64,000 nucleotides of DNA from Hydrogenophaga sp. PAMC20947 (lineage in GTDB: Bacteria > Pseudomonadota > Gammaproteobacteria > Burkholderiales > Burkholderiaceae_C), in assembly GCF_004795855.1 (NCBI RefSeq), contig NZ_CP039252.1:1-64000 (forward strand), given 5' to 3'. The translations under genes were made by a program, and so were the position numbers. Of this stretch, positions 1 through 64,000 are shown piece by piece. Position 1 is the stretch's first letter; each line of letters opens with the position of its first letter. The notes beneath the pieces are model-generated. The model did not search any database. It saw only the letters and a program-made list of their open reading frames with translations, and was not told the DNA's origin.

Positions 1-876
1 AATCCAGGCGTACGCCACGTGCAAAATCCACAGGATCGGGCGGTGCCGGGTCATCGCAGGCCGCCATTGCAGCAGGCGCAGCACATGGGCCACAGCCGCG
101 AGCGAAAACGCCAGGCCACTGGCCATGTTCCAGCCCACGGCGGCGGGAGCCAACACCCACAGCAACAAGGCCAGCGCAGTGAGTGCGAGCGTGGCCCGCT
201 CCACAGATGCGCGCACATTGAGCTTCAGGCCTGGGGTCGCGCTCATGGTGAAGGCAGGGATCACCCGGCCGGCGATCACGCTTTCGATCATCACGATCAG
301 CGACAGGGCGGCGTACAAGGGGGTCAGTGGGAAGATCTCCAGGGTGCCGATCATGGCAAGGTGGAAAGCCCCGTTGGCCAGCGCAAGCAACATCAGCATC
401 GCAGCCAGGGGCAGGTTGCGCCGGTTGCGGGCGCGCAACAGCAAGGTGGTGAGCACCGCGGCCACCAGCAGCAGCAGCAACAGATCCAGCACAGCGTAGA
501 GCGCATACGGCCCGGTCACCGCAGCCACTCGGGCCGCGAGCCACAGAAGGGCCAGTGCACCCAGGGATGCACCACGGGGCGTGGCCAGACCGGTCCAGGC
601 TTTCACCGCGGTCAACAGGAACCCCAGGATGACTGCGATGGCGAAGCCGAACAGCATTTCATGCGCGTGCCAGAGCAGTGTCGGCAGCGCCATCGTGAGG
701 TTCCACTGGCCCAGGAAGAGCGCCACCCACAGCGGGATGGCCGGCAGCGCGAACGAGGCGGCCGCCAGATAGAAAGGGCGAAAACCCAGGCGCAGAACAG
801 GCCAGCCAGGCGCCGTGGTGGCGGGCTGGACAGGTGCTATGGCGTGGCCGGCGATCGGCAAGGAAGTGCGGGACAT
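1..876 (-). CDS. nnrS: NnrS family membrane protein (3' end cut by window edge)
   Basis: Partial gene: 292 codons from an ATG at 876 run off the left edge with no stop. The translation is strongly hydrophobic, with several membrane segments, and carries family hallmarks: LGFRPFYL near residue 28, WHAHEMLFGF near 70, GFLLTAVKAWTG just after it, and GRVIPAFT near 205. NnrS proteins are heme- and copper-containing inner-membrane proteins linked to nitric oxide stress and denitrification. It is divergent from an NsrR-type repressor gene, the usual arrangement for NO-controlled nnrS. The family call is firm; the exact biochemical role of NnrS is not settled in general. Confidence 0.88.
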   Translation of the reverse strand, partial: MSRTSLPIAGHAIAPVQPATTAPGWPVLRLGFRPFYLAAASFALPAIPLWVALFLGQWNLTMALPTLLWHAHEMLFGFAIAVILGFLLTAVKAWTGLATPRGASLGALALLWLAARVAAVTGPYALYAVLDLLLLLLVAAVLTTLLLRARNRRNLPLAAMLMLLALANGAFHLAMIGTLEIFPLTPLYAALSLIVMIESVIAGRVIPAFTMSATPGLKLNVRASVERATLALTALALLLWVLAPAAVGWNMASGLAFSLAAVAHVLRLLQWRPAMTRHRPILWILHVAYAWI

Positions 877-1001
877 GGTGTTGTCGGACAGGCGGCGCTC
901 TGTGAGTCGCCGTGGTATTCGTTAATGAAGTATGTTTGATGCATGTTAAAGTTTCTACAACGCAAAAGCAATACACTGCATACATCTTTAAAGGGTTTTA
1001 T
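877..1001. promoter_or_regulatory. Divergent nnrS/nsrR promoter region with possible NsrR half-sites
   Basis: This AT-rich 125-bp gap separates two divergent starts in otherwise GC-rich DNA. It contains GATGCATGTT (939-948 area) and CATACATCTTT (979-989 area), which resemble halves of the known NsrR site (AAGATGCATTT and its complement). I see no full 11-1-11 palindrome, so this is a candidate operator region only. Confidence 0.4.
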
Positions 1002-1551
1002 ATGCGTCTTGCCGAATACACCGACTACACCTTGCGTGTGCTGATGTACTGCGCGGCCCGGCCTCAGCAGCTGGTCACGATTGGCGAACTCGCGGATCAC
1101 CACCGGGTCTCGAAGAACCACCTGATGAAGATCGTCAACGATCTGGCGCGGCAGGGCATTCTGGAAACCACACGGGGCCGGGGCGGTGGCCTGCGGTTGA
1201 TGAAAGACGCGGGCCAGATCCGCGTGGGCGATGTGGTGCGGGCGTCTGAGACCGACTTTCGGCTCGTTGAGTGTTTTGATCCCGAAACCAACCAATGCAA
1301 TGAGCCCTTCGTGCCGTTTGAAGGGCCTGTTCAGTGATGCGCTGAAGGCGTATCTCAAGGAGCTCGACGGCATGACGCTGGCTGAGCTGACCGCGCCGCT
1401 ACCGTCCGGGGCCCCCTTTGGCGGTGTGCAAGCCGACGGCATGGCGCAGTCCCGGGTCGCGTCCCCGGTGAGCCGCCGCCAGGCGCCTGACGGGATCAAC
1501 GTCAAACCCAAATCAAAACCCATGGTCAGAGTGACAAATCAAGACCGCTGA
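1002..1551 (+). pseudogene. nsrR: NsrR-type Rrf2 nitric-oxide-sensing repressor, frameshifted
   Basis: From ATG 1002 the product starts MRLAEYTDYTLRVLMY and has the Rrf2 winged helix (VSKNHLMKIVNDLARQG, then the GRGGGLRL wing). The [2Fe-2S] region gives two of the three Cys ligands in VECFDPETNQC, after which the frame runs into a stop at 1337. The missing C-terminus, including the third Cys (SPSCRLKGLFSDALKAYL), continues in the next frame from about 1300 to 1551. Family spacing Cys-x5-Cys would be restored by two extra bases near 1299. An assembly error would explain it too. If real, a truncated protein of about 112 residues would lack one cluster ligand and part of the dimer region, and NO control of nnrS would be altered. 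Confidence 0.8.
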
Positions 1552-1599
1552 TTTCCCAGTTCGCCCACACCGCCTCTTCATCTACCTCAAGGAAACGCC

Positions 1600-1857
1600 A
1601 TGTCCCAACCCCATTTGCATCTTCAGCCCGAGGCCATCTATCCGTTCGACGCCCGTGGCGTGGCCAAGCGTTTTCGCCACGCCGCCATTTTTGGTGCGCT
1701 GGACTCGCTGCAACCTGGTGAAACCATGCGATTTTCGAACGACCACGACCCGTTGCCCTTGCTGGCCCAGCTCGAACAACGTTATGGCGATCGCATCGGT
1801 GTTGTCTACCAACAGCGTGAGCCCGGTGTCATCGTGATCGATTTCAGCGTGCGCTGA
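1600..1857 (+). CDS. DUF2249 domain protein
   Basis: An 85-residue single-domain protein preceded by AAGGAA about eight bases before the ATG. It shows the DUF2249 pattern: Asp-Ala-Arg near residue 17, a LQPGETMRFSNDHDPLPL segment in mid-protein and a VIDFSV end. DUF2249 proteins are small, often fused to or next to hemerythrin-like, NorB and NnrS genes. The position directly after nsrR fits a role in the nitrogen-oxide response, but the biochemical function is unknown. Whether it depends on the nsrR promoter cannot be read here; the gap to the end of the broken nsrR is about 48 bp. Confidence 0.85.
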   Translation: MSQPHLHLQPEAIYPFDARGVAKRFRHAAIFGALDSLQPGETMRFSNDHDPLPLLAQLEQRYGDRIGVVYQQREPGVIVIDFSVR

Positions 1858-1892
1858 GCGCACAGCGCAAAACACCGGTTCTCCCAAAACCC

Positions 1893-1929
1893 TGAGCCCT
1901 TCCAGTGCCTCAGGCGCTGGAAGGGCTCA
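1893..1929. terminator. Hairpin between convergent DUF2249 and permease genes
   Basis: A 13-bp perfect stem TGAGCCCTTCCAG (1893-1905) pairs with 1917-1929 around an 11-base loop. On the minus strand it is followed by a short T run (GGGTTTTGG); on the plus strand the T run is weak. It most likely ends permease transcription and may work in both directions. Confidence 0.65.
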
Positions 1930-1961
1930 TTCATGGGCGCGCAGGTTGGTGTGCTGTGCGC

Positions 1962-3446
1962 TCAGTGGGCGTCCGACTGCTTGGCCGCGTCGACCGCCGC
2001 CGAGGTATCGCCTTTGCTTCCATTGAAGAAGAGGTTGAGCAACACCGCAGCCATCGACGCCAGCAAGATGCCGGATTCGATCAAGGGATGCACGGCGTGG
2101 GGCATCCACTGTTTGAAATTGGGCGCGATCAGCGGAATCATGCCGATCCCGATGGAGATGGCCACGATGAACAGGTTGTTGCGGTTGCTCTTGAAGTCCA
2201 CATTGGCCAGGATGCGGATACCGGTGGCGGCCACCATGCCAAACATCACCAGACCGGCTCCGCCCAGCACAAACGTGGGCAACGACTCCACCAGCGCGGC
2301 CATTTTGGGCAGCAGACCGAGAATGATCAGGATGATGCCGCCGGCCACGCAGACAAAACGGCTTTTGACACCAGTCACACCGACCAGGCCAACGTTTTGT
2401 GAAAAGCTGGTGTAGGGGAAGGTGTTGAAGATGCCGCCGATCAGCGTGCCCAGGCCGTCGGTGCGCAGGCCGGCTGAAAGCATCTTCTGATCAATTTTTT
2501 TACCGGTCATGTCACCGAGGGCCAGAAACATGCCAGTGGATTCGATCATCACCACGATCATCACCAGACTCATGGTGACGATGAGGATGGGGTCAAAAAT
2601 GGGGGCCGCGATTTCGAACGGCAGCACCAGATCAAACCAGTTGGCCTTGCCCACTTTCTCGAAGGTCATGAGGCCGGCCGCAGTGGCGACTGCGCCACCG
2701 ATGATGATGCCGAGCAAGACCGAAATATTGGCAATGAAACCTCGGGCAAATTTGGCGATCAGCAAGATGGAGGTGAGCACGATGGCGGCAATGCCGATGT
2801 GGGGCAGCTGGGCGTATTTCGGGTTGGGTACCGAACCCACGATATTCAAGCCCTTGGGCATTTCCGGCACCGCGCCACTGGCGGCGGCCTGTTTGACGGC
2901 CTCGAGCCAGGCTGCATTTTCAGGGCTGACAATGCTGGGCGCTGTCGGGCCGAAAGGGTTGCCAAAAATCCAGTTGATGCCCACCCGCATCAGGCTGATG
3001 CCGATCACCGCAATGATGGTGCCGGTGACCACCGGCGGGAAATAACGCAGCATGCGGCTGACGATGGGGGCGATCAGGATGGAGATCACGCCCGCGCCAA
3101 TGATGGAGCCGAAGATCAGCCCTGCGCCCTGCACACCTGGGTTGCTGTTGGCCATGGCCACCATCGGCGCAACAGAGGCAAAGGTCACCCCCATCATCAC
3201 GGGCAGCTTGATGCCGAACCACTGGGTGGCCCCCAACGACTGGATCAAGGTGACCAGACCGCAGCAAAACAGGTCGGCCGAAATCAGCATCGCCACTTGC
3301 TCAGGACTGAGCTTGAGGGCCCGCCCGACGATCAATGGGACCGCAACGGCGCCCGCATACATCACCAAAACATGCTGCAGGCCCAGGGCTGTGAGCTTGC
3401 CGGTGGGCAGACGTTCGTCTACCGGGTGAACCGCAGTGGTGGTCAT
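1962..3446 (-). CDS. NCS2 family purine (xanthine/urate) permease
   Basis: A 494-residue polytopic protein of the nucleobase:cation symporter-2 family. The TM1 motif LGLQHVLVMYAGAVAVPLIV (Gln24-His25) and the NAT signature SQNVGLVGVTG (near residue 350) are both present, as is the acidic TM8 segment MIVVMIESTGMFLALGD. Length and motif set match proton-coupled xanthine and urate transporters such as PbuX, UacT and XanQ rather than uracil permeases. The neighbouring urate-degradation genes and a shared operator upstream (3536) suggest it imports urate and/or xanthine. Substrate is inferred from context. Single gene, terminated by the hairpin at 1893. Confidence 0.9.
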   Translation of the reverse strand: MTTTAVHPVDERLPTGKLTALGLQHVLVMYAGAVAVPLIVGRALKLSPEQVAMLISADLFCCGLVTLIQSLGATQWFGIKLPVMMGVTFASVAPMVAMANSNPGVQGAGLIFGSIIGAGVISILIAPIVSRMLRYFPPVVTGTIIAVIGISLMRVGINWIFGNPFGPTAPSIVSPENAAWLEAVKQAAASGAVPEMPKGLNIVGSVPNPKYAQLPHIGIAAIVLTSILLIAKFARGFIANISVLLGIIIGGAVATAAGLMTFEKVGKANWFDLVLPFEIAAPIFDPILIVTMSLVMIVVMIESTGMFLALGDMTGKKIDQKMLSAGLRTDGLGTLIGGIFNTFPYTSFSQNVGLVGVTGVKSRFVCVAGGIILIILGLLPKMAALVESLPTFVLGGAGLVMFGMVAATGIRILANVDFKSNRNNLFIVAISIGIGMIPLIAPNFKQWMPHAVHPLIESGILLASMAAVLLNLFFNGSKGDTSAAVDAAKQSDAH

Positions 3447-3535
3447 GGATCTTTCCTCATTCGCCGGGCTTGGGGTGGATGGTGGGCAGGTTTTTGGATG
3501 GAACGGGCCGCACGCGGGGCCGCTTGATCAAAAAA

Positions 3536-3556
3536 TTGTATACACATTATGTGTAC
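3536..3556. promoter_or_regulatory. Third, degenerate copy of the GTGTATACAC operator, before the purine permease
   Basis: TTGTATACAC at 3536-3545 keeps the 8-bp palindrome TGTATACA of the two perfect sites at 11043 and 13172, followed by GTGTAC at 3551-3556. It lies about 90 bp before the permease ATG (3446). It is a likely binding site of the GntR-type regulator encoded at 10352-11017 and puts the permease in the same regulon. Confidence 0.65.
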
Positions 3557-3641
3557 CAAGTGAAGCTGAGGCATGGGGACTTACCCTGTATGCGTGGGGC
3601 CCAGTCGCGGTTTCAGAAACCTTTCAGCGGCTGATCGGGCG

Positions 3642-3670
3642 AAAAAAAATGGGACGCCAAAGCGTCCCAT
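3642..3670 (-). terminator. Rho-independent terminator of maeB
   Basis: Read on the minus strand, a 9-bp stem ATGGGACGC/GCGTCCCAT (3649-3657 with 3662-3670) with a 4-base loop is followed by an uninterrupted T tract (complement of 3642-3649). It lies 30 bp after the maeB stop. Confidence 0.9.
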
Positions 3671-3699
3671 TTCTGTGGTGATCGGCCGTGGCAGGCGGA

Positions 3700-5997
<2,298 letters not shown>

Positions 5998-6024
5998 GCG
6001 GAGTCTCCTGATCGGTTCGTCAAG

Positions 6025-6039
6025 GTGTCACTGTGACAC
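6025..6039. promoter_or_regulatory. Perfect inverted repeat before maeB
   Basis: GTGTCACTGTGACAC is a perfect 7-1-7 palindrome placed 28-42 bases before the maeB ATG, just after the terminator of the M20 gene (minus-strand sense). It is a likely operator for a dimeric repressor of maeB; the regulator is not identified. Confidence 0.55.
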
Positions 6040-6040
6040 A

Positions 6041-6072
6041 AAAAAAAGCCCGCTGGCGAACCGGTGGGCTTT
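6041..6072 (-). terminator. Rho-independent terminator of the gntR-puuE-uraD/allC-M20 operon
   Basis: On the minus strand AGCCCACCGG/TTCG/CCAGCGGGCT forms a 10-bp stem with two G-T pairs and a tetraloop, followed by a long T tract (complement of the A run at about 6039-6047). It lies 27 bp past the stop of the M20 gene. Confidence 0.85.
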
Positions 6073-6098
6073 GAAGGGGGTTGCCGGAATGGTCGGCC

Positions 6099-7352
6099 TC
6101 AGGCGGGTTGCAACAGGTCGAGCAGCGTGCGCGCGATCACCTTGGTCGCAGCGCGCAGGTCTCGAAGGTCCAGGCGTTCGTCGGCCCGCTTGGCGTGCGA
6201 CTCCAGCACGGTGCGTGGACCGGCCCCGTAGATGACACCCGGGATGCCGCGCTCCACATACAGGCGCACATCGGTGTAGAGCGGCGTGCCCAGCGCCGGG
6301 ATGGCTTCGCCCAGCACGGCCTGCGCATGTTTCTGGATCGCCTGTACCAGTGGCTGGTTGCCTGGCAGCGGTTTCATCGCGCGCGAGAGCAGCAAGCGCT
6401 TCACGTCCACGGTGACGCGTTTGCCGCCCCGGGGTGGGTTGAAGCTGCTGGCCGCGTCCTGAATGGTCTGGCGGATGGACGCCTCCACTTCGGCCGGATC
6501 TTCTTCCGGGATCATGCGGCGGTCGATGTTGAGCACCACCTTGCCGGGGATCACATTGGTGTTGGTGCCGCCTGCGATCTGGCCCACGTTGAGATAAGGG
6601 TGGGTGATGCCTTCGACCTCGGAGGTGATGTTCAGGTAGTCGGCGTTGAGGGCGTAGAGCGCATTGAGGATATGGTTTGTAGCCTGCAACGCATCGGTGC
6701 CGGAGTCGGGGATCGCCGCATGCGCCATGTCGCCGTGCACTGTGGCCTGCAGCTGCAGGCAGCCGTTGTGGGCCACCACCACCTGGTAGCTGAAACCGGC
6801 GGCAATCATCAGATCGGGCTTGGTGAGGCCTTTGCTCAACAACCAGTCGGGGCCGACCACGCCGCCAAATTCTTCGTCGTAGGTGACGTGCAGTTCCACG
6901 CTACCGGCGAGCTTCGCCCCCAGTGATTCGAGAGCGCGGATGGCGAAGGTGAAACTGGCGATGTCGCACTTGCTCACGGCCGTGGCGCGGCCATACATCT
7001 TGCCGTCCACGATTTCGCCGCCGTAGGGATCGTGTGTCCAGCCTTCTCCAGGCGGCACCACATCGCCGTGGGCGTTGAGCGCGATGGTTTTGCCGCCGTC
7101 ACCGTAGCGACGGCGCAGGATCAGGTTGGTGACCGATTCCATGCCAACGGCTTTGACTTCGGCCTCAGGCACGGGGTGCTTCTCGGCGTTGAGGCCCATG
7201 GCCGCCAGCAGTTCGGCTGTGCGATCAGCGTGGGGCGCGTTGTTGCCGGGTGGTGTGTCGGTGGGGACACGAACGAGTTCTTGCAGGAACTTCACCTCTT
7301 CGTCGAAATGGGCATCGATCCAGGCGTCGATCTGGTCCAGGGCTGTGGTCAT
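6099..7352 (-). CDS. M20 family metallohydrolase (ArgE/DapE type), last gene of the purine operon
   Basis: A 417-residue zinc-dependent amidohydrolase/deacylase of the ArgE/DapE branch. Metal-site motifs: NAHGDVVPPGEG (His95, Asp97), YDEEFGG (near 155, general base Glu and metal Glu), and a late HAKRADE His. A dimerisation-type domain starts near the HGDMAHAAIPDSG segment. I start at MTTALDQIDAW; the longer frame only adds low-complexity residues reaching into the previous gene. It follows uraD/allC by 47 bp and ends at the operon terminator, so it should act in purine breakdown, perhaps on an ureido or formyl intermediate. ArgE/DapE annotation alone does not define substrate. Confidence 0.85.
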   Translation of the reverse strand: MTTALDQIDAWIDAHFDEEVKFLQELVRVPTDTPPGNNAPHADRTAELLAAMGLNAEKHPVPEAEVKAVGMESVTNLILRRRYGDGGKTIALNAHGDVVPPGEGWTHDPYGGEIVDGKMYGRATAVSKCDIASFTFAIRALESLGAKLAGSVELHVTYDEEFGGVVGPDWLLSKGLTKPDLMIAAGFSYQVVVAHNGCLQLQATVHGDMAHAAIPDSGTDALQATNHILNALYALNADYLNITSEVEGITHPYLNVGQIAGGTNTNVIPGKVVLNIDRRMIPEEDPAEVEASIRQTIQDAASSFNPPRGGKRVTVDVKRLLLSRAMKPLPGNQPLVQAIQKHAQAVLGEAIPALGTPLYTDVRLYVERGIPGVIYGAGPRTVLESHAKRADERLDLRDLRAATKVIARTLLDLLQPA

Positions 7353-7399
7353 GGTGTGGTCTCGGATGGTCGTTGAGATGGAGGGAAGGGCTGATGGGT

Positions 7400-9289
7400 T
7401 TACCGCTGTTCGCCGGCGAGCTGCTGCAGCAGGTGCGAAAACGCATGCACGCACAGGTCCATGTCGTCGCTGGTGGTGGATTCGAGCGGGTTGTGGCTGA
7501 TGCCGCTGTTGAGGCCGCGCACAAACAACATGGCCTGCGGCATGATTTCGTGCAGCTTCATGGCGTCATGGCCCGCTCCGCTGGGAAGCCGGTAGAGCGG
7601 TACGCCCAGCGCGTTCACCGCGTGTTCCCAGCGCTGCTGCCAATCGGGCGCGCTGGGCGCCGCAGAGGCCCGCATGGTTTCTTCCAGCGTGTGGTCCACG
7701 CCGCGGCGTTGGCAGATCGCAGCCAGCTCGGCGAGAACGTCGTGGGCCAACGCATCCCGCTGCGTGTCGCTGGGGGCTCGCAAATCGAGGGAAAACCGGC
7801 ACAGGCCCGGCACCACATTGATGGACCCATTGGGCACGTTCAGCTGACCCATGGTGGCGACCGAGTTGCCGTCTTTCAGGGCACGCTTCTCGATATAGAG
7901 CGCCAGCTCGGCCACCGCACAGGCCGCGTCGCGGCGCCGGTTCATGGGGGTGGTTCCTGCGTGGCAGGCCATGCCCGATACTTCGCTCTGGTAACGCACG
8001 CTGGCGTTGATCGAAGTGACCACACCCAGCGGGATGTCGAGCTCGCTGAGCACCGGGCCTTGCTCGATGTGCACCTCCACAAAACCGAGGTATTTCGCCG
8101 GATCGCGTGTCAAGGTGGCGATGGCTTCCAGTGTGGCGGGGAGGCCCGCGTGTTCCATGGCCGCCCGCATGGAGATGCCGTCGGCATCCTGCTGATCCAG
8201 CCAGGCCGGATTGAAGTGCCCGGTGAGGGCGCCCGAACCGAGGAAGGTCGCTTTGTAGCGCTGGCCTTCTTCTTCGGCAAACCCCACCACTTCGATGGCG
8301 AACGGCAACCGCTGTTTCGCCGCGTGCAGTTGCTGCACCGCCGCCATGGGCACGTAAATACCCAGGCGGCCGTCGTACTTGCCACCGTTGCGCACGGTGT
8401 CGTAGTGGCTGCCGGTGAGCAAGGTCATGGGCCCCACGCTCCGCCGCTGCGCGGGTCGCTGCCCCAGGACCTGGGAGGAACCGGGTCCCTTCCCGATTCC
8501 GGGGCGCGTTTCGCCTTGGGGCGGCCCGGCGGCGAAACCGGCTTCGTCCGCTGCGTGGTATGTGCCCACCACATTGCCCACCGCATCGATGTGCACCTCG
8601 TCGAAACCGCAGTCGAGCATCTGCTGTTGCAACTGCACGGCGCAGGCGCGGTGCGCGTCCGTCAGGTAGGTCACGGTGAGCTGGCCCGATTCGGCGTAGC
8701 CGGGGTCGGTGTGTTGTGCCAGGGCTTCCTGCCAGTCCCACACTTCGTTGCCCAGGGTGGGCTCGAACCCGAACTTGTCGTTCAGGCGGATCTCGGCGAT
8801 CCGGTGGATGTTGCGCAGGCATTCGTCGCGCTCGAAGTCCACCGGGTTGTGCAGGCGGCGCTCGAAGGTGGTGATGATTTCGGCTTTGGGCAAGCCGGTG
8901 CCGCGTGGACCGCGCACCGCCAGAATGAAGGGAAAGCCGAACTTGGCGTTGTAGTCGACATTCAGCCGCTGGATGTGGGCGAACTCGTCCGGGGTGCATT
9001 CCGTGAGGCCGGCCTTGTTTTGTTCGTTGGACGATTCTGCCGTGAGGGTTTTGCTCACCATGGCCTTGCCCGCCAGTTCCGGGTGGGCCCGAATCAACGC
9101 CAGCTGGGCGTCGAGCCCTGCTGCATTCAGCACCTGCACCATCGCGTGCTTGAGGGCCGCCAGCGAGATGACGGGCCGCTTGGCCATGGCCAGCTCGGCG
9201 ATCCAGGGGGAGTGCTCGTACAGGCCATCGAGCATCTGCATCGCCTCGGCGAGGCTGGCGGCGTTGAGTTGTTCTAGTGTGATGGACAT
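7400..9289 (-). CDS. Fused OHCU decarboxylase (UraD) and allantoate amidohydrolase (AllC)
   Basis: A 629-residue fusion of two steps of urate breakdown. Residues 1-165 are UraD: HPELAGK at 69-75 and SSNEQNKAGL at about 86-95 carry the catalytic His and Glu; this part decarboxylates OHCU to S-allantoin. From about 170 it is an M20-type allantoate amidohydrolase: TGSHYDTVRNGGKYDG metal motif, EEEGQRY, and the late GISHNPLE His. Start chosen at MSITLEQLNAAS (ATG 9289), 10 bp after puuE, so it is co-translated with it. Odd point: about 35-40 residues (roughly 248-287) between the GNVVG strand and the TGSHYDT motif are encoded by an inserted interspersed repeat (8432-8532), absent from usual AllC sequences. 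The frame stays open. Confidence 0.93.
   Translation of the reverse strand: MSITLEQLNAASLAEAMQMLDGLYEHSPWIAELAMAKRPVISLAALKHAMVQVLNAAGLDAQLALIRAHPELAGKAMVSKTLTAESSNEQNKAGLTECTPDEFAHIQRLNVDYNAKFGFPFILAVRGPRGTGLPKAEIITTFERRLHNPVDFERDECLRNIHRIAEIRLNDKFGFEPTLGNEVWDWQEALAQHTDPGYAESGQLTVTYLTDAHRACAVQLQQQMLDCGFDEVHIDAVGNVVGTYHAADEAGFAAGPPQGETRPGIGKGPGSSQVLGQRPAQRRSVGPMTLLTGSHYDTVRNGGKYDGRLGIYVPMAAVQQLHAAKQRLPFAIEVVGFAEEEGQRYKATFLGSGALTGHFNPAWLDQQDADGISMRAAMEHAGLPATLEAIATLTRDPAKYLGFVEVHIEQGPVLSELDIPLGVVTSINASVRYQSEVSGMACHAGTTPMNRRRDAACAVAELALYIEKRALKDGNSVATMGQLNVPNGSINVVPGLCRFSLDLRAPSDTQRDALAHDVLAELAAICQRRGVDHTLEETMRASAAPSAPDWQQRWEHAVNALGVPLYRLPSGAGHDAMKLHEIMPQAMLFVRGLNSGISHNPLESTTSDDMDLCVHAFSHLLQQLAGEQR
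8432..8532. repeat. GC-rich interspersed repeat inserted in frame inside uraD-allC
   Basis: Positions 8432-8465 (CCCCACGCTCCGCCGCTGCG and onward to GCTGCCCC) are the near-perfect reverse complement of the repeat end seen at about 59810-59847, and 8513-8532 (GCCTTGGGGCGGCCCGGCGG) is the exact reverse complement of 59611-59630. The middle differs. So one complete element of about 101 bp of the same family as the 84-bp tandem array lies within coding DNA. Confidence 0.8.
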
Positions 9290-9299
9290 GGCAATGGCC

Positions 9300-10250
9300 T
9301 CAGACGGGGGCGGGGTGGGTGGATTTCCAGTGGCGCGCGATGTCAAGTCGACGCGCGACCCAGACCTTGTCGTGTTGCTGGATGTGATCGAGAAAACGCT
9401 GCAACGCGGTGACGCGGCCTGGGCGGCCCAGCAGCCGGCAGTGCATGCCGATGCTCATCATCTTGGGCCTGTCCAGCCCGGCCGGATCGCCCTCGGCGTA
9501 CAGCGTGTCAAACGAGTCTTTCAAGTACTGGAAAAACGGGTCAGCGTGCGAATAGCCCTGGGGCAGGGCGAAGCGCATGTCGTTGCAGTCCAGCGTGTAG
9601 GGCACGATGAGCTGGTGCGTGTCGTTGCCGTCGGACTTGCGCACCTTCATCCAGAACGGCAAGTCGTCACCGTAGTAGTCGCTGTCGTATTCGAATCCAC
9701 CGAAGTCGGCCACCAGGCGGCGGGTGTTGGGGCTGTCTCGGCCGGTGTACCAGCCCAGCGCCCGTTCGCCGGTCAGGCGCTGAATGATGGCCATGGCTTC
9801 GGCCATGTGGGCGCGCTCGGTGTCTTCGTCGATGTGCTGGTAGTGGATCCACTTCAGGCCGTGGCACGCGATCTCATGGCCCAGTTCACGAAACGCCGCT
9901 GTGACATCGGGGTGGCGCTGCAAGGCGGTGGCCACACCGAATACGGTCAACGGCAGACCGCGCCGCTCGAACTCGCGCAGCAGGCGCCAGACGCCGGCAC
10001 GTGAACCGTACTCGTAGATGCCTTCCATGCTGATGTGGCGCTCGGGAAAGGCCGGCGGGTTGAACATCTCAGACAGGAATTGCTCAGACGCCGCATCTCC
10101 ATGCAACACACTGTTTTCCCCACCCTCTTCGTAGTTCAGCACAAACTGCACCGCAATGCGCGCACCGCCTGGCCACCGCGCATGGGGCACATCGCGGCCA
10201 TAGCCGATCAGATCGCGGGGGTAGGGGGCGGTGGAGTCGTAGAGTGCCAT
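9300..10250 (-). CDS. puuE: Allantoinase PuuE (polysaccharide-deacetylase type)
   Basis: A 316-residue enzyme of the NodB/polysaccharide deacetylase fold that opens allantoin to allantoate without the usual metal amidohydrolase. Typical features: YPRDLIGYGRDVPHARWPGGA at the start (of which RWPGGA is most conserved), FVLNYEEGGE, SMEGIYEYGSRAG, EIACHGLKWI and GWYTGRDSPNTR. The start MALYDSTAPYP fits family length; the open frame extends upstream only through the interspersed repeat at 10262. Second gene of the gntR operon, 10 bp before uraD-allC, so allantoin made by UraD is taken directly to AllC's substrate. Confidence 0.95.
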   Translation of the reverse strand: MALYDSTAPYPRDLIGYGRDVPHARWPGGARIAVQFVLNYEEGGENSVLHGDAASEQFLSEMFNPPAFPERHISMEGIYEYGSRAGVWRLLREFERRGLPLTVFGVATALQRHPDVTAAFRELGHEIACHGLKWIHYQHIDEDTERAHMAEAMAIIQRLTGERALGWYTGRDSPNTRRLVADFGGFEYDSDYYGDDLPFWMKVRKSDGNDTHQLIVPYTLDCNDMRFALPQGYSHADPFFQYLKDSFDTLYAEGDPAGLDRPKMMSIGMHCRLLGRPGRVTALQRFLDHIQQHDKVWVARRLDIARHWKSTHPAPV

Positions 10251-10261
10251 GAGCGGAGGGG

Positions 10262-10350
10262 GAGTGGTTTTGTTCGAGGTTGCCGCGGAACCGGCTTTGC
10301 CGGGCCGCCAGCATCGACCCTTGGGGGGTGGACGCGAAGCGGCGCGGGGG
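10262..10350. repeat. Interspersed repeat between gntR and puuE
   Basis: The minus strand here reads CGCCGCTTCGCG...CCCCAAGGGTCGATGCTGGC.GCCCGGCAAAGCCGGTTCCGCGGC. The second half matches the element at 15838-15918 (TGCTGGC, GCCCGG, AAAGCCG, CGCGGC in the same order and spacing). It fills the gap between gntR and puuE without an obvious terminator. Confidence 0.65.
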
Positions 10351-10351
10351 A

Positions 10352-11017
10352 TCAAGTCAAGGCCATCGCCAGGGCGCTGGCCGGCAGCTTGCGATCAAAG
10401 GTGAGGTTTTGTTCGACATGCATCAGGTGCTCGTTCATCAGGCGCACCGCAAGCGCTTCGTCTTTAGCCGCCAGGGCCTTGACGATTTCGGCGTGTTCTT
10501 CGTTGGAGTGTTCCGCCGCGTTTGTGCTTTGGTACATCAGGGTGATCAGTGCGCAGCGGGAAATCAGCTCGCGCAGCAGCTCAGCCAACACCTGGTTGCC
10601 CATGAGTTCGGCCAGGCGCACATGGAAATCACCGAGCAGCTCGGTACGCCCGGGGATATCCTGGCTGTCGACCGCCTGCTTTTCCTGGGCGACGTGTGCG
10701 CGCAGCGCCTTGATCTTGGCGGGCGTGACTTGCTGTACAAAGGCGCGGGTCATTTCCGCCTCTAACATGCGACGCACGGCAAACACTTGCTTGGCTTCTT
10801 CTACGGATGGCGCGGCGACAAAGGCACCTCGCGCCGGTTCCAGCCGGATCAAGCGGTTCTGAGCCAGCTGGATCAAGGCCTGGCGTACCAGCGTTCGCGA
10901 CACGCCAAAATGATCCGCCAGTTTTTGTTCGGCGAGCTTGGTGCCCGGATGCAAACGGTGTTCGACGATGGCCTTGGTGAGGGACTCGACGATGTGGTGG
11001 GTGCTGGAGGGTTCCAT
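10352..11017 (-). CDS. GntR family (FCD) regulator of urate/purine catabolism
   Basis: A 221-residue FadR-subfamily regulator: N-terminal winged helix (IVESLTKAIVEHRLHPGTKLAEQKLADHFGVSRTLVRQAL begins near residue 9, quoted here only to its HTH core VSRTLVRQAL) and a helical FCD ligand domain (DFHVRLAELMGN near 120, EHAEIVKALAAKDE near 175) with the expected Asp/His metal residues. Start MEPSSTHH at 11017; the frame upstream is antisense to uraH. The perfect palindrome AAAGTGTATACACTTT sits 26 bp before the ATG, so it probably represses itself, the puuE operon and divergent uraH, with a purine intermediate as inducer. That role is inferred from location and the shared sites. Confidence 0.9.
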   Translation of the reverse strand: MEPSSTHHIVESLTKAIVEHRLHPGTKLAEQKLADHFGVSRTLVRQALIQLAQNRLIRLEPARGAFVAAPSVEEAKQVFAVRRMLEAEMTRAFVQQVTPAKIKALRAHVAQEKQAVDSQDIPGRTELLGDFHVRLAELMGNQVLAELLRELISRCALITLMYQSTNAAEHSNEEHAEIVKALAAKDEALAVRLMNEHLMHVEQNLTFDRKLPASALAMALT

Positions 11018-11042
11018 GGATTCATCATATCCAGAAAGCCAA

Positions 11043-11058
11043 AAAGTGTATACACTTT
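11043..11058. promoter_or_regulatory. Operator palindrome between gntR and uraH
   Basis: AAAGTGTATACACTTT, a perfect 16-bp inverted repeat, identical base for base with 13172-13187 (before puuD). It lies 26 bp before gntR and 44 bp before uraH, able to control both directions. Confidence 0.85.
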
Positions 11059-11101
11059 CTGTCGACCGAGCCGATTTATCACCTGCAGAAGGAATACCGC
11101 C

Positions 11102-11455
11102 ATGGGCCTGAGCACCCACGTACTGGACACCATGAACGGCTGCCCCGCCGCTGGCATGGCTGTGGAGCTGTACACCACCGATGGAGAGCAAGCCACGCTG
11201 GTCAAGCGCTTCACGCTGAACCCTGATGGCCGCAACCCGGACGGTCCGCTGTACGACAACGCCAGTCTGAAAGTGGGCACCTACAGGCTGGTGTTCGATG
11301 TCAAAGGCTATTTCGCGGCCAAAGGCGTGGCGCTTCCCGAGCCCAATTTTCTGAACCGTGTGGCGCTGGACTTTGGTGTTGCCCACACCGATCAGCATTA
11401 CCACGTGCCCTTGCTGGTGAGCCCCTGGAGCTACTCGACCTATAGAGGCAGCTGA
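11102..11455 (+). CDS. uraH: 5-Hydroxyisourate hydrolase (HIUase, transthyretin-like)
   Basis: A 117-residue transthyretin-related protein that hydrolyses 5-hydroxyisourate to OHCU, between PuuD and UraD in the urate route. Signatures: GLSTHVLDTMNGCPAAGM at the N-terminus (catalytic His), the internal Arg-containing strand, and the diagnostic C-terminus YSTYRGS with the preceding HYHVPLLVSPWSYS. Start ATG 11102 preceded by AAGGAA. No signal peptide in this start, so cytoplasmic. Divergent from gntR, with the shared operator between them and a strong terminator directly after. Confidence 0.96.
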   Translation: MGLSTHVLDTMNGCPAAGMAVELYTTDGEQATLVKRFTLNPDGRNPDGPLYDNASLKVGTYRLVFDVKGYFAAKGVALPEPNFLNRVALDFGVAHTDQHYHVPLLVSPWSYSTYRGS

Positions 11456-11484
11456 GCCGATATTGCACTGGCGCTGCGCCCGTG

Positions 11485-11516
11485 AAAAGAGGCCCGCGCG
11501 GTGGCGGGCCTCTTTT
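11485..11516. terminator. Bidirectional terminator after uraH
   Basis: A 13-bp stem AAAAGAGGCCCGC (11485-11497) with GCGGGCCTCTTTT (11504-11516) and a 6-base loop. A/T tracts on both sides let it end uraH and the convergent lipoprotein gene. Confidence 0.92.
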
Positions 11517-11547
11517 GACCTTGATCACAGCGCCGGGTGACGTTTGG

Positions 11548-12096
11548 TCACTTGTTGCGTTGGCCTTCGGTCAGGGTGTCGAGCTGGAAATTGCCACTCT
11601 TGTCCCACAGCCAGGTGTCGGTGTAGGTCACGCTGGCCAGGCACGCCGGCGCTGGGAAGGGCGCTGCCGCATACACCGTGCGTTCGATTTCCTTGACCAC
11701 GTCAGGGGCATGTGAGGGCGCGCGCATCCAGTAAAGGTTGCGGACCTGCCCCACGCTGTCGATGCTGATCGCCAGCACGCCCACGGCATGCACGAGGGGC
11801 GGTAGCTGGCCCTTGAAGATGCGGCCACCATTTTTGCCGTAGAGGTGCGTGGCACCATCTCGCCGGTAGTCGCGTGGGGTGCCCGCCTCGGAAACCAGCT
11901 CGGGCATCGGGCCTGCCTGGGGCAGTGGTGCTACCGCGCTTGACGGCGCGGGTTCGGCTGGGCGCGGCGTGGCGACCGGTGCGGCGCAAGAGGCCAGGAA
12001 CACGGCTGAGCAAACAGCGATCCAGGCCAGCGCGCGGTGGGTAACGCCGGATCGGTCGTCAGCCTGCGTGGTCCGGGAGGCAAAGGTGAAATTCAT
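11548..12096 (-). CDS. Putative lipoprotein with TonB-C-like domain
   Basis: A 182-residue protein with a long N-terminal region, a hydrophobic stretch (ALAWIAVCSAVFLASC) ending in a lipobox (LASC, Cys near 37), a Pro/Ala-rich linker, then a compact domain (VLAISIDSVGQVRNLYWMRA, VVKEIERTVYAAAPFPAP) that resembles the TonB C-terminal fold. It is probably an outer-membrane or periplasmic lipoprotein. Conserved but uncharacterised in related bacteria as far as I recall; no specific function can be given. It faces uraH across a shared terminator and seems unrelated to purine metabolism. Confidence 0.7.
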   Translation of the reverse strand: MNFTFASRTTQADDRSGVTHRALAWIAVCSAVFLASCAAPVATPRPAEPAPSSAVAPLPQAGPMPELVSEAGTPRDYRRDGATHLYGKNGGRIFKGQLPPLVHAVGVLAISIDSVGQVRNLYWMRAPSHAPDVVKEIERTVYAAAPFPAPACLASVTYTDTWLWDKSGNFQLDTLTEGQRNK

Positions 12097-12298
12097 GGAA
12101 GCGGTTCTCCGTCTTGAGAAAGGGACCAGACCGGCGTGGTCGGTTCGCCGGATGGCATACGGTAGAGAGCATGCAGTTTATGGTGATTTCGGTCATGGAG
12201 CACGGAAAAGTGGCGGTGATACTTGCAGCAGTTCTGCGGTGCGGTGCATTTGCAGCCTTCTGATGGCAATCTCGCCACACATTTTGAGAGGGTTTGGC

Positions 12299-13153
12299 GT
12301 GTCGGATCTGGCGGATTGGCTGAGTCGATGGACAGGGGCGCCTGCGATGCTGGTGACCGTTGTGGACGCGCAGGGTTCTGTGCCACGCGAGCGCGGGGCA
12401 TGGATGGGCGTGGGGCCCGATGGTCAGTGGGGAACCATTGGCGGGGGCCATCTGGAGTGGGATGCCCTGCGGCAGTGCCGCGAGCGCCTGGCTCAGGGCG
12501 GCGGCACAGGTGGCGAATCCTGGACACAGCGGGTGGCGCTCGGGCCCCGTCTGGGTCAGTGCTGTGGCGGCGTGGTGAGCTTGCGGTATGAAGCGGTCGG
12601 CGGTTGGGACCCCGCTGAGCTTGACCGGCGCTTGAGGCCTCCGGCGTCGCCTGTGGCGCTTTTTGGTGGAGGGCACGTCGGGCGGGCGGTGGTGCAGGCG
12701 CTGACACCGTTGCCTTTTCGGGTCCGGTGGGTGGACAGCCGCGACGAGGCTTTCCCGGACGGATTGCCCGCGCATGTTGAACCCGAGCATTCAGACCCCG
12801 TGCACGGGGCTGTGGCCGACTTGCTGCCCGGCTCAGCGGTTTTGATCATGAGCTTTTCCCATGCAGAGGATCTGGACATCGTCGCGGCCTGCCTGGAGCG
12901 CCAGCGGCGGGCGGACGATCTCCCCTGGGTCGGTCTGATCGGCAGCAAGACCAAATGGGCGACGTTTCGCCACCGACTGGCCGAACGCGGTTTTACAGCG
13001 GGCGAGCTGGCCCATGTCACGTGTCCGATCGGCTTGCCCGGGATTGTGGGCAAGGAGCCTGCCGTCATCGCTGCGTCGGTCGTGGCGCAGTTGTTGCTTG
13101 AGTTTGCTCGGCCCCCGATGGCTCCCCCCGGGGCTGGGTCTTCGGGATTGTAG
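12299..13153 (+). CDS. xdhC: Xanthine dehydrogenase accessory protein XdhC
   Basis: A 284-residue XdhC/CoxI protein, which inserts sulfurated molybdenum cofactor into xanthine dehydrogenase. N-terminal XdhC domain: AMLVTVVDAQGSVPRERGAWM and the Cys pair in LGQCCGGVV; C-terminal Rossmann domain: VALFGGGHVGRAVVQAL, LIMSFSHAEDLDI and GLIGSKTKWATFRHRLAERG. I prefer GTG 12299 because GAGAGG sits about eight bases ahead; ATG 12263 is in frame with no ribosome site. XdhA/XdhB are not in the window, so the xanthine dehydrogenase it serves must be elsewhere. Placed in the urate cluster, upstream of puuD. Confidence 0.92.
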   Translation: MSDLADWLSRWTGAPAMLVTVVDAQGSVPRERGAWMGVGPDGQWGTIGGGHLEWDALRQCRERLAQGGGTGGESWTQRVALGPRLGQCCGGVVSLRYEAVGGWDPAELDRRLRPPASPVALFGGGHVGRAVVQALTPLPFRVRWVDSRDEAFPDGLPAHVEPEHSDPVHGAVADLLPGSAVLIMSFSHAEDLDIVAACLERQRRADDLPWVGLIGSKTKWATFRHRLAERGFTAGELAHVTCPIGLPGIVGKEPAVIAASVVAQLLLEFARPPMAPPGAGSSGL

Positions 13154-13171
13154 GGTGTTCCCTGTTGGCCA

Positions 13172-13187
13172 AAAGTGTATACACTTT
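13172..13187. promoter_or_regulatory. Operator palindrome before puuD
   Basis: Second exact copy of AAAGTGTATACACTTT, 134 bp before the puuD ATG and 18 bp after the xdhC stop. Probable GntR-regulator site giving coordinated control of urate oxidation. Confidence 0.85.
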
Positions 13188-13320
13188 GCGGCATTGGTCG
13201 CAGCGGAGCGGGTGCGCGCGGGAGTCATCCCGGCATTCAATCGCGGCCCTCAGCCGACTCAGAGCGCCCGCGGTGGTGAGTCGAAACGTCCAACGGTTTG
13301 TCCGTTTTTGTTGAGGTGCC

Positions 13321-14517
13321 ATGGAATCCTACCTGTTTGACTGGGCCAACCTGCTGGTTCGCTGGCTGCACGTGATCGTCGCCATCGCCTGGATTGGCTC
13401 GTCGTTCTATTTTGTATTCCTCGACAGCAGCCTCACCCCCCCGGAGGACGAGCAGCTGAAGCGAGATGGCGTGAGTGGCGAGCTCTGGGCGGTGCACGGT
13501 GGGGGCTTCTACCACCCGGTGAAATTCGCGGTTTCACCACCCAAGCTGCCCGAGCACCTCCACTGGTTTTACTGGGAGAGCTATTCCACCTGGCTCTCCG
13601 GATTTGCGCTGTTCCTGATTTCCTACCTCTGGAGTCCCAGCGTTTACCTGATCGATCCGAATGTCATGGCCTGGAGCCCGGCTGGGGCCATCGCCGCGGC
13701 CCTTGGGTATCTGGTGGCGTTCTGGCTGCTGTACGACGCCATCTGCCGAACCCTGGGCCAGAGCAAAAACGGCGATGCCAAAGTGGGTGCGCTGGTGTTG
13801 TTGCTGGTTTGTGTGGCCGCTTATGCCGCGACCCACATGTTCGCCGGCCGCGCTGCTTTCCTGATCGTGGGCGCCATGATCGCCACCGCGATGAGCGCCA
13901 ACGTGTTTTTCTGGATCATCCCGGGCCAGCGCACGGTGGTGGCCGACCTGAAGGCCGGCCGGCCAGTTGACCCTATCCATGGCAAGCGCGGCAAGCAGCG
14001 CAGCGTGCACAACACCTACTTCACCCTGCCGGTGCTGTTCGCCATGTTGAGCAACCACTACAGCTTCACCTACAGCCATCCGCAGAACTGGCTGGTGTTG
14101 ATCGGCATGATGTTCGCGGGCGCGGCCATTCGCCAGTTTTTCGTGCTGCGCCACGGCTTCAAGCTGGGCCGCAACGGCCATCCCTGGCCGTACGCGGCGG
14201 TGGGTTCGGCGGTGTTGATGGCCCTGATCGTCTGGCTCAAGCCGGCGCCCGTGCAGGCTGTGGTGGTGCCGGACGTGGTGGGCTATGCGCAGCTCCAGCC
14301 GGTGGTTGAACAGCGTTGCGTGATGTGTCACGGTGAGGCGCTGCAATCCAAGGGCATTCGGCTCGACTCGGCCGAGGGTCTGAAACAGCACGCCCAAGCG
14401 GTGTACCAGCAGGTGGTCGTGACCAAGATCATGCCGCTGAACAACGCCACCGGCATCACCGAGGCCGAGCGGGCCGTGTTCGCCAAGTGGTTCACCGACG
14501 GCGCAAAGATCGACTGA
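13321..14517 (+). CDS. puuD: Membrane urate oxidase PuuD with C-terminal cytochrome c domain
   Basis: A 398-residue integral membrane urate hydroxylase. Residues 1-310 hold about eight membrane segments of the PuuD/DUF989 family (WLHVIVAIAWIGSSFYF, GGGFYHPVKF, HLHWFYWESYSTWLSGF, RSVHNTYFTLPVLFAMLSNH). The C-terminal 90 residues form a cytochrome c domain with CVMCH near residue 338 and a distal Met (KIMPLNN). It oxidises urate to 5-hydroxyisourate and feeds electrons to the respiratory chain instead of making hydrogen peroxide. GAGG precedes the ATG. It provides the first urate step for uraH, uraD, puuE and allC in this cluster. Confidence 0.95.
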   Translation: MESYLFDWANLLVRWLHVIVAIAWIGSSFYFVFLDSSLTPPEDEQLKRDGVSGELWAVHGGGFYHPVKFAVSPPKLPEHLHWFYWESYSTWLSGFALFLISYLWSPSVYLIDPNVMAWSPAGAIAAALGYLVAFWLLYDAICRTLGQSKNGDAKVGALVLLLVCVAAYAATHMFAGRAAFLIVGAMIATAMSANVFFWIIPGQRTVVADLKAGRPVDPIHGKRGKQRSVHNTYFTLPVLFAMLSNHYSFTYSHPQNWLVLIGMMFAGAAIRQFFVLRHGFKLGRNGHPWPYAAVGSAVLMALIVWLKPAPVQAVVVPDVVGYAQLQPVVEQRCVMCHGEALQSKGIRLDSAEGLKQHAQAVYQQVVVTKIMPLNNATGITEAERAVFAKWFTDGAKID

Positions 14518-14717
14518 ACCTGCTCGCTGGCTTGCGCGCGACACCGCGACCACCTTGGTGTCCTGTCTCGACGCCATGGGGTCAACGAACGGGCCATGCC
14601 CCCAATCCAACCAGGATTTGGCGTGAGCGAACCCGATCATCGGGTGGCAGCAAGGCGGCTTGCCGCCACCCGCATGCGTTACCCTCGGAGGGTCGTTAAC
14701 TTCCCAGAGATGCACCC

Positions 14718-15824
<1,107 letters not shown>

Positions 15825-15837
15825 CCTTGGAACGAGC

Positions 15838-15918
15838 TTCCCCACGCCGCCTTTGGCATTTGCTCCACAAGGGGCGGTGCTGGCAGCCCGGAAAAGCCGA
15901 TTTCGCGGCGTTCTGCAA
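15838..15918. repeat. Interspersed repeat between frmA and fghA
   Basis: Shares CGCCGC, AAGGG.CG.TGCTGGC, GCCCGG.AAAGCCG and CGCGGC in the same order with the element at 10262-10350 (opposite orientation). These are REP-like intergenic elements of this genome. Confidence 0.65.
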
Positions 15919-15966
15919 CACACTTCCTCGCCACATCTCACGCCCCCCCCTCTACCTGTAGGCCCT

Positions 15967-16833
15967 ATGAGCAATACCTTTGAACGTCTTGAACTGATCA
16001 GCGAACACGCCTGCTTTGGCGGTGTGCAGCGCTTTTACAAACACATGTCGGCCGAAGTCGGTCTGCCGATGCGGTTTGGTGTGTTCTTGCCGCCGCAGGC
16101 GCTGGCCGGTGGGTCGGTGCCGATGCTGACGTACCTGGCGGGACTGACCTGCACCGAAGAGACGTTTGCCATGAAGGCCGGCGCGCAGCGGGTGGCCGCC
16201 GAGCTGGGGCTCGCTTTGCTGATGCCCGATACCAGCCCTCGCAACACCGGGGTGGACAGCGAAGACCACCACTGGGATTTTGGCGTGGGCGCGGGCTTTT
16301 ACCTCGATGCCACGGAGACACCATGGTCGGGCCATTGGTGCATGGAGAGCTATCTGCTCAAGGAGCTGCTGCCGCAGGCCGCCGCCGAGTTTGGGTTGGA
16401 CACCACGCGCCAGGGTTTGTTCGGGCACTCCATGGGGGGCCATGGCGCACTCACGCTGGCGCTGAGGCATCCGGGCGTGTTCCGGAGCGTTTCGGCCTTT
16501 GCGCCGATCTGTGCACCCACGCAATGCCCCTGGGGTCACAAGGCATTCACGGGCTACCTGGGGCAAGACGAAAGCACCTGGGCCGAGCACGATGCCAGTG
16601 CCCTGATGGCGGGGCAGGGTGCTGCACCTTACCCGGACGGCATCCTGATCGATCAGGGGCTGGCAGACAAATTCCTCGCCGAGCAATTGCATCCCGAGGC
16701 CTTCGAGTCCGCATGCCAGGCGGCAGGTCAGCCGCTTACCCTGCGCCGGCACGAGGGCCACGACCACGGCTACTACTTCATCAGCACCTTCATGGAAGAC
16801 CATTTGCGCCACCATGCGCTGGCGCTTGGTTGA
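15967..16833 (+). CDS. fghA: S-formylglutathione hydrolase
   Basis: A 288-residue serine esterase (esterase D family) that hydrolyses S-formylglutathione to formate and glutathione. Nucleophile motif GLFGHSMGGHGALTLAL near residue 150; GLTCTEETFAMKAGAQR and MPDTSPR near the start are family marks; catalytic His in GHDHGYYFI near the end. Start MSNTFERLEL at 15967 matches family length; the longer frame goes through the upstream repeat. Works with frmA just upstream. Confidence 0.96.
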   Translation: MSNTFERLELISEHACFGGVQRFYKHMSAEVGLPMRFGVFLPPQALAGGSVPMLTYLAGLTCTEETFAMKAGAQRVAAELGLALLMPDTSPRNTGVDSEDHHWDFGVGAGFYLDATETPWSGHWCMESYLLKELLPQAAAEFGLDTTRQGLFGHSMGGHGALTLALRHPGVFRSVSAFAPICAPTQCPWGHKAFTGYLGQDESTWAEHDASALMAGQGAAPYPDGILIDQGLADKFLAEQLHPEAFESACQAAGQPLTLRRHEGHDHGYYFISTFMEDHLRHHALALG

Positions 16834-16942
16834 CCCTGCTTCGCCTTGTTGAACGAGGGCGCGGAGCGGCAGAGTGTGAGACCCCGCGCTCCGCGAGGGA
16901 TTCATGGGAGCCAGCGCTCCCAGGAATCCTCCATCAGGTGAC

Positions 16943-18634
16943 TTACTGGTTTTGCCAGATCACTTTTTTGCCCGAGGCCTCCCAGGCCTCGTAGTTCTTG
17001 GCGTACAGGTCTTCGATGCGGTTGCGCTTGACCTTGAAGGTGGGCGTGATGATGTCGTTGTCCACCGTCCAGGCCGTGGTGGCCACCACCAGGCATTGCA
17101 GTTGCTCGTGGGGGTCCAGTGTGCTGTTGACGCGCTTGAGGTGGCTGGTCAGGGAGGCTTCGAGCTCGCTGCGAGCGCCGGCATCCGACACGCGTTTGAC
17201 GGCTTCTTCGTTGAGCATCACGATGCCCAGCGGTTGACCGAGGTTGGCGCCACTGACCACGCAGGCCTCAATGGCCTCGTGCATCACCAGCTTGTCTTCG
17301 ATCGGAGCGGGCGCCACGTATTTGCCTTTGCCGGTCTTGAAGAGGTCTTTGACCCGCCCGGTGATGCGCAGCAAACCCTGACCATCGATTGTGCCTTTGT
17401 CGCCCGTCTTGAGCCAGCCGTCGTCGGTCATGGTTTCGCGGGTTTTTTCGGGCTCTTTGTAGTAGCCCTGCATCAGCGCAGGGCTGTGCATCTGGATCTC
17501 GCCGGTTTCCGGATCGATTCGGTGGCCCACGTCGGGGTACACAGGACCGACCGTGCCTTGCTGGTCTTTACCCGGGATGGTGATGTGTGAGAGGGCGAGG
17601 TTTTCGGTCATGCCGTAGCCCTCGTTGATCTGCAGGCCCAGCTTGCTGTACCACTGCAGCAATGCGATCGGCATCGGTGCAGCGCCGCCTGCGGCAAACT
17701 TGCACTGGTCCAGGCCCAGGGCTTTCATCACTTTCTTGCGCACGATGCCCCCGAGGATGGGGATGCCCAGCAAGCGGTTGAGCTTGGCCGGCGGCATTTT
17801 GTGGTGCACGCCCTGCTGGAACTTGACCCACAGCCGCGGTACGGAGAAAAAGATGGTGGGGCGGGCGCGTTGCAGATCGGCCGCAAAGGTGTCGAGCGAG
17901 TCGGCGAAGTAAACATGCATGGCCGTGCGCAGCCAGCCGTGTTCGACCAGCATGCGCTCGACCACGTGGGCCAGTGGCAGGTAAGACAGCATGCGGTCAT
18001 CGGCCGACATCGGAATGCGCTTGATGCCTTTGTCCAGCGCCCAGGCAAAGTTGCCAAAGGAGTGCATGACCCCTTTGGGCATGCCCGTGGTGCCCGAGGT
18101 GTAGATCAGGGTGGCGAGCTCGTCTTCGCCCCGCACCGGCTCGCCTGGCATTGGTTGGGTGCGTTTGCAGATGGCATCCCAGCCTTCGTAGGCCTTGATC
18201 GCATCGGGCGGCGACAGCGGATAGCTGAAGCAGGGCATGTCGGCAGGCACGCCGGGCTTCATGTGCTCCCAGCCATCGAGCTTGCCGACAAAACAGGCCT
18301 TGGCTTCGCTGTGCTCCAGGATCTGGCGAATGGTTTCGGGTGCCAGCGTGGGGTACAGCGGTACCGACACATGGCCTGCCATCCAGATGGCCAGATCATT
18401 CATCATCCACCAGGCGCAATTCTTGGACAGGATCGCGACTTTGGAACCCGGCTCCCAGCCCTGCGACTGGAGGAAGGCGGCCATCCGGCGCACCTGATCA
18501 CCGACTTCGCGCCACGTGTAATCGTTGACGGCACCGTTGCCCATGGGTTGGGTCAGTGCTACCTGATCGGGAGCGGTCTTTTCCCAGTGGTAGAGGCGCT
18601 GCAGGGCAAGGTATTCGTTTGAAATGATGCTCAT
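16943..18634 (-). CDS. AMP-dependent long-chain acyl-CoA ligase/synthetase
   Basis: A 563-residue adenylate-forming enzyme. P-loop TLIYTSGTTGMPKGVMHSFGN near 185 (core YTSGTTGMPKG), A5 motif EGYGMTEN, A7 LKTGDKG, A8 hinge GRVKDLFKTGKGKYVAP, A10 lysine region near the end (KVKRNRIEDLY). The order and length fit long-chain fatty acyl-CoA ligases (FadD/ACSL type with the FKTGKGKYVAP linker). Start MSIISNEYL at 18634. It stands alone, convergent with fghA; substrate chain length cannot be read from the sequence. Confidence 0.92.
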   Translation of the reverse strand: MSIISNEYLALQRLYHWEKTAPDQVALTQPMGNGAVNDYTWREVGDQVRRMAAFLQSQGWEPGSKVAILSKNCAWWMMNDLAIWMAGHVSVPLYPTLAPETIRQILEHSEAKACFVGKLDGWEHMKPGVPADMPCFSYPLSPPDAIKAYEGWDAICKRTQPMPGEPVRGEDELATLIYTSGTTGMPKGVMHSFGNFAWALDKGIKRIPMSADDRMLSYLPLAHVVERMLVEHGWLRTAMHVYFADSLDTFAADLQRARPTIFFSVPRLWVKFQQGVHHKMPPAKLNRLLGIPILGGIVRKKVMKALGLDQCKFAAGGAAPMPIALLQWYSKLGLQINEGYGMTENLALSHITIPGKDQQGTVGPVYPDVGHRIDPETGEIQMHSPALMQGYYKEPEKTRETMTDDGWLKTGDKGTIDGQGLLRITGRVKDLFKTGKGKYVAPAPIEDKLVMHEAIEACVVSGANLGQPLGIVMLNEEAVKRVSDAGARSELEASLTSHLKRVNSTLDPHEQLQCLVVATTAWTVDNDIITPTFKVKRNRIEDLYAKNYEAWEASGKKVIWQNQ

Positions 18635-18869
18635 CGTTGTTTTCCCAAGGCAATAATTCCCCACTTTAGCCAAGCCGCGCCCGAGGTGTTACAGGGTTTC
18701 ACCTTGGCTGGCCAGGTGGGCGCCAGGGCCGGCCGGTCCGGGCCGCGCCCGGGCAAGCTATTGAACCTGTCTCGAGGGTGACGGATGCAGCTGGCCGATC
18801 CTGTATTGGTGGTGCCACAGGGTGCCGCGGAGCAGGTGGGCTTGCCCTGCCTTGGCGTATGCTGGCGCC

Positions 18870-19595
18870 ATGAATGAACAAGCTTTGGACGTGATTGAGA
18901 TGCTCACTGGCGGCGACGCTGCTGCCTTGCCGGTGGCCAGCGTGGTGGTTTTGCATGGCCTGGGTGCAGATGGTCGCGATTTTGTTCCGATCGTTCAAGA
19001 ACTCGATATGAGCCCGATTGGGCCCGTGCGGTTTGTGTTCCCCAGTGCGCCCGTGCGGCCGGTGACCATCAACGGCGGCTACGAAATGCGGGCCTGGTAC
19101 GACATTTTTCCGCCCGGTGCGGATCCGAATACCCCACGCTCTGAAGATGAGGCGGGTTTGCGCCAGTCGGCGGCCATCGTGCAACAGCTGCTGGACCGGG
19201 AGGTTGAGCGCGGCGTGGCCTCGCACCGCACCGTGCTCATGGGATTTTCCCAGGGCTGCGCCATGGCCTTGATGGCAGGTCTGCGCGCGCCAAATCGGCT
19301 GGCGGGCATCGTGGGCCTTTCGGGCTATCTGCCTTTGGCCGATACCGCTCTGGCCGAGCGCCACCCGGCCAACCACCACACCCCTGTTTTCATGGGCCAT
19401 GGAGAGCAAGATCCCGTGGTGGAAATTGGCCGAGGCGAAGCCTCTCGTGATGCCCTGCTTGCCTGGGGGCAGGCGGTGGACTGGCACAGCTATCCCATGG
19501 AACACTCGGTGTGTGCGGAGGAAGTGTCGGATTTGAACCGCTGGCTGTTGCGTGTGTTGGCGCCAGAGGGCGCCAACCCGACCCCGCCAGCATGA
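18870..19595 (+). CDS. Carboxylesterase/phospholipase of the EstB (acyl-protein thioesterase-like) family
   Basis: A 241-residue alpha/beta hydrolase. VVLHGLGADGRDFVPIV forms the oxyanion loop; nucleophile GFSQGCAMA near residue 122; Asp in GHGEQDPVV and His in YPMEHSVC complete the triad. The set matches bacterial EstB/APT1-type esterases, usually active on short acyl esters. Start ATG 18870, with no strong ribosome site seen. Divergent from the acyl-CoA ligase, which might point to lipid-related metabolism, but that is weak. Confidence 0.9.
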   Translation: MNEQALDVIEMLTGGDAAALPVASVVVLHGLGADGRDFVPIVQELDMSPIGPVRFVFPSAPVRPVTINGGYEMRAWYDIFPPGADPNTPRSEDEAGLRQSAAIVQQLLDREVERGVASHRTVLMGFSQGCAMALMAGLRAPNRLAGIVGLSGYLPLADTALAERHPANHHTPVFMGHGEQDPVVEIGRGEASRDALLAWGQAVDWHSYPMEHSVCAEEVSDLNRWLLRVLAPEGANPTPPA

Positions 19596-19670
19596 AGGTG
19601 CATCTGCCGCGTTGAGGCTTGGGTGCATCGAGGTTTGACGTGTTTTTCAACCTGATCCAAGGAGTTGACT

Positions 19671-20021
19671 ATGGCTTGGCACACCGTCTGCAAAATCGAT
19701 GACCTGCCGTTGGGCAAGATGGCTGCCCACACGGCCGGGGCGACCAAGGTGGTGGTTTACCACCTGGGCGAGGGCTTTTTCGCCACCCAGTCGCAGTGCA
19801 CCCACACCTTCGGGCCGCTGGGCCGCGGAAAAATTGTGGACGACTGCAAGGTGCAGTGTCCCTTGCACCGCGCGCGGTTCGATATCCGCACGGGTGAGGT
19901 TGTCGATTGGGCCAGTTTTCCACCAGGGATCCAGTTGCTGAACGTGATCCGGGGGGAGAAAGCGCTCAAGACCTACCCGGTGCAGGTGAAGAAGGGCGAT
20001 GTGCAGGTGCGCATCGATTGA
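19671..20021 (+). CDS. Rieske [2Fe-2S] ferredoxin-like protein
   Basis: A 116-residue soluble Rieske protein. Cluster ligands: Cys-x-His in QCTHTFGPLG and Cys-x2-His in QCPLHRARFD, 15-20 residues apart, as in NirD/biphenyl-type ferredoxins. No signal peptide or membrane segment, so a cytoplasmic electron carrier. GGAG lies seven bases before ATG 19671. The partner oxygenase or reductase is not in the immediate neighbourhood; an SDR follows about 190 bp later. Confidence 0.92.
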   Translation: MAWHTVCKIDDLPLGKMAAHTAGATKVVVYHLGEGFFATQSQCTHTFGPLGRGKIVDDCKVQCPLHRARFDIRTGEVVDWASFPPGIQLLNVIRGEKALKTYPVQVKKGDVQVRID

Positions 20022-20214
20022 AGGGTGGCAAGGCTGGGCGGGCTTCAGTTTGCAGCACGGCAGGGCGCCCCCCTTTTTTGATCCACGTCAGTAGAGCGCC
20101 AGTTTTGCGGGTGCAAGGCATGCACCAACACGCTGTTCGCCACAGAATGAATATGGACTGTGGTGGCTTGCGGGCGCCATGTCGATTCAGAAACCACCCG
20201 CATCTGGAGGTTCT

Positions 20215-20967
20215 ATGCGACTGAAGGGCAAGAATATTCTGATCACGGGCGGCGCCAGCGGTATCGGCCTGGCATCGGTCGAACGCTGCTTGCAAGAGGG
20301 CTCCCAGGTGGTGCTGACCGACCTGGCAAATTCGGGTGGCGAAGCGGCTGCTGCGGCCCTCGCCAAGTCGCATGGCGGCCGTTGCCGCTTCATGCCTGCA
20401 GATGTGAGCTCCAGCGAGCAGGTGGATCGCCTGATTCTCGACGCTGCCAAAACCATGGGGTCGCTGGACGGCGTGTTCAACAATGCCGGCATTGCAGGCA
20501 TGGCTCCGGCCGACAGTTATCCGGATGAAGACTATCTGCGGGTGATCGATATCAATCTCAATGGTGTGTTCCGCGTGGCGCGTGCCTCGCTGCGCCAGAT
20601 GTACAACCAGGGCAGTGGGAGCCTGGTGAATTGTGCGTCGATTCTCGGGGTGTTCGGGCAGAGCATGACTGCGGCCTATTCAGCGGCCAAAGGGGGCGTG
20701 GTCAATCTGACACGCACATTGGCACTGGAGTCGGCGGCCAAGGGCGTGCGGGTCAATGCCCTAGCCCCGGGCTACATCGACACCCCTTTGTTGTCCCTGC
20801 TGGACGACGCCACCCGCCAGGCCCTGATCCAGATGCACCCCATCGGGCGCCTGGGCCGGGCTGAAGAAGTGGCCAATGTCGCCCTGTTTTTGCTGAGCGA
20901 TGAAGCCAGCTTTGTCACCGGTGCCAACTTTGTGGTGGACGGCGGTTTTACCGCCGGCAAGTCCTGA
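20215..20967 (+). CDS. Short-chain dehydrogenase/reductase
   Basis: A 250-residue classical SDR. Cofactor motif TGGASGIG (residues 10-17), Asp in VLTDLAN suggesting NAD preference, NNAGIAG, catalytic Ser in NCASILG, Tyr-x3-Lys in YSAAKGG. GGAGG lies six bases before ATG 20215. Substrate unknown. It ends 15 bp from the convergent 8-oxoguanine deaminase gene. Confidence 0.93.
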   Translation: MRLKGKNILITGGASGIGLASVERCLQEGSQVVLTDLANSGGEAAAAALAKSHGGRCRFMPADVSSSEQVDRLILDAAKTMGSLDGVFNNAGIAGMAPADSYPDEDYLRVIDINLNGVFRVARASLRQMYNQGSGSLVNCASILGVFGQSMTAAYSAAKGGVVNLTRTLALESAAKGVRVNALAPGYIDTPLLSLLDDATRQALIQMHPIGRLGRAEEVANVALFLLSDEASFVTGANFVVDGGFTAGKS

Positions 20968-20982
20968 CGGAGGTCCGGGGAT

Positions 20983-22440
20983 TCAGGCGTTGCGTGCAGC
21001 CTCGGCCAGTTGCAGGGCCAGGCGGTTGTGCCGCTCAATCAGCGGATCAAGGTCGACCGTGGTCAGCTGACCTTGGCGCACGACGATACGGCCGTTGACC
21101 ACGGTGTAGGCCGCTTGCGGGCTGGCGCACAGCAGCAGACTGGCCACGGGATCGTGCACCGCACCGCCGGCGAAATTGAGCGTGCGCAGGTCGAACAGCG
21201 CCAGGTCGGCACACATGCCCTTGGCCAGGTGCCCGATGTCTTTGCGCCCCAGCACCTGTGCACCACCTCGCGTGGCCATGCCCAAGGCATCGCGGGCCGT
21301 CATCTCGGCCGGGCCGAGATCGCAGCCCAAAAAGGTCTGGCCATGTCGAACTTCGGGTGGCTGCAGGGCGCGGCCCACGCGCGCCAGCAGCAAGGCCTGG
21401 CGCGCTTCGTTGACCATGTGCGCCGCGTCGTTGCTGGCGCTGCCATCCACACCCAGCCCCACCGGCACCCCTGCATCGAGCAGGCGGCGCACGGGTGCAA
21501 TGCCTGAGGCCAGCCGCATGTTGCTGCAGGGGCAATGGGCCACGCCAGTGCGGCTGGCCGCGAACAGGCTGATGCCCTCATCGTCCAGCTTCACGCAGTG
21601 GGCATGCCACACGTCGTCGCCCAACCAGCCGAGCTCCTGTGCGTATTGGGCCGGTGTCTTGTTGAATTTTTCGCGGCTGTAGGCGATGTCGTGGTCGTTC
21701 TCGGCCAGGTGGGTGTGCAGGCGAACGCCTTGGCCTTTGAAGCTGCGCGCCAGCAGCGCACTTTGCTGCATCAGCGCCGGGCTGACTGAAAACGGGGAAC
21801 ACGGGGCCAGGGCGATCTGCAGCATGGCCCCGTGCTGCGCACCGTGCCAGGTTTCAATCAGACGCTGGCTGTCTTTCAGAATGGTGTCTTCTTGTTCGAC
21901 CACGCTGTCGGGTGGCAAGCCCCCGGCGCTCTGGCCCACGCTCATGCTGCCGCGTGTGGCGGTGAAGCGCATGCCGATCTCTGCGGCCGCCTCGATGCTG
22001 TCTTCCAGGCGCACGCCGTTGGGGAAGATGTACAAGTGGTCGCTGCTGGTGGTGCAGCCGCTCATCAACAGCTCGGCCATGGCGATCTGGGTGGACACCT
22101 GCACCATCTCGGGTGTCAGCCCGGCCCAAATGGGGTACAGCCCGCGCAGCCAGCCAAACAGCTCGGCGTTTTGCACACCGGGGATGGCCCGCGTGAGCGA
22201 CTGGGTCATGTGGTGGTGGGTGTTCACCAGCCCGGGGGTGACGAGGTGACCACGTGCATCGATCACATCGCCGGCTTCGTCGTGGAGCCCGGTTGGCAGC
22301 TCGGCGGCGGGGCCGATCCATTCAATGCGGTGGTCGCGGATGAACAGGCTGGCCTCTTTCAGCTCCAGCCCCTGAGCCGGATCTTCGTGGTTGAAGGTGG
22401 CGATGCATTGGGCGTTTTGGATGAGCAGGGAGGTGGTCAT
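20983..22440 (-). CDS. 8-Oxoguanine deaminase (amidohydrolase)
   Basis: A 485-residue amidohydrolase of the TrzA/AtzA subtype. Metal ligands: NTHHHMTQSL near 65, HTHLAEN near 240, AHCVKLD near 278 and GVDGSASND near 330; the last stretch with MVNEARQALLLAR and the region SDHLYIFPNG are typical of 8-oxoguanine deaminases, which turn 8-oxoguanine into urate and ammonia. Start MTTSLLIQNA; AGGGAGG-like sequence is not clear upstream. The product urate would enter the puuD-uraH-uraD-puuE-allC route encoded about 8-15 kb away, a good functional match. A related s-triazine or other deaminase activity cannot be excluded by eye. Confidence 0.87.
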   Translation of the reverse strand: MTTSLLIQNAQCIATFNHEDPAQGLELKEASLFIRDHRIEWIGPAAELPTGLHDEAGDVIDARGHLVTPGLVNTHHHMTQSLTRAIPGVQNAELFGWLRGLYPIWAGLTPEMVQVSTQIAMAELLMSGCTTSSDHLYIFPNGVRLEDSIEAAAEIGMRFTATRGSMSVGQSAGGLPPDSVVEQEDTILKDSQRLIETWHGAQHGAMLQIALAPCSPFSVSPALMQQSALLARSFKGQGVRLHTHLAENDHDIAYSREKFNKTPAQYAQELGWLGDDVWHAHCVKLDDEGISLFAASRTGVAHCPCSNMRLASGIAPVRRLLDAGVPVGLGVDGSASNDAAHMVNEARQALLLARVGRALQPPEVRHGQTFLGCDLGPAEMTARDALGMATRGGAQVLGRKDIGHLAKGMCADLALFDLRTLNFAGGAVHDPVASLLLCASPQAAYTVVNGRIVVRQGQLTTVDLDPLIERHNRLALQLAEAARNA

Positions 22441-22572
22441 GCGGGGGATTCTGCAGGTTTTGCGGTATCTTTTTGGGATTGTTTTCGTCTCTGCAATTTT
22501 GCCCGCCGGGCCGAGACCCGGCACGCCACAATCACCCAGCTGCACCGCCAACACGAAAGAGTCGGAACAACA

Positions 22573-23886
22573 ATGAACCCGCCTTCAACAGACGACCCCC
22601 GCGCCCTCCTGCGCCACCTCTTCAATGCAGCCGTGCAGCGCGCCCTCCCGCTGCACAACACCGCAGCCCACCTGCCTGCGCCCCCCAGGGGCCGCACTTT
22701 GGTGCTGGGCGCGGGCAAAGCGGGTGGCGCGATGGCTCAGGCGGTGGAGGCCTTGTGGCCGGCCGGTGCGCCACTCTCGGGTTTGGTTGTCACGCGCTAC
22801 CACCACACACCCCCGCGCCCCGAAGGGCTGGCGCATCGCATTGAGGTGGTGGAGGCCGCCCACCCCGTGCCTGACGCGGCGGGGATGGCTGCGGCTGAGC
22901 GCATCTTGCAGTTGACCCAAGGCCTGACGGCCGACGATCTGGTGTTGTGCCTGATCTCTGGTGGCGGGTCCGCCTTGCTCACACTGCCTTGTGAGGGGCT
23001 CACCCTGGACGACAAGCAGCGGATCAACCGCCAGTTGCTGGAGAGTGGCGCCAATATCCTGGAAATGAACACGGTGCGCAAACACCTGTCTGCCATCAAG
23101 GGCGGTCGGCTGGCCGCGGCCTGCGCGCCAGCGCGTGTGGTCACGCTCACCATCAGCGATGTGCCTGGCGATGACGTGAGTGTCATCGCCAGTGGCCCCA
23201 CGGTGGCCGATGCGTCCACCTGTGCCGAAGCGCTTGATGTCTTGCGCCGTTACGGCATTGAGGTACCGCCAGCGGTGCGATCCCAGCTGGAACGCGGAAA
23301 ACTGGAAACACCCAAAACCGGGGATGCCTGTTTCAGCGGTCATCGGACCCATCTCATCGCCACCCCCCAGCAAAGTCTGGACGCCGCGGCTGAAGCGGCT
23401 CGCGCAGTGGGGCTGAACGTGGTGGTGCTCAGCGATGAGATCGAAGGCGAGTCCCGCGAGGTGGGCAAGGTGCACGCGGCCCTGGCCCGTTCCACGGCCT
23501 TGGGGCGCAGCAGTTTTCAACGCCCTTGTGTGATCCTGAGCGGCGGCGAGACCACGGTCACGGTGCGTCCCCGCGCCGAAGGGCAACCCAGAGGCCGAGG
23601 CGGCCGGGCGGGGGAGTTCTGCCTGGGCCTGGCGCAGGCGCTGCACGACACGGCAGGTATCTGGGCGCTTGCGGCCGATACCGATGGCATCGACGGCGTC
23701 GAAGACAACGCGGGTGCCATCGTCACACCCGATACCGTGGCCCGCGGCCTCGAGCAGGGACTCAAGCTCACCGATCACCTGGCGCGCAACGACGCCTATG
23801 CCTACTTTGACGCGCTGGGCGATCTGGTGGTGACCGGACCCACCCACACCAACGTCAACGATTTTCGGGCTGTTTTGGTGTTGTGA
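22573..23886 (+). CDS. ttuD: Glycerate 2-kinase (TtuD/GckA, MOFRL family)
   Basis: A 437-residue enzyme of the MOFRL glycerate kinase family, phosphorylating D-glycerate to 2-phosphoglycerate. N-terminal DUF4147-type domain: LVLGAGKAGGAMAQAVE (near 43), CLISGGGSALL, NTVRKHLSAIKGGRLA, ISDVPGDDVSVIASGPT. C-terminal MOFRL domain: ILSGGETTVTVR, GRGGRAGEF and AADTDGIDG. Older names call it hydroxypyruvate reductase. Divergent from 8-oxoguanine deaminase. It can return glyoxylate carbon (via tartronate semialdehyde) to central metabolism, so it fits downstream of purine degradation, although glyoxylate carboligase is not in the window. Confidence 0.94.
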   Translation: MNPPSTDDPRALLRHLFNAAVQRALPLHNTAAHLPAPPRGRTLVLGAGKAGGAMAQAVEALWPAGAPLSGLVVTRYHHTPPRPEGLAHRIEVVEAAHPVPDAAGMAAAERILQLTQGLTADDLVLCLISGGGSALLTLPCEGLTLDDKQRINRQLLESGANILEMNTVRKHLSAIKGGRLAAACAPARVVTLTISDVPGDDVSVIASGPTVADASTCAEALDVLRRYGIEVPPAVRSQLERGKLETPKTGDACFSGHRTHLIATPQQSLDAAAEAARAVGLNVVVLSDEIEGESREVGKVHAALARSTALGRSSFQRPCVILSGGETTVTVRPRAEGQPRGRGGRAGEFCLGLAQALHDTAGIWALAADTDGIDGVEDNAGAIVTPDTVARGLEQGLKLTDHLARNDAYAYFDALGDLVVTGPTHTNVNDFRAVLVL

Positions 23887-24305
23887 CGTGCCCGTGGAGC
23901 CGTTGCTGAATCCACCGTCGCTCGACGCACCTTGGCCGATGGCCTGGGTGGAACCGGCTTCGCGGGGCCGTGGTCGGCCCCGGCAGGGCCGATTTTTTGG
24001 CGTGTTGGCAGTACTGGGATAATCGGGGGTGCATGTGAGCCCCTCTTCTGAACGGGCTTTCGAGCTGGCCACAGGGGCTGGCCCGAGCCGCCCGGCATGG
24101 CGGTTGGGGCCTGATTGCTGGGCCGCCCGTCGAAAACACGACTTCGAGCCGATGGCATGCTGCCGGCTGGACAGGCCCGCTGGGGCACCCCAGGCCTTGC
24201 CTGAATGTCGTTTTTTGGGGCAATCCCGTGGGATTTCTCCCGAGTTTTCATTCTTTTACACACGGCCAGGGCTCCTTCGCGAGGAGAAGCCCGAGGAAAT
24301 CGTTT
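23887..24305 (+). other. Gene-poor region of 419 bp with a candidate promoter
   Basis: No convincing coding frame. A promoter-like TTGGCG (about 23998) and GATAAT (about 24018) is followed by GC-rich, hairpin-prone sequence to about 24210 (for example GTCG-loop-CGAC around 24133-24146), then an AT-richer stretch. This could be a long leader or a small RNA in front of the DUF3348 operon. I could not match it to a known RNA family by eye. Confidence 0.35.
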
Positions 24306-25055
24306 TTGCGCGGCAGTTTCAAAAGTTCTTCTCACCGCTCTGCTTTGGTGCACCTGCTCAGTGAAAGCAGTGGCGTCAGCGCGGCTGCGCCCGTAGGGCA
24401 AGACTTTGCGGAACGGCTGGGTGCCTGGTTGAGCGTGGCCGATGCGATCACCTTGCGGTCAGCGCTGCAATCCCAGGCCGCCCCCATGGCGCCGGGTCGC
24501 ACCGGGGCGCCTGCACCGCACAGCCTGGCCGAAGAGCTTCAGCAAGTGCGCGCAACCCTCACCAAATCCATCGAGACGGCCGAGCCGGTGCAACCCCAGC
24601 GGGGCAGGGCGGATCACTCCGCCCAGGGTGCCCTCTCGGCACCGGCCTTGCCGCTTGACCCCGCCGCTGAGTTCGCCATGCTGCACCAGCGCTATGTTGA
24701 GCAACAGCGCCGCATGGAAATGAGCGTGGACGCCTTGCGCAGCCACGCCCGCGAGCGGCTCTCGGCGGCCTCACCCGAACTGGCGCAACTGGCGCTGCTG
24801 GACGGAGTAATGGACCAGATGCTCGGCGGGCGCGAGCAACACCTGCTGTCCACCGTGCCCACCTTTCTCAAGAAACGCTTTGAGCAACTGCGCCGCGAGG
24901 CGGCGAATGAAGCCAATCCGGACACCAGCCCCGATCTCTTGCAGCGGCCTGCCTGGCTAAGTCAGTTGACCACCGAATTCCAGCAGGCCCTGCTGGCCGA
25001 ACTGGAGCTGCGCTTGCAGCCCGTGGCGGGCATGGCCGAGGCGCTGGCTCTATGA
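24306..25055 (+). CDS. DUF3348 family protein, first gene of a ZorAB-like operon
   Basis: A 249-residue protein if started at TTG 24306, which has GAGGA eight bases ahead and gives the family-like N-terminus (SSSHRSALVHLLSE, then DFAERLGAWLSVADAITL). Middle part is Ala/Pro-rich; the C-terminal half is helical (MLHQRYVEQQRRMEMSVDALRSH begins near 130; FLKKRFEQLRREA near 200). No signal or membrane segment, so cytoplasmic. DUF3348 genes are, to my knowledge, found next to DUF802/OmpA/DUF2894 genes in betaproteobacteria and have no known function. Gap to the next gene is 142 bp and holds a repeat. Confidence 0.8.
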   Translation: MRGSFKSSSHRSALVHLLSESSGVSAAAPVGQDFAERLGAWLSVADAITLRSALQSQAAPMAPGRTGAPAPHSLAEELQQVRATLTKSIETAEPVQPQRGRADHSAQGALSAPALPLDPAAEFAMLHQRYVEQQRRMEMSVDALRSHARERLSAASPELAQLALLDGVMDQMLGGREQHLLSTVPTFLKKRFEQLRREAANEANPDTSPDLLQRPAWLSQLTTEFQQALLAELELRLQPVAGMAEALAL

Positions 25056-25059
25056 ACTT

Positions 25060-25165
25060 CTCCCTGCGCCACTTCGCGGCGTCCCCCTCTGGGGGACGGT
25101 GCCCTTTGGCTGGCGGAGCCGAGCCTTCGGCATCCGCTGGGTTGGGCATTTGCTGGCACGCCCCC
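25060..25165. repeat. Interspersed hairpin repeat between DUF3348 and DUF802 genes
   Basis: Contains TGCGCCACTTCGCGGCGTCC, the short inverted repeat GTCCCCCTCTGGGGGAC (25080-25096), then TTTGGCTGGCGGAGCCGAGC and an imperfect GC-rich tail. The layout (CGCGG block, C/G-rich hairpin, TGG-GCGG-GCC block) resembles the other REP-like elements in this window but is a different subtype. Confidence 0.55.
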
Positions 25166-25197
25166 TTTTTTGCTTTCCAGAATTGCAAGTCACAGAC

Positions 25198-27837
25198 ATG
25201 AACCGATCTCTCAACGCCGGCGTGCTAATCGGCGCATTTCTCCTTGGTCTGGCCGCCATCCTCTGGGTGGGCGCCGGTTTTGTGGGCACCAGCCACATCG
25301 CCCTGGCCATGACCTTCGCCATCGCCGCCGCCTACCTGGCCGGTGCGCTGGAGATTCGCCGATACCGGGGCCTGACAAAGGGTTTGGCAGGGGCCTTGGC
25401 GCAGGTGCCCGAGCCACTGAACCAGCTCGGTGACTGGCTGGGCAGCGTGCCTGCGCCATTGCAACATTCGGTGCGCCAGCGCATCGAAGGCGAGCGCGCC
25501 GCCTTGCCTGGCTTGTCGCTCACGCCTTACCTGATCGGCCTGCTGGTGATGCTCGGCATGCTGGGCACCTTCCTCGGCATGGTCGTGACCTTCAAAGGGG
25601 CGGTGTTTGCGCTTGAAGGCTCGGCCGATCTGGCGGCCATCCGCTCCGCACTCGCCGCGCCGATCAAGGGACTTGGCTTTGCGTTTGGTACCTCGGTGGC
25701 GGGTGTGGCCACTTCGGCCATGCTCGGCCTCATGTCGGCGCTGAGCCGCCGCGAGCGACTTGAAGTGGTTCGCACGCTCGACGCGCGCATCGCCACTGTG
25801 TTCCATCCGTTCACGTTCGCCTTCCAGCGCAACGCCTCGTTCGCCGCCATGCAGGCGCAGGCCAGCGCCTTGCCCGCCGTGGTGGACCAGTTGCAAGCCT
25901 TGATGACGTTGATGGAGCAGCGAGGCCAGCAGCTCGACACCCAGTTGCAAACCCGACAGGACCAGTTCCACCAGGAAACCGCCGCCGCCTACACCGGCCT
26001 GGGCCAGACCGTGGCGTTGTCGCTCAAGGAAACCCTCACCGCCAGTGCGCGTATCGCGGGCGAAACCATCCAGCCCGTGGTGGAATCGGCCATGAAGGCC
26101 ATTGCCGAAGAATCGACGCGACTGCACGGCCAGGTGAGCGAGTCGGTGCAAGCGCAGTTGAAGGGCTTGTCCAGCGAATTCAGCACCACCACCCACACCG
26201 TCGCCGACACCTGGAAACAGGCCCTGGACACCCAGGCCAAAACCAATACTGAGCTGGTGAGTGGACTGGGCCTGGCCTTGGTCGGGTTCAACCAGACGCT
26301 GGAACAACGCAGCCAGGCGTTGCTCAGCGACGTGACCGAAGCCATGGGTCGCCAGCAAAGCGAACAAACCCTGGCCGAAAAAAACAAGCAATCCGCCTGG
26401 GCGCAGACGCTGCAATCACAAGCCTCGGCCAGCGAAAAAATGGTCGTGCAATTGAGCGAGGCCTTGGCGGGTTTCAGCACCACCCTCGAGCAGCGCACCA
26501 CGGCTTTGTTGTCGAACATGGGCGAGGCCATCGGCCGTGTGCACAGCGAGCAGGCCGAATCCGAACAAGGCAAACAGGCCGCCTGGGCGATGACGCTGCA
26601 ATCGCAGGCCACGGCCAGCGAACAGATGGTGGCGCAATTGAGCGAAGCCCTGGCTGGGTTCAACACCACGTTTGAGCAGCGTGCCAGTGGCTTGCTGTCC
26701 CACGTGGGCCAGGCCATGAACCAGTCGCAGGCAGCGCATGCCCAGGCTGAGCAACAAAAGCAGGCCGCATGGACTCAAGCCTTGCAAACCATGGCCGCCG
26801 GATTGCAAAACGAATGGCATACGGTGGGCAGCCAGAACCTGGCGCAACAACAGGCCGTGGGTCAATCGCTGGCGCAGGCCGCGGCGGCCATCCGCCAAAG
26901 CGCCACCGAACAAGCGAAACAGACGCAAGAAGAAATGTCGCGCCTGCTGGAGGCTTCTGAAGCGCTCGTGAAAGCGCGCAGCGAGGCAGAAACCCAGTGG
27001 GCCACCCAACAAGGCGAGCGCATGGACCAGCTTGCCGGCCTGTGGCGCAGCGAGCTCTCTGCGTTGCGCACCGAAGAAAGCGCGCGCGGCGAATCGGCGG
27101 TGGCACGCCTGGCCAGTTGGCAAGACGGGCTGACCAGCCAGTTGCAAACCCTTCGCCGCGAAGAAGACCAGCGCGGCGAGGCTGCGGTCAACCGACTGGG
27201 CGAGCTGCAAACGGCCATGGCCAGCCACCTCGCCACCTTGGGCGAGGCGCTGGAAGCACCGATGACGCGCCTGTTGGAGACGGCCTCCGAAGCGCCCAAG
27301 GCCGCGGCTGAGGTGATCGCGCAACTGCGCCAGGAAATGAGCCACCTCACCGAACGCGACAACCTCGCGCTGCAAGAGCGCACCGCGCTGGTGGGCAACC
27401 TCGGCACGCTGCTGCAAAGCGTGGAGCACGCCACAGGCGAACAACGTGCTGCCATCGAATCGCTGGTGACATCGGCCACCGGTGTGCTCGACCAGGTGAG
27501 CCAGCAGTTCAGCGCCACACTGGAAACACAGGCCAGCAACACCAACGAAGTCGCCGCGCAAGTGGCGGGCAGCGCAGCCGAGCTGGCCAGTCTGGGCGAA
27601 GCGTTTCACCACGGCGTGATGCTCTTCAGCGAATCCAACCAGAAGCTGGTCGACAAGTTGCAGCACATCGAAGGCGCGATATCGAAGAACATGGCGCGCA
27701 GCGACGAGCAACTGGCCTACTACGTGGCGCAAGCGCGTGAGGTGATTGATCTCAGCATCAGCTCGCAACAAGGCATCGTGGAAGACCTGCGCCGTCTGCG
27801 CGGCAGCGGCAAGGCCGCTGCCGGGAGCGCCGCATGA
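25198..27837 (+). CDS. DUF802 protein: MotA/ZorA-like membrane channel with very long coiled tail
   Basis: An 879-residue protein. Four membrane segments are visible at about 7-29, 33-52, 109-131 and 157-183. The last two carry MotA/TolQ/ExbB-like motifs: LGMLGTFLGMVVTF and FGTSVAGVATSAMLGLMSAL. From about 190 to the end the chain is hydrophilic, Gln/Ala/Glu-rich and predicted helical, as in the long cytoplasmic tail of ZorA. Residues 340-525 are three direct 62-residue repeats, each opening just after a Trp (see 26215-26772). Start MNRSLNAGVL; the frame upstream runs through a repeat. It overlaps the OmpA gene by 4 bp. The architecture implies a proton-driven stator with the next gene product; function is not established. 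Confidence 0.85.
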   Translation: MNRSLNAGVLIGAFLLGLAAILWVGAGFVGTSHIALAMTFAIAAAYLAGALEIRRYRGLTKGLAGALAQVPEPLNQLGDWLGSVPAPLQHSVRQRIEGERAALPGLSLTPYLIGLLVMLGMLGTFLGMVVTFKGAVFALEGSADLAAIRSALAAPIKGLGFAFGTSVAGVATSAMLGLMSALSRRERLEVVRTLDARIATVFHPFTFAFQRNASFAAMQAQASALPAVVDQLQALMTLMEQRGQQLDTQLQTRQDQFHQETAAAYTGLGQTVALSLKETLTASARIAGETIQPVVESAMKAIAEESTRLHGQVSESVQAQLKGLSSEFSTTTHTVADTWKQALDTQAKTNTELVSGLGLALVGFNQTLEQRSQALLSDVTEAMGRQQSEQTLAEKNKQSAWAQTLQSQASASEKMVVQLSEALAGFSTTLEQRTTALLSNMGEAIGRVHSEQAESEQGKQAAWAMTLQSQATASEQMVAQLSEALAGFNTTFEQRASGLLSHVGQAMNQSQAAHAQAEQQKQAAWTQALQTMAAGLQNEWHTVGSQNLAQQQAVGQSLAQAAAAIRQSATEQAKQTQEEMSRLLEASEALVKARSEAETQWATQQGERMDQLAGLWRSELSALRTEESARGESAVARLASWQDGLTSQLQTLRREEDQRGEAAVNRLGELQTAMASHLATLGEALEAPMTRLLETASEAPKAAAEVIAQLRQEMSHLTERDNLALQERTALVGNLGTLLQSVEHATGEQRAAIESLVTSATGVLDQVSQQFSATLETQASNTNEVAAQVAGSAAELASLGEAFHHGVMLFSESNQKLVDKLQHIEGAISKNMARSDEQLAYYVAQAREVIDLSISSQQGIVEDLRRLRGSGKAAAGSAA
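26215..26772 (+). repeat. Three in-register 186-bp repeats in the DUF802 tail
   Basis: Units 26215-26400, 26401-26586 and 26587-26772 are each exactly 186 bp (62 codons); each is preceded by TGG (Trp). Protein copies share Leu-x-Gln-Ser-Gln-Ala, LSEALAGF, LEQR and a KQ(S/A)AW end. Copies 2 and 3 are closest; copy 1 is more diverged. Repeat-number change would lengthen the tail without breaking the frame. Confidence 0.9.
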
Positions 27838-28556
27838 TCGGAGCAGAGTTCGAAGCCCACGCCAGCAGCGAAGACGACGGCGTCGAGCAGGCAGCGCCTG
27901 TGTGGGCGGTGTTCGGCGATCTGATGGCCGGCGTGGTGGGTGCGTTTGTGCTCATCCTGATTTCGGTGCTCGCCATGCAGATGGATCTGGTGGCCAGCTT
28001 GCAATCAGAAATTGAGAAGCGGCACCAAGAAGAAGCCCGCCGCATGGCGCTGGAAAAGGCGCTCGCCATTCCGCTGCAGTCGGGTCGTGTGACGCTCAAC
28101 AACGGCCGCATCGGCATCAGCGGCAGCGTGTTGTTTGATTTGAATTCTGATGATTTGCGAGAAGAAGGTCGCCTCTTGCTCAAGAGCCTGGTGCCGCCCT
28201 TGCAGCTGTATTTGAGCGAGACCGGTCAGATGCTTATGGTGAGCGGCTTCACCGACGACCGCCCGATCCAGGAAGGCAACCTGCATTTCAAAGACAACCT
28301 CGAGCTCTCTGCCCAACGCGCGCTCAACGTGACCCGCGCGCTCATCGCAGAAGGCATGCCGCGCGCGCAGGTCTTCAGCGCTGCTTTCGGCGCCGAGCAG
28401 CCCGTGGCTTCCAACACAGATGCCCAGGGCAGGGCTCAAAACCGCCGCGTGGAAATGGCGCCCGTGCCCCGCACAGCGAATGTGAAAGCAGGAGCCGACG
28501 GCGGTGCGGCTGCCGCTGCAGGTGCTGCCCGGCCCGCTGAGAAGGCACCCGGCTGA
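27834..28556 (+). CDS. OmpA-domain protein, MotB/ZorB-like partner
   Basis: A 240-residue protein with one membrane segment near the N-terminus (about 23-48: FGDLMAGVVGAFVLILISVL) and a C-terminal OmpA-like peptidoglycan-binding domain (VLFDLNSDDLREEG, VSGFTDDRPI, LSAQRALNVTRALI, GRAQNRRVEM). Asp29 at the start of the membrane helix sits where MotB (Asp32) and ZorB carry their proton-binding Asp. The ATGA overlap with the DUF802 gene and the TGATG overlap with the next gene imply translational coupling and complex formation. So the pair looks like a 5:2-type stator unit anchored to the cell wall. A flagellar MotB role is unlikely since no flagellar genes are nearby. Confidence 0.88.
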   Translation: MIGAEFEAHASSEDDGVEQAAPVWAVFGDLMAGVVGAFVLILISVLAMQMDLVASLQSEIEKRHQEEARRMALEKALAIPLQSGRVTLNNGRIGISGSVLFDLNSDDLREEGRLLLKSLVPPLQLYLSETGQMLMVSGFTDDRPIQEGNLHFKDNLELSAQRALNVTRALIAEGMPRAQVFSAAFGAEQPVASNTDAQGRAQNRRVEMAPVPRTANVKAGADGGAAAAAGAARPAEKAPG

Positions 28557-29413
28557 TGAGCGAAGCGGGGGCATCTTTGAACACGCTGGACCTGGACGAG
28601 GTACTTGCGAGCGTTGAAGCGCTGCGGACCAGTGACGCCAGCCTTGCCAACGCTTCACGAAGCCTGGACCCCGTTCGCCTGCACTACATCGAAGCCCTGA
28701 CCCGCCGCCTGCAAGCCGCGCCGCCCGCGGTTCAAACGGTGTTGCACGCCAAGTTGTTGGTTGCGCTGAAAGCGCTGAGCGGGGGTACCGAAGCCGAGGC
28801 GGTTGCTCGGCCGTTGGCACCCCCATTGGCGAATGAAGCCAGCGATCCTCCTCTCGTGCATCCTGAACCCATTGAAGGGCTTGCCCCAGCTCCAGCCCCT
28901 GCACCGCGCAAACCCAGGCCCAAAGCCCAGCCTGAAGCCGCGCCTCCAGCCGCCCCTTTGTCGTTGCTCGGGCAACTCAACCAGCACATTCAAACAGCCT
29001 CTTCACAGCCAGACAGCGTTGGCCGTGGCAGCGCCCCGAAAAGCTTCGGCCAGGCGACGCCCTACCTGGACCTCAAAAGCGCCATCCGCTTCCGAGAAAC
29101 CTGGGCCCGAATCAGCGCGGAAACAGAAGTGGATCAGGCCGCTCACCGGGCCCCTGAAAACGCCGGCCCGCTCAATGCCCACAACCTCGTGCTGCGCACT
29201 CTTTCGCTCATGCGCGAACTCTCGCCCGACTACCTGCGCCGGTTCATGAGCCACACCGAGTCGCTGCTGTGGCTGGACCAGGCCCATGGACAGTTGAAAC
29301 AGCCCGCTGGCAAAGCCAAAACGGCCAGGTTGTCAAAAGTGACGAAAGTGCCGAAAGTGCCGAAAGTGCCGAAAGTGCCAAAAACGACAAAAGCGACAAA
29401 GGCCGAGCATTGA
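28556..29413 (+). CDS. DUF2894 family protein
   Basis: A 285-residue cytoplasmic protein coupled to the OmpA gene by a TGATG overlap. N-terminal helical part (VLASVEALRTSD, VRLHYIEALTRRLQAAPPAV), a Pro/Ala linker (about 95-140), then the conserved DUF2894 core: YLDLKSAIRFRETWARISAE and MRELSPDYLRRFMSHTESLLWLDQ. The C-terminus is a Lys-rich tail of KVP triplets from a 9-bp DNA repeat. The family is uncharacterised; constant company of DUF802/OmpA genes suggests a cytosolic partner or effector of the membrane motor. Confidence 0.83.
   Translation: MSEAGASLNTLDLDEVLASVEALRTSDASLANASRSLDPVRLHYIEALTRRLQAAPPAVQTVLHAKLLVALKALSGGTEAEAVARPLAPPLANEASDPPLVHPEPIEGLAPAPAPAPRKPRPKAQPEAAPPAAPLSLLGQLNQHIQTASSQPDSVGRGSAPKSFGQATPYLDLKSAIRFRETWARISAETEVDQAAHRAPENAGPLNAHNLVLRTLSLMRELSPDYLRRFMSHTESLLWLDQAHGQLKQPAGKAKTARLSKVTKVPKVPKVPKVPKTTKATKAEH
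29345..29379 (+). repeat. 9-bp tandem repeat coding for Lys-Val-Pro triplets
   Basis: Four near-exact copies of AAAGTGCCG inside the 3' end of the DUF2894 gene give KVPKVPKVPKVP; degenerate copies flank them (KVTK before, KTTKATK after). Prone to copy-number change in steps of three residues. Confidence 0.85.
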
Positions 29414-29524
29414 GCAGAGGCTGGCCAGATGGTGGACATGGCCAGATGATGCCCTGTTGTGTTGGCTGCCTTGCCATGTCTCCAGCGCCGGCGTGAAAGA
29501 TCCATGGCTCATTGCTGAGGCCCT

Positions 29525-30721
29525 ATGAGTATTGATGTGATCGTGGTGTTGTGCGCGCTGACCGCCGGCGGACTGTTGCTCTGGCGAAAGCTGGCAGGCA
29601 ATCGCCTGTGGCGGGCGAGCACCACGCCGTTGGCATCGATCATTGGCAGCGGGTTTTTGGTGTTGGGGCCGCTGCTGAGCCACAGCTATGGCCGGTGGGC
29701 GCCTGCTGTGATGGCCATGCTGTGCCTGGCGGCCTATGCCTTTGGTTGGGTGGTGCGGGTCAACATCGCAGCCATAGACGCACAGCAACGCAGCCCCATG
29801 CAGGAACGTTGGGACGATGTCTCTTCCTGGGTGTTGGTGGTGGCCTACGTCATATCGGTGGCCTACTACCTCAACCTGTTCGGCGCCTTCGGCTTGAACC
29901 TGTTTCTCCCGAACAGCGAGATGGGCCCCAAGTTGTTGACCAGCGCCGCCTATGTCCTGATTGCGGTGGTGGGACTGACCAAGGGGTTCGGTGCGCTTGA
30001 GCTGATGGAGCGTTTTTCCGTGGGCTTGAAGCTGGCCATCATCGCTGGTCTGCTGGGTGGTTTGGCGGTGTTTTTTGCGCAACGCGGCGTGGCGCATGAG
30101 TGGGTGTTCAGCCCGCCGTCGGTGCATGGCATCTCGGCGTTGACCCTGGCCTTTGGCCTGATCGTGACGGTGCAGGGGTTCGAGACCTCGCGCTACCTCG
30201 GCCTTGCCTACGATGCCAGCACCCGCATCCAGTCCATGCGTGTGGCGCAGTGGTTGTCGGCCTTCATCTACATGGTCTACGTGGTGTTGCTGACCTACAG
30301 CTTTGCAGGCGATGCGGTGCCCCATTCAGAGACCGCAATCATCGATTTGATGCGCAAAGTGGCCTGGATACTGCCGCCCTTGCTGGTGGGGGCCGCGCTC
30401 AGTGCGCAGTTCAGCGCCGCGGTGGCCGACACCAGCGGCTCCGGCGGCCTGGTGCGGGAACTCAGTGGCGGGCGAGTGCCCGAGCGAAGGGCGTATGTGG
30501 TTCTGGCTGTCGTGGGCCTGGCGCTGACCTGGATGCTGCATGTGTTCGAAATCATCGCCCTGGCCAGCCGCGCCTTCGCCTTGTATTACGCCATTCAAGC
30601 GGCCATTGCCACCCTGGCGTTGAAACAACAGAGGCGGCCGATCGCTATGCTGGGCGCAGCCAGCCTGTCGTTGACTGGATTGCTCATCGCTGTGTTTGGA
30701 CGGGCCATTGAAGGCGGGTGA
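29525..30721 (+). CDS. Polytopic membrane protein, APC/LeuT-fold-like, unknown substrate
   Basis: A 398-residue protein with about eleven hydrophobic segments. The early segment STTPLASIIGSGFLVLGPLL recalls the broken first helix of APC-superfamily transporters (GxG near a GSGFL turn), and GFETSRYLGLAYDASTRIQSMR with a preceding helix is also transporter-like. I do not recognise a precise family. It follows the DUF2894 gene by about 110 bp in the same direction; whether it belongs to that operon is uncertain. Confidence 0.6.
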   Translation: MSIDVIVVLCALTAGGLLLWRKLAGNRLWRASTTPLASIIGSGFLVLGPLLSHSYGRWAPAVMAMLCLAAYAFGWVVRVNIAAIDAQQRSPMQERWDDVSSWVLVVAYVISVAYYLNLFGAFGLNLFLPNSEMGPKLLTSAAYVLIAVVGLTKGFGALELMERFSVGLKLAIIAGLLGGLAVFFAQRGVAHEWVFSPPSVHGISALTLAFGLIVTVQGFETSRYLGLAYDASTRIQSMRVAQWLSAFIYMVYVVLLTYSFAGDAVPHSETAIIDLMRKVAWILPPLLVGAALSAQFSAAVADTSGSGGLVRELSGGRVPERRAYVVLAVVGLALTWMLHVFEIIALASRAFALYYAIQAAIATLALKQQRRPIAMLGAASLSLTGLLIAVFGRAIEGG

Positions 30722-30817
30722 CCGGGCATGCCCGACTCGACAACACCGGCGCGTTAGCGGCCAGCACCGCTTGCCGCGCCGCGTCGCAGCACCAGCGGGG
30801 ACTGCTTCAGCCCAGCG

Positions 30818-31624
30818 TCAATGGGCCAGCAAGGCGAGTGCGCCCATCCACAGCCCTGAAATCACAAGCGCCACGCCCGTGATCCGGTCGATCCGCCAGG
30901 CGGGTGGAACGACTTTTTCGCTCAACACCAGAAAAGTGAGCACGCCCATCCACACCAGGTTCATGGCGCCCACGACAAACATCATCGCCATCAGTGCCCA
31001 GCAGCAACCCACGCAGTAGCCGCCGTGGCGAATGCCGAGCATCAAAGCGCCGCCAGCGCCATCGCGCCACTGGGCCATGAAGTAGGCCAACGGGGACCGG
31101 CATTTCGCCAGGCAGGCGGTCTTCAACGGGCTGAACTGGTAAAGCCCTGCGGTGAGCAAAATGACTGCGCTCAACAGCGCGTTCGTGCTTTGGGCCATGG
31201 CATCGATCAAGGCGGAGTTTGTCAACGCCGATTGAAGCGCGGCGGCGGGCGCGGCAAACAAGAGCCAGCAAGCCGTGTAGCCAGCGATGTACATCGTGGT
31301 GGTCAAGTTGCTGCTTGGCGCATGGCGCCTGGCAGCCAAGGTGGAGAAGAGCGTGGCCGAAGGCACGACTGTCGGCAGCATCATGGCAACCATCATGACG
31401 GCCCACATCGCGAAGGTGGCCAGGAAAAGACCCAGGCCGGAGCCACCAGCGCCCATCGCAATCGAGTCCTCCACCATGCCGTTGCTGCCCATGGCCGACA
31501 TGCTCGCGTCCATCTGGACCAGGAGAAACCAGCTCACGGCGGCCACGGCCGCCATGCCCAGCCACACCGGTGCGTGGCGAAGTGCTGGGCCCGATATCAG
31601 ATTCGTTGAAGTGCGCATCGTCAT
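30818..31624 (-). CDS. DUF2182 membrane protein
   Basis: A 268-residue protein with about seven membrane segments and DUF2182 marks: MWAVMMVAMMLPTVVPSATL near residue 75, YQFSPLKTACLAKCRSPL near 165 and GYCVGCCWALMAMMF near 205. The paired Cys and Met residues suggest metal handling; the family is described as predicted metal-binding. It lies 61 bp after the DUF1326 gene in the same direction; these two families often occur together. Function unknown. Confidence 0.88.
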   Translation of the reverse strand: MTMRTSTNLISGPALRHAPVWLGMAAVAAVSWFLLVQMDASMSAMGSNGMVEDSIAMGAGGSGLGLFLATFAMWAVMMVAMMLPTVVPSATLFSTLAARRHAPSSNLTTTMYIAGYTACWLLFAAPAAALQSALTNSALIDAMAQSTNALLSAVILLTAGLYQFSPLKTACLAKCRSPLAYFMAQWRDGAGGALMLGIRHGGYCVGCCWALMAMMFVVGAMNLVWMGVLTFLVLSEKVVPPAWRIDRITGVALVISGLWMGALALLAH

Positions 31625-31685
31625 GGCTCCCGTGCTTGGGGTGTTGGTGTTTCGCGCAGGACTTCGCTGCCTGTGTGCATGGCCG

Positions 31686-32288
31686 TCAATCGGACGCGTA
31701 GGCGAAGGGGGACATCAAGCCGCTTTTGCCCGAGAACTTCCAGCTCCAATCGAAGTCATCGAGGTTGAAATGGCTGGAGCGCGCCACGGTGGCGGACTTT
31801 CCGGGTGCGATGCACAAAGGGTGGCCTTCGATGGTGATCGGCCCGCCGCCCTGGCCGTCGAGCTGCTCGATGTGGGCCTCGGCAACGCCAGGGATCGACA
31901 GGCTGCTCTTGCGGCCATCCGCGCTGTAGACCATGGGCACGCTCTTGGCGCCCACCATCTCGCCGATGAACGACGCGAGCACGGCGGGGTGCCCGCCCGA
32001 TTTTCCGCCAAAGATTGCGTGCAGTGCTTCGCTTTGCGCGGCGGTGGCTTTGTCATCGAAATAGGCTGCCACGCGCCATTTGGTGGCCACCATGGTGCCT
32101 GGCGCATGCACGGCGAGCGCGATGTTCAAGCCATCCAGGCTGGTTTCCGCGTAGGCGCCTTTGTCTATGTGCCAGGCCACCATGGCTTTGCATTCGCCTT
32201 CTGTGGGCGGGCTGGTGAAAATGCAGGGACACGCGGCCTCGCAATTGCAGGCTTCGAAGTAGGTTCCGCTGAGGTTCCATGGGGTCAT
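31686..32288 (-). CDS. DUF1326 domain protein
   Basis: A 200-residue soluble protein with the family's N-terminal signature WNLSGTYFEACNCEAACPCI (Cys-x-Cys-x4-Cys-x-Cys), then GECKAMVAWHIDKG and a C-terminal HFNLDDFDWSW patch. The clustered Cys suggest a metal or redox role. Pairs with DUF2182 downstream. Divergent from a BTAD-TPR regulator whose start is about 200 bp away, so that protein may control this pair. Confidence 0.9.
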   Translation of the reverse strand: MTPWNLSGTYFEACNCEAACPCIFTSPPTEGECKAMVAWHIDKGAYAETSLDGLNIALAVHAPGTMVATKWRVAAYFDDKATAAQSEALHAIFGGKSGGHPAVLASFIGEMVGAKSVPMVYSADGRKSSLSIPGVAEAHIEQLDGQGGGPITIEGHPLCIAPGKSATVARSSHFNLDDFDWSWKFSGKSGLMSPFAYASD

Positions 32289-32485
32289 GATGTTGCTCCT
32301 GGGTGAAGAGTTGAAGGCGGGAATGCATTGGTGATGCGTTTAGACAAATGCACCAATGGGCCTATAGTGGTGCGAGGGCGTTTGAATCGGCGTTTGAACG
32401 GCCGTTGAATCTGGCGCCCATGTGCAGCGGGCTTGTGGGCCGCCGTCAGTGCATGCCCTGGGCTTGCGCCAACTGGAAAGCACCC

Positions 32486-34432
32486 GTGAACAATCCCGTT
32501 CCTTCGCTCTTTCTTCGCTTGCTGGGTGACACCGCCCTGCTGTGTGATGGGGTGTTTCGCGCACTGCCCAAATCGCGCAAGACGAGGGCTCTGCTCACCT
32601 ACCTCGCCATCGAAGCCCGCCCCGTTCGCCGGGAGGTGTTGTGTGAGCTGTATTGGGAGTCGGCAGCCGACCCCCGCGCTGCGCTGCGCTGGAGCCTGAC
32701 CCAGCTGCGCCCATTGCTGGAAACACCGCTCGGCCAGGCACTTCAGGCCGACGCCCATTCGATTGCGCTCGATCCATCGTTGCTCGTCGTCGATGTGTGG
32801 GACGTCAAGTCCTTGCTGAAGCCCGAGACTCTTCAAGTGAGCGAAGCGCGCTTGCGGGCGATCGAAGAGGCGCTTGGCGCTGGATACGCGGCCGATCTTG
32901 AGCTGGCGACGGGCCACCGCTATGGGTTGTGGCTTGAGGGAGAGCGTGAAACGTTGCGCCGCATGCATCGACGGGTGCTCGATGAGCAGAGCGCTCGCGC
33001 CAGCAGCCCTGCGGAGGCCCTGTCGACGGCGCGCAAGCGGGTGGCGCTGGACCCTCTGGATACCGAGGCCAATGCCAGGCTGCTGGAGCGGTCTGTTGAG
33101 GTCGACGGAAAGGACCGCGCTCGCACCGCGCTCGAAGGCATGCGCGCACTGTACCGGGCAGAAGGGCTCTCCGATCATGCGCTGGTGGCCAGCTGGCGCG
33201 GCCTGGAACCCGTTGCTGCGCTCGAATTGCCCGACAAACCCTCGGTGGCCGTGTTGGGGTTTTCCGATCTCGGTGGCCATGAAGACGGCCCCGTGCTCGC
33301 CGAAGGGCTGTCCGCTGATCTGACACTCACGCTGGGCCGTTTTCGCGGGTTGTTTGTGACCGCCCGTGCTTCGTCTGTGCGCCTTGCTGCTGGTGCCGAC
33401 GAGCTGGAGAGGGCGGGGCGCATGCTCGGTGTGCGCTACCTGGTGCATGGCACCACGCAGCGGCTGAACCGGCGCGTGCGCGTGACGGCCACGCTGGTCG
33501 ATGCGCAGCGCAATGTGGTCGTTTGGAGCGAGCATTTTGATCGGGCGCTGGGTGATCTGTTCTCGGTGCAGGACGATGTGTCGATGGCGATTGCCTCGGC
33601 CATCGAGCCCGAAATCGCTCGAGCCGAGGCCGAGCGCGCCGGCTTGAAAGCGCCCGAAGACCTTTCCGCTTGGGAGTGTTATCACCGCGCCATGTGGCAC
33701 TGTTATCACTTCACGGCGCAACACACTGAGCAGGCCTACCAACTGTTTCAACGCGCACTGGTGCTTGAAAAGGGCTTTGCCCGTGCCCACGCGGGGCTCT
33801 CTTTCACGCACTATTCGCGTGCGTTTCTCAACGCCACGCCGGCGCCCGATGCGGCCGTGGCTCTGGCGCTCGACCATGGTCAGACCAGTGTCGAGCTCGA
33901 TGAGCGCGACGCGATGGGCCACTGGACGCTGGGCCGGGCGCGGTTTCTGGCCCGCGAACACGATCAAGCGATACAGTCTGTGCGGCGCTCGATCGACATC
34001 AATCCCAGCTTTTCACAAGGGCACTACGCGCTCGGCTTCATGGAAGCCCACAGCGGCTTGCAACAGCAGGCCTTGCCCGATCTTGCGGCCGCCGAGCGCC
34101 TGAGCCCGCTGGATCCGTTGCTCTTCGCGGTGGAAGGTTCACGGGCCGTTTCGCTGGCGATCGAAGGCCGGTTTGACGAAGCGGCCGCCTGGAGCGTTCG
34201 CGCCTCTTCAGAGCCGAATGCCCATTTTCACATTCAAGCCATCGCAGGAGCTTGCCTCGCCATGGCCGGTCGCCAGACAGAGGCGCTGGCCTTTGCGCAG
34301 CGCGCTTGCCGCGACCATCCCGGTTACTCCATTCGTATCTTCGAGCGCAGCTTTCCGCAGAAATTTGCCCAGCATCAGGCCTTGATGGCGAAAGCCTTGC
34401 GCAGCGCCGGGGTGCCGGATGGTGAGACCTGA
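32486..34432 (+). CDS. BTAD/SARP-like regulator with TolB/FlgO-like domain and TPRs
   Basis: A 648-residue protein if started at GTG 32486 (GGAAAG about eight bases ahead); the frame is open further upstream. Order: winged-helix DNA-binding domain (LFLRLLGDTALL, KSRKTRALLTYLAIE, SLTQLRPLL), helical BTAD-type region to about 230, an alpha/beta domain near 245-370 (SVAVLGFSDLGG, GVRYLVHGTTQRLNRRVRVTATLVD) of the kind found in adenylate cyclase/TPR regulators, then TPR repeats to the end (AHAGLSFTHYSRAFL, AMGHWTLGRARFLA). It is a cytoplasmic regulator of unknown signal, divergent from DUF1326/DUF2182. Confidence 0.82.
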   Translation: MNNPVPSLFLRLLGDTALLCDGVFRALPKSRKTRALLTYLAIEARPVRREVLCELYWESAADPRAALRWSLTQLRPLLETPLGQALQADAHSIALDPSLLVVDVWDVKSLLKPETLQVSEARLRAIEEALGAGYAADLELATGHRYGLWLEGERETLRRMHRRVLDEQSARASSPAEALSTARKRVALDPLDTEANARLLERSVEVDGKDRARTALEGMRALYRAEGLSDHALVASWRGLEPVAALELPDKPSVAVLGFSDLGGHEDGPVLAEGLSADLTLTLGRFRGLFVTARASSVRLAAGADELERAGRMLGVRYLVHGTTQRLNRRVRVTATLVDAQRNVVVWSEHFDRALGDLFSVQDDVSMAIASAIEPEIARAEAERAGLKAPEDLSAWECYHRAMWHCYHFTAQHTEQAYQLFQRALVLEKGFARAHAGLSFTHYSRAFLNATPAPDAAVALALDHGQTSVELDERDAMGHWTLGRARFLAREHDQAIQSVRRSIDINPSFSQGHYALGFMEAHSGLQQQALPDLAAAERLSPLDPLLFAVEGSRAVSLAIEGRFDEAAAWSVRASSEPNAHFHIQAIAGACLAMAGRQTEALAFAQRACRDHPGYSIRIFERSFPQKFAQHQALMAKALRSAGVPDGET

Positions 34433-34542
34433 TCGGCTGCGAGCAATGCCGTGTTTTGGCGACAAATGACCTCGAAAGAGCGGGTTTCCAACGGTGACCC
34501 TGACTGCTTCTGGGCTTCCTTGCTGGGCTTGAGCCATGGCCC

Positions 34543-35181
34543 TCAGGTCAGCGCGGCCTTCAACACAAACAGCAGCGGAACAGGTGCCACAGCGATCACG
34601 ACAGTCAACAGAAAACCGGTGGTCGAATACAGGCCGCTCAGGCCCGCCGCCATCGCGATACCGCCACCACCACCCAGGAGCGTGTTGCCCGGCAGGTTGA
34701 AGGCGAGCGCCAGCATCAGGTAGCGATGGCCCAGCAGGAAGGGAACGAAACGCCGCGGCATCGAAATGCTCAGCAATTGCAGGCGAGCGTCCGCATCGAG
34801 CGAGTCGAGTTGCAACATCAGCGCGTGCGCCCGCTGCAGTCCGAGAGCGTCGAGTCCCGCCGCCGTGGTCCGGGCGGGCACCAACCGGCCCGTCAAAAAG
34901 GCCAGCGACAGTGCGACCACCATGCTGAGGTAGACCAAAGGAGCGATGCCTGCTCCCAGCACCATCAGCAACGCGAGTCCGACTTCGGCCCCCGGCACGA
35001 AGGGCAGCGCCGCAGCAACAATGTAGACGGCGGTGGCTGTTAACACCATCCGGTGCAGTTCAGGCTCTTTGCTTGGCCGCATATCGAAGTCGACCAGGCC
35101 AGCCAGCCAGGGTCCCGCAAGAATGCCCGCGGTGACGAGCGCGACATAGCCCACGATCAGCCAGAGTCGGCGGGTTCGCAT
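34543..35181 (-). CDS. VTT/DedA-like (SNARE-associated family) membrane protein
   Basis: A 212-residue protein with about five membrane segments. AALPFVPGAEVGLALLMVLG and NLPGNTLLGGGGGIAMAAGL match the two re-entrant glycine/proline loops of VTT-domain (DedA/TVP38) proteins; members of this group act as lipid scramblases or flippases. Start ATG 35181 overlaps the stop of the upstream gene (TGATG), showing co-translation. Substrate unknown. Confidence 0.75.
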   Translation of the reverse strand: MRTRRLWLIVGYVALVTAGILAGPWLAGLVDFDMRPSKEPELHRMVLTATAVYIVAAALPFVPGAEVGLALLMVLGAGIAPLVYLSMVVALSLAFLTGRLVPARTTAAGLDALGLQRAHALMLQLDSLDADARLQLLSISMPRRFVPFLLGHRYLMLALAFNLPGNTLLGGGGGIAMAAGLSGLYSTTGFLLTVVIAVAPVPLLFVLKAALT

Positions 35182-35717
35182 CACAGCGGGCAGACAACGT
35201 CGGGTTCGGGCGTGACCGAGGCTTTCCGGGCTCGTTCAACCATTGCCGCCACGGATGAAGTGATGGGCGCTTCGCTGAGATCACCCTCGAAACGGAACTG
35301 GCGTCGAATCGACCAGTACCAACGGTCTTTGCGCCAGTCGACGGTGGCCACCAGGCGGTTGCCGTTCACGACCCCGGAATAGGCAAACCTGCCGCTTTCG
35401 GCACTGGCCATCTCGCCTCGGAAGTGGATCTCGTCGCCGACCATGCGCACCCAGTAGATCGTGGGTTCGAACCCGCAGGGCACACAGACGCCAGACCAGA
35501 AGTATCCGTCTCGAAATGACAGGGCATCTTGTCGCCCACGCGCGCCGTCCGCTGGTGCGAAGGTGCCGACGAACATTTTGCCGTCCAGATCACCGCGCAT
35601 CGGCGCGTCTTCTGGCCCACTGTTGGCAATGCCCATGATGGGCATCGTTGCTGACAGGCTCGACAGGCCCAATGCAGCCAACCTAACCACCCACAGCCGC
35701 CTGTTGCTTCGCACCAT
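35181..35717 (-). CDS. Exported protein of unknown function
   Basis: A 178-residue protein with an N-terminal signal-like sequence (RRLWVVRLAALGLSSLSATM, probable cleavage near residue 32). The mature part is rich in Trp/Tyr/Gly and has two Cys in GVCVPCGFEP, plus a beta-type pattern (FVGTFAPADG, IYWVRMVGDEIHFRGEM, RFAYSGVVNGNRLVATVDW). I do not recognise the family. Upstream of and overlapping the VTT protein gene by one base, so the two form a bicistron and may act together at the membrane. Confidence 0.65.
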   Translation of the reverse strand: MVRSNRRLWVVRLAALGLSSLSATMPIMGIANSGPEDAPMRGDLDGKMFVGTFAPADGARGRQDALSFRDGYFWSGVCVPCGFEPTIYWVRMVGDEIHFRGEMASAESGRFAYSGVVNGNRLVATVDWRKDRWYWSIRRQFRFEGDLSEAPITSSVAAMVERARKASVTPEPDVVCPL

Positions 35718-36091
35718 CTGCGTCTCCCGGTTACCGCTGACGGTTCAATGTATACCCCGTTGCGGCCAGTCGCAAGCCTGTCAGCACTTGAGCACGACCT
35801 GCCTGGCACTGTGGCACTTCGTCCGTTCATTGGCCAACGACGGGCGCCTGATGGTGCACCAAAATCCGCCAGCTGCAGGCGCTCGTGGGCGGTGCAGAAC
35901 ACGGCCGCATGCGGGCGGAAACCCTGGACGGCGACACACAAGAGTGCGCGCGAGTGAACGCGTTATCTCGCGGCATGGCGCATCGCACTATCCAAGGCGC
36001 CGACCCCTCGGCAAGCCATGACATGCCGCCTGCTGGGGGCTGCTTGCTTCTGCTGGGTCAACTGGGCGGCGTGTGTTCGAGCTGGGATCCG
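35718..36091. other. Gene-poor region of 374 bp
   Basis: No coding frame with recognisable similarity or a good start. Base composition is slightly lower in GC than its neighbours. It holds the promoter of the leftward exported-protein gene and the 3' flank of the methyltransferase gene. Nothing else seen. Confidence 0.4.
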
Positions 36092-36895
36092 TCAAGCAGC
36101 ATGCGCGCGCGTCAGCAGGTAGTCTTGGTGTATCGCGTTGTCAAAATGGTAGGGCGTGGCGAGCGCGTCGAACTCGGCGCGGAATCGCTCGAGCTTCTCA
36201 GGGTCGCCAGCCATGCTCTCCACCAGCTTCTGCATCGGGCCGACTGAGCGCTCCATGAAGAGCCGGAAGTGCGGGATGCTCAATGCCGAGAACTTCATCA
36301 CGCCGCGCTCGAAGAACGGCGCATCGAACCGGTTGCCCAGCCGCTCCGCGACAAGAGCCGGGTTGCCCCATTGCGGCGGTGGGTCGGCGCCTGGCGGCGG
36401 CGGTGGCGAATTGCGGCCAACGAACGCGAACATGCGGCCGATGAAGTGCTCGGGCGGCCAAGTGGCGAAGGCTATGCGCCCGCCGGGCTTGAGGACGCGG
36501 CGCATTTCGCTGACGACGACCTTGGACCGTGGTGCGAACATGTGCCCGAACTGACTGACCACCACATCGATCGATGCATCGGGGTAGGGAAGTTCCTCGG
36601 CGTCGCCCTGTTTCCAGTTGATCTCGGGCAAACGGGCGATGGCGGCGTTCTCTCGCGCCTGTTCGATCAGTTCCGGGGTGAGGTCGAGCCCGAAAACACG
36701 GGCACCCCGACGCGCCGCGGTGATGGCCAGCACCCCTGTGCCGGTCCCGATGTCGAGCACGGTCTCGCCAGCAACAATGCCAGCGAAGCGCACAACATGA
36801 CCCGCGACTGGCGTGGTAAACAGCGCGGTCGGCCCGAATGAGGCCCACATCTCGCGTTGGCGATTTTTCAGTTCGGTGAACGGATCCTGGGACAT
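36092..36895 (-). CDS. Class I SAM-dependent methyltransferase
   Basis: A 267-residue methyltransferase. Motif I VLDIGTGTGVLAITAARRGA near residue 47 (core DIGTGTG), acidic motif II VFGLDLTPELIEQA, motif III GDAEELPYPDASIDVVVSQF and post-motif RVLKPGGRIAFATW. This layout belongs to the UbiE/Methyltransf_11 group. A poly-Pro loop (SPPPPPGADPPP) follows. Start MSQDPFTELKNRQ at 36895. Substrate unknown; the FAD oxidase in the same direction 270 bp upstream may be part of the same pathway. Confidence 0.9.
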   Translation of the reverse strand: MSQDPFTELKNRQREMWASFGPTALFTTPVAGHVVRFAGIVAGETVLDIGTGTGVLAITAARRGARVFGLDLTPELIEQARENAAIARLPEINWKQGDAEELPYPDASIDVVVSQFGHMFAPRSKVVVSEMRRVLKPGGRIAFATWPPEHFIGRMFAFVGRNSPPPPPGADPPPQWGNPALVAERLGNRFDAPFFERGVMKFSALSIPHFRLFMERSVGPMQKLVESMAGDPEKLERFRAEFDALATPYHFDNAIHQDYLLTRAHAA

Positions 36896-37164
36896 GGCGC
36901 CTCCTGACAGACCCGATACACAGCTCGAAAGAGCATGCCGACCAAGGGTCGTGTCGGGCATCTTAGGCGCTTCAGTGCGGGATTGCCAGTGTCGGTACTG
37001 CCCGTTGTGCTGCCAACCGGAGCGGACGTCGTCAGCGTTGACTGGCATACCGACACCACAAACAAGAGACAAGAGACGATGCCAATAGAGGCCTGTCGAT
37101 GCCGCTGCGAATGCAAGCTCAAGCTGTGCCACGTGGTTGTGAAACTGAGGACCGGCGGCGGCGT

Positions 37165-38589
37165 CTATACCGGCTTGATGTTTTGATTGAATCGAAACAT
37201 ATTGCCTGGATCGTAGCGATTCTTGATGTGCGCCAGCCGAACGTAGTTCTGGCCAAAGGCGTCGCGGGTCAGTTCATCGCTGTCTGCGTCCTGCCCGGCA
37301 AAATTGAGATACAGGCGCCCATGGTGAGCATGTTTTCGGGCTCGGCTCCAGGCCGACCGGGTCCAGCCGATGACCTTTTCATCGTCCTTCGGGTCACGCC
37401 AGACCGAATCGAGCGAGTACATCCATCCGAATGACCGGTCCCCGAATGCTGTGGCATCGGCCGGGACCGCTGCTGTTGCACCGCCAAAATTCCAGAATGA
37501 ACTTATCGATTGGTCAGATGGCGAAGCCGCGGCGTTCTCGATGGCTTCTTCGATTGCCTGGTCCGTCAGTTTTGACAGCAGGTGGCTTTTCCAATAGCAC
37601 CGAAATTCTCCCGCTGGAAACAACGCATCGAAAAGCTTCTGGACTTCGCTGTACGGCATTTGTCCTGAAAAATCGGCGACCATCGGACCCAATTGCCTGA
37701 GGGGCTGCAATACGCGCTCCCCGTCCGAAGCATCACCTGCGTAGACAGCGGCGAGTGTGTAGCACCTTGTTCCCCAGAATTTCTCCGGATAGTCGGAACT
37801 GGCGGCGACGGTGGAAAATTCGCAAATGGACCCGATCACATCGCTCTTGTCTGCAAGAAAGTCTCGCCAGAATCTGATCGGCCCGGCACCAGATGACAAT
37901 GGATAAATGGGTGCTGCGAACATCACCGTTGGCCCAACCGGATGCAGCTTGAACTCGAAACTCACGACAACGCCAAAGTTGCGGCCCCCGCCTCGCATTG
38001 CCCAGAACAGGTCTGCATTTTCCGACAGGCTCGCCCGGATCAATGCGCCGTCCGCCGTGACGACTTCCACGGCCAGGAGATTGTCAATACAAAGCCCATG
38101 CGCGCTGCGCAGCCAGCCCACGCCGCCACTCAGCGTCAAACCTGCGACGCCGGTGTCGGAAATGAGACCCCCAGGTGTTGCCAGCCCATGGGCCTGGGTC
38201 GCTGTGTCGACATCCGCCCAAAGGGCGCCACCTTCTACGGACGCTGATTTTTCGACAGGGTTCACTTTGACGCCGCGCATCTGAGACAGGTCGATCATCA
38301 ACCCTTTGTCGCAAACCGCATGACCGGCTACGTTGTGTCCGCCGGCGCGGATCGACACTGGCCAACCGCTTTCGCCTGCGAACCTGACCGAGGCGACGAC
38401 ATCAGCAATCGACTTGCAACGGCTGATTGCGAGTGGGTGGCGGTCGATCATGCCGTTCCAGACGAATCTGGCATCGTTGTACGCTGCGTCCAGCGGAGTC
38501 AACAGTTCGCCTGACAAGCGGGACTTGAACGCCGCCAATGAACGTGCGAGCGCTCCCGAGGGCGATTCAGCTGGGGTTGCATGTCTCAT
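37165..38589 (-). CDS. FAD-linked oxidase with berberine-bridge (BBE) domain
   Basis: A 474-residue flavoprotein of the VAO/PCMH type. PVSIRAGGHNVAGHAVCDKG carries the His that attaches FAD; GWLRSAHGLCIDN carries the Cys position of bicovalent members; GGGRNFGVVVSFEF completes the FAD domain; the C-terminal BBE segment NYVRLAHIKNRYDPGNMFRF is intact. Such enzymes oxidise sugars, alcohols or aromatic natural products. Divergent from a GlxA-type regulator (start 38741), which may control it. Substrate unknown. Confidence 0.9.
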   Translation of the reverse strand: MRHATPAESPSGALARSLAAFKSRLSGELLTPLDAAYNDARFVWNGMIDRHPLAISRCKSIADVVASVRFAGESGWPVSIRAGGHNVAGHAVCDKGLMIDLSQMRGVKVNPVEKSASVEGGALWADVDTATQAHGLATPGGLISDTGVAGLTLSGGVGWLRSAHGLCIDNLLAVEVVTADGALIRASLSENADLFWAMRGGGRNFGVVVSFEFKLHPVGPTVMFAAPIYPLSSGAGPIRFWRDFLADKSDVIGSICEFSTVAASSDYPEKFWGTRCYTLAAVYAGDASDGERVLQPLRQLGPMVADFSGQMPYSEVQKLFDALFPAGEFRCYWKSHLLSKLTDQAIEEAIENAAASPSDQSISSFWNFGGATAAVPADATAFGDRSFGWMYSLDSVWRDPKDDEKVIGWTRSAWSRARKHAHHGRLYLNFAGQDADSDELTRDAFGQNYVRLAHIKNRYDPGNMFRFNQNIKPV

Positions 38590-38740
38590 GGTTGGGCTCC
38601 TGTGATTGTGGGTATGGATATATTGGGCTGGTCAATTCATACTAGGTTGGTGCAGGCGCGCTCGTAAGAGGCGTAAGCGACAGGATCAAGGCATATCGGA
38701 CACGATTCCAACGAATTTGAATGAAGGGGCTGGTATCCCG

Positions 38741-39778
38741 ATGAGTACTCCTTTGCCCAAGTCGACCATCGTTCTGTTGGCCGCAGAAAATTCATCACCA
38801 TCGGTTCTTTATGGGCTGTTTGACGTGCTGTATTCCGTGGGCGCGGTGTTTCTGGACATGACCGCTGGCAAGCCGGGGGCCGAATCCCTGGACGTCAAGA
38901 TCGTTTCCAAAGATGGCCAGCCCTTCAGGTGCGTTGGAGAAATTGGGGTGGAACCCCATGCCGCCATAACCGAAATTCACACTGCAGATGCGGTGGTTGT
39001 CTGTGACATGTACAGCCCGATCGACATGGCGCCGATCGAACAATATCCAGCGTTCGCCACATGGCTGCAGGCCATGCACGGACAGGGAGCGATCGTGGCC
39101 TCGGTATGTTCCGGCGCGCTTGTGCTGGCAGAGGCCGGGCTTCTGAATGGGCGGGAAGCCGCAACACACTGGGCCTACGGAGCGCTTTTCGCGCAGCACT
39201 ATCCGGACATCCAATTGCGCAAAGACAGCGTGCTCTGTCTGAGCGCCGCGAAAGACAGGATCGTCACCGCTGGCGGTGGCACGGCCTGGCAGGACCTGGC
39301 CCTTTACCTGATCGCGCGTTTCTGCGGCCACAGGCAAGCTTGCGAAACAGCCAAGGTGCACCTTCTTTCGGGTCACGAGGACGGGCAGCTTCCCTTTGCG
39401 GCCATGAACGACCAGATCAATGACTCTGACAAGGTGATTTCGCAATGCCAGGCCTGGGTAGCTGAGAACTTCGCCCAGCCCAATCCCGTGCGGCTCATGG
39501 CCGAACGCGCGGGTCTGAATATCCGCACCTTGTCGCGTCGCTTTCGCTCTGCAACAGGCCAATCCCCGATTGGCTACGTTCAGTGCCTTCGCGTCGAAGA
39601 AGCGAAGCGCATGCTTGAGGACGACAAGGAGTCGATCGACGGGATAGGTGCTGCGGTCGGCTATGACGACTCTGCGTCTTTTCGCCGGCTATTCCGGCGG
39701 CAGGTTGGCCTCCCCCCGGCGGCGTACCGAAAAAAATTTGCATTCATTCACTCCTTTGACAAAGCGGCGCGGGGCTGA
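38741..39778 (+). CDS. GlxA-type AraC regulator (DJ-1/PfpI + AraC HTH)
   Basis: A 345-residue regulator. Residues 1-200 are a DJ-1/PfpI-like domain with the nucleophile-elbow-like VASVCSGALVLAEAGLL and the ATTHWAY-like AATHWAYG; residues 240-340 are two AraC helix-turn-helix units (VRLMAERAGLNIRTLSRRF, IDGIGAAVGYDDSASFRRLFRRQVGLPPAAYRK, quoted by core GYDDSASFRRLFRR). Start MSTPLPKST at 38741. Separated by 150 bp from the divergent FAD oxidase, its likely target. Confidence 0.92.
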   Translation: MSTPLPKSTIVLLAAENSSPSVLYGLFDVLYSVGAVFLDMTAGKPGAESLDVKIVSKDGQPFRCVGEIGVEPHAAITEIHTADAVVVCDMYSPIDMAPIEQYPAFATWLQAMHGQGAIVASVCSGALVLAEAGLLNGREAATHWAYGALFAQHYPDIQLRKDSVLCLSAAKDRIVTAGGGTAWQDLALYLIARFCGHRQACETAKVHLLSGHEDGQLPFAAMNDQINDSDKVISQCQAWVAENFAQPNPVRLMAERAGLNIRTLSRRFRSATGQSPIGYVQCLRVEEAKRMLEDDKESIDGIGAAVGYDDSASFRRLFRRQVGLPPAAYRKKFAFIHSFDKAARG

Positions 39779-40199
39779 TCGGGCCGGCCGGGTTGGGCGT
39801 GGGTCGTCCTGCTTGCCCGGTGAGGGCTGCTTTGTCGGTTTCAGCCAACCGCCATGCCTTGGTGAATGGGCGCGGCCATCTGAACAAAGCGATCAACGTC
39901 CGCCTGTGGCCGGAGGCGGTAGGTCGGACAGAACGGTTGAGGAACCCCTGCCAACTCAAAGCTCGCGTGGCTCGACGCCTAAAGCAGACCTTCAACACGG
40001 GAAGGCAATAGTGAGGACTTGCCGGACACGTCAGTTGTCCCCCATCAAGTGATGATCAGGCAAATGCTTGCGAAAGCGATCCACCGGTGCGCAGAACAGA
40101 TCTGACAAGAGCCTGCGCGTGGTCGAGGCTTGACCGCGCACCCACGAAACACGGGGCGGTTCCACACGCTTGGGCAATGATGGATGGACCCGAGTGGCG
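39779..40199. other. Non-coding, decayed region of 421 bp
   Basis: No credible gene start or family match on either strand; short open frames have coding-unlike composition. It leads into the tail-tube gene relic at 40200 and may be remains of the same lost element. Confidence 0.4.
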
Positions 40200-40608
40200 A
40201 GTGTGAGGCTGCTCCCCGAGTTGTACTTCGAAGTGAAGTGGAATTCGGCTTGCAAAAATGCAGGCCTCATGAAAGCCAGCAACGTGACCTTGAAGCGTGG
40301 CGTTTTCAGGGATAGAAATGGGTGCCTGGACGGGTTCTGCGAGATCAAGATGAACGTCGCCGGACGCAAGCAGAACACCATCGGCCTGCTGGAGTTTTCG
40401 GTGCGCCGACGATGGTCGGGATACCGCCAATGCCTTGCCCTGCAAGTTCGCTGGCACCGACCTCAAGGCAGATGCCACTGCGGTGGCGGTGGCGTCCCTG
40501 AAGGTGGTCCACGAAGGGTTTGCGGTTTCCAACGACAGGTGTCACGACAAGCTTGGGCTTCACACATCGGTCGAGGCCCGCCACCGGCTTCAGCCTTGGG
40601 CCGTTTGA
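40200..40608 (+). pseudogene. Relic of a T4 gp19-like tail-tube protein (phage or contractile injection system)
   Basis: One frame gives YFEVKWNSA, then MKASNVTLKRGVFRDRNG and CEIKMNVAGRKQNTIGLL; the next frame (from about 40402) gives TANALPCKFAGTDLKADATA followed by VAVASLKVVHEGFAV, ending at 40608. These pieces match, in order, the gp19/Afp1-type tube family (SNVTLKRGVF; W/LPxKxxGxxLxAxxxxVAxESLExxHEG). The middle of the fold is missing and the frame shifts near 40395, so the gene is dead. No other tail genes remain nearby. Confidence 0.6.
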
Positions 40609-40839
40609 CCGCTCAGACGGCACCAGCCCGATGAGGGGAGCGTCTCAGCAAGCTGCCTTGCCTTGGGAGCAACAGCAGGCGTCGGTTGTCACGTGGGTGT
40701 CTTGGCGGTTTTGGCACAAGTTGCTGTTTCGACGATGGGTCTGGCCCTTCGAGTTCGTGGGGTTTATGAAGGCGCATTTGACAGTCGAGGTTCTCGCGAA
40801 TAGCATAATTTTCTCCATATTTCACCCTTGGGATGCCCC

Positions 40840-41232
40840 ATGCAAAAAACCCAATTTTTTCGCCGCTGCCTCGCAGGATGGTTGTTGATGGGAGCCAGCA
40901 TGGGAGTGGCCCTTGCTCACCATGGTTGGCGCTGGACGGACGATGGCCAGTTCGAGCTGACAGCCAGGGTCGAGAAGGCCACGCTGGGCAACCCGCACGG
41001 TGTGTTGATCATGGACGCGGAGGGTTCGAAATGGGAGGTCGAGGTGGGCCAGCCCTGGCGCAATGAGCAGGCCGGCTTGAGCGATTCAATGTTGGCAAAG
41101 GGCGCCACGTTGACGATTGTCGGCAAGCGTTCGGCCGATGCGAAGGAGCAGCGCATGAAGGCAGAGCGCATCATCATCGACGGGCAGAAGTTCGACCTTT
41201 ATCCGGAACGCTTGCCGGACGGGAAGAAATAG
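40840..41232 (+). CDS. DUF6152 family exported protein
   Basis: A 130-residue protein with a clear signal peptide (RRCLAGWLLMGASMGVALAHH, cleavage after Ala-Leu-Ala near residue 23). The mature start HHGWRWTDDGQFELTARVEK, LGNPHGVLIMDAEGSKWEVE and RMKAERIIIDGQKFDLYPER are the pattern I associate with DUF6152. Periplasmic, beta-rich, function unknown. Start ATG 40840. A membrane protein gene follows after about 20 bp. Confidence 0.8.
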   Translation: MQKTQFFRRCLAGWLLMGASMGVALAHHGWRWTDDGQFELTARVEKATLGNPHGVLIMDAEGSKWEVEVGQPWRNEQAGLSDSMLAKGATLTIVGKRSADAKEQRMKAERIIIDGQKFDLYPERLPDGKK

Positions 41233-41253
41233 ACAACGTCCCGTTGGATCCAG

Positions 41254-41736
41254 TTGAACTCGGCTTTTTCCTTCCTCGAGGTGCTGGAGCGCAGTGCGCT
41301 GTCGGTGAGCCTGCGTGCCTCGGAATGGGTGTATCCGGTGGTCAATACGCTGCACATTGTGGGGATCGCACTGCTGGTCGGGCCGATCCTGATTCTGGAC
41401 TGGCGCGTGCTGCGTCTGCGTGCGATTCCGACGGTCTCTGTTTTGGCCACGGTATTGCTGCCCGCCGCGCGCAGTGGCTTCGCGCTCGCGGTTGTGGCGG
41501 GATCGCTGTTGTTCGTCGCTCGCCCATTGGACTATGCCTTCAACACGCTTTTCCAGGTCAAGTTGGGATGCATCGTATTGGCGTTGCTGAATATCGCTTT
41601 CCTCCACCGCAGCAAGGCTTGGGGCTTAGCGGTAGCGCACAACCACCTTGATTGGCGCGTGCGTTTGGCCTGCAGCTTTTCGCTGCTGTTCTGGTTAATG
41701 ACGCTCGGTTTGGGGCGGTTGGTTGGCTACCGGTGA
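41254..41736 (+). CDS. DUF6644-like inner-membrane protein
   Basis: A 160-residue protein with four membrane segments. WVYPVVNTLHIVGIALLVGP (His in the first segment), RSGFALAVVAGSLLF and the last hydrophobic hairpin match the small DUF6644-type family that usually accompanies DUF6152 proteins. Start is uncertain: TTG 41254 gives a family-like N-terminus (NSAFSFLEVLERS); no strong ribosome site. Function unknown; probably paired with the preceding exported protein. Confidence 0.75.
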   Translation: MNSAFSFLEVLERSALSVSLRASEWVYPVVNTLHIVGIALLVGPILILDWRVLRLRAIPTVSVLATVLLPAARSGFALAVVAGSLLFVARPLDYAFNTLFQVKLGCIVLALLNIAFLHRSKAWGLAVAHNHLDWRVRLACSFSLLFWLMTLGLGRLVGYR

Positions 41737-41839
41737 CAGGCAGCTCCGTGCTACGGGCCGCAACCTCTGCGAACGGAACCCGGTGCCTGTCGCCCAGTGG
41801 GGCGGTCAACGCCGCGATCGGGCCATGTTTGGAACAAAT

Positions 41840-41849
41840 GGTTTAAATC
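41840..41849. promoter_or_regulatory. GGTTTAAATC site before tetR gene
   Basis: GGTTTAAATC lies about 42 bp before the TetR start and resembles the TTTAAA-containing sites at 42528-42565. Candidate autoregulatory operator. Confidence 0.5.
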
Positions 41850-41890
41850 TGCTAGGATGACTTTTCGTTCAAACTGCAGAAGGCGAAGCC

Positions 41891-42472
41891 ATGCCCTGGG
41901 AAAAATCATTTGATGAAGACGAAGTCGTCGGCAAGGCGATGAACGTTTTTTGGGAGAAAGGCTATGAGCCCGCCTCCATGGCTGATTTGATCGCCAGCAC
42001 CGGCATCACCCGAGGCAGTCTCTACAACGCTTACGGTGGCAAAGAGGCGCTGTTCATCAAGGCGCTGGAGAAGTACGACAAAGACAACCGACGCGCGCTG
42101 CTGGCCGAACTGGAAGCGGTGGACGATCCTGTGCGGGCCATCGCGGTACTCTTCGATGGTCTCGTGGCGGAAACCGTGGCTGACACCAGAAAAAAGGGCT
42201 GTTTCCTCGTGAACACCGCTTCTGATCTGGCCACGCACGGCGACGAAGTCAACAGCCTGGTGCGCAATGGGTTGCGTGATTTCCAAGCCTTCTTTCGCCG
42301 TTGCATCGAGGTGGGCCAGGCGCGCCAGCAAATCCCCTTGGGCATCGAGCCCGACGCCACGGCCAAGGGCCTGATGGCCATGGTGGTGGCCATTCGGGTG
42401 CTGGGGCGCGGCGTGTTCGATGAAACCTCGCTCAAGACCATTGCCGAACAGGCGCAACGCTTGTTGCGTTGA
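41891..42472 (+). CDS. TetR family regulator
   Basis: A 193-residue repressor. HTH near residues 24-45 (ASMADLIASTGITRGSLYNAYGGKEALF, core GITRGSLYNAYGGKE) and a ligand domain with the KKGCFLVNTASDLA segment seen in NemR/AcuR-like regulators of electrophile and aldehyde response, where the Cys can act as sensor. Likely controls the following carboxymuconolactone decarboxylase-like and DsbA-like genes through TTTAAA-type sites. Start ATG 41891 (MPWEKSFDEDEVV). Confidence 0.92.
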   Translation: MPWEKSFDEDEVVGKAMNVFWEKGYEPASMADLIASTGITRGSLYNAYGGKEALFIKALEKYDKDNRRALLAELEAVDDPVRAIAVLFDGLVAETVADTRKKGCFLVNTASDLATHGDEVNSLVRNGLRDFQAFFRRCIEVGQARQQIPLGIEPDATAKGLMAMVVAIRVLGRGVFDETSLKTIAEQAQRLLR

Positions 42473-42527
42473 GCAGTCCTTACCCACAAACTCCGCAAGG
42501 CTATTGAAAGCCGAGGTCCAACCGGTT

Positions 42528-42565
42528 GATTTAAAGCAGCTATATTTAAACCAATCGATTTAAAC
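42528..42565. promoter_or_regulatory. Cluster of TTTAAA operators before the CMD gene
   Basis: TGATTTAAAG (42528-42537) is followed by ATTTAAACCAATCGATTTAAA (42544-42564), in which TTTAAAcc and cgaTTTAAA are arranged as inverted halves. Together with the similar site before tetR these are probable TetR-binding sites. Confidence 0.55.
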
Positions 42566-42692
42566 AAATTGCCCGCTGATGCGGCCAAGCCACCCCGAAT
42601 GCGCCATGTCCAAGGCATGACGCTCCACCTTGGCGGCATTCGGATTTCGCCCCATTTCTTTTCCTTTTTCATTTTTACGAAGCGAGCCCACC

Positions 42693-43247
42693 ATGACCAC
42701 ATTTCAACTGCACGACGAAAACACCGCGCCCGAGGGCAGCAAAGAGAGCCTCGCCAATTCGAGGAAATCTTTCGGCATGGTGCCTGGCCTGCACGCGGTC
42801 ATGGCCGAAGCCCCAGCCCTGCTGGAGGCCTACAAGGTGGTGGGTGAGCTGTTCCAGAATTCCAGCCTGGACAAAGACGAGCTCACCGTGGTCTGGCAAA
42901 CGGTCAACGTGGAACACGCTTGCCACTACTGCGTGCCTGCGCACACGGCCATTGCCAAAGGCATGAAAGTGGAGGACGCCATCACGGAAGCGCTGCGCAA
43001 TGAAACCGCGCTGCCCAACGCCCGCCTCGAAGCCTTGCGCACCTTCACCCTGAGCGTGGTGCGCGATCGCGGCAATGTCACGGATAGCGGTGTGCAAGCC
43101 TTTCTGGACGCGGGTTTCACCCAGGGCCAAATTCTGGAAGTGGTGCTGGGTGTGTCGATGAAGGTGATGTCCAACTACACCAACCACCTGGCCAAAACGC
43201 CTGTGGACGCGGCGTTCGAAAAATTCGCATGGAAGACGGCGTCCTGA
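42693..43247 (+). CDS. Carboxymuconolactone decarboxylase/AhpD-like protein
   Basis: A 184-residue protein of the AhpD-like fold. The redox motif Cys77-His-Tyr-Cys80 (EHACHYCVPAHTAIAKG) with the following His fits peroxidase-type members rather than true decarboxylases. Start MTTFQLHDEN at 42693. Lies downstream of the tetR gene and its operators, upstream of a DsbA-like gene; suggests a thiol-based response to an electrophile or peroxide. Exact substrate unknown. Confidence 0.88.
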   Translation: MTTFQLHDENTAPEGSKESLANSRKSFGMVPGLHAVMAEAPALLEAYKVVGELFQNSSLDKDELTVVWQTVNVEHACHYCVPAHTAIAKGMKVEDAITEALRNETALPNARLEALRTFTLSVVRDRGNVTDSGVQAFLDAGFTQGQILEVVLGVSMKVMSNYTNHLAKTPVDAAFEKFAWKTAS

Positions 43248-43393
43248 GGTGCCGTTGAAGATCCGGCATCAGCACCGGGCCTTCAACGCGGGGGTAGCTT
43301 TCCAGGCGATCCACATCTCACCGGCCACCTCACCTCAGAACGGCGCTTTCGCTGCGGTCGTGAAGTGACCAAATGAACAACAAGGAACCCACC

Positions 43394-44065
43394 ATGACTT
43401 CAACTGCGCCCAAGCTGCAAATCGATATCGTCTCGGATGTGATGTGCCCCTGGTGTGTCATCGGCTACCGGCAGCTCGCTGCTGCGCTGGAGGCCACCGG
43501 TACCCCTCACGAAATTCGCTGGCACCCGTTTGAGCTGAATCCCAACATGCCTCCTGAAGGGCAGAATATTCGCGAGCATGTGGCCGAAAAATACGGATCG
43601 ACGAAGGAGCAGTCGGAAGCCAGTGGCGTGCACATGACGCAGGCGGGCGCCGAGGTGGGCTTTGAGTTCCGCTATGCCGACGACAAGCGCATGCACAACA
43701 CGTTCAACACGCACCAGCTCCTGCACTGGGCGGAAAAGCAAGGCCGCATGCACGACCTGAAGATGGCGTTCTTTACGGCCCACTTCACGCGCGGCCGCAA
43801 CCTCTCCGACAACACGGTGTTGGCCGATGTGGCCGCCGAGATTGGGCTGGACCGGGCCGAAGCGCTCGCGGTGCTGGCCGATCAGCGCTTTGCCACCGAA
43901 GTGCGCGAAGCTGAGCAACATTGGATCAACCAGGGCATTCAAGGAGTGCCTGCGGTGGTCTTCAATCGGCGCCACCTGGTGAGCGGCGCGCAAGGGGTGG
44001 AGAACTTCACCAGTGTGCTGAATCAATTGGCTGCCATGCCGGAAGAAGCCGCACCCGCGCCCTGA
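43394..44065 (+). CDS. FrnE-like DsbA family oxidoreductase
   Basis: A 223-residue cytoplasmic thioredoxin-fold protein: DIVSDVMCPWCVIGYRQL carries the active CPWC (Cys18, Cys21), with a long helical insert and the cis-Pro segment GIQGVPAVVFNRRHLVSGAQ. This matches FrnE/2-hydroxychromene-isomerase-like DsbA proteins. No signal peptide. AAGGA precedes ATG 43394. Same direction as the CMD gene (146 bp earlier). Confidence 0.92.
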   Translation: MTSTAPKLQIDIVSDVMCPWCVIGYRQLAAALEATGTPHEIRWHPFELNPNMPPEGQNIREHVAEKYGSTKEQSEASGVHMTQAGAEVGFEFRYADDKRMHNTFNTHQLLHWAEKQGRMHDLKMAFFTAHFTRGRNLSDNTVLADVAAEIGLDRAEALAVLADQRFATEVREAEQHWINQGIQGVPAVVFNRRHLVSGAQGVENFTSVLNQLAAMPEEAAPAP

Positions 44066-44102
44066 GTTTTTTGCCACACGGCAACATCGAATCCCCCCCT
44101 AT

Positions 44103-44651
44103 ATGAACCCCACCATGACAGCCGATATCAGAAAAACCAGCCCCCCCGTTTCCATGCGCGGAAAGGAAATGGATGCCGTACGTTTGCTGTTCGTGGCGGG
44201 TCTTCTCGGTCTCGTGGTGGGCGTCCTGTTCATTCTTGTGCAGCCTTTCTTTGGCATGGACACACTGACCAGTCGCCACGCAGCCGCCTACCAGCAGCTG
44301 GGTGGCTGGAGCGCGACGCCTGCCTTGCTCATGGCATGGTTTGCCCATTTGGCGGTGTCGTTGGTGTACGGCTTGATGTGCGGTCTGGTGGTGATGGCTG
44401 TGTCACGGATGCCCATGATTGCGTTGTGGACCCTTGCCTTCACATGGGTCACCACCGTGATCGCGCCGCCTGCGAACGCCCTTATCGTGCAGCTGGTTTC
44501 TTATCAGCAGCTTGACGCTGGAAAATTGCCTGGGTTGAACTTCAATTTCGATGAAAAGCTGGCGCTGCACCTGGTGGTGTTCGCGGCCATCATCGGTCCA
44601 CTGTATGTCTACCGAAAGATGAATCCAGTCGGGCGCAGCGACGCCACTTGA
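44103..44651 (+). CDS. Four-TM membrane protein of unknown function
   Basis: A 182-residue protein with hydrophobic segments at about 27-48, 75-100, 105-125 and 155-172. Contains AWFAHLAVSLVYGLMCGLVV. No family recognised. Start could be ATG 44103 or 44115. It lies 37 bp after the DsbA-like gene and is probably in the same transcript. Confidence 0.65.
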   Translation: MNPTMTADIRKTSPPVSMRGKEMDAVRLLFVAGLLGLVVGVLFILVQPFFGMDTLTSRHAAAYQQLGGWSATPALLMAWFAHLAVSLVYGLMCGLVVMAVSRMPMIALWTLAFTWVTTVIAPPANALIVQLVSYQQLDAGKLPGLNFNFDEKLALHLVVFAAIIGPLYVYRKMNPVGRSDAT

Positions 44652-44717
44652 CAACGCCAAGGGCGCGGCGCTGATCTCCATGCCGCGGGGCGGGCAGCAC
44701 CTCGGCGGCCTGTTCGT

Positions 44718-45578
44718 TCAGGTCACCAGAACTTCGACCTCCATGCCCGCAAACGCATCTCCCGCACCCACATAGCTGCCTGACACCGGCATCAACAAGG
44801 TGATGTCGCGGGCAACGGCGACCGGAATCAGATTGAACCCGCCGATGCTGCGGTTGGTCGGGTCGAAGTTGATCCAGCCAGCGCCAGGCACATAGACCTC
44901 GGCCCACGCGTGGGTGGATCCGGAGCCTGAGGAACCCGTCGCGGTGCTCTGGGGGTCGTACAGGTAGCCCGACACGATCCGGGCGCCTATGTCCAGGCTG
45001 CGCACCGCCTCGGCGAACAGGATGGCGAAGTCGCGGCACGAACCCTTCTTGCGGTCGAGCGATTCGTTCGGCGTCTGGGTGCCTTCGCTTTCACGCACCT
45101 CGTACTGCAACGCCTCGGACACGCCGTTGCTGATCGCCTTCAGCAATTCCAGCGTGTCGGTTGCGGGGCCCCGCACGAACGATCGAGCCCACTTCTGGAG
45201 GCGCCCCATCGGATCGAGGTATTGCTGGATGGCGAGCGCGCCCAGATCAGCGCGATCATCGTTCGAATAGAAGAAGGGGTAGTTGATGGCTGTCGCCGCG
45301 ATATTGAAGATCGGCCAGGGGTTGCCGGTGAGATCCAGTTCGACCGTGCTTTCGATCCGCAATGTATCGGTCTTGCCGGTGAACGAGGCCGTTGCGACAG
45401 CATTGCCGGAGACATCGTGGGCCCACGCAATCGTTGCGTCGGGAGACACCTTCAAGGTGTGCGACATGAGTTGCAGTTCGCGGCTTTCTCTTGGGCGCAG
45501 CATCAGCCGATGCATGCTCAGGCTGACAGGTGTGCGGTAGTGATAGTCCGTTGTATGACTGATGCGAATTTGGGTCAC
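44718..45578 (-). CDS. Transglutaminase-like protein
   Basis: A 286-residue protein with the N-terminal beta domain (RISHTTDYHYRTPVSLSMHR) common in bacterial transglutaminase-like proteins, and the catalytic triad: Cys in KKGSCRDFAILFAEAVRSL, His in GSTHAWAEVYVPGAGWINFD and the Asp of FDPTNR. Such proteins are thought to be cysteine proteases or amidases, in some cases coded with alpha-E and circularly-permuted ATP-grasp proteins; those genes are not in this window. Cytoplasmic, no signal. Confidence 0.9.
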   Translation of the reverse strand: MTQIRISHTTDYHYRTPVSLSMHRLMLRPRESRELQLMSHTLKVSPDATIAWAHDVSGNAVATASFTGKTDTLRIESTVELDLTGNPWPIFNIAATAINYPFFYSNDDRADLGALAIQQYLDPMGRLQKWARSFVRGPATDTLELLKAISNGVSEALQYEVRESEGTQTPNESLDRKKGSCRDFAILFAEAVRSLDIGARIVSGYLYDPQSTATGSSGSGSTHAWAEVYVPGAGWINFDPTNRSIGGFNLIPVAVARDITLLMPVSGSYVGAGDAFAGMEVEVLVT

Positions 45579-46013
45579 GGTGGTGTGGAGCTCCTTATGA
45601 ACTTCCAGATTAGCACCTTATTTGCCGGCGAGGGTGAGCGCGCTGCGGCCGCAGAGTTGAGCGCACTGTCCTTGATGACCTGCAACCCCCTTGCATCAAA
45701 GCTGCTTCGAGCCAGAGCCCCCAACTCCGTACCGAGCTTGTGAGGGGCGCTTGTCAGGGGGGATGAAGGCCATTGCAGATGTCGCCGTGTCGCTGGCCCC
45801 ACTCGGGCAACTGGCTTGACGACATTGGGTTGCGCCGCAAAGCCCAATGCACTGCAACACCACATGGGTTGCCGGCCGCCGAGGTTGCCCGGCCCGAGGT
45901 CACCGCGTCCAGCCGGAACGGGTTGGCCGACCCACTCATTCAGCGTTGGCGGGCCACTCGATCGCACCTGGTGCTACCCATGGACCGCTGAATCTGCGGC
46001 ATTGGGGTCAGCG
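45579..46013. other. Gene-poor region of 435 bp
   Basis: Open frames exist here on both strands but none has a recognisable protein pattern. It ends in a run of eleven or so G (about 46016-46026) just before the homocysteine methyltransferase coding region. Nothing else identified. Confidence 0.4.
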
Positions 46014-47018
46014 GTGGGGGGGGGGCTCACCCATGGCCAATCGGCTGCTTGGTCTTATGGTCGCCAGAATCTAAACCTTGCCCGCTCTGAAAGGTCGACC
46101 CCCATCTACGAAAACATTTCAGCCAAGCTGGCTCGCGGTGAGATCATCATTCTGGACGGTGGTACGGGCACCGATATCCAGCGCCGAGGCGCGACCATGA
46201 GTGGCGACACCTGGTGCGCCGAGGCCAACCTGACCCATCCCGATATCGTTTGTGAGGTGCACCGCGACTATGTGAAGGCCGGAGCCGACATGGTGATTGC
46301 CAACACCTTTGCCACCAGTGCCTTGTTGTTCAACGCGCTGGGCCGTGACGATGATTTGCTGGCCATCGACCGCGCGGCGGTATTGTTGGCGCAGCAAGCC
46401 GTTGCGGGTCAACAGGTTGCGGTGGCGGGTTCGATTTCTACCATGCGCCCGGTGGTGGTGGGCTCGGACCGCACCGACAAACAGCAGGAATGGCCCGAAG
46501 CCGAGGCACGTGCGCTGTTTGCGCGCAAGGCCAACAACCTGGCGGCGGCGGGCGTGGATCTGATCATCATGGAAATGATGCGGGATGTGCGCTACTCGCT
46601 CTGGGCCACGGAGGCAGCGCTGGCCACAGGGCTGCCGGTCTGGGTGGGCATCGCGACCGAGCGCCGGGCCGATGGTGAGCTGGTGGGCTTCAGCCACCCT
46701 GATGAGTTGCTGGACGATGTGGTGCGTGTGCTGGTTGCCACAGGGCCTGCGCACGTCAGCATCATGCATTCGTCCCCCAATGACACGGGTGACGCAATCG
46801 AGATCGTCAAACGGCACTGGAGCGGGCCGATGGGCGCTTATCCCGAGAGCGGTTACTTCACGATGCCCGAGTGGAAATTCGTGGACATCATGTCCGCCGA
46901 CGATCTGGTCGAATACGCCCGCGTTTGGCGCACCCAAGGAGTGACTGCTTTCGGAGGCTGCTGCGGACTGGGTCCGCATCACGTTGCTGCCTTGGCTCGC
47001 CAGTTTGGTCCGGATTGA
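46014..47018 (+). CDS. Homocysteine S-methyltransferase family protein (start uncertain)
   Basis: Recognisable protein begins at about 46101 (IYENISAKLARGEIIILDGG) and runs to 47018. Zinc site: ANTFATSA with an upstream GGTGTDIQRRG substrate loop, and the C-terminal GGCCGLGPHHVAAL Cys pair plus an earlier Cys equivalent. These proteins methylate homocysteine from betaine, S-methylmethionine or similar donors. There is no ATG at the expected place: the family start coincides with an ATC codon. The nearest in-frame start upstream is GTG 46014, next to a G run that could hide a frameshift; otherwise translation starts at ATG 46198. I give the GTG as a minimum open frame. Confidence 0.75.
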   Translation: MGGGLTHGQSAAWSYGRQNLNLARSERSTPIYENISAKLARGEIIILDGGTGTDIQRRGATMSGDTWCAEANLTHPDIVCEVHRDYVKAGADMVIANTFATSALLFNALGRDDDLLAIDRAAVLLAQQAVAGQQVAVAGSISTMRPVVVGSDRTDKQQEWPEAEARALFARKANNLAAAGVDLIIMEMMRDVRYSLWATEAALATGLPVWVGIATERRADGELVGFSHPDELLDDVVRVLVATGPAHVSIMHSSPNDTGDAIEIVKRHWSGPMGAYPESGYFTMPEWKFVDIMSADDLVEYARVWRTQGVTAFGGCCGLGPHHVAALARQFGPD

Positions 47019-47336
47019 TTCCCGGCGGTCTGGTGTGGCACCCGCTTGTGGCGGTAGGGCCGCGCTGTGATGGCGTTCAATGCACTTGGGCTGGTGGAGG
47101 ATCGCTCTCTGGCCTCTCAACCAACGGGACACCTGGGGTACAAGTGCTTCTGACGCGATCGCTGGCTGGTGGGCTTGGGAGGCTCCGGGCTTGTGGCCTG
47201 GAGTCGATCGCGGCGGGTTGGTGAATTGATTACAGGCGATCCACATTTATCTGTCCAACACATAATCAATGTAGTTGCATCTTGAATCCAGATGGAACGT
47301 GTAAAATGATGGGCATCAGATCAACGCTGGCGCCCC
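47019..47336. other. Gene-poor region of 318 bp before lysR
   Basis: No gene seen. The last 100 bp are AT-richer, with a TAAAAT promoter-like hexamer about 30 bp before the LysR start. Nothing else noted. Confidence 0.4.
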
Positions 47337-48284
47337 ATGGAACTTCGACAACTGCGCTACTTTGTGGCCATCGCTGAGAGCGGCTCCTTCTCCCGGGCTG
47401 CTGAGAAAGTGTTTGTGGCCCAGTCGGCCTTGAGCCACCAGATCGCCCAACTGGAGGTTGAGCTGGGCACCAGCCTGTTTCACCGCTCCAGACGCGGTAT
47501 CGAGCTGACCGAGGCGGGGCAACGGTTTGCGCCCCATGCGGTGTCCATTCTTCGGCAAACCGAAGAGGCTGCGGCCAGCGCGCGCCAGACCACCGACGAA
47601 CCCACAGGCAAGGTGGTTTTTGGCATTCCGCACAGCGCCTCCAACGCCCTGGCGCTGCCCCTGTTGAAGGCCGTGCGCCAACGCCTGCCCCGCGTGCAAC
47701 TGGAGTTGACGGAAGAGCTCACCGGCAACCTCAGCCAGCAGCTCACCACAGGGCAGCTCAACCTGGCGGTGCTGTTTGACGACGGCAACCTGCCTGAGTT
47801 CGAGCACACGGCCCTGCTGAGCGAACGCATGTACCTGATCGAGCCGGCGCAACCAGGCAAAAAGGCGCCGCGGCGCGTCACCTTGCAGCAGGCGCTGAGC
47901 AGGCCGCTGGTGTTGCCCGCAAGCCCCCATGGGGTCAGGCCCATCATCGAGGCTGCGGCCTTGCTGGCCGGTCTGGCGGCGCCTCAGGTAGAGGCCGACA
48001 TCAGTTCCATCAGCATCTTGCGCACCTCGCTGCTGGCGGGCATGGGGCGCACGTTGCTGCCGGTGATGCCCCTGAAGCAAGAGGTGGAAGCGGGCCTGCT
48101 GTGGGCATCAGAAATCGTGGATCCGCCGCTGGAGCGGGTACTGGCGATCTGCTGGTCGCGCCACATCCCTGTGTCGTCGGCGTCGCAGGCCGTGATGCAG
48201 CTGACGCGAGAACTGGTGGCCCAGCTGTGTGCCGACAAACAATGGCTTGGCGCAAGGCAGCTGGTGCCGTCTGGGAGCGAATGA
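47337..48284 (+). CDS. LysR family regulator
   Basis: A 315-residue LysR regulator. HTH: MELRQLRYFVAIAESGSFSR and AAEKVFVAQSALSHQIAQLE (residues 20-40), then a substrate-binding domain (GKVVFGIPHSASNALALPLL, VLPASPHGVRPIIEAAA). The binding pocket pattern (SNALALPLL, LSERMYLIEP) recalls nitrogen-assimilation Nac-like regulators, but the target is unclear since no divergent gene is present. Confidence 0.92.
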   Translation: MELRQLRYFVAIAESGSFSRAAEKVFVAQSALSHQIAQLEVELGTSLFHRSRRGIELTEAGQRFAPHAVSILRQTEEAAASARQTTDEPTGKVVFGIPHSASNALALPLLKAVRQRLPRVQLELTEELTGNLSQQLTTGQLNLAVLFDDGNLPEFEHTALLSERMYLIEPAQPGKKAPRRVTLQQALSRPLVLPASPHGVRPIIEAAALLAGLAAPQVEADISSISILRTSLLAGMGRTLLPVMPLKQEVEAGLLWASEIVDPPLERVLAICWSRHIPVSSASQAVMQLTRELVAQLCADKQWLGARQLVPSGSE

Positions 48285-48345
48285 CCCGCGCCGGGGCAGG
48301 CTGAAATGCCTGGCACGTTCCCCAGGCTGGCCTGTCTCTATATAC

Positions 48346-48357
48346 TTCGCATGCGAA
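48346..48357. promoter_or_regulatory. TTCGCATGCGAA palindrome before marR
   Basis: A perfect 12-bp inverted repeat 16 bp before the MarR start, next to a TATACT -10-like sequence (48341-48346). Probable operator of the MarR-type protein on its own promoter. Confidence 0.65.
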
Positions 48358-48373
48358 AGAAATAAAGCACACC

Positions 48374-48880
48374 ATGTCCCAACGACCTCCGCGCCTGGTT
48401 TTCCTGCTCAACAGCGCCCAGCGGCGCCTGCAGCAGTGGATCGGGCTGCAGCAAGCGGCCACTGCGGGGGAGGGGGTCTCAGTGCCTACGGCGGCGCAGA
48501 GCGGCTTGCTGTTCATTCTGGATAAACGCGACGGTGCCTCGATGGGCGAGCTGGCGGGCGCGCTGAAGCTGGTGCCGTCTGCGCTCTCGGGTCTGGTGCA
48601 GCGCATGGAAGCCATCGGCTGGGTGTTGCGGCGCACCTGTACCGAAGATGCCCGCACGCAGCGTGTGTGGCTTCAAGCCGGCGGGCGCGGGCATCTGCCT
48701 TCGCTGAAGGCCGGCATGGTCCAGATCAACCAGCAACTCGCCGCTGGCTTCACCGCCGACGAACTGGAAACCGTGGCGCGATGGCTCAGCCATGTGCAAA
48801 GCTTGTCGGCTGAAACGCCTGAGAAGGGCCAAAAGGCTGCCCCCGTCAGAAAGACCGGTGCACGCCTGAAAATCCTTTGA
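48374..48880 (+). CDS. MarR family regulator
   Basis: A 168-residue winged-helix regulator: VPTAAQSGLLFILDKRDGASMGELAGALKLVPSALSGLVQRMEAIGW contains the recognition helix (VPSALSGLVQRMEA) and a wing with RRTCTEDARTQRVWL. Its stop lies two bases before the next gene, so it is co-transcribed with the alpha/beta hydrolase and may sense that enzyme's substrate. Confidence 0.92.
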   Translation: MSQRPPRLVFLLNSAQRRLQQWIGLQQAATAGEGVSVPTAAQSGLLFILDKRDGASMGELAGALKLVPSALSGLVQRMEAIGWVLRRTCTEDARTQRVWLQAGGRGHLPSLKAGMVQINQQLAAGFTADELETVARWLSHVQSLSAETPEKGQKAAPVRKTGARLKIL

Positions 48881-48882
48881 CC

Positions 48883-49797
48883 ATGCTAAGAGTCCCCTCT
48901 TCCTCTTCCTCTACCTCTACTGATGCGTTCATTCGTGCGGTCGTTCCCAGCGAGTCCGTTGTGATCACCTGTGCCGATGGCGTGCGCTTGCAAGGGCAGT
49001 TCATCCGTGCCAGCGGAGGCACACCGGGCTTGCCGGTGCTGTTGTGTCTCGCAACCGGCGTGCGGCAGCGCTTTTACGTGCGCTTCGCCCATTGGTTGGC
49101 AGGGCAGGGGCACGATGTGCTGGTGTTTGACTACCGTGGTATCGGCCTGTCGCTGACAGGCCCGCTCAGAGAGTGCAAGGCCACGCTGTCCGAGTGGGGT
49201 CAGCAAGACCAGGTGGCCGCCCTGGACTGGCTGGTGCAACGCACCCGAGCCGAGCAGGTCCTGCTGCTGGGGCACAGCGCAGGGGGGCAGATGCTGGGCC
49301 TGTTGCCCAACCACCACCGCGTCGCCAAAGTGGTGGGGGTGGCCGTGTCCAGCGGCTGGTTCGGTGGCATGCCACCGGTCTTTGGCCTGGTGTCCCGTGC
49401 TCTGTTACGGGTGCTGCTTCCGCTGGGTATCCGATTCAAAGGCTATGCACCGTGTACCGCCCTGGGGCTGGGCGAAAACCTGCCCGCCCGCGTGGCGCTG
49501 GAGTGGGGCCAGTGGTGTGCGGCGGGCGGCTGTGCCACCAATGCTGTTCGCCACATTTCCGGGCGCGATTTTCATACCGATATCCGCATGCCGATCACAG
49601 TGTTTCACGCCAGCGACGACAACATCGCGACGACCCGCACCGTGGCCGACCTGCTGCGCCACTACCCTGCGGCCCCGCAGCAAATCTATCGGTTGAAACC
49701 AGCCGATGTGGGGCTCAAGGCCATCGGGCATCTCGACTGGTTCCGCACCAGCCACGCAGCCGTTTGGCCCCTGCTGGGCGCAGCGCTGAAAAGCTGA
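48883..49797 (+). CDS. Alpha/beta hydrolase
   Basis: A 304-residue hydrolase: oxyanion region LLCLATGVRQRFYV, DYRGIGLS, nucleophile LLGHSAGGQMLGLL near residue 130, late Asp in FHASDDNIATT and His in IGHLDWF. The LATGVRQRFY start matches the YheT-like serine hydrolase/"YpfH-like" group only loosely; substrate unknown. ATG 48883 lies just after the marR stop. An extra N-terminal Ser/Thr run (SSSSSTSTD) precedes the domain. Confidence 0.85.
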   Translation: MLRVPSSSSSTSTDAFIRAVVPSESVVITCADGVRLQGQFIRASGGTPGLPVLLCLATGVRQRFYVRFAHWLAGQGHDVLVFDYRGIGLSLTGPLRECKATLSEWGQQDQVAALDWLVQRTRAEQVLLLGHSAGGQMLGLLPNHHRVAKVVGVAVSSGWFGGMPPVFGLVSRALLRVLLPLGIRFKGYAPCTALGLGENLPARVALEWGQWCAAGGCATNAVRHISGRDFHTDIRMPITVFHASDDNIATTRTVADLLRHYPAAPQQIYRLKPADVGLKAIGHLDWFRTSHAAVWPLLGAALKS

Positions 49798-49809
49798 GCG
49801 GTCTGGCGC

Positions 49810-50421
49810 TCAGGCGCCGCTGCGGCCCACCGCTCGCTGGTACGCGGGGCGGGCTTCGACGGCTTTCACAAAACGGGCCAGGTTGGGATAGGCCTCTGCA
49901 CCGCCGTTGTTGACGGCGATCTGCGCCACAAATGACAGCTGCACGTCGGCGCCCGTGAGATCGTTGCCCACGAAAAAGTCGCGCCCTTCCAGCTCGGCAT
50001 TGAGGTAGCCGAGGTGGTTGCTCATTTCGCTGGAAATGCGCGGGTGCAGCGGCGCACCCGCCTCACCCAGGCGGCCCACATACAACTTGAGCAACAGGGG
50101 CAACATGGCCGAGCCTTCGGCGTAGTGCATGAATTGCACATAACGGTTGTAGTCGGCGGTGTCTATGGCGGGCGTGAAGCGGCCTTGACCATAGGTGCGG
50201 ATCAGGTAGTCGACGATGGCGCCCGACTCGATCAGGGTTTGATCACCATCGCGCATGACGGGCGCTTTGCCCAGCGGGTGGATGGCCTGGAGCTCCGGCG
50301 GTGCCAGGCGGGTCTGGGGATCGCGGTGGTAGGTGATGACTTCGTAAGGCTGGCCCAACTCTTCAAGCATCCAGGTGATGCGGCGGGAACGGGATTCGGT
50401 GAGGTGGTGGACTTCAATCAT
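49810..50421 (-). CDS. Glutathione S-transferase
   Basis: A 203-residue GST. Thioredoxin-like N-domain with HLTESRSRRITWMLEELGQPYE and HPLGKAPVMRDGDQTLIESGAI (glutathione site), helical C-domain (GNDLTGADVQLSF). The Ser near residue 10 is the likely catalytic residue. Cytoplasmic detoxification enzyme of unknown substrate, convergent with the hydrolase gene. Confidence 0.93.
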   Translation of the reverse strand: MIEVHHLTESRSRRITWMLEELGQPYEVITYHRDPQTRLAPPELQAIHPLGKAPVMRDGDQTLIESGAIVDYLIRTYGQGRFTPAIDTADYNRYVQFMHYAEGSAMLPLLLKLYVGRLGEAGAPLHPRISSEMSNHLGYLNAELEGRDFFVGNDLTGADVQLSFVAQIAVNNGGAEAYPNLARFVKAVEARPAYQRAVGRSGA

Positions 50422-50609
50422 TTAGTTGCTGGGTGTGTGTAGGGTTGTCAGGACGCAAAAGCATAGTGCCCGCTTTGCCGACAGGCTGTCGCATCTGGGC
50501 GAGATGCCCAGTTCTGACCAGGTGTTTCTCTGCGACGGCTCCTGGCTGGGCGCCCTGGGTTCGGGGAAATTTGGACGCAGGGCGGAATCGGCGTTTACCA
50601 TCGTCAGAT

Positions 50610-51086
50610 ATGACCGAAGAAGCCGACGACAACATTCAGCAGGCCCGCCTGTGGAGCGACGGGCAGTGGACCGCCCGCGTGATCAACAACGACGACGACG
50701 ACGGATGGGCCGTGGCCATGTACGTCGATGGCCAGTCCGAGCCTGCCCTGGTGGGCCCCTGGACCATGGGCCGCGACAAAAAAAACCCCAAACCGCTGGA
50801 CACCAGCGCCTTCAACACCCTGGTGAAAACGGCCAAGGAAGTGATACGGCGATCCGAACAGCAACTGCACGCCCAGCTCAACAAAAACGTGTCGATCACG
50901 GTGCAGGGCGAGCGGCTGCGGATCGCCATGGCCATCGTGCCCGACGAAGAGGGCGCAACAGCCACGCTGACCGCCACCGATGCGCTGGACCAGGAGCTGG
51001 CCTGCGTGCCGGTGCCCCCGACCTTCAAGCTGAATGTGGACACCGCGACGGCCTGGGCGGCGGGCAGTTTCGAGCGCCCAAGATGA
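50610..51086 (+). CDS. Acidic protein of unknown function
   Basis: A 158-residue protein starting MTEEADDNIQQARLWSDGQW. It has an Asn/Asp run (NNDDDDGW), a central basic helix (KTAKEVIRRSEQQLHAQLNK) and a C-terminal beta-rich half (SITVQGERLRIAMAIVPDEE). No family recognised. It precedes an SSB-like gene by 54 bp and may function with it. Longer in-frame starts (to 50433) lie in GST promoter DNA and look unlikely. Confidence 0.65.
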   Translation: MTEEADDNIQQARLWSDGQWTARVINNDDDDGWAVAMYVDGQSEPALVGPWTMGRDKKNPKPLDTSAFNTLVKTAKEVIRRSEQQLHAQLNKNVSITVQGERLRIAMAIVPDEEGATATLTATDALDQELACVPVPPTFKLNVDTATAWAAGSFERPR

Positions 51087-51140
51087 CGCGCGAGGTCACC
51101 CATCCCATGCCTGCACAGAACACGCTTTTGGAGCCACAAC

Positions 51141-51488
51141 ATGATTGACGGATTGATCGCTGGCCGCCTGATGGGCGATGCTTCGCGCCGCGTGGACAAA
51201 GCGGGGCACACCTATACCGTGGCACGGGTCCTGGCCCGGAACAAGGCCGATGAAGAATTCATTGTGAACGTGATCGCGTTCGATGCGGCCACGGGCGCTG
51301 CATTGCTGGCGCTGGCCGATGGCGACGCGCTGTCGATCGCGGGCTCGCTCACCCCCAAGGTGTGGACCGACAAACAGGGCAACCACCGCCCGAGCCTGGA
51401 CCTGATTGCCGTTCAGGTCATGACAGCCTATGACGTCGGGCGCAAATCTGCAGTGGCAGAGCTTCCTGATATCCAGGACATTCCCTGA
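51141..51488 (+). CDS. Single-stranded-DNA-binding-like OB-fold protein
   Basis: A 115-residue protein: MIDGLIAGRLMGDASRRVDKAG, FIVNVIAFDAATGAALLALADGD, LSIAGSLTPKVWTDKQGNHRPSLD. The strand pattern and K-x-W-T-D-K-x-G end are those of short SSB paralogs in Burkholderiales, lacking the C-terminal acidic tip of housekeeping SSB. Probably a plasmid/recombination-related or accessory SSB. A terminator follows. Confidence 0.85.
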   Translation: MIDGLIAGRLMGDASRRVDKAGHTYTVARVLARNKADEEFIVNVIAFDAATGAALLALADGDALSIAGSLTPKVWTDKQGNHRPSLDLIAVQVMTAYDVGRKSAVAELPDIQDIP

Positions 51489-51570
51489 GCCCGGACCTGT
51501 TCGAATGGGGGAAACCAGGATGAACTGGGCCTGAGCGCTCCGTCCGTCACACCCCTGACACCTCGCTCGA

Positions 51571-51600
51571 AAAGAATGCAGCCCTGTTGCATTCTTTTTT
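51571..51600 (+). terminator. Rho-independent terminator between the SSB-like gene and phoD
   Basis: AAAGAATGCA (51571-51580) pairs with TGCATTCTTT (51588-51597) around a 7-base loop and continues into a T run. It ends only about 15 bp before the phoD ATG, so it either ends the upstream unit or acts in the phoD leader. Confidence 0.85.
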
Positions 51601-51614
51601 TGGAGCGTTTTTTC

Positions 51615-53195
51615 ATGGATCGACGTCTTTTTCTGGCCCAAGGGGCTTTGGTGGGTGGTGCCGTGGTGGCCCCGGCCTCGCAGGTGTGGGCGCAGGGCAC
51701 GGCGCCGGCTGTGGTGACCCGCGATGGCATGCGGCCACAAATGCCCCACGGCATTCAAAGCGGAGACCCCAAGGCCGATGGCGCCGTGATCTGGACCCGC
51801 AGTGACCGCCCGGCCCGTCTGTGGCTCGATTGGTCCACCACCGCCAGCTTCGCCAACGCCACCCGGGTGCGCGGCCCCCACATGCTTGAAGACACCGACT
51901 TCACCGGGCGTGTGGACCTGAGCGGCCTGCCTGCGGGACAGGACGTGTTTTACCGCGTGGTCTTGCAGGATTTGCACAACGAGCGGGTGCTGTCCGAAGC
52001 CGCGCAGGGGCATTTGCGCCTGCCGCCAGCGGCCAGGGCGGGTCGCGCCAGTCGCGATGTGCGCTTTGTGTGGAGTGGCGACACGGCCGGCCAGGGCTGG
52101 GGCATCAACGAGGCCTGGGGCGGGATGAAGATCTACGAGCAGATGCGCAAGACCAACCCCGACTTTTTCCTGCACAGCGGCGACACCATCTATGCCGATG
52201 GCCCGATCAGCGCGGAAGTGAAACTGGCCGACGGCAGCCTGTGGAACAACGTGGTGACCGAAGAGGTGAGCAAGGTGGCTGAAACCTTGAACGAGTACCG
52301 GGGCCGCTACCGCTACAACCTGATGGACGCCAATGTGCGCCGCATGGCCGCCGATGTGCCGCAGATCTGGCAGTGGGACGACCACGAGGTGGTCAACAAT
52401 TACTCGGATTCCAAAGACCTGAGCGACGACAACCGTTACACGGAAAAGAACGTGCCTTTGCTGGTGGCGCGGGCCACCAAGGCTTTCCACGAGTACGCGC
52501 CCATCCGCCGCACCGCCGATGTGGAGTCGGAGCGGATCTACCGCCACCTGCCCCAGGGACCGCTGCTGGACCTGTTTGTGGTGGACATGCGCAGCTACCG
52601 TGGCCCCAATACCGACAACCTGCAGACCGCCGAGAGCGACACCACCACCTTCATGGGCCGCCCCCAAGTGGCCTGGCTGCTCGATGGCCTGAAACGCTCC
52701 CAGTCGGTCTGGAAAGTGATCGCGGCCGATATGCCGATTGGCCTGCATGTGCCCGATGGAAAGAAGTGGGAAGCCATTGCGAACGGTGAAAACGGTGGGC
52801 CCAAAGGCCGCGAGCTGGAGATCGCCGGATTGCTGCGCGCCATCAAGCAGGCTGGCATCCAGAACGTGGTCTGGCTGACGGCCGACGTGCACTACACCGC
52901 CGCCCACTTCTACGATCCCGCCAAAGCGCAGTTCAACGATTTCGCGCCCTTCTGGGAATTTGTGTCGGGCCCGCTCAATGCCGGGGGCTTTGGCCCCAAC
53001 GCTGCCGATGGCACATTTGGCTTGCAGGTGATGTACCAGAAAGCCCCCGAAGCACCCAACGCCCCGCCCAGCAGCGGCATGCAGTTTTTTGGCCAGGTGG
53101 ACATCGACGCCAAGACGCGCGCCATGACAGTGACCTTGAAAGACATCGCCGGTGCTTCGCTCTACAGCAAAACGTTGGCGCCACATCGGGCCTGA
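51615..53195 (+). CDS. phoD: Alkaline phosphatase D family protein (Tat substrate)
   Basis: A 526-residue PhoD-type phosphodiesterase/phosphatase. N-terminus MDRRLFLAQGALVGGAVVAP has the Arg-Arg pair and hydrophobic stretch of a Tat signal. Metallophosphatase features: HGIQSGDPKADGAVIWTR, WSGDTAGQG, FLHSGDTIYADGP, QWDDHEVVNNY and LTADVHYTAAHFYDP. Acts in the periplasm, freeing phosphate from phosphodiesters. Start ATG 51615; the adjacent hairpin in its leader may affect expression. Confidence 0.94.
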   Translation: MDRRLFLAQGALVGGAVVAPASQVWAQGTAPAVVTRDGMRPQMPHGIQSGDPKADGAVIWTRSDRPARLWLDWSTTASFANATRVRGPHMLEDTDFTGRVDLSGLPAGQDVFYRVVLQDLHNERVLSEAAQGHLRLPPAARAGRASRDVRFVWSGDTAGQGWGINEAWGGMKIYEQMRKTNPDFFLHSGDTIYADGPISAEVKLADGSLWNNVVTEEVSKVAETLNEYRGRYRYNLMDANVRRMAADVPQIWQWDDHEVVNNYSDSKDLSDDNRYTEKNVPLLVARATKAFHEYAPIRRTADVESERIYRHLPQGPLLDLFVVDMRSYRGPNTDNLQTAESDTTTFMGRPQVAWLLDGLKRSQSVWKVIAADMPIGLHVPDGKKWEAIANGENGGPKGRELEIAGLLRAIKQAGIQNVVWLTADVHYTAAHFYDPAKAQFNDFAPFWEFVSGPLNAGGFGPNAADGTFGLQVMYQKAPEAPNAPPSSGMQFFGQVDIDAKTRAMTVTLKDIAGASLYSKTLAPHRA

Positions 53196-53304
53196 TCCAG
53201 GCTGATCGGACTTGGATGGGGCCGGAGAGAGACCGGTGGTCAGTTGACACGGCCTTGGCGAGCGCTACAGTGAAGCGTTAAGCGTTCGCTGAAACAAGTT
53301 CCGC

Positions 53305-53913
53305 ATGTCCACCGGTCTTTCTACAGGGGCGCCATCGCCCAGCCTGCCTGCCTTGTTGCAAGAGGTCAGGGCCTGTGCGCTTTGTGCCCCGTTTTTGCCA
53401 TTGGGACCGCGCCCCGTGCTGCAAGCCCACGAAGCTTCTCGCATCCTGATCGCAGGCCAGGCGCCGGGCCGCAAGGTCCACGCTTCGGGCGTTCCCTTTG
53501 ACGACGCCAGCGGTGAGCGCCTGCGCCGTTGGCTGGGTGTGTCCCGCGATACCTTCTACGATCCGTGCTGCTGCGCGATCTTGCCCATGGGCTTTTGTTA
53601 TCCGGGCACCGGTCGGTCTGGCGATTTGCCGCCGCGCCCCGAATGCGCCCCCCGGTGGCGATCGCCTTTGCTGGCCGGCATGCCGCAGGTGCAGCTGACC
53701 TTGGTGATCGGGCAGTACGCTCTGGCGTATCACTTGCCTGAACACAAAGGCTCTTTGACCGACGCCGTGCAAAACTGGCGCACTCACGGCGCTGGGGTGA
53801 TCCCCTTGCCGCACCCCAGCCCTCGCAACAATGGCTGGCTCAAGCACCACCCCTGGTTCGAGGTGGAGGTGTTGCCGGCATTGCGTGAGCAGGTCGCTGC
53901 TGCCTTGGCTTGA
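53305..53913 (+). CDS. Uracil-DNA glycosylase superfamily protein
   Basis: A 202-residue protein of the UDG fold (family 4/5-like). ILIAGQAPGRKVHASGVPFDDASGERLRRWLG matches motif A (GQAPG) and its metal/cluster region; LPLPHPSPRN..-type motif B is VIPLPHPSPRNNGWLK. Cys pairs (RACALC, CCCAI, GFCYPG) could bind an iron-sulfur cluster. Likely base-excision repair or related activity; missing an obvious active Asp/Glu at the family-1 position, as in families 4-5. Confidence 0.87.
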   Translation: MSTGLSTGAPSPSLPALLQEVRACALCAPFLPLGPRPVLQAHEASRILIAGQAPGRKVHASGVPFDDASGERLRRWLGVSRDTFYDPCCCAILPMGFCYPGTGRSGDLPPRPECAPRWRSPLLAGMPQVQLTLVIGQYALAYHLPEHKGSLTDAVQNWRTHGAGVIPLPHPSPRNNGWLKHHPWFEVEVLPALREQVAAALA

Positions 53914-53934
53914 TATTCGGCTGTATTGCTCGGC

Positions 53935-55167
53935 TCAGAGGGCCTGGCTGGCGTTGGGGGTGACCCGTGGGCGCCACATCCGTGTGATCCATGCGGCCAG
54001 CGCAGTGGCTGTGGCCAGCGCCACCACGCCGTTCCAGCCCATGACGGCCAGCAACTGGCTGCCCAGCGCCGCGCCGGCGGCCATGCCGAGAAACATGCCC
54101 ACAAACAGCACGGCGTTGAGGCGGCTGCGGGCCGCCGGGTCGATGCTGTAGACGATGGTCTGGTGGGCAATCAGCGTGGCTTGTACTCCCAGGTCAAAGC
54201 CGATGGTGCAGACCACCAGCAGCACCAGCTGGCCGGATGGCGTCATCAGCGGTGCCAGCGCCATGGCAGCGAACGAGACGGTGGCCAGGGCGCTGCCAAT
54301 GCGGGTGACCCACTCAGGGCCGTGCCGGTCGGCCATGCGCCCGGCGATGGGGGCGGCGAGGGCGCCTGCAGCGCCCGCCAGACCAAACGCACCGGCGGCC
54401 GCACTGCCCAGGTGGAACGGTTCGCCATGCAACATCACGGCGAGGGTGGACCAGAAGGCGCTGAAGCCGACGGCCAGCAGTCCCTGAGCCAGCGTGGCGC
54501 GGCGCAGCTTGGCATGGCGTTGCCAGAGGTGGCCCAGGGTACCAAGCAGGGCGCCATAGGCCAACCGGGTGGTGGGCTGGAAGCGGGGCAGGCCCCGCCA
54601 TGCGGCGATGCCGATACCCGCGATGCTCACAGCCGCCACAGCAAACATGGTGCGCCAGCCGAAGTGGGCGGCCACAAAGCCGCTGATCACGCGCGACAAG
54701 AGGATGCCCATCAGCAGCCCGGTCATCACCGTGCCCACCACCGTGCCCCGGCTGCCTTCGGGTGCCAGCGTGGCGGCTGCGGGAACGATGTCTTGCGCCA
54801 TGGTGGCGAGCACGCCAATGGCCAGGCTGGCGACCAGCAACACCCCCATGGACGGCGCGGTGGCGGCGGCGACCAAGGCGAGCATCAGCAGTGCGGCCTT
54901 GATCAGGATGATGCGGCGGCGGTCGAAGCGGTCGCCGAGCGGCGCGAGCAGCAAGATGCCGAGGGCATAGCCGAGTTGCGTGAGCGTGGGCACCAGGCCT
55001 ATGGTGCGTGGGGTCGCGCCAATGTCGGCGCCCAGTTCACCGAGCATGGGCTGGCTGTAATACAGCGTGGCCACCGCGAGGCCGGCGCCGCTGGCGAGCA
55101 AAAACACCAGCGAAGCGGGCAGCGGGGCGTTGGGGGCCGGATCGGCTGTTGCATTTGTCACTTGCAT
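53935..55167 (-). CDS. Major facilitator superfamily exporter
   Basis: A 410-residue MFS protein with about twelve membrane segments. The cytoplasmic loop between TM2 and TM3 is GDRFDRRR (position near 75), TM1 has ATLYYSQPMLGELGAD and PLG..FGWR pairs; typical of small-molecule exporters (YqjV/YtbD type). No regulator or substrate hint nearby. Confidence 0.92.
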   Translation of the reverse strand: MQVTNATADPAPNAPLPASLVFLLASGAGLAVATLYYSQPMLGELGADIGATPRTIGLVPTLTQLGYALGILLLAPLGDRFDRRRIILIKAALLMLALVAAATAPSMGVLLVASLAIGVLATMAQDIVPAAATLAPEGSRGTVVGTVMTGLLMGILLSRVISGFVAAHFGWRTMFAVAAVSIAGIGIAAWRGLPRFQPTTRLAYGALLGTLGHLWQRHAKLRRATLAQGLLAVGFSAFWSTLAVMLHGEPFHLGSAAAGAFGLAGAAGALAAPIAGRMADRHGPEWVTRIGSALATVSFAAMALAPLMTPSGQLVLLVVCTIGFDLGVQATLIAHQTIVYSIDPAARSRLNAVLFVGMFLGMAAGAALGSQLLAVMGWNGVVALATATALAAWITRMWRPRVTPNASQAL

Positions 55168-55331
55168 GAAGTCAGTGGCCTGTCCCGGGATTTGCGGAAG
55201 TGGTCGGTGTGTGGTGGCTTTGGCTTGCCCTCGGATGCGGCCCGGCCTGTACCTGGGTTCTATGCATGAGGCGCAAAGCTGCCTCAGCCATCATCCGGCG
55301 TTGAGACCATGACGATTCGGGCCACACCGAG

Positions 55332-56102
55332 TCAGCGCCGGATCTTGTGGCCCGTTTTGAACACCCACCAGACCACGGTCAGGCAAATGGCCATGAAACC
55401 CAGGGTCATGCCGGTGCTGACGGCAATGTGCACGTCGGCGTGTCCGTAAAAGGCCCAGCGCAGACCACTGATCAGGTAGACCACGGGATTGAACAGGGAA
55501 ACGGTCTGCCAGAACGGTGGCAGCATGTTGATGCTGTAGAAAGCGCCACCCAGGAAGGTCAGCGGGGTGACCACCAGCAGCGGGATCACCTGCAGTTTCT
55601 GGAAGCTGTCCGCCCAAAGGCCAATGATGAAACCGAAGAGGCAGAAGGTGATCGCGGTGAGGATCATGAAGCCCACCATCCACACCGGGTGCTGGATTTC
55701 GTAGGAAACGAAGAACCGTGAAGTGAGCAGGATCAAGGCGCCCAGCACCAGTGATTTGGTGGCCGCCGCGCCCACATAACCCAGCAACACCTCAACCCAG
55801 TTCACCGGGGCAGACAGCAGCTCGTAAATCGTGCCCGACCATTTGGGCATGTAGATGCCGAAGGCCGAATTGGAAATGCTCTCACTGAGCAGCGAGAGCA
55901 TGAGCAGGCCCGGAACGATGTAGGCCCCGTAGCTCACGCCACCGATGTCGCCCATGCGCGAACCGATGGCCGATCCGAAGACAATGAAATAGAGCGAAGT
56001 CGACAACACGGGCGCGATGATGCTTTGCGCAAGGGTGCGAAAGGTGCGGTTCATCTCGAACATGTAGATGGCTCGGATGCCGTGGATGTTGAGGTTCATC
56101 AT
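55332..56102 (-). CDS. yadH: ABC-2 type exporter permease (YadH-like)
   Basis: A 256-residue permease with six membrane segments and the ABC-2 signature near 210-240 ([22 protein letters not shown], then [16 protein letters not shown]). [20 protein letters not shown] at the start is typical of YadH. Starts within the ATPase gene (4-bp ATGA overlap), so both are co-translated. Substrate unknown. Confidence 0.9.
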
Positions 56103-57082
56103 GCTTGGGGCGCTTTCTCATCGCGGCTGTCGTCGTGTACCAGGCTGACAAAAATGTCTTCCAGCGAACTTTCGCTGGAGTGCAGGTCTTTGAAGTCGAT
56201 GCCATGTTCGGCCAGGGCGCGCAGGAGCGCGGCGATGCCGGTGTCTTCCTGCTGCGTATCGAAGGTGTAGGTGAGTTGCTGGCCGTCGGGGGACAGCTGC
56301 AGGGGCCAGCGGGCCAGCGCGTCGTTGATGCGTTCCATGGGCTGTTGCAGTGTCAGTGTGAGCTGCTTCTTGCCGAGCTTGCGCATCAGCACGTCTTTGT
56401 TTTCCACCAGGATCAACTCGCCCTTGCGGATCACGCCGATGCGGTCGGCCATGTCTTCGGCTTCTTCGATGTAGTGGGTGGTGAGGATGATGGTGGTGCC
56501 GGCGTCGCGCAGCTCGCGCACCAGGCGCCACATGTCGTGGCGCAGCTCCACGTCGACCCCGGCGCTGGGCTCGTCAAGGAACAGGATTTTGGGCTCGTGT
56601 GAGAGCGCCTTGGCAATCAGAACACGGCGTTTCATGCCGCCCGATAGCGCCAGGATTTTGGTGTCTTTTTTGTCCCAGAGCGAGAGGTCTTTCAGGATCT
56701 TTTCGATCAACGCCGGATTGGCGGGCTTGCCAAACAGGCCGCGGCTGAAGCTCACCGTGGCCCACACGGTTTCAAACGAGTCGGTGTGCAGTTCCTGCGG
56801 TACCAGCCCGATGGTGGCGCGCGCGGCGCGGTAGTCGGTCACGATGTTGTGGCCGTCGGCCAGCACCGTGCCCTCGGTCGCATTGGTCATGCCGCAGATC
56901 AGGCTGATCAGCGTGGTCTTGCCCGCACCATTGGGGCCGAGCAGGGCGAAAATTTCACCGCGGCGGATGTCAAGGTCCACGTGCTTGAGCGCCTGGAAGC
57001 CGCCGGCGTAGGTTTTGCTGACGCCGCGCACGCTGACGATGGCGTCGGCGCTGGGGGGTGAGGAAGGGGAAATGGGTTGCAT
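56099..57082 (-). CDS. yadG: ABC exporter ATPase (YadG-like)
   Basis: A 327-residue ATPase: Walker [13 protein letters not shown] near 58, Q-loop VPQELH, signature LSGGMKRRV, Walker [13 protein letters not shown], switch TTHYIEEAE. The C-terminal 80 residues ([10 protein letters not shown] end) match YadG. Start [10 protein letters not shown] at 57082. Works with the permease downstream; the pair is common in betaproteobacteria with no known substrate. Confidence 0.93.
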
Positions 57083-57532
57083 GTTGGGTCGTTGTGGAAA
57101 TGGGCTGGGCAATCTCGGCGCAACGACAGGGCGACTGCTTCCAAGCCGCGGGTTGGCGCCCTGTAGGCGCTGTCGCGTGCCATGTGTGCCTTGGCCTGTG
57201 TCGGGCATGGGGAGTGTCAGCTGCAACGTGACCGCAGCGGTCCACCTTTCACCGCCTTAGGGACCCATGGCAGGGCTGTGGGGTTGCATATGCGGCAAAA
57301 CTGCTCTCGCTGGGGCAAATGTTCGCTTGCGACGCCTCACCAGGGGGCCGGGAAGCTCTGAGGGTCGGGCTCAGCAAAGTATTGTGAACCGAAAGGGAAA
57401 CGGACGTGTTCCCGCCTGGACAAACGCCGAGCGGCCCGGGGTTCTGTGGGTTGCCCATGCAGGATTTGCTCATCTGTGGTGGGCCGCTTTCATTTTTTCC
57501 TGATCTGTTCGATCGGCGGCGGGCTAGTGGAG
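57083..57532. other. Gene-poor region of 450 bp
   Basis: Between divergent yadG and the radical SAM gene. No coding frame or known RNA recognised. Its right end carries the LexA-like site. Confidence 0.4.
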
Positions 57533-57548
57533 CTGATTTTATATACAG
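57533..57548 (+). promoter_or_regulatory. LexA-box-like site before the radical SAM gene
   Basis: CTGATTTTATATACAG fits the SOS box CTG-N10-CAG (consensus CTGT-N8-ACAG) with one mismatch in the left arm, and ends 8 bp before the ATG at 57557. Binding there would block the gene directly. No other SOS-type site was looked for systematically. Confidence 0.5.
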
Positions 57549-57556
57549 TACGTCGG

Positions 57557-58636
57557 ATGAGCGAATTTTTCATTCCATTGCAGTTTGTTAAAGGCCGGGG
57601 TGTGGCCCACCGTCAGCCGCACCGGTTCGAGCGTGATGAGCGTTCGGCCTTTGACGACGGCTGGGGGGAGGCCGAGGTGGCCGCTGGTGAGCCGCAGGCC
57701 ACTCAAGTCACTTTTGAAGACGCGCGCAGCGTCATCACCCGCAACGATTCGCCCGACATCGGCTTTCACCTGGGGCTCAACCCTTACCGGGGTTGTGAGC
57801 ATGGCTGCATTTACTGCTATGCGCGCCCGAGCCACAGCTACCTCAACCTTTCGCCGGGTCTGGACTTTGAAACCCGGCTGATAGCCAAGCGCAATATCGG
57901 CGCCGTGTTGCGCGCCGAGATCACGCATGCGCGCTACCAGCCCGAGCTGATCGCGATCGGCACCGTGACCGACGCTTACCAGCCGGTTGAGCGGGAGCTG
58001 CGGCTCACGCGGGCTGCGCTGGACGTGCTGAGCGCCGCGCGCCACCCGCTGGCCATCGTGACCAAAGGCAGCGGCGTGGAGCGCGACATCGATCTGCTGG
58101 CGCCCATGGGCGCAGAGAACCTCGCAGCGGTCTATGTGAGCATCACCACGCTGGATGCGAAGCTCGCGCGCATCCTGGAGCCACGGGCTGCCGCGCCGCA
58201 CCGGCGCTTGCGCACCATCCGCACACTGGCCGAGGCAGGTATTCCAGTGGGTGTGAGTGTTTCGCCGCAGATTCCTTTCATCAATGACGACATGGAGCGC
58301 GTGCTGGAGGCTGCATATGAGGCTGGTGCGCGCCGCGCTTTTTACCAGGTCATCCGCCTGCCTTGGGAGGTGGCGCCCATGTTCCGGCAGTGGCTTGGGC
58401 TGCATTACCCCGATCGCGCTGAGCGCGTGATGGCGCGCATACAGGACATGCGCGGTGGCAAAGACTACGACGCAGATTTTGCCGCTCGCATGAAAGGCCA
58501 AGGCATCTGGGCCGACCTGTTGCGCCAGCGCTTTGTGAAGACCTGTGACCGCCTGGGCTACCAGCGCGAGCGCCATGCGCTGGATTTGTCGCGTTTCCAG
58601 CCATCGGCGTTGTGCCCGCAGCAAGAGCTGTTTTAG
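57557..58636 (+). CDS. PA0069-family radical SAM protein (SplB-like)
   Basis: A 359-residue radical SAM enzyme. Cluster motif Cys-x3-Cys-x2-Cys in YRGCEHGCIYCYARPSHSYL near residue 80; ITKGSGVERDIDLL and SVSPQIPFINDDMERVLEAA are seen in the PA0069/SplB-like group, which repairs or modifies nucleic acids by unknown chemistry. Start MSEFFIPLQF at 57557. The preceding LexA-type site suggests SOS control and hence a DNA-repair role. Confidence 0.9.
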   Translation: MSEFFIPLQFVKGRGVAHRQPHRFERDERSAFDDGWGEAEVAAGEPQATQVTFEDARSVITRNDSPDIGFHLGLNPYRGCEHGCIYCYARPSHSYLNLSPGLDFETRLIAKRNIGAVLRAEITHARYQPELIAIGTVTDAYQPVERELRLTRAALDVLSAARHPLAIVTKGSGVERDIDLLAPMGAENLAAVYVSITTLDAKLARILEPRAAAPHRRLRTIRTLAEAGIPVGVSVSPQIPFINDDMERVLEAAYEAGARRAFYQVIRLPWEVAPMFRQWLGLHYPDRAERVMARIQDMRGGKDYDADFAARMKGQGIWADLLRQRFVKTCDRLGYQRERHALDLSRFQPSALCPQQELF

Positions 58637-58663
58637 AACACGCGGCCGTTGCGGCCTGGGTAC

Positions 58664-59551
58664 TCAGCCAGGTTTGCGCCCGGCAAGGTCGGCCATGCCT
58701 TGTGCAAAGCGTTCCAGCAGGGCCTCAGGCAGGTCGTGTCCCATGCCGGGAATGAAGTCGGTTTCAGCATGGGCAATGTGCTGCGCCAGCTGGCGGCCAC
58801 AGGTCACGGGTACCAGGGGATCGTCGACCCCGTGCACGATGCGCGTGGGCGCCGTGATGCGGGAGAGCAGCGGCGTGCGGTCACGGTCTGCCACCACCGC
58901 CAGCAGCTGGCGCGCAGAACCGGCGGGGTGCCAGGCGCGCTGCACCGAGGCCAGGGCGCGCTCACGCACGATCCGTTCGTCCGACGGGAATTGCGGGCTG
59001 CCGATGACGCGCAGAACACGCACGATCCAGTCCACGGCGTGATGGGCGCCCGAGCCCATGGGGCGGGACATGAGTGCGCGCCGCACGGCCCAGCGCGGCT
59101 GGGGCAATGAGCGCGCTCCACTGGTCGTCATCATCAGCGTGAGGCTTGCCACGCGCTGCGGCGCGCTGGCAGCCAGGTGCTGAGCGATCATGCCGCCCAT
59201 GGAGGCACCGCACACATGGGCCTGTTGTATGCCCAGCGCGTCCAGCACGCCCAGGGCATCTTGTGCCATGTCGCTCAGGGTGTAGGGTGTGCGCAGCGGC
59301 AGGCGCAGCACATGGCGCAGGCCGGCCAGCGCCATGTTGGGCACGCCCGCATGGTCAAAGCCCTGGCTCAGGCCGATATCGCGGTTGTCGAAGCGGACCA
59401 CCCGAAATCCGCGCTCCAGCAAGCCTTGCACCAGGGCTTGAGGCCAGGCGATGAGTTGCATGCCCAGACCCATGATGAGCATCACCACCGGCCCCTCACG
59501 AGGGCCCTGGTCGTCCACCTCGATGTGCAGGCCGTTGGCTTTAACTTGCAT
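58664..59551 (-). CDS. Alpha/beta hydrolase
   Basis: A 295-residue hydrolase. VMLIMGLGMQLIAWP oxyanion strand, RFDNRDIGLSQGF, nucleophile HVCGASMGGMIAQHLAA near residue 120, late Asp in VHGVDDPLVP and His in PGMGHDLPE. Related to rhodomycin/aclacinomycin methylesterase-like hydrolases. Convergent with the radical SAM gene. Substrate unknown. Confidence 0.9.
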   Translation of the reverse strand: MQVKANGLHIEVDDQGPREGPVVMLIMGLGMQLIAWPQALVQGLLERGFRVVRFDNRDIGLSQGFDHAGVPNMALAGLRHVLRLPLRTPYTLSDMAQDALGVLDALGIQQAHVCGASMGGMIAQHLAASAPQRVASLTLMMTTSGARSLPQPRWAVRRALMSRPMGSGAHHAVDWIVRVLRVIGSPQFPSDERIVRERALASVQRAWHPAGSARQLLAVVADRDRTPLLSRITAPTRIVHGVDDPLVPVTCGRQLAQHIAHAETDFIPGMGHDLPEALLERFAQGMADLAGRKPG

Positions 59552-59583
59552 GTTTCAGTGCTGCAAAGTGTGACCCACGCTGC

Positions 59584-59878
59584 GGCGGAGCGTGGGAGTC
59601 ACCGGGCCAGCCGCCGGGCCGCCCCAAGGCAGGCCCAGCCCCCTCGGGGGGCAGCGACCCGCGAAGCGGTGGAGTGTGGGGGTCACCGGGCCAGCCGCCG
59701 GGCCGCCCCAAGGCAGGCCCAGCCCCCTCGGGGGGCAGCGACCCGCGAAGCGGTGGAGCGTGGGGGTCACCGGGCCAGCCGCCGGGCCGCCCCAAGGCAG
59801 GCCCAGCCCCCTCGGGGGCAGCGACCCGCGAAGCGGTGGAGCGTGGGGGTCATGCCTGCAGCGGTGGAGCGTGGGGGC
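59584..59878. repeat. Tandem array of an 84-bp interspersed repeat
   Basis: Copies at 59598-59681, 59682-59765 and 59766-59848 (one G shorter) are nearly identical; a partial copy follows to about 59878. Each unit has CCGCCGGGCCGCCCCAAGGC, CAGCCCCCTCGGGG and GCAGCGACCCGCGAAGCGGT in order. The same sequence family is inserted in the uraD-allC gene (8432). Lies between two leftward hydrolase genes. Because 84 is divisible by three, one frame stays open across it, but I do not regard it as coding. Confidence 0.9.
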
Positions 59879-59882
59879 AACA

Positions 59883-60719
59883 TCAATACCATTGCGTCAT
59901 CGCCTCTGGCTGGTGCGCCACTTTGAAAAACCAGCGGCGTGCACCTTTGACATCGAAGCGCATCCAATGCGCCGGGTCCTGGCGCAACCGATCGGCAATG
60001 GCGTACATGGCCATCGGGTTCATGCCCATGCCGATGTGGCTGGCGTGCACCTCAATGTTTTCCGTGTGGGCGTGGCGTGGCGGGTTGATGCTGCATTGCC
60101 AGGCCACGATGCCGTCGCTCTTGCTGTAGATCGACGTGGTCGGCACGGGTGGTGGCTTGCGCACCTCCGACAGCAGGTCTTGGTCGTGCGGGTGCTGGCC
60201 ACTCACCATCTGATAGAAACGCCAGGCGTTGGTGGCCTTGGGGTGGCCCGTGAACGGTGTGCCCAGCGTGATGACGCAGCGCACCAGGTCGGGCATTTCC
60301 TTGGCCATCTCGCGTGCGTAAATACCGCCCAGGCTCCAGCCGATCAGGCTGATCTTGCCGCCATGCTGTTGGTGCAGCGCCTGGATGCGCGCCCGGCAAG
60401 CTTCCAGCACGCCTTCGCGCGGACCGAGGTTCACGCCTTGTTTCCAGCCGTGTGGCTGGTAACCGTGTTGCTTGAGGAAGCGGCGCAGCGCTGCCGTGCT
60501 GATGTCGGCGGCGCCCAGGCCGGGAAACACCAGCACAGCGTGGCCGTCGCCCGAGGGCATCTTGGAGAGCCAGGGCGAGACCGCCGCCAGCGCCAAGGCT
60601 TCCCAGGGCGCGCGGGCCTCGAGCAACAGCAGCCCCAGGCCGGGTGGCACCAGGTGCAGGCTGGTGTTGTCGTGTTCCGGGGGCTCTGGGTTGGACATGG
60701 GGTGGAAACGTTGACTCAT
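59883..60719 (-). CDS. Alpha/beta hydrolase (lipase/esterase-like)
   Basis: A 278-residue protein: HAVLVFPGLGAADISTAALRRFL near residue 58, nucleophile ISLIGWSLGGIYAREMAKEM (G-W-S-L-G), Asp in SIYSKSDGIVAW and His in EVHASHIGMGMNP. Resembles triacylglycerol-lipase-like proteins. Start could be 60719 or MSNPEPPEHD at 60698. Just upstream in the leftward direction is the WS/DGAT gene (33 bp), so both may share a transcript and act on neutral lipids. Confidence 0.8.
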   Translation of the reverse strand: MSQRFHPMSNPEPPEHDNTSLHLVPPGLGLLLLEARAPWEALALAAVSPWLSKMPSGDGHAVLVFPGLGAADISTAALRRFLKQHGYQPHGWKQGVNLGPREGVLEACRARIQALHQQHGGKISLIGWSLGGIYAREMAKEMPDLVRCVITLGTPFTGHPKATNAWRFYQMVSGQHPHDQDLLSEVRKPPPVPTTSIYSKSDGIVAWQCSINPPRHAHTENIEVHASHIGMGMNPMAMYAIADRLRQDPAHWMRFDVKGARRWFFKVAHQPEAMTQWY

Positions 60720-60752
60720 GCGTGCGCAAAAAGTTGAAACCATGAAACCATA

Positions 60753-62357
60753 TTAACGACTGCGCGCCTTGGAGACGGGTGCGCTGTCCCTCGTGCTGGG
60801 TCGCTTGCGTGACACTTTGCGCACGGTCTCGGGGGCTTTGACCGGCACCCGCTTTGAGGCGGTACGGCGGGCTTTGGTGGGCATCGGCGATGGCGCGGTC
60901 GTTGCGGCCGCAGGCTGGGGGAGCGCACGCAGTTCGTCCAGGGCCGTCTCCAGCGCCTGGGCCAGCGACTTCACGTCGGGCATGGCGGCCGCGTCGGCCA
61001 TGAGACCGAAATCCATATGGGCATCAAAGCTCTGCACCGTGATGTTCAAGGCCATGCCGTGCACCACGATGCTGGTGGGGCAGTTGGCGAGCACGCGCGC
61101 ACCGGCCAGATACAGCGGCACCAGGGGGCCGGGCACATTGGAGATCACCACGTTGGCCACCTGCGGCAGGCGATCGGCTACCTTGGCTTTGCCGTAGAGC
61201 GAAGCCGCGGCTTCGATCAGCCAGGGCACGCCGATCGACGGAAAGTCGGTCGGCAGGATGCTTTTCATGTGGCCCATGGTGGTCTTCATTGCACGGCTGG
61301 CTGCGCGAATGTGCGTCAGGCGCTTCACCGGATCGGCCAGGTTCGTGCCCAGGCTGATCAGACTCATCGAAGCCTGGTTGTCCGAACGGTTGTCGCCCGC
61401 CTGCCGCAGCGAAATCGGGACCGCTGCCACCAGGCTTTTTCGCGGCAGCATGTCGTGCTGCAGCAGGTAGTTGCGCAGCGCGCCGGCGCACAGCATGAGC
61501 ACCATGTCGTTGAGGGTGGCATCGTGCGCATGGGCCAGCGCCTTGAGCTCTTTCAGGGGCACGCTGGCCGAGGCAAACGCGCGGGTGGTGCCGACCGATA
61601 CGTTCATGGGCGTGGCCGGTGCGAGCGTGACGTTGCCCGAGCCCTTGCCCAGCAGCTGTTTGGTTGTGAGTGCGCCCTTGGCCGTGCCCGCCACCGTGCC
61701 CAGCGTGGCGGGCAGATTGCGCACGATGCGCACCACCTGGCTCACTTCGTTGGTGAGGGCACCGCGCAGCATCTCGACCATGCCGATCTTGAAGGTTTTG
61801 CTGCGTTGGGAGGGGCGCAGCTCGATCTCGCGTGGTTCGGGCGTGAGGTCGTAGAGCACATTGCCCAGCGCCACGGCGGCCTGGCCGTCCACGGCCGCAT
61901 GGTGCAGCTGTGAATACACGCCCACTTGTTTGTGACCGTTGGCGCTGCGCGGCAGCCCTTCGATGACGTGCACGCGCCAGAGCGGCTTGCTGCGGTCCAG
62001 CAGTTGCGGGTGCAACACCGAAACCTTTTCTTCGAGCAGCGTGCGTGCGTCCTTGGCCGGGCCGCCCATTTTGGCGCGGCTCGGTAGCTTGTGTTCAATG
62101 ATGTGGTGCGTGAGGTCGGGTTCGGCATCGACCCAGGCCGGATTCGCCAGGTTCAGCGGCATCCACCACAGGCGGCGGCGCAGGGCCGGCGTGGCGGGCA
62201 TGCGAGCGGCGTAATGCCGCCGGAGATCGGTGACAAAGTGGCCACGGTAGCCAGCGGGCAGCTCCAGCAGATTCATGGCGCCCACATGCATGGGCATTTC
62301 TGGCTTCTCCAGATAGAGGAAGGTGGCGTCCAGGCCAGAAAGTTGTTTCATCGGCAT
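60753..62357 (-). CDS. Wax ester synthase/diacylglycerol acyltransferase (WS/DGAT)
   Basis: A 534-residue enzyme of the bifunctional WS/DGAT family, joining acyl-CoA to fatty alcohol or diacylglycerol. Active-site HHAAVDG at residues 152-158; N-terminal MKQLSGLDATFLYLE; later VANVVISNVPGPLVPLYLAG (with the NVPGP-type motif). Start ATG 62357 has GAGGAG seven bases ahead. After residue 470 the chain becomes a Lys/Arg/Pro/Ala-rich tail (KARRTASKRVPVKAPE) not needed for the catalytic fold; possibly membrane- or lipid-surface-binding. The next gene is a lipase-like hydrolase. Confidence 0.93.
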   Translation of the reverse strand: MPMKQLSGLDATFLYLEKPEMPMHVGAMNLLELPAGYRGHFVTDLRRHYAARMPATPALRRRLWWMPLNLANPAWVDAEPDLTHHIIEHKLPSRAKMGGPAKDARTLLEEKVSVLHPQLLDRSKPLWRVHVIEGLPRSANGHKQVGVYSQLHHAAVDGQAAVALGNVLYDLTPEPREIELRPSQRSKTFKIGMVEMLRGALTNEVSQVVRIVRNLPATLGTVAGTAKGALTTKQLLGKGSGNVTLAPATPMNVSVGTTRAFASASVPLKELKALAHAHDATLNDMVLMLCAGALRNYLLQHDMLPRKSLVAAVPISLRQAGDNRSDNQASMSLISLGTNLADPVKRLTHIRAASRAMKTTMGHMKSILPTDFPSIGVPWLIEAAASLYGKAKVADRLPQVANVVISNVPGPLVPLYLAGARVLANCPTSIVVHGMALNITVQSFDAHMDFGLMADAAAMPDVKSLAQALETALDELRALPQPAAATTAPSPMPTKARRTASKRVPVKAPETVRKVSRKRPSTRDSAPVSKARSR

Positions 62358-62538
62358 GCAAGGGCTCCTCGGGCAAGGCCCCGGGTGGTTTTGGCACCAC
62401 AGACCAACCCGTCAGTGGGCATGCCAATCATTGTGGGCGAGACCAGGGCGTCTGCGTGCGCTGCAGGTGACCGAAATGCTCAGGGTATGCCCCATGACGG
62501 ACGGTTGGTCTGGCGGTAGCTTCATGCCCCCTGCACGT

Positions 62539-63942
62539 TCAATCAGGTGGGCCGGTGGGGCCTGCAGGCGGGGGTTGTTGGCCTTCGATTGGGGGTACGG
62601 GATGGGACTCAGCGCCGCCTTTTTCCACCAGTTCGCGCAAGCTGATCGCCCCTGCGGCCGTTTCAGCGGCGGACTGCATGTTGTCGAGTACGCTGCTGAC
62701 CGATGGCGCCGTGGGCAAGGCACGGGGTGAAAAAAAGCGTGCCTCGCCAGCGTTCCGAATAGCGCCCATCACTTGAGCCACCGTGATCACCGATGGATCG
62801 CGTGCCGGCAGATAGCGCACCGGCTCGTCGCCGCTGGTCACCATCAGGCCGCCCTCTTGCAGGGCTTCCAGCACGACGGTCAGCACATGCATGGGCACAC
62901 CCAGCAAACGCGTGAAATCTTCTTGCGATGGCGCGGGCTGGCCTGCCAGAAAGGGCGCCGCCGTCAGGTGCATGGCCGAGAGCGCCAGGCGCTCGCGCAC
63001 CCGGTTGCTCAAGCGCGGTTCGCCGGCCCCCAGGTACAGGTATTCCGGGTGTTGCACGTAGAAAGCCACACTGGCACCGAACAGCAGAACCAGCCAGCTC
63101 ACATAGAGCCAGATCATGAACAGCACCAGGATTGCAAAGCTGGAATAAATCGCGGCATACTGGCCCGACGACGCGACGAAGACGGCAAAAAGCCAGCCGG
63201 CGGTCTGCCAGACAATGCCTCCTACAACACCACCCACCAGGGCCGCGCCCAGCTTCACACGTGCGTTGGGCAGTAGCAGATAGACAAAGGTGAAGGCGGC
63301 GATCACGAGCAGGTAAGGTGTGATTTCACCGATGATCGTGGCCGTCTGATTAAGCGCGCTGACCGACAGGAGCTGGCTCAAAACATCGGACTTCAGCAGG
63401 GCGCCCGTGACGCCCAGCGCAGCAAAAACCAGGATAGGACCGACCAGCAAGACGCTGAGGTAGCGACTGAAGCGCTCGCCAAGACGGCGGTGCTGCGACA
63501 CGTGCCAGATGTAGTTGAGCGATTCCTCGATCTTCTGCATCAGCGAGATCGATGTGTACAGCAGCAGCGCCAGGCCCAGCGCGCCGAGCACGCCAACGTT
63601 CATGTGTTCGATGAACTCGCCAATCTGGCCTGCCACCACGGCGCCTTGCTCTCCCAGCGGTGCCAGCAGGTTCACCAGCAGCGGCTGAATCTGGTTGTGC
63701 ACGCCAAACGCTTTCAGCACCGAAAAGCTCAAAGCCAGCAGCGGCACGATGGACAGCAGCGTGGTGTAGACCAGGCTCATGGCGCGCAGCGTGAGCTGAC
63801 CGAACGCGAGGTCGCGCACGAGGATGAGCACCGTGCGCACGAACCTCAGTCCGGCTGATTGCCAACGCAAGTGGGGCACCTGAGGGGTGCCCCAGATGCG
63901 TTTGTTCAGGCGATTCAGGGGATCGGTTTCGGTTTCTGTCAT
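62539..63942 (-). CDS. YihY/BrkB family inner-membrane protein
   Basis: A 467-residue protein. N-terminal 300 residues have about six membrane segments and YihY marks (RAMSLVYTTLLSIVPLLALSF, LLYTSISLMQKIEESLNYIW, GAALVGGVVGGIVWQTAGWLF); the C-terminal 150 residues are soluble, with winged-helix-like pieces (FTRLLGVPMHVLTVVLEALQ). Start MTETETDPLN at 63942 with AGGA ahead; a longer start is in frame. Function of YihY is still debated (not an RNase). Confidence 0.9.
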   Translation of the reverse strand: MTETETDPLNRLNKRIWGTPQVPHLRWQSAGLRFVRTVLILVRDLAFGQLTLRAMSLVYTTLLSIVPLLALSFSVLKAFGVHNQIQPLLVNLLAPLGEQGAVVAGQIGEFIEHMNVGVLGALGLALLLYTSISLMQKIEESLNYIWHVSQHRRLGERFSRYLSVLLVGPILVFAALGVTGALLKSDVLSQLLSVSALNQTATIIGEITPYLLVIAAFTFVYLLLPNARVKLGAALVGGVVGGIVWQTAGWLFAVFVASSGQYAAIYSSFAILVLFMIWLYVSWLVLLFGASVAFYVQHPEYLYLGAGEPRLSNRVRERLALSAMHLTAAPFLAGQPAPSQEDFTRLLGVPMHVLTVVLEALQEGGLMVTSGDEPVRYLPARDPSVITVAQVMGAIRNAGEARFFSPRALPTAPSVSSVLDNMQSAAETAAGAISLRELVEKGGAESHPVPPIEGQQPPPAGPTGPPD

Positions 63943-64000
63943 CGTGTGGTCCTGCCGTGAACGGCTTTCGGGATCCATGGTAGCAGCCGCCTCCAGCGCG

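Follow-up and report, generated by a model that had tools for sequence, protein, structure and literature searches.

A probable Zorya type III phage-defence operon in Hydrogenophaga sp. PAMC20947

Zorya type III was named in 2021 for loci in which a DUF3348 gene and a DUF2894 gene flank a Zorya core pair, with 6,401 pairs given in the available text (Payne et al., 2021; PMC8565338). The core pair is spelled 'zorBC' in the Results of that paper, while its Discussion speaks of ZorA, ZorB, ZorF and ZorG. A second paper, in its accessible portions, likewise describes Zorya type III with DUF3348 and DUF2894, and in both ZorF is the DUF3348 protein and ZorG the DUF2894 protein (PMC8565338; PMC11890865). 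We use these names here; the labels of models PDLC00652-00658 in PADLOC-DB 2.0.0 are swapped relative to the papers (DUF3348 as ZorG3, DUF2894 as ZorF3). When the operon of Stenotrophomonas nitritireducens was placed in E. coli BL21-AI, the plaquing of at least one phage was lowered, according to the available text (PMC8565338). For Zorya types I and II, the sections at hand state that the Asp and its ion flow, binding to the cell wall and the ZorA tail are all needed, that a ring of Ser and Thr residues surrounds the ZorB Asp, and that this Asp has a counterpart in MotB (PMC11890865).

Gene content and assignment of the operon

The operon lies in a 64,000-nucleotide stretch of Hydrogenophaga sp. 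PAMC20947 DNA, referred to here as the window. Those close relatives of its DUF3348 protein that carry a species name come from Hydrogenophaga, in keeping with this genus. An initial annotation had placed four genes at 24306-29413, a DUF802 gene and an OmpA gene coupled by overlap and flanked by DUF3348 and DUF2894 genes, and the coordinates and the Pfam and PADLOC matches agree with this layout (Table 1). The zorA and zorB frames overlap by 4 bases, and zorB and the DUF2894 gene by 1 base. The TTG at 24306 agrees with the first residue in some ZorF homologues. Pfam places DUF802 on ZorA in three stretches (E 1.5e-20) and OmpA on ZorB (E 2.6e-15). The gap between the ZorF and ZorA genes (25056-25180) holds a G+C-rich inverted sequence with one more partial copy, at 73%, in the genome. 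Just 3' of the operon, at 29525-30721, lies a frame of 398 residues with no Pfam match at E <= 0.001.

Table 1. Features of the operon and its upstream neighbour in the window.
Feature	Position	Strand	Evidence
ZorF / DUF3348 protein	24306..25055	+	Pfam PF11828 E 4.1e-58; PADLOC PDLC00658 E 3.3e-63
ZorA type III (membrane stator subunit, long cytoplasmic tail)	25198..27837	+	PADLOC ZorA3 E 1.2e-268; 879 aa
ZorB type III (single-span, OmpA-like)	27834..28556	+	PADLOC ZorB3 E 4.7e-103
ZorG / DUF2894 protein, basic C-terminal tail	28556..29413	+	Pfam PF11445 E 1.6e-43; PADLOC PDLC00652 E 3.1e-51
Glycerate-kinase-like neighbour (DUF4147 + MOFRL), outside the system	22579..23886	+	Pfam E 4.4e-86, 4.9e-36

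In a profile search, all four proteins match the PADLOC families of Zorya type III, and the ZorA3 and ZorB3 models score far better on the window pair than the ZorA1, ZorA2, ZorB1 and ZorB2 models. Judging from these sequence matches, we consider the window operon to be a Zorya type III phage-defence operon, with a probability of roughly 0.9. The system type is already published, and the window operon is an ordinary, well-formed member of it. The initial annotation had called the combination uncharacterised, which was mistaken, since type III is defined in the literature by this very set, ZorAB accompanied by DUF3348 and DUF2894. Its broader reading, of a Zorya-like and MotAB-like stator working with partners other than ZorC, ZorD and ZorE, is borne out by the PADLOC matches and by the MotB, ZorB and ZorA profile matches described below. 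The phage-defence role that it suggested is probably right, given the Zorya III matches and the published protection by the Stenotrophomonas homologue. PADLOC found no ZorC, ZorD or ZorE match in 10 neighbouring frames, as the annotation had reported and as belongs to the type III definition, and the ZorE model PDLC00644 had no match in the organism's own genome.

Several results count against the type III defence reading. No NCBIfam ZorA model passes its cut-off on the window ZorA, the best being antiphage_ZorA_2 with 32.5 of 100 bits, and among the best 25 of 36 NCBIfam matches ZorB passes one model only, PRK09040.1, which is named hypothetical protein. In addition, the accessible text of a Burkholderia infection transcriptome describes a change confined to the first gene, or the first two, of Zorya III (PMC12584637).

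The ZorA-ZorB pair and the ZorA tail

The OmpA-like protein had been described as having a single span with Asp29 in its membrane helix. Hydropathy flags one ZorB helix, residues 30-48, with Asp29 at its start, and all 118 sequences compared have Asp at this position (the window and 117 loci in which ZorB was found); the variation among orthologs that the initial annotation had held would speak against its reading was thus not seen. ZorB residues D154, N155, L158, S159, R162, N203, R204 and R205 are each at least 97% conserved, and some of these highly conserved OmpA-domain residues presumably form the peptidoglycan-binding motif. Against solved structures, ZorB gives 50 matches at E <= 0.001, including MotB (6ysl, E 4.6e-15) and, weakly, 8qyd (E 6.7e-4), whose chain 8qyd_F carries the entry label "membrane protein" and which we take to be ZorB.

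The match to solved MotB proteins is what would favor a flagellar, Tol or Ton stator paralogue, an explanation that we find hardly credible: the type III models fit the pair far better than those of types I and II, and the pair sits in a conserved four-gene operon with DUF3348 and DUF2894. Furthermore, no flagellar Pfam family was found in 20 neighbouring frames (some of which had no Pfam match of any kind), in keeping with the lack of nearby flagellar genes noted in the initial annotation.

For ZorA, a crude hydropathy scan flags two membrane segments, residues 7-25 and 112-130. A profile built from the membrane part of 26 ZorA sequences matches 8vvn_C (E 1.8e-5) over profile positions 107-193, corresponding to the last two helices, with the next match at E 0.3. 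The 8vvn entry is labeled as a MotA/TolQ/ExbB domain protein, and its 696 residues and the available text of PMC11890865 fit ZorA type I of Shewanella. Thus, the four membrane segments originally proposed for ZorA stand in part, two being seen by hydropathy and the last two helices by the profile, with the rest coming from alignment; similarly, the proposed MotA/ExbB fold of residues 1-200 has the support of a sequence profile over those last two helices. T165, S166 and S173 are invariant in all 26 chosen sequences. Taken by homology of ZorA and ZorB to known stators, the stator reading of the pair holds.

Behind the membrane part, the window ZorA has a tail of 677 residues from the last-helix motif to a conserved tip, close to the roughly 690 estimated before, with a 62-residue repeat at about residues 326-533. 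Tail length ranges from 360 to 860 residues in type III (90 measured of 121 with Zorya), whereas the accessible text of PMC11890865 describes the components of types I and II as keeping much the same size within each type. Between R834 and S853, sixteen positions reach at least 95% conservation in 120 aligned rows, some of them fragments, and a second conserved patch lies at about residues 692-749. A tip that stays constant while the rod behind it varies in length would suit a docking role.

Distribution, chromosomal site and divergence

DUF3348 was found in 43 of 60 genomes of the genus, 56 of 200 of the family and 7 of 274 of the class. Among good genomes, defined as at least 90% complete and at most 5% contaminated, the corresponding counts are 33/38, 55/179 and 7/236, and none of 14 control genomes carries it. 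As a yardstick, the type I restriction domain HSDR_N, which pools many systems, is present in 25 of the 38 good genus genomes. For DUF2894 the counts are 46 of 60 genus genomes, with 44 above the cut-off, and 34 of 38 good ones, with 32 above it; the two good genomes that fall below are G248 and G256. The DUF2894 family also passes its cut-off in one unrelated control genome, that of Corynebacterium glutamicum.

To describe the operon's surroundings we used loci from 40 of the 43 DUF3348-bearing genus genomes, the window being among the other three. The gene order ZorF-A-B-G is found in 36 of these 40 loci and in 67 of 80 loci from other genomes. Three loci (L095, L096 and L131) and one genus locus have the order AFBG or FAGB, probably because over-long frames were sorted by their starts. 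Another locus, L052 in genome G242, has ZorF and ZorA, but ZorB gave no match in the stretch retrieved and DUF2894 none in the genome; it is perhaps a partial operon.

The gene upstream of the window operon has the DUF4147 and MOFRL domain pair, from which we take it to be a glycerate kinase; its start was chosen by eye, and the Pfam scan used a longer frame, 21832-23886. At least 1.5 kb of upstream sequence is available for 36 of the 40 loci. In 21 of them the kinase gene is found on the same strand no more than 2.5 kb upstream; in 8 others the distance is 2.5-8.4 kb, and in 7, including G203, the nearest relative in the rpoB tree, the gene is not seen. With the kinase nearby in 29 of 36 loci, the site is therefore usual but not strictly fixed.

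Seventeen genus genomes, several of them less than 90% complete, are Zorya-free. Fourteen of these have a kinase match; 11 loci were taken, and 10 had readable downstream genes. One of four landmark genes lies near the same kinase in 8 of these 10, which indicates that the operon can be absent. Among 34 Zorya-bearing loci, the operon is followed by one of these four genes in 13; the window belongs to the 21 that lack them. In Zorya-free G248 (locus L204), a helix-turn-helix gene and, after it, a DUF6036 nucleotidyltransferase gene lie downstream of the kinase match, at a distance of about 240-1450 bases, and G240 (L212), also Zorya-free, has a similar helix-turn-helix gene at that site. These genes are possibly other cargo at the same site and could represent a toxin-antitoxin-like pair.

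The proteins themselves diverge rapidly. Of 30 genomes searched for rpoB, 25 had a usable frame, and among these mean pairwise identity is 94.5% for rpoB, 57.8% for ZorF, 66.8% for ZorA, 76.8% for ZorB and 57.7% for ZorG. Distances of the Zorya proteins correlate with those of rpoB at rho 0.43-0.55, with 0 of 499 permutations as high. The four Zorya proteins correlate with one another at rho 0.57-0.74 in the same 25 genomes, above the rpoB values, as expected of genes inherited together. Of the 13 rpoB splits with good support, 5 are recovered in the joint Zorya tree and 5 to 7 in trees of single genes. These comparisons fit vertical descent mixed with exchange, plus fast change; fast divergence is by itself no proof of an arms race.

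The operon could conceivably serve Hydrogenophaga chiefly in envelope maintenance or stress, with phage protection arising as a by-product of overexpression. Near-fixation in good genus genomes, one chromosomal gene usually nearby and mostly metabolic neighbours devoid of PADLOC matches in 10 frames all point that way; near-fixation together with the lack of PADLOC-positive neighbours, unlike a typical fast-moving defence island, also counts against the defence reading. However, the system is patchy in the family and class, its proteins diverge far faster than rpoB, the operon can be absent from its site, and phage protection has been published, as far as the available text goes (PMC8565338). 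We consider such an envelope role very unlikely. With a near-fixed system and Zorya-free relatives that carry the same landmarks, Hydrogenophaga is a natural place to test the native role.

ZorF, ZorG and the possible mode of action

The structure model of ZorF is a helical bundle (mean pLDDT 77.9, pTM 0.71) with no significant match in the PDB, while ZorG is poorly modelled (pTM 0.32). In all 35 ZorG sequences compared, the window protein plus 34 homologues hand-picked (not randomly sampled) from 120 listed of 452 matches, the last 30 residues are basic, with a net charge of +3 to +8 and a median of 5. By the same measure, the values for 24 other genes of the window span -6 to +8, with one above 4. 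Pfam, PADLOC and NCBIfam detect no nuclease, helicase or other enzyme domain in ZorF or ZorG, so that nothing visible corresponds to the effector step in types I and II, which we count against the defence reading. Zorya type III protects from phages, yet in the place taken by DNA-attacking effectors in types I and II it has two partners for which these searches gave no domain of known function.

Within Zorya type III, one possible mode of action is that ion leakage through ZorA3-ZorB3 suffices to stop the infected cell, with ZorF and ZorG mere gates. Such leakage would agree with two partners lacking nuclease or helicase domains, with the single ZorE model unmatched in the organism's own genome and with the proposal by Payne et al., in the available text, that ZorF and ZorG regulate ZorAB (PMC8565338). 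We find it doubtful, as the long tail and conserved tip suggest docking rather than a simple channel, and the tail is needed in types I and II (PMC11890865, accessible sections).

Membership by sequence, the homology of ZorA and ZorB and the conservation of Asp29 are observed directly, and anti-phage activity is published for a homologue. From here, the working of the Zorya type III operon may be pictured by analogy. Following the 5:2 assembly in types I and II, five subunits of ZorA and two of ZorB would make up an ion-driven motor in the inner membrane, and the OmpA domain of ZorB would grip the cell wall upon disturbance by a phage. Ions would then pass Asp29 against the Ser/Thr ring of ZorA, causing the ZorA rod to turn or reshape. 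We give about even odds to the rod tip handing the signal to ZorF and ZorG, and the basic tail of ZorG may contact nucleic acid or membrane. A bolder version of this picture makes Zorya III nuclease-free: the variable-length rod with its fixed tip would bring ZorF and the basic-tailed ZorG to incoming phage DNA or a breached membrane and impose a mechanical or electrical block. In Hydrogenophaga the system would then have turned into an immune organ that is near-core, evolves fast and mostly stays close to a single chromosomal site. We regard this bolder scheme as unlikely.

A promising-looking sequence finding has thus resolved to a named, published defence system. Compared with Zorya type III as given in the available text of PMC8565338, all four genes and their coupling are alike and there is no difference of kind; the window ZorA bears a run of 62-residue repeats. 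Types I and II share with the window operon the ZorA/ZorB core, the conserved membrane Asp, the OmpA domain and the long cytoplasmic tail, but DUF3348 and DUF2894 proteins take the place of ZorC and ZorD (type I) or ZorE (type II). Finally, MotB and PomB of the MotAB/PomAB flagellar stators resemble the OmpA domain of ZorB and have the membrane Asp in common, whereas the window system has no flagellar neighbours in the 20 frames searched, a long ZorA tail and other partners.
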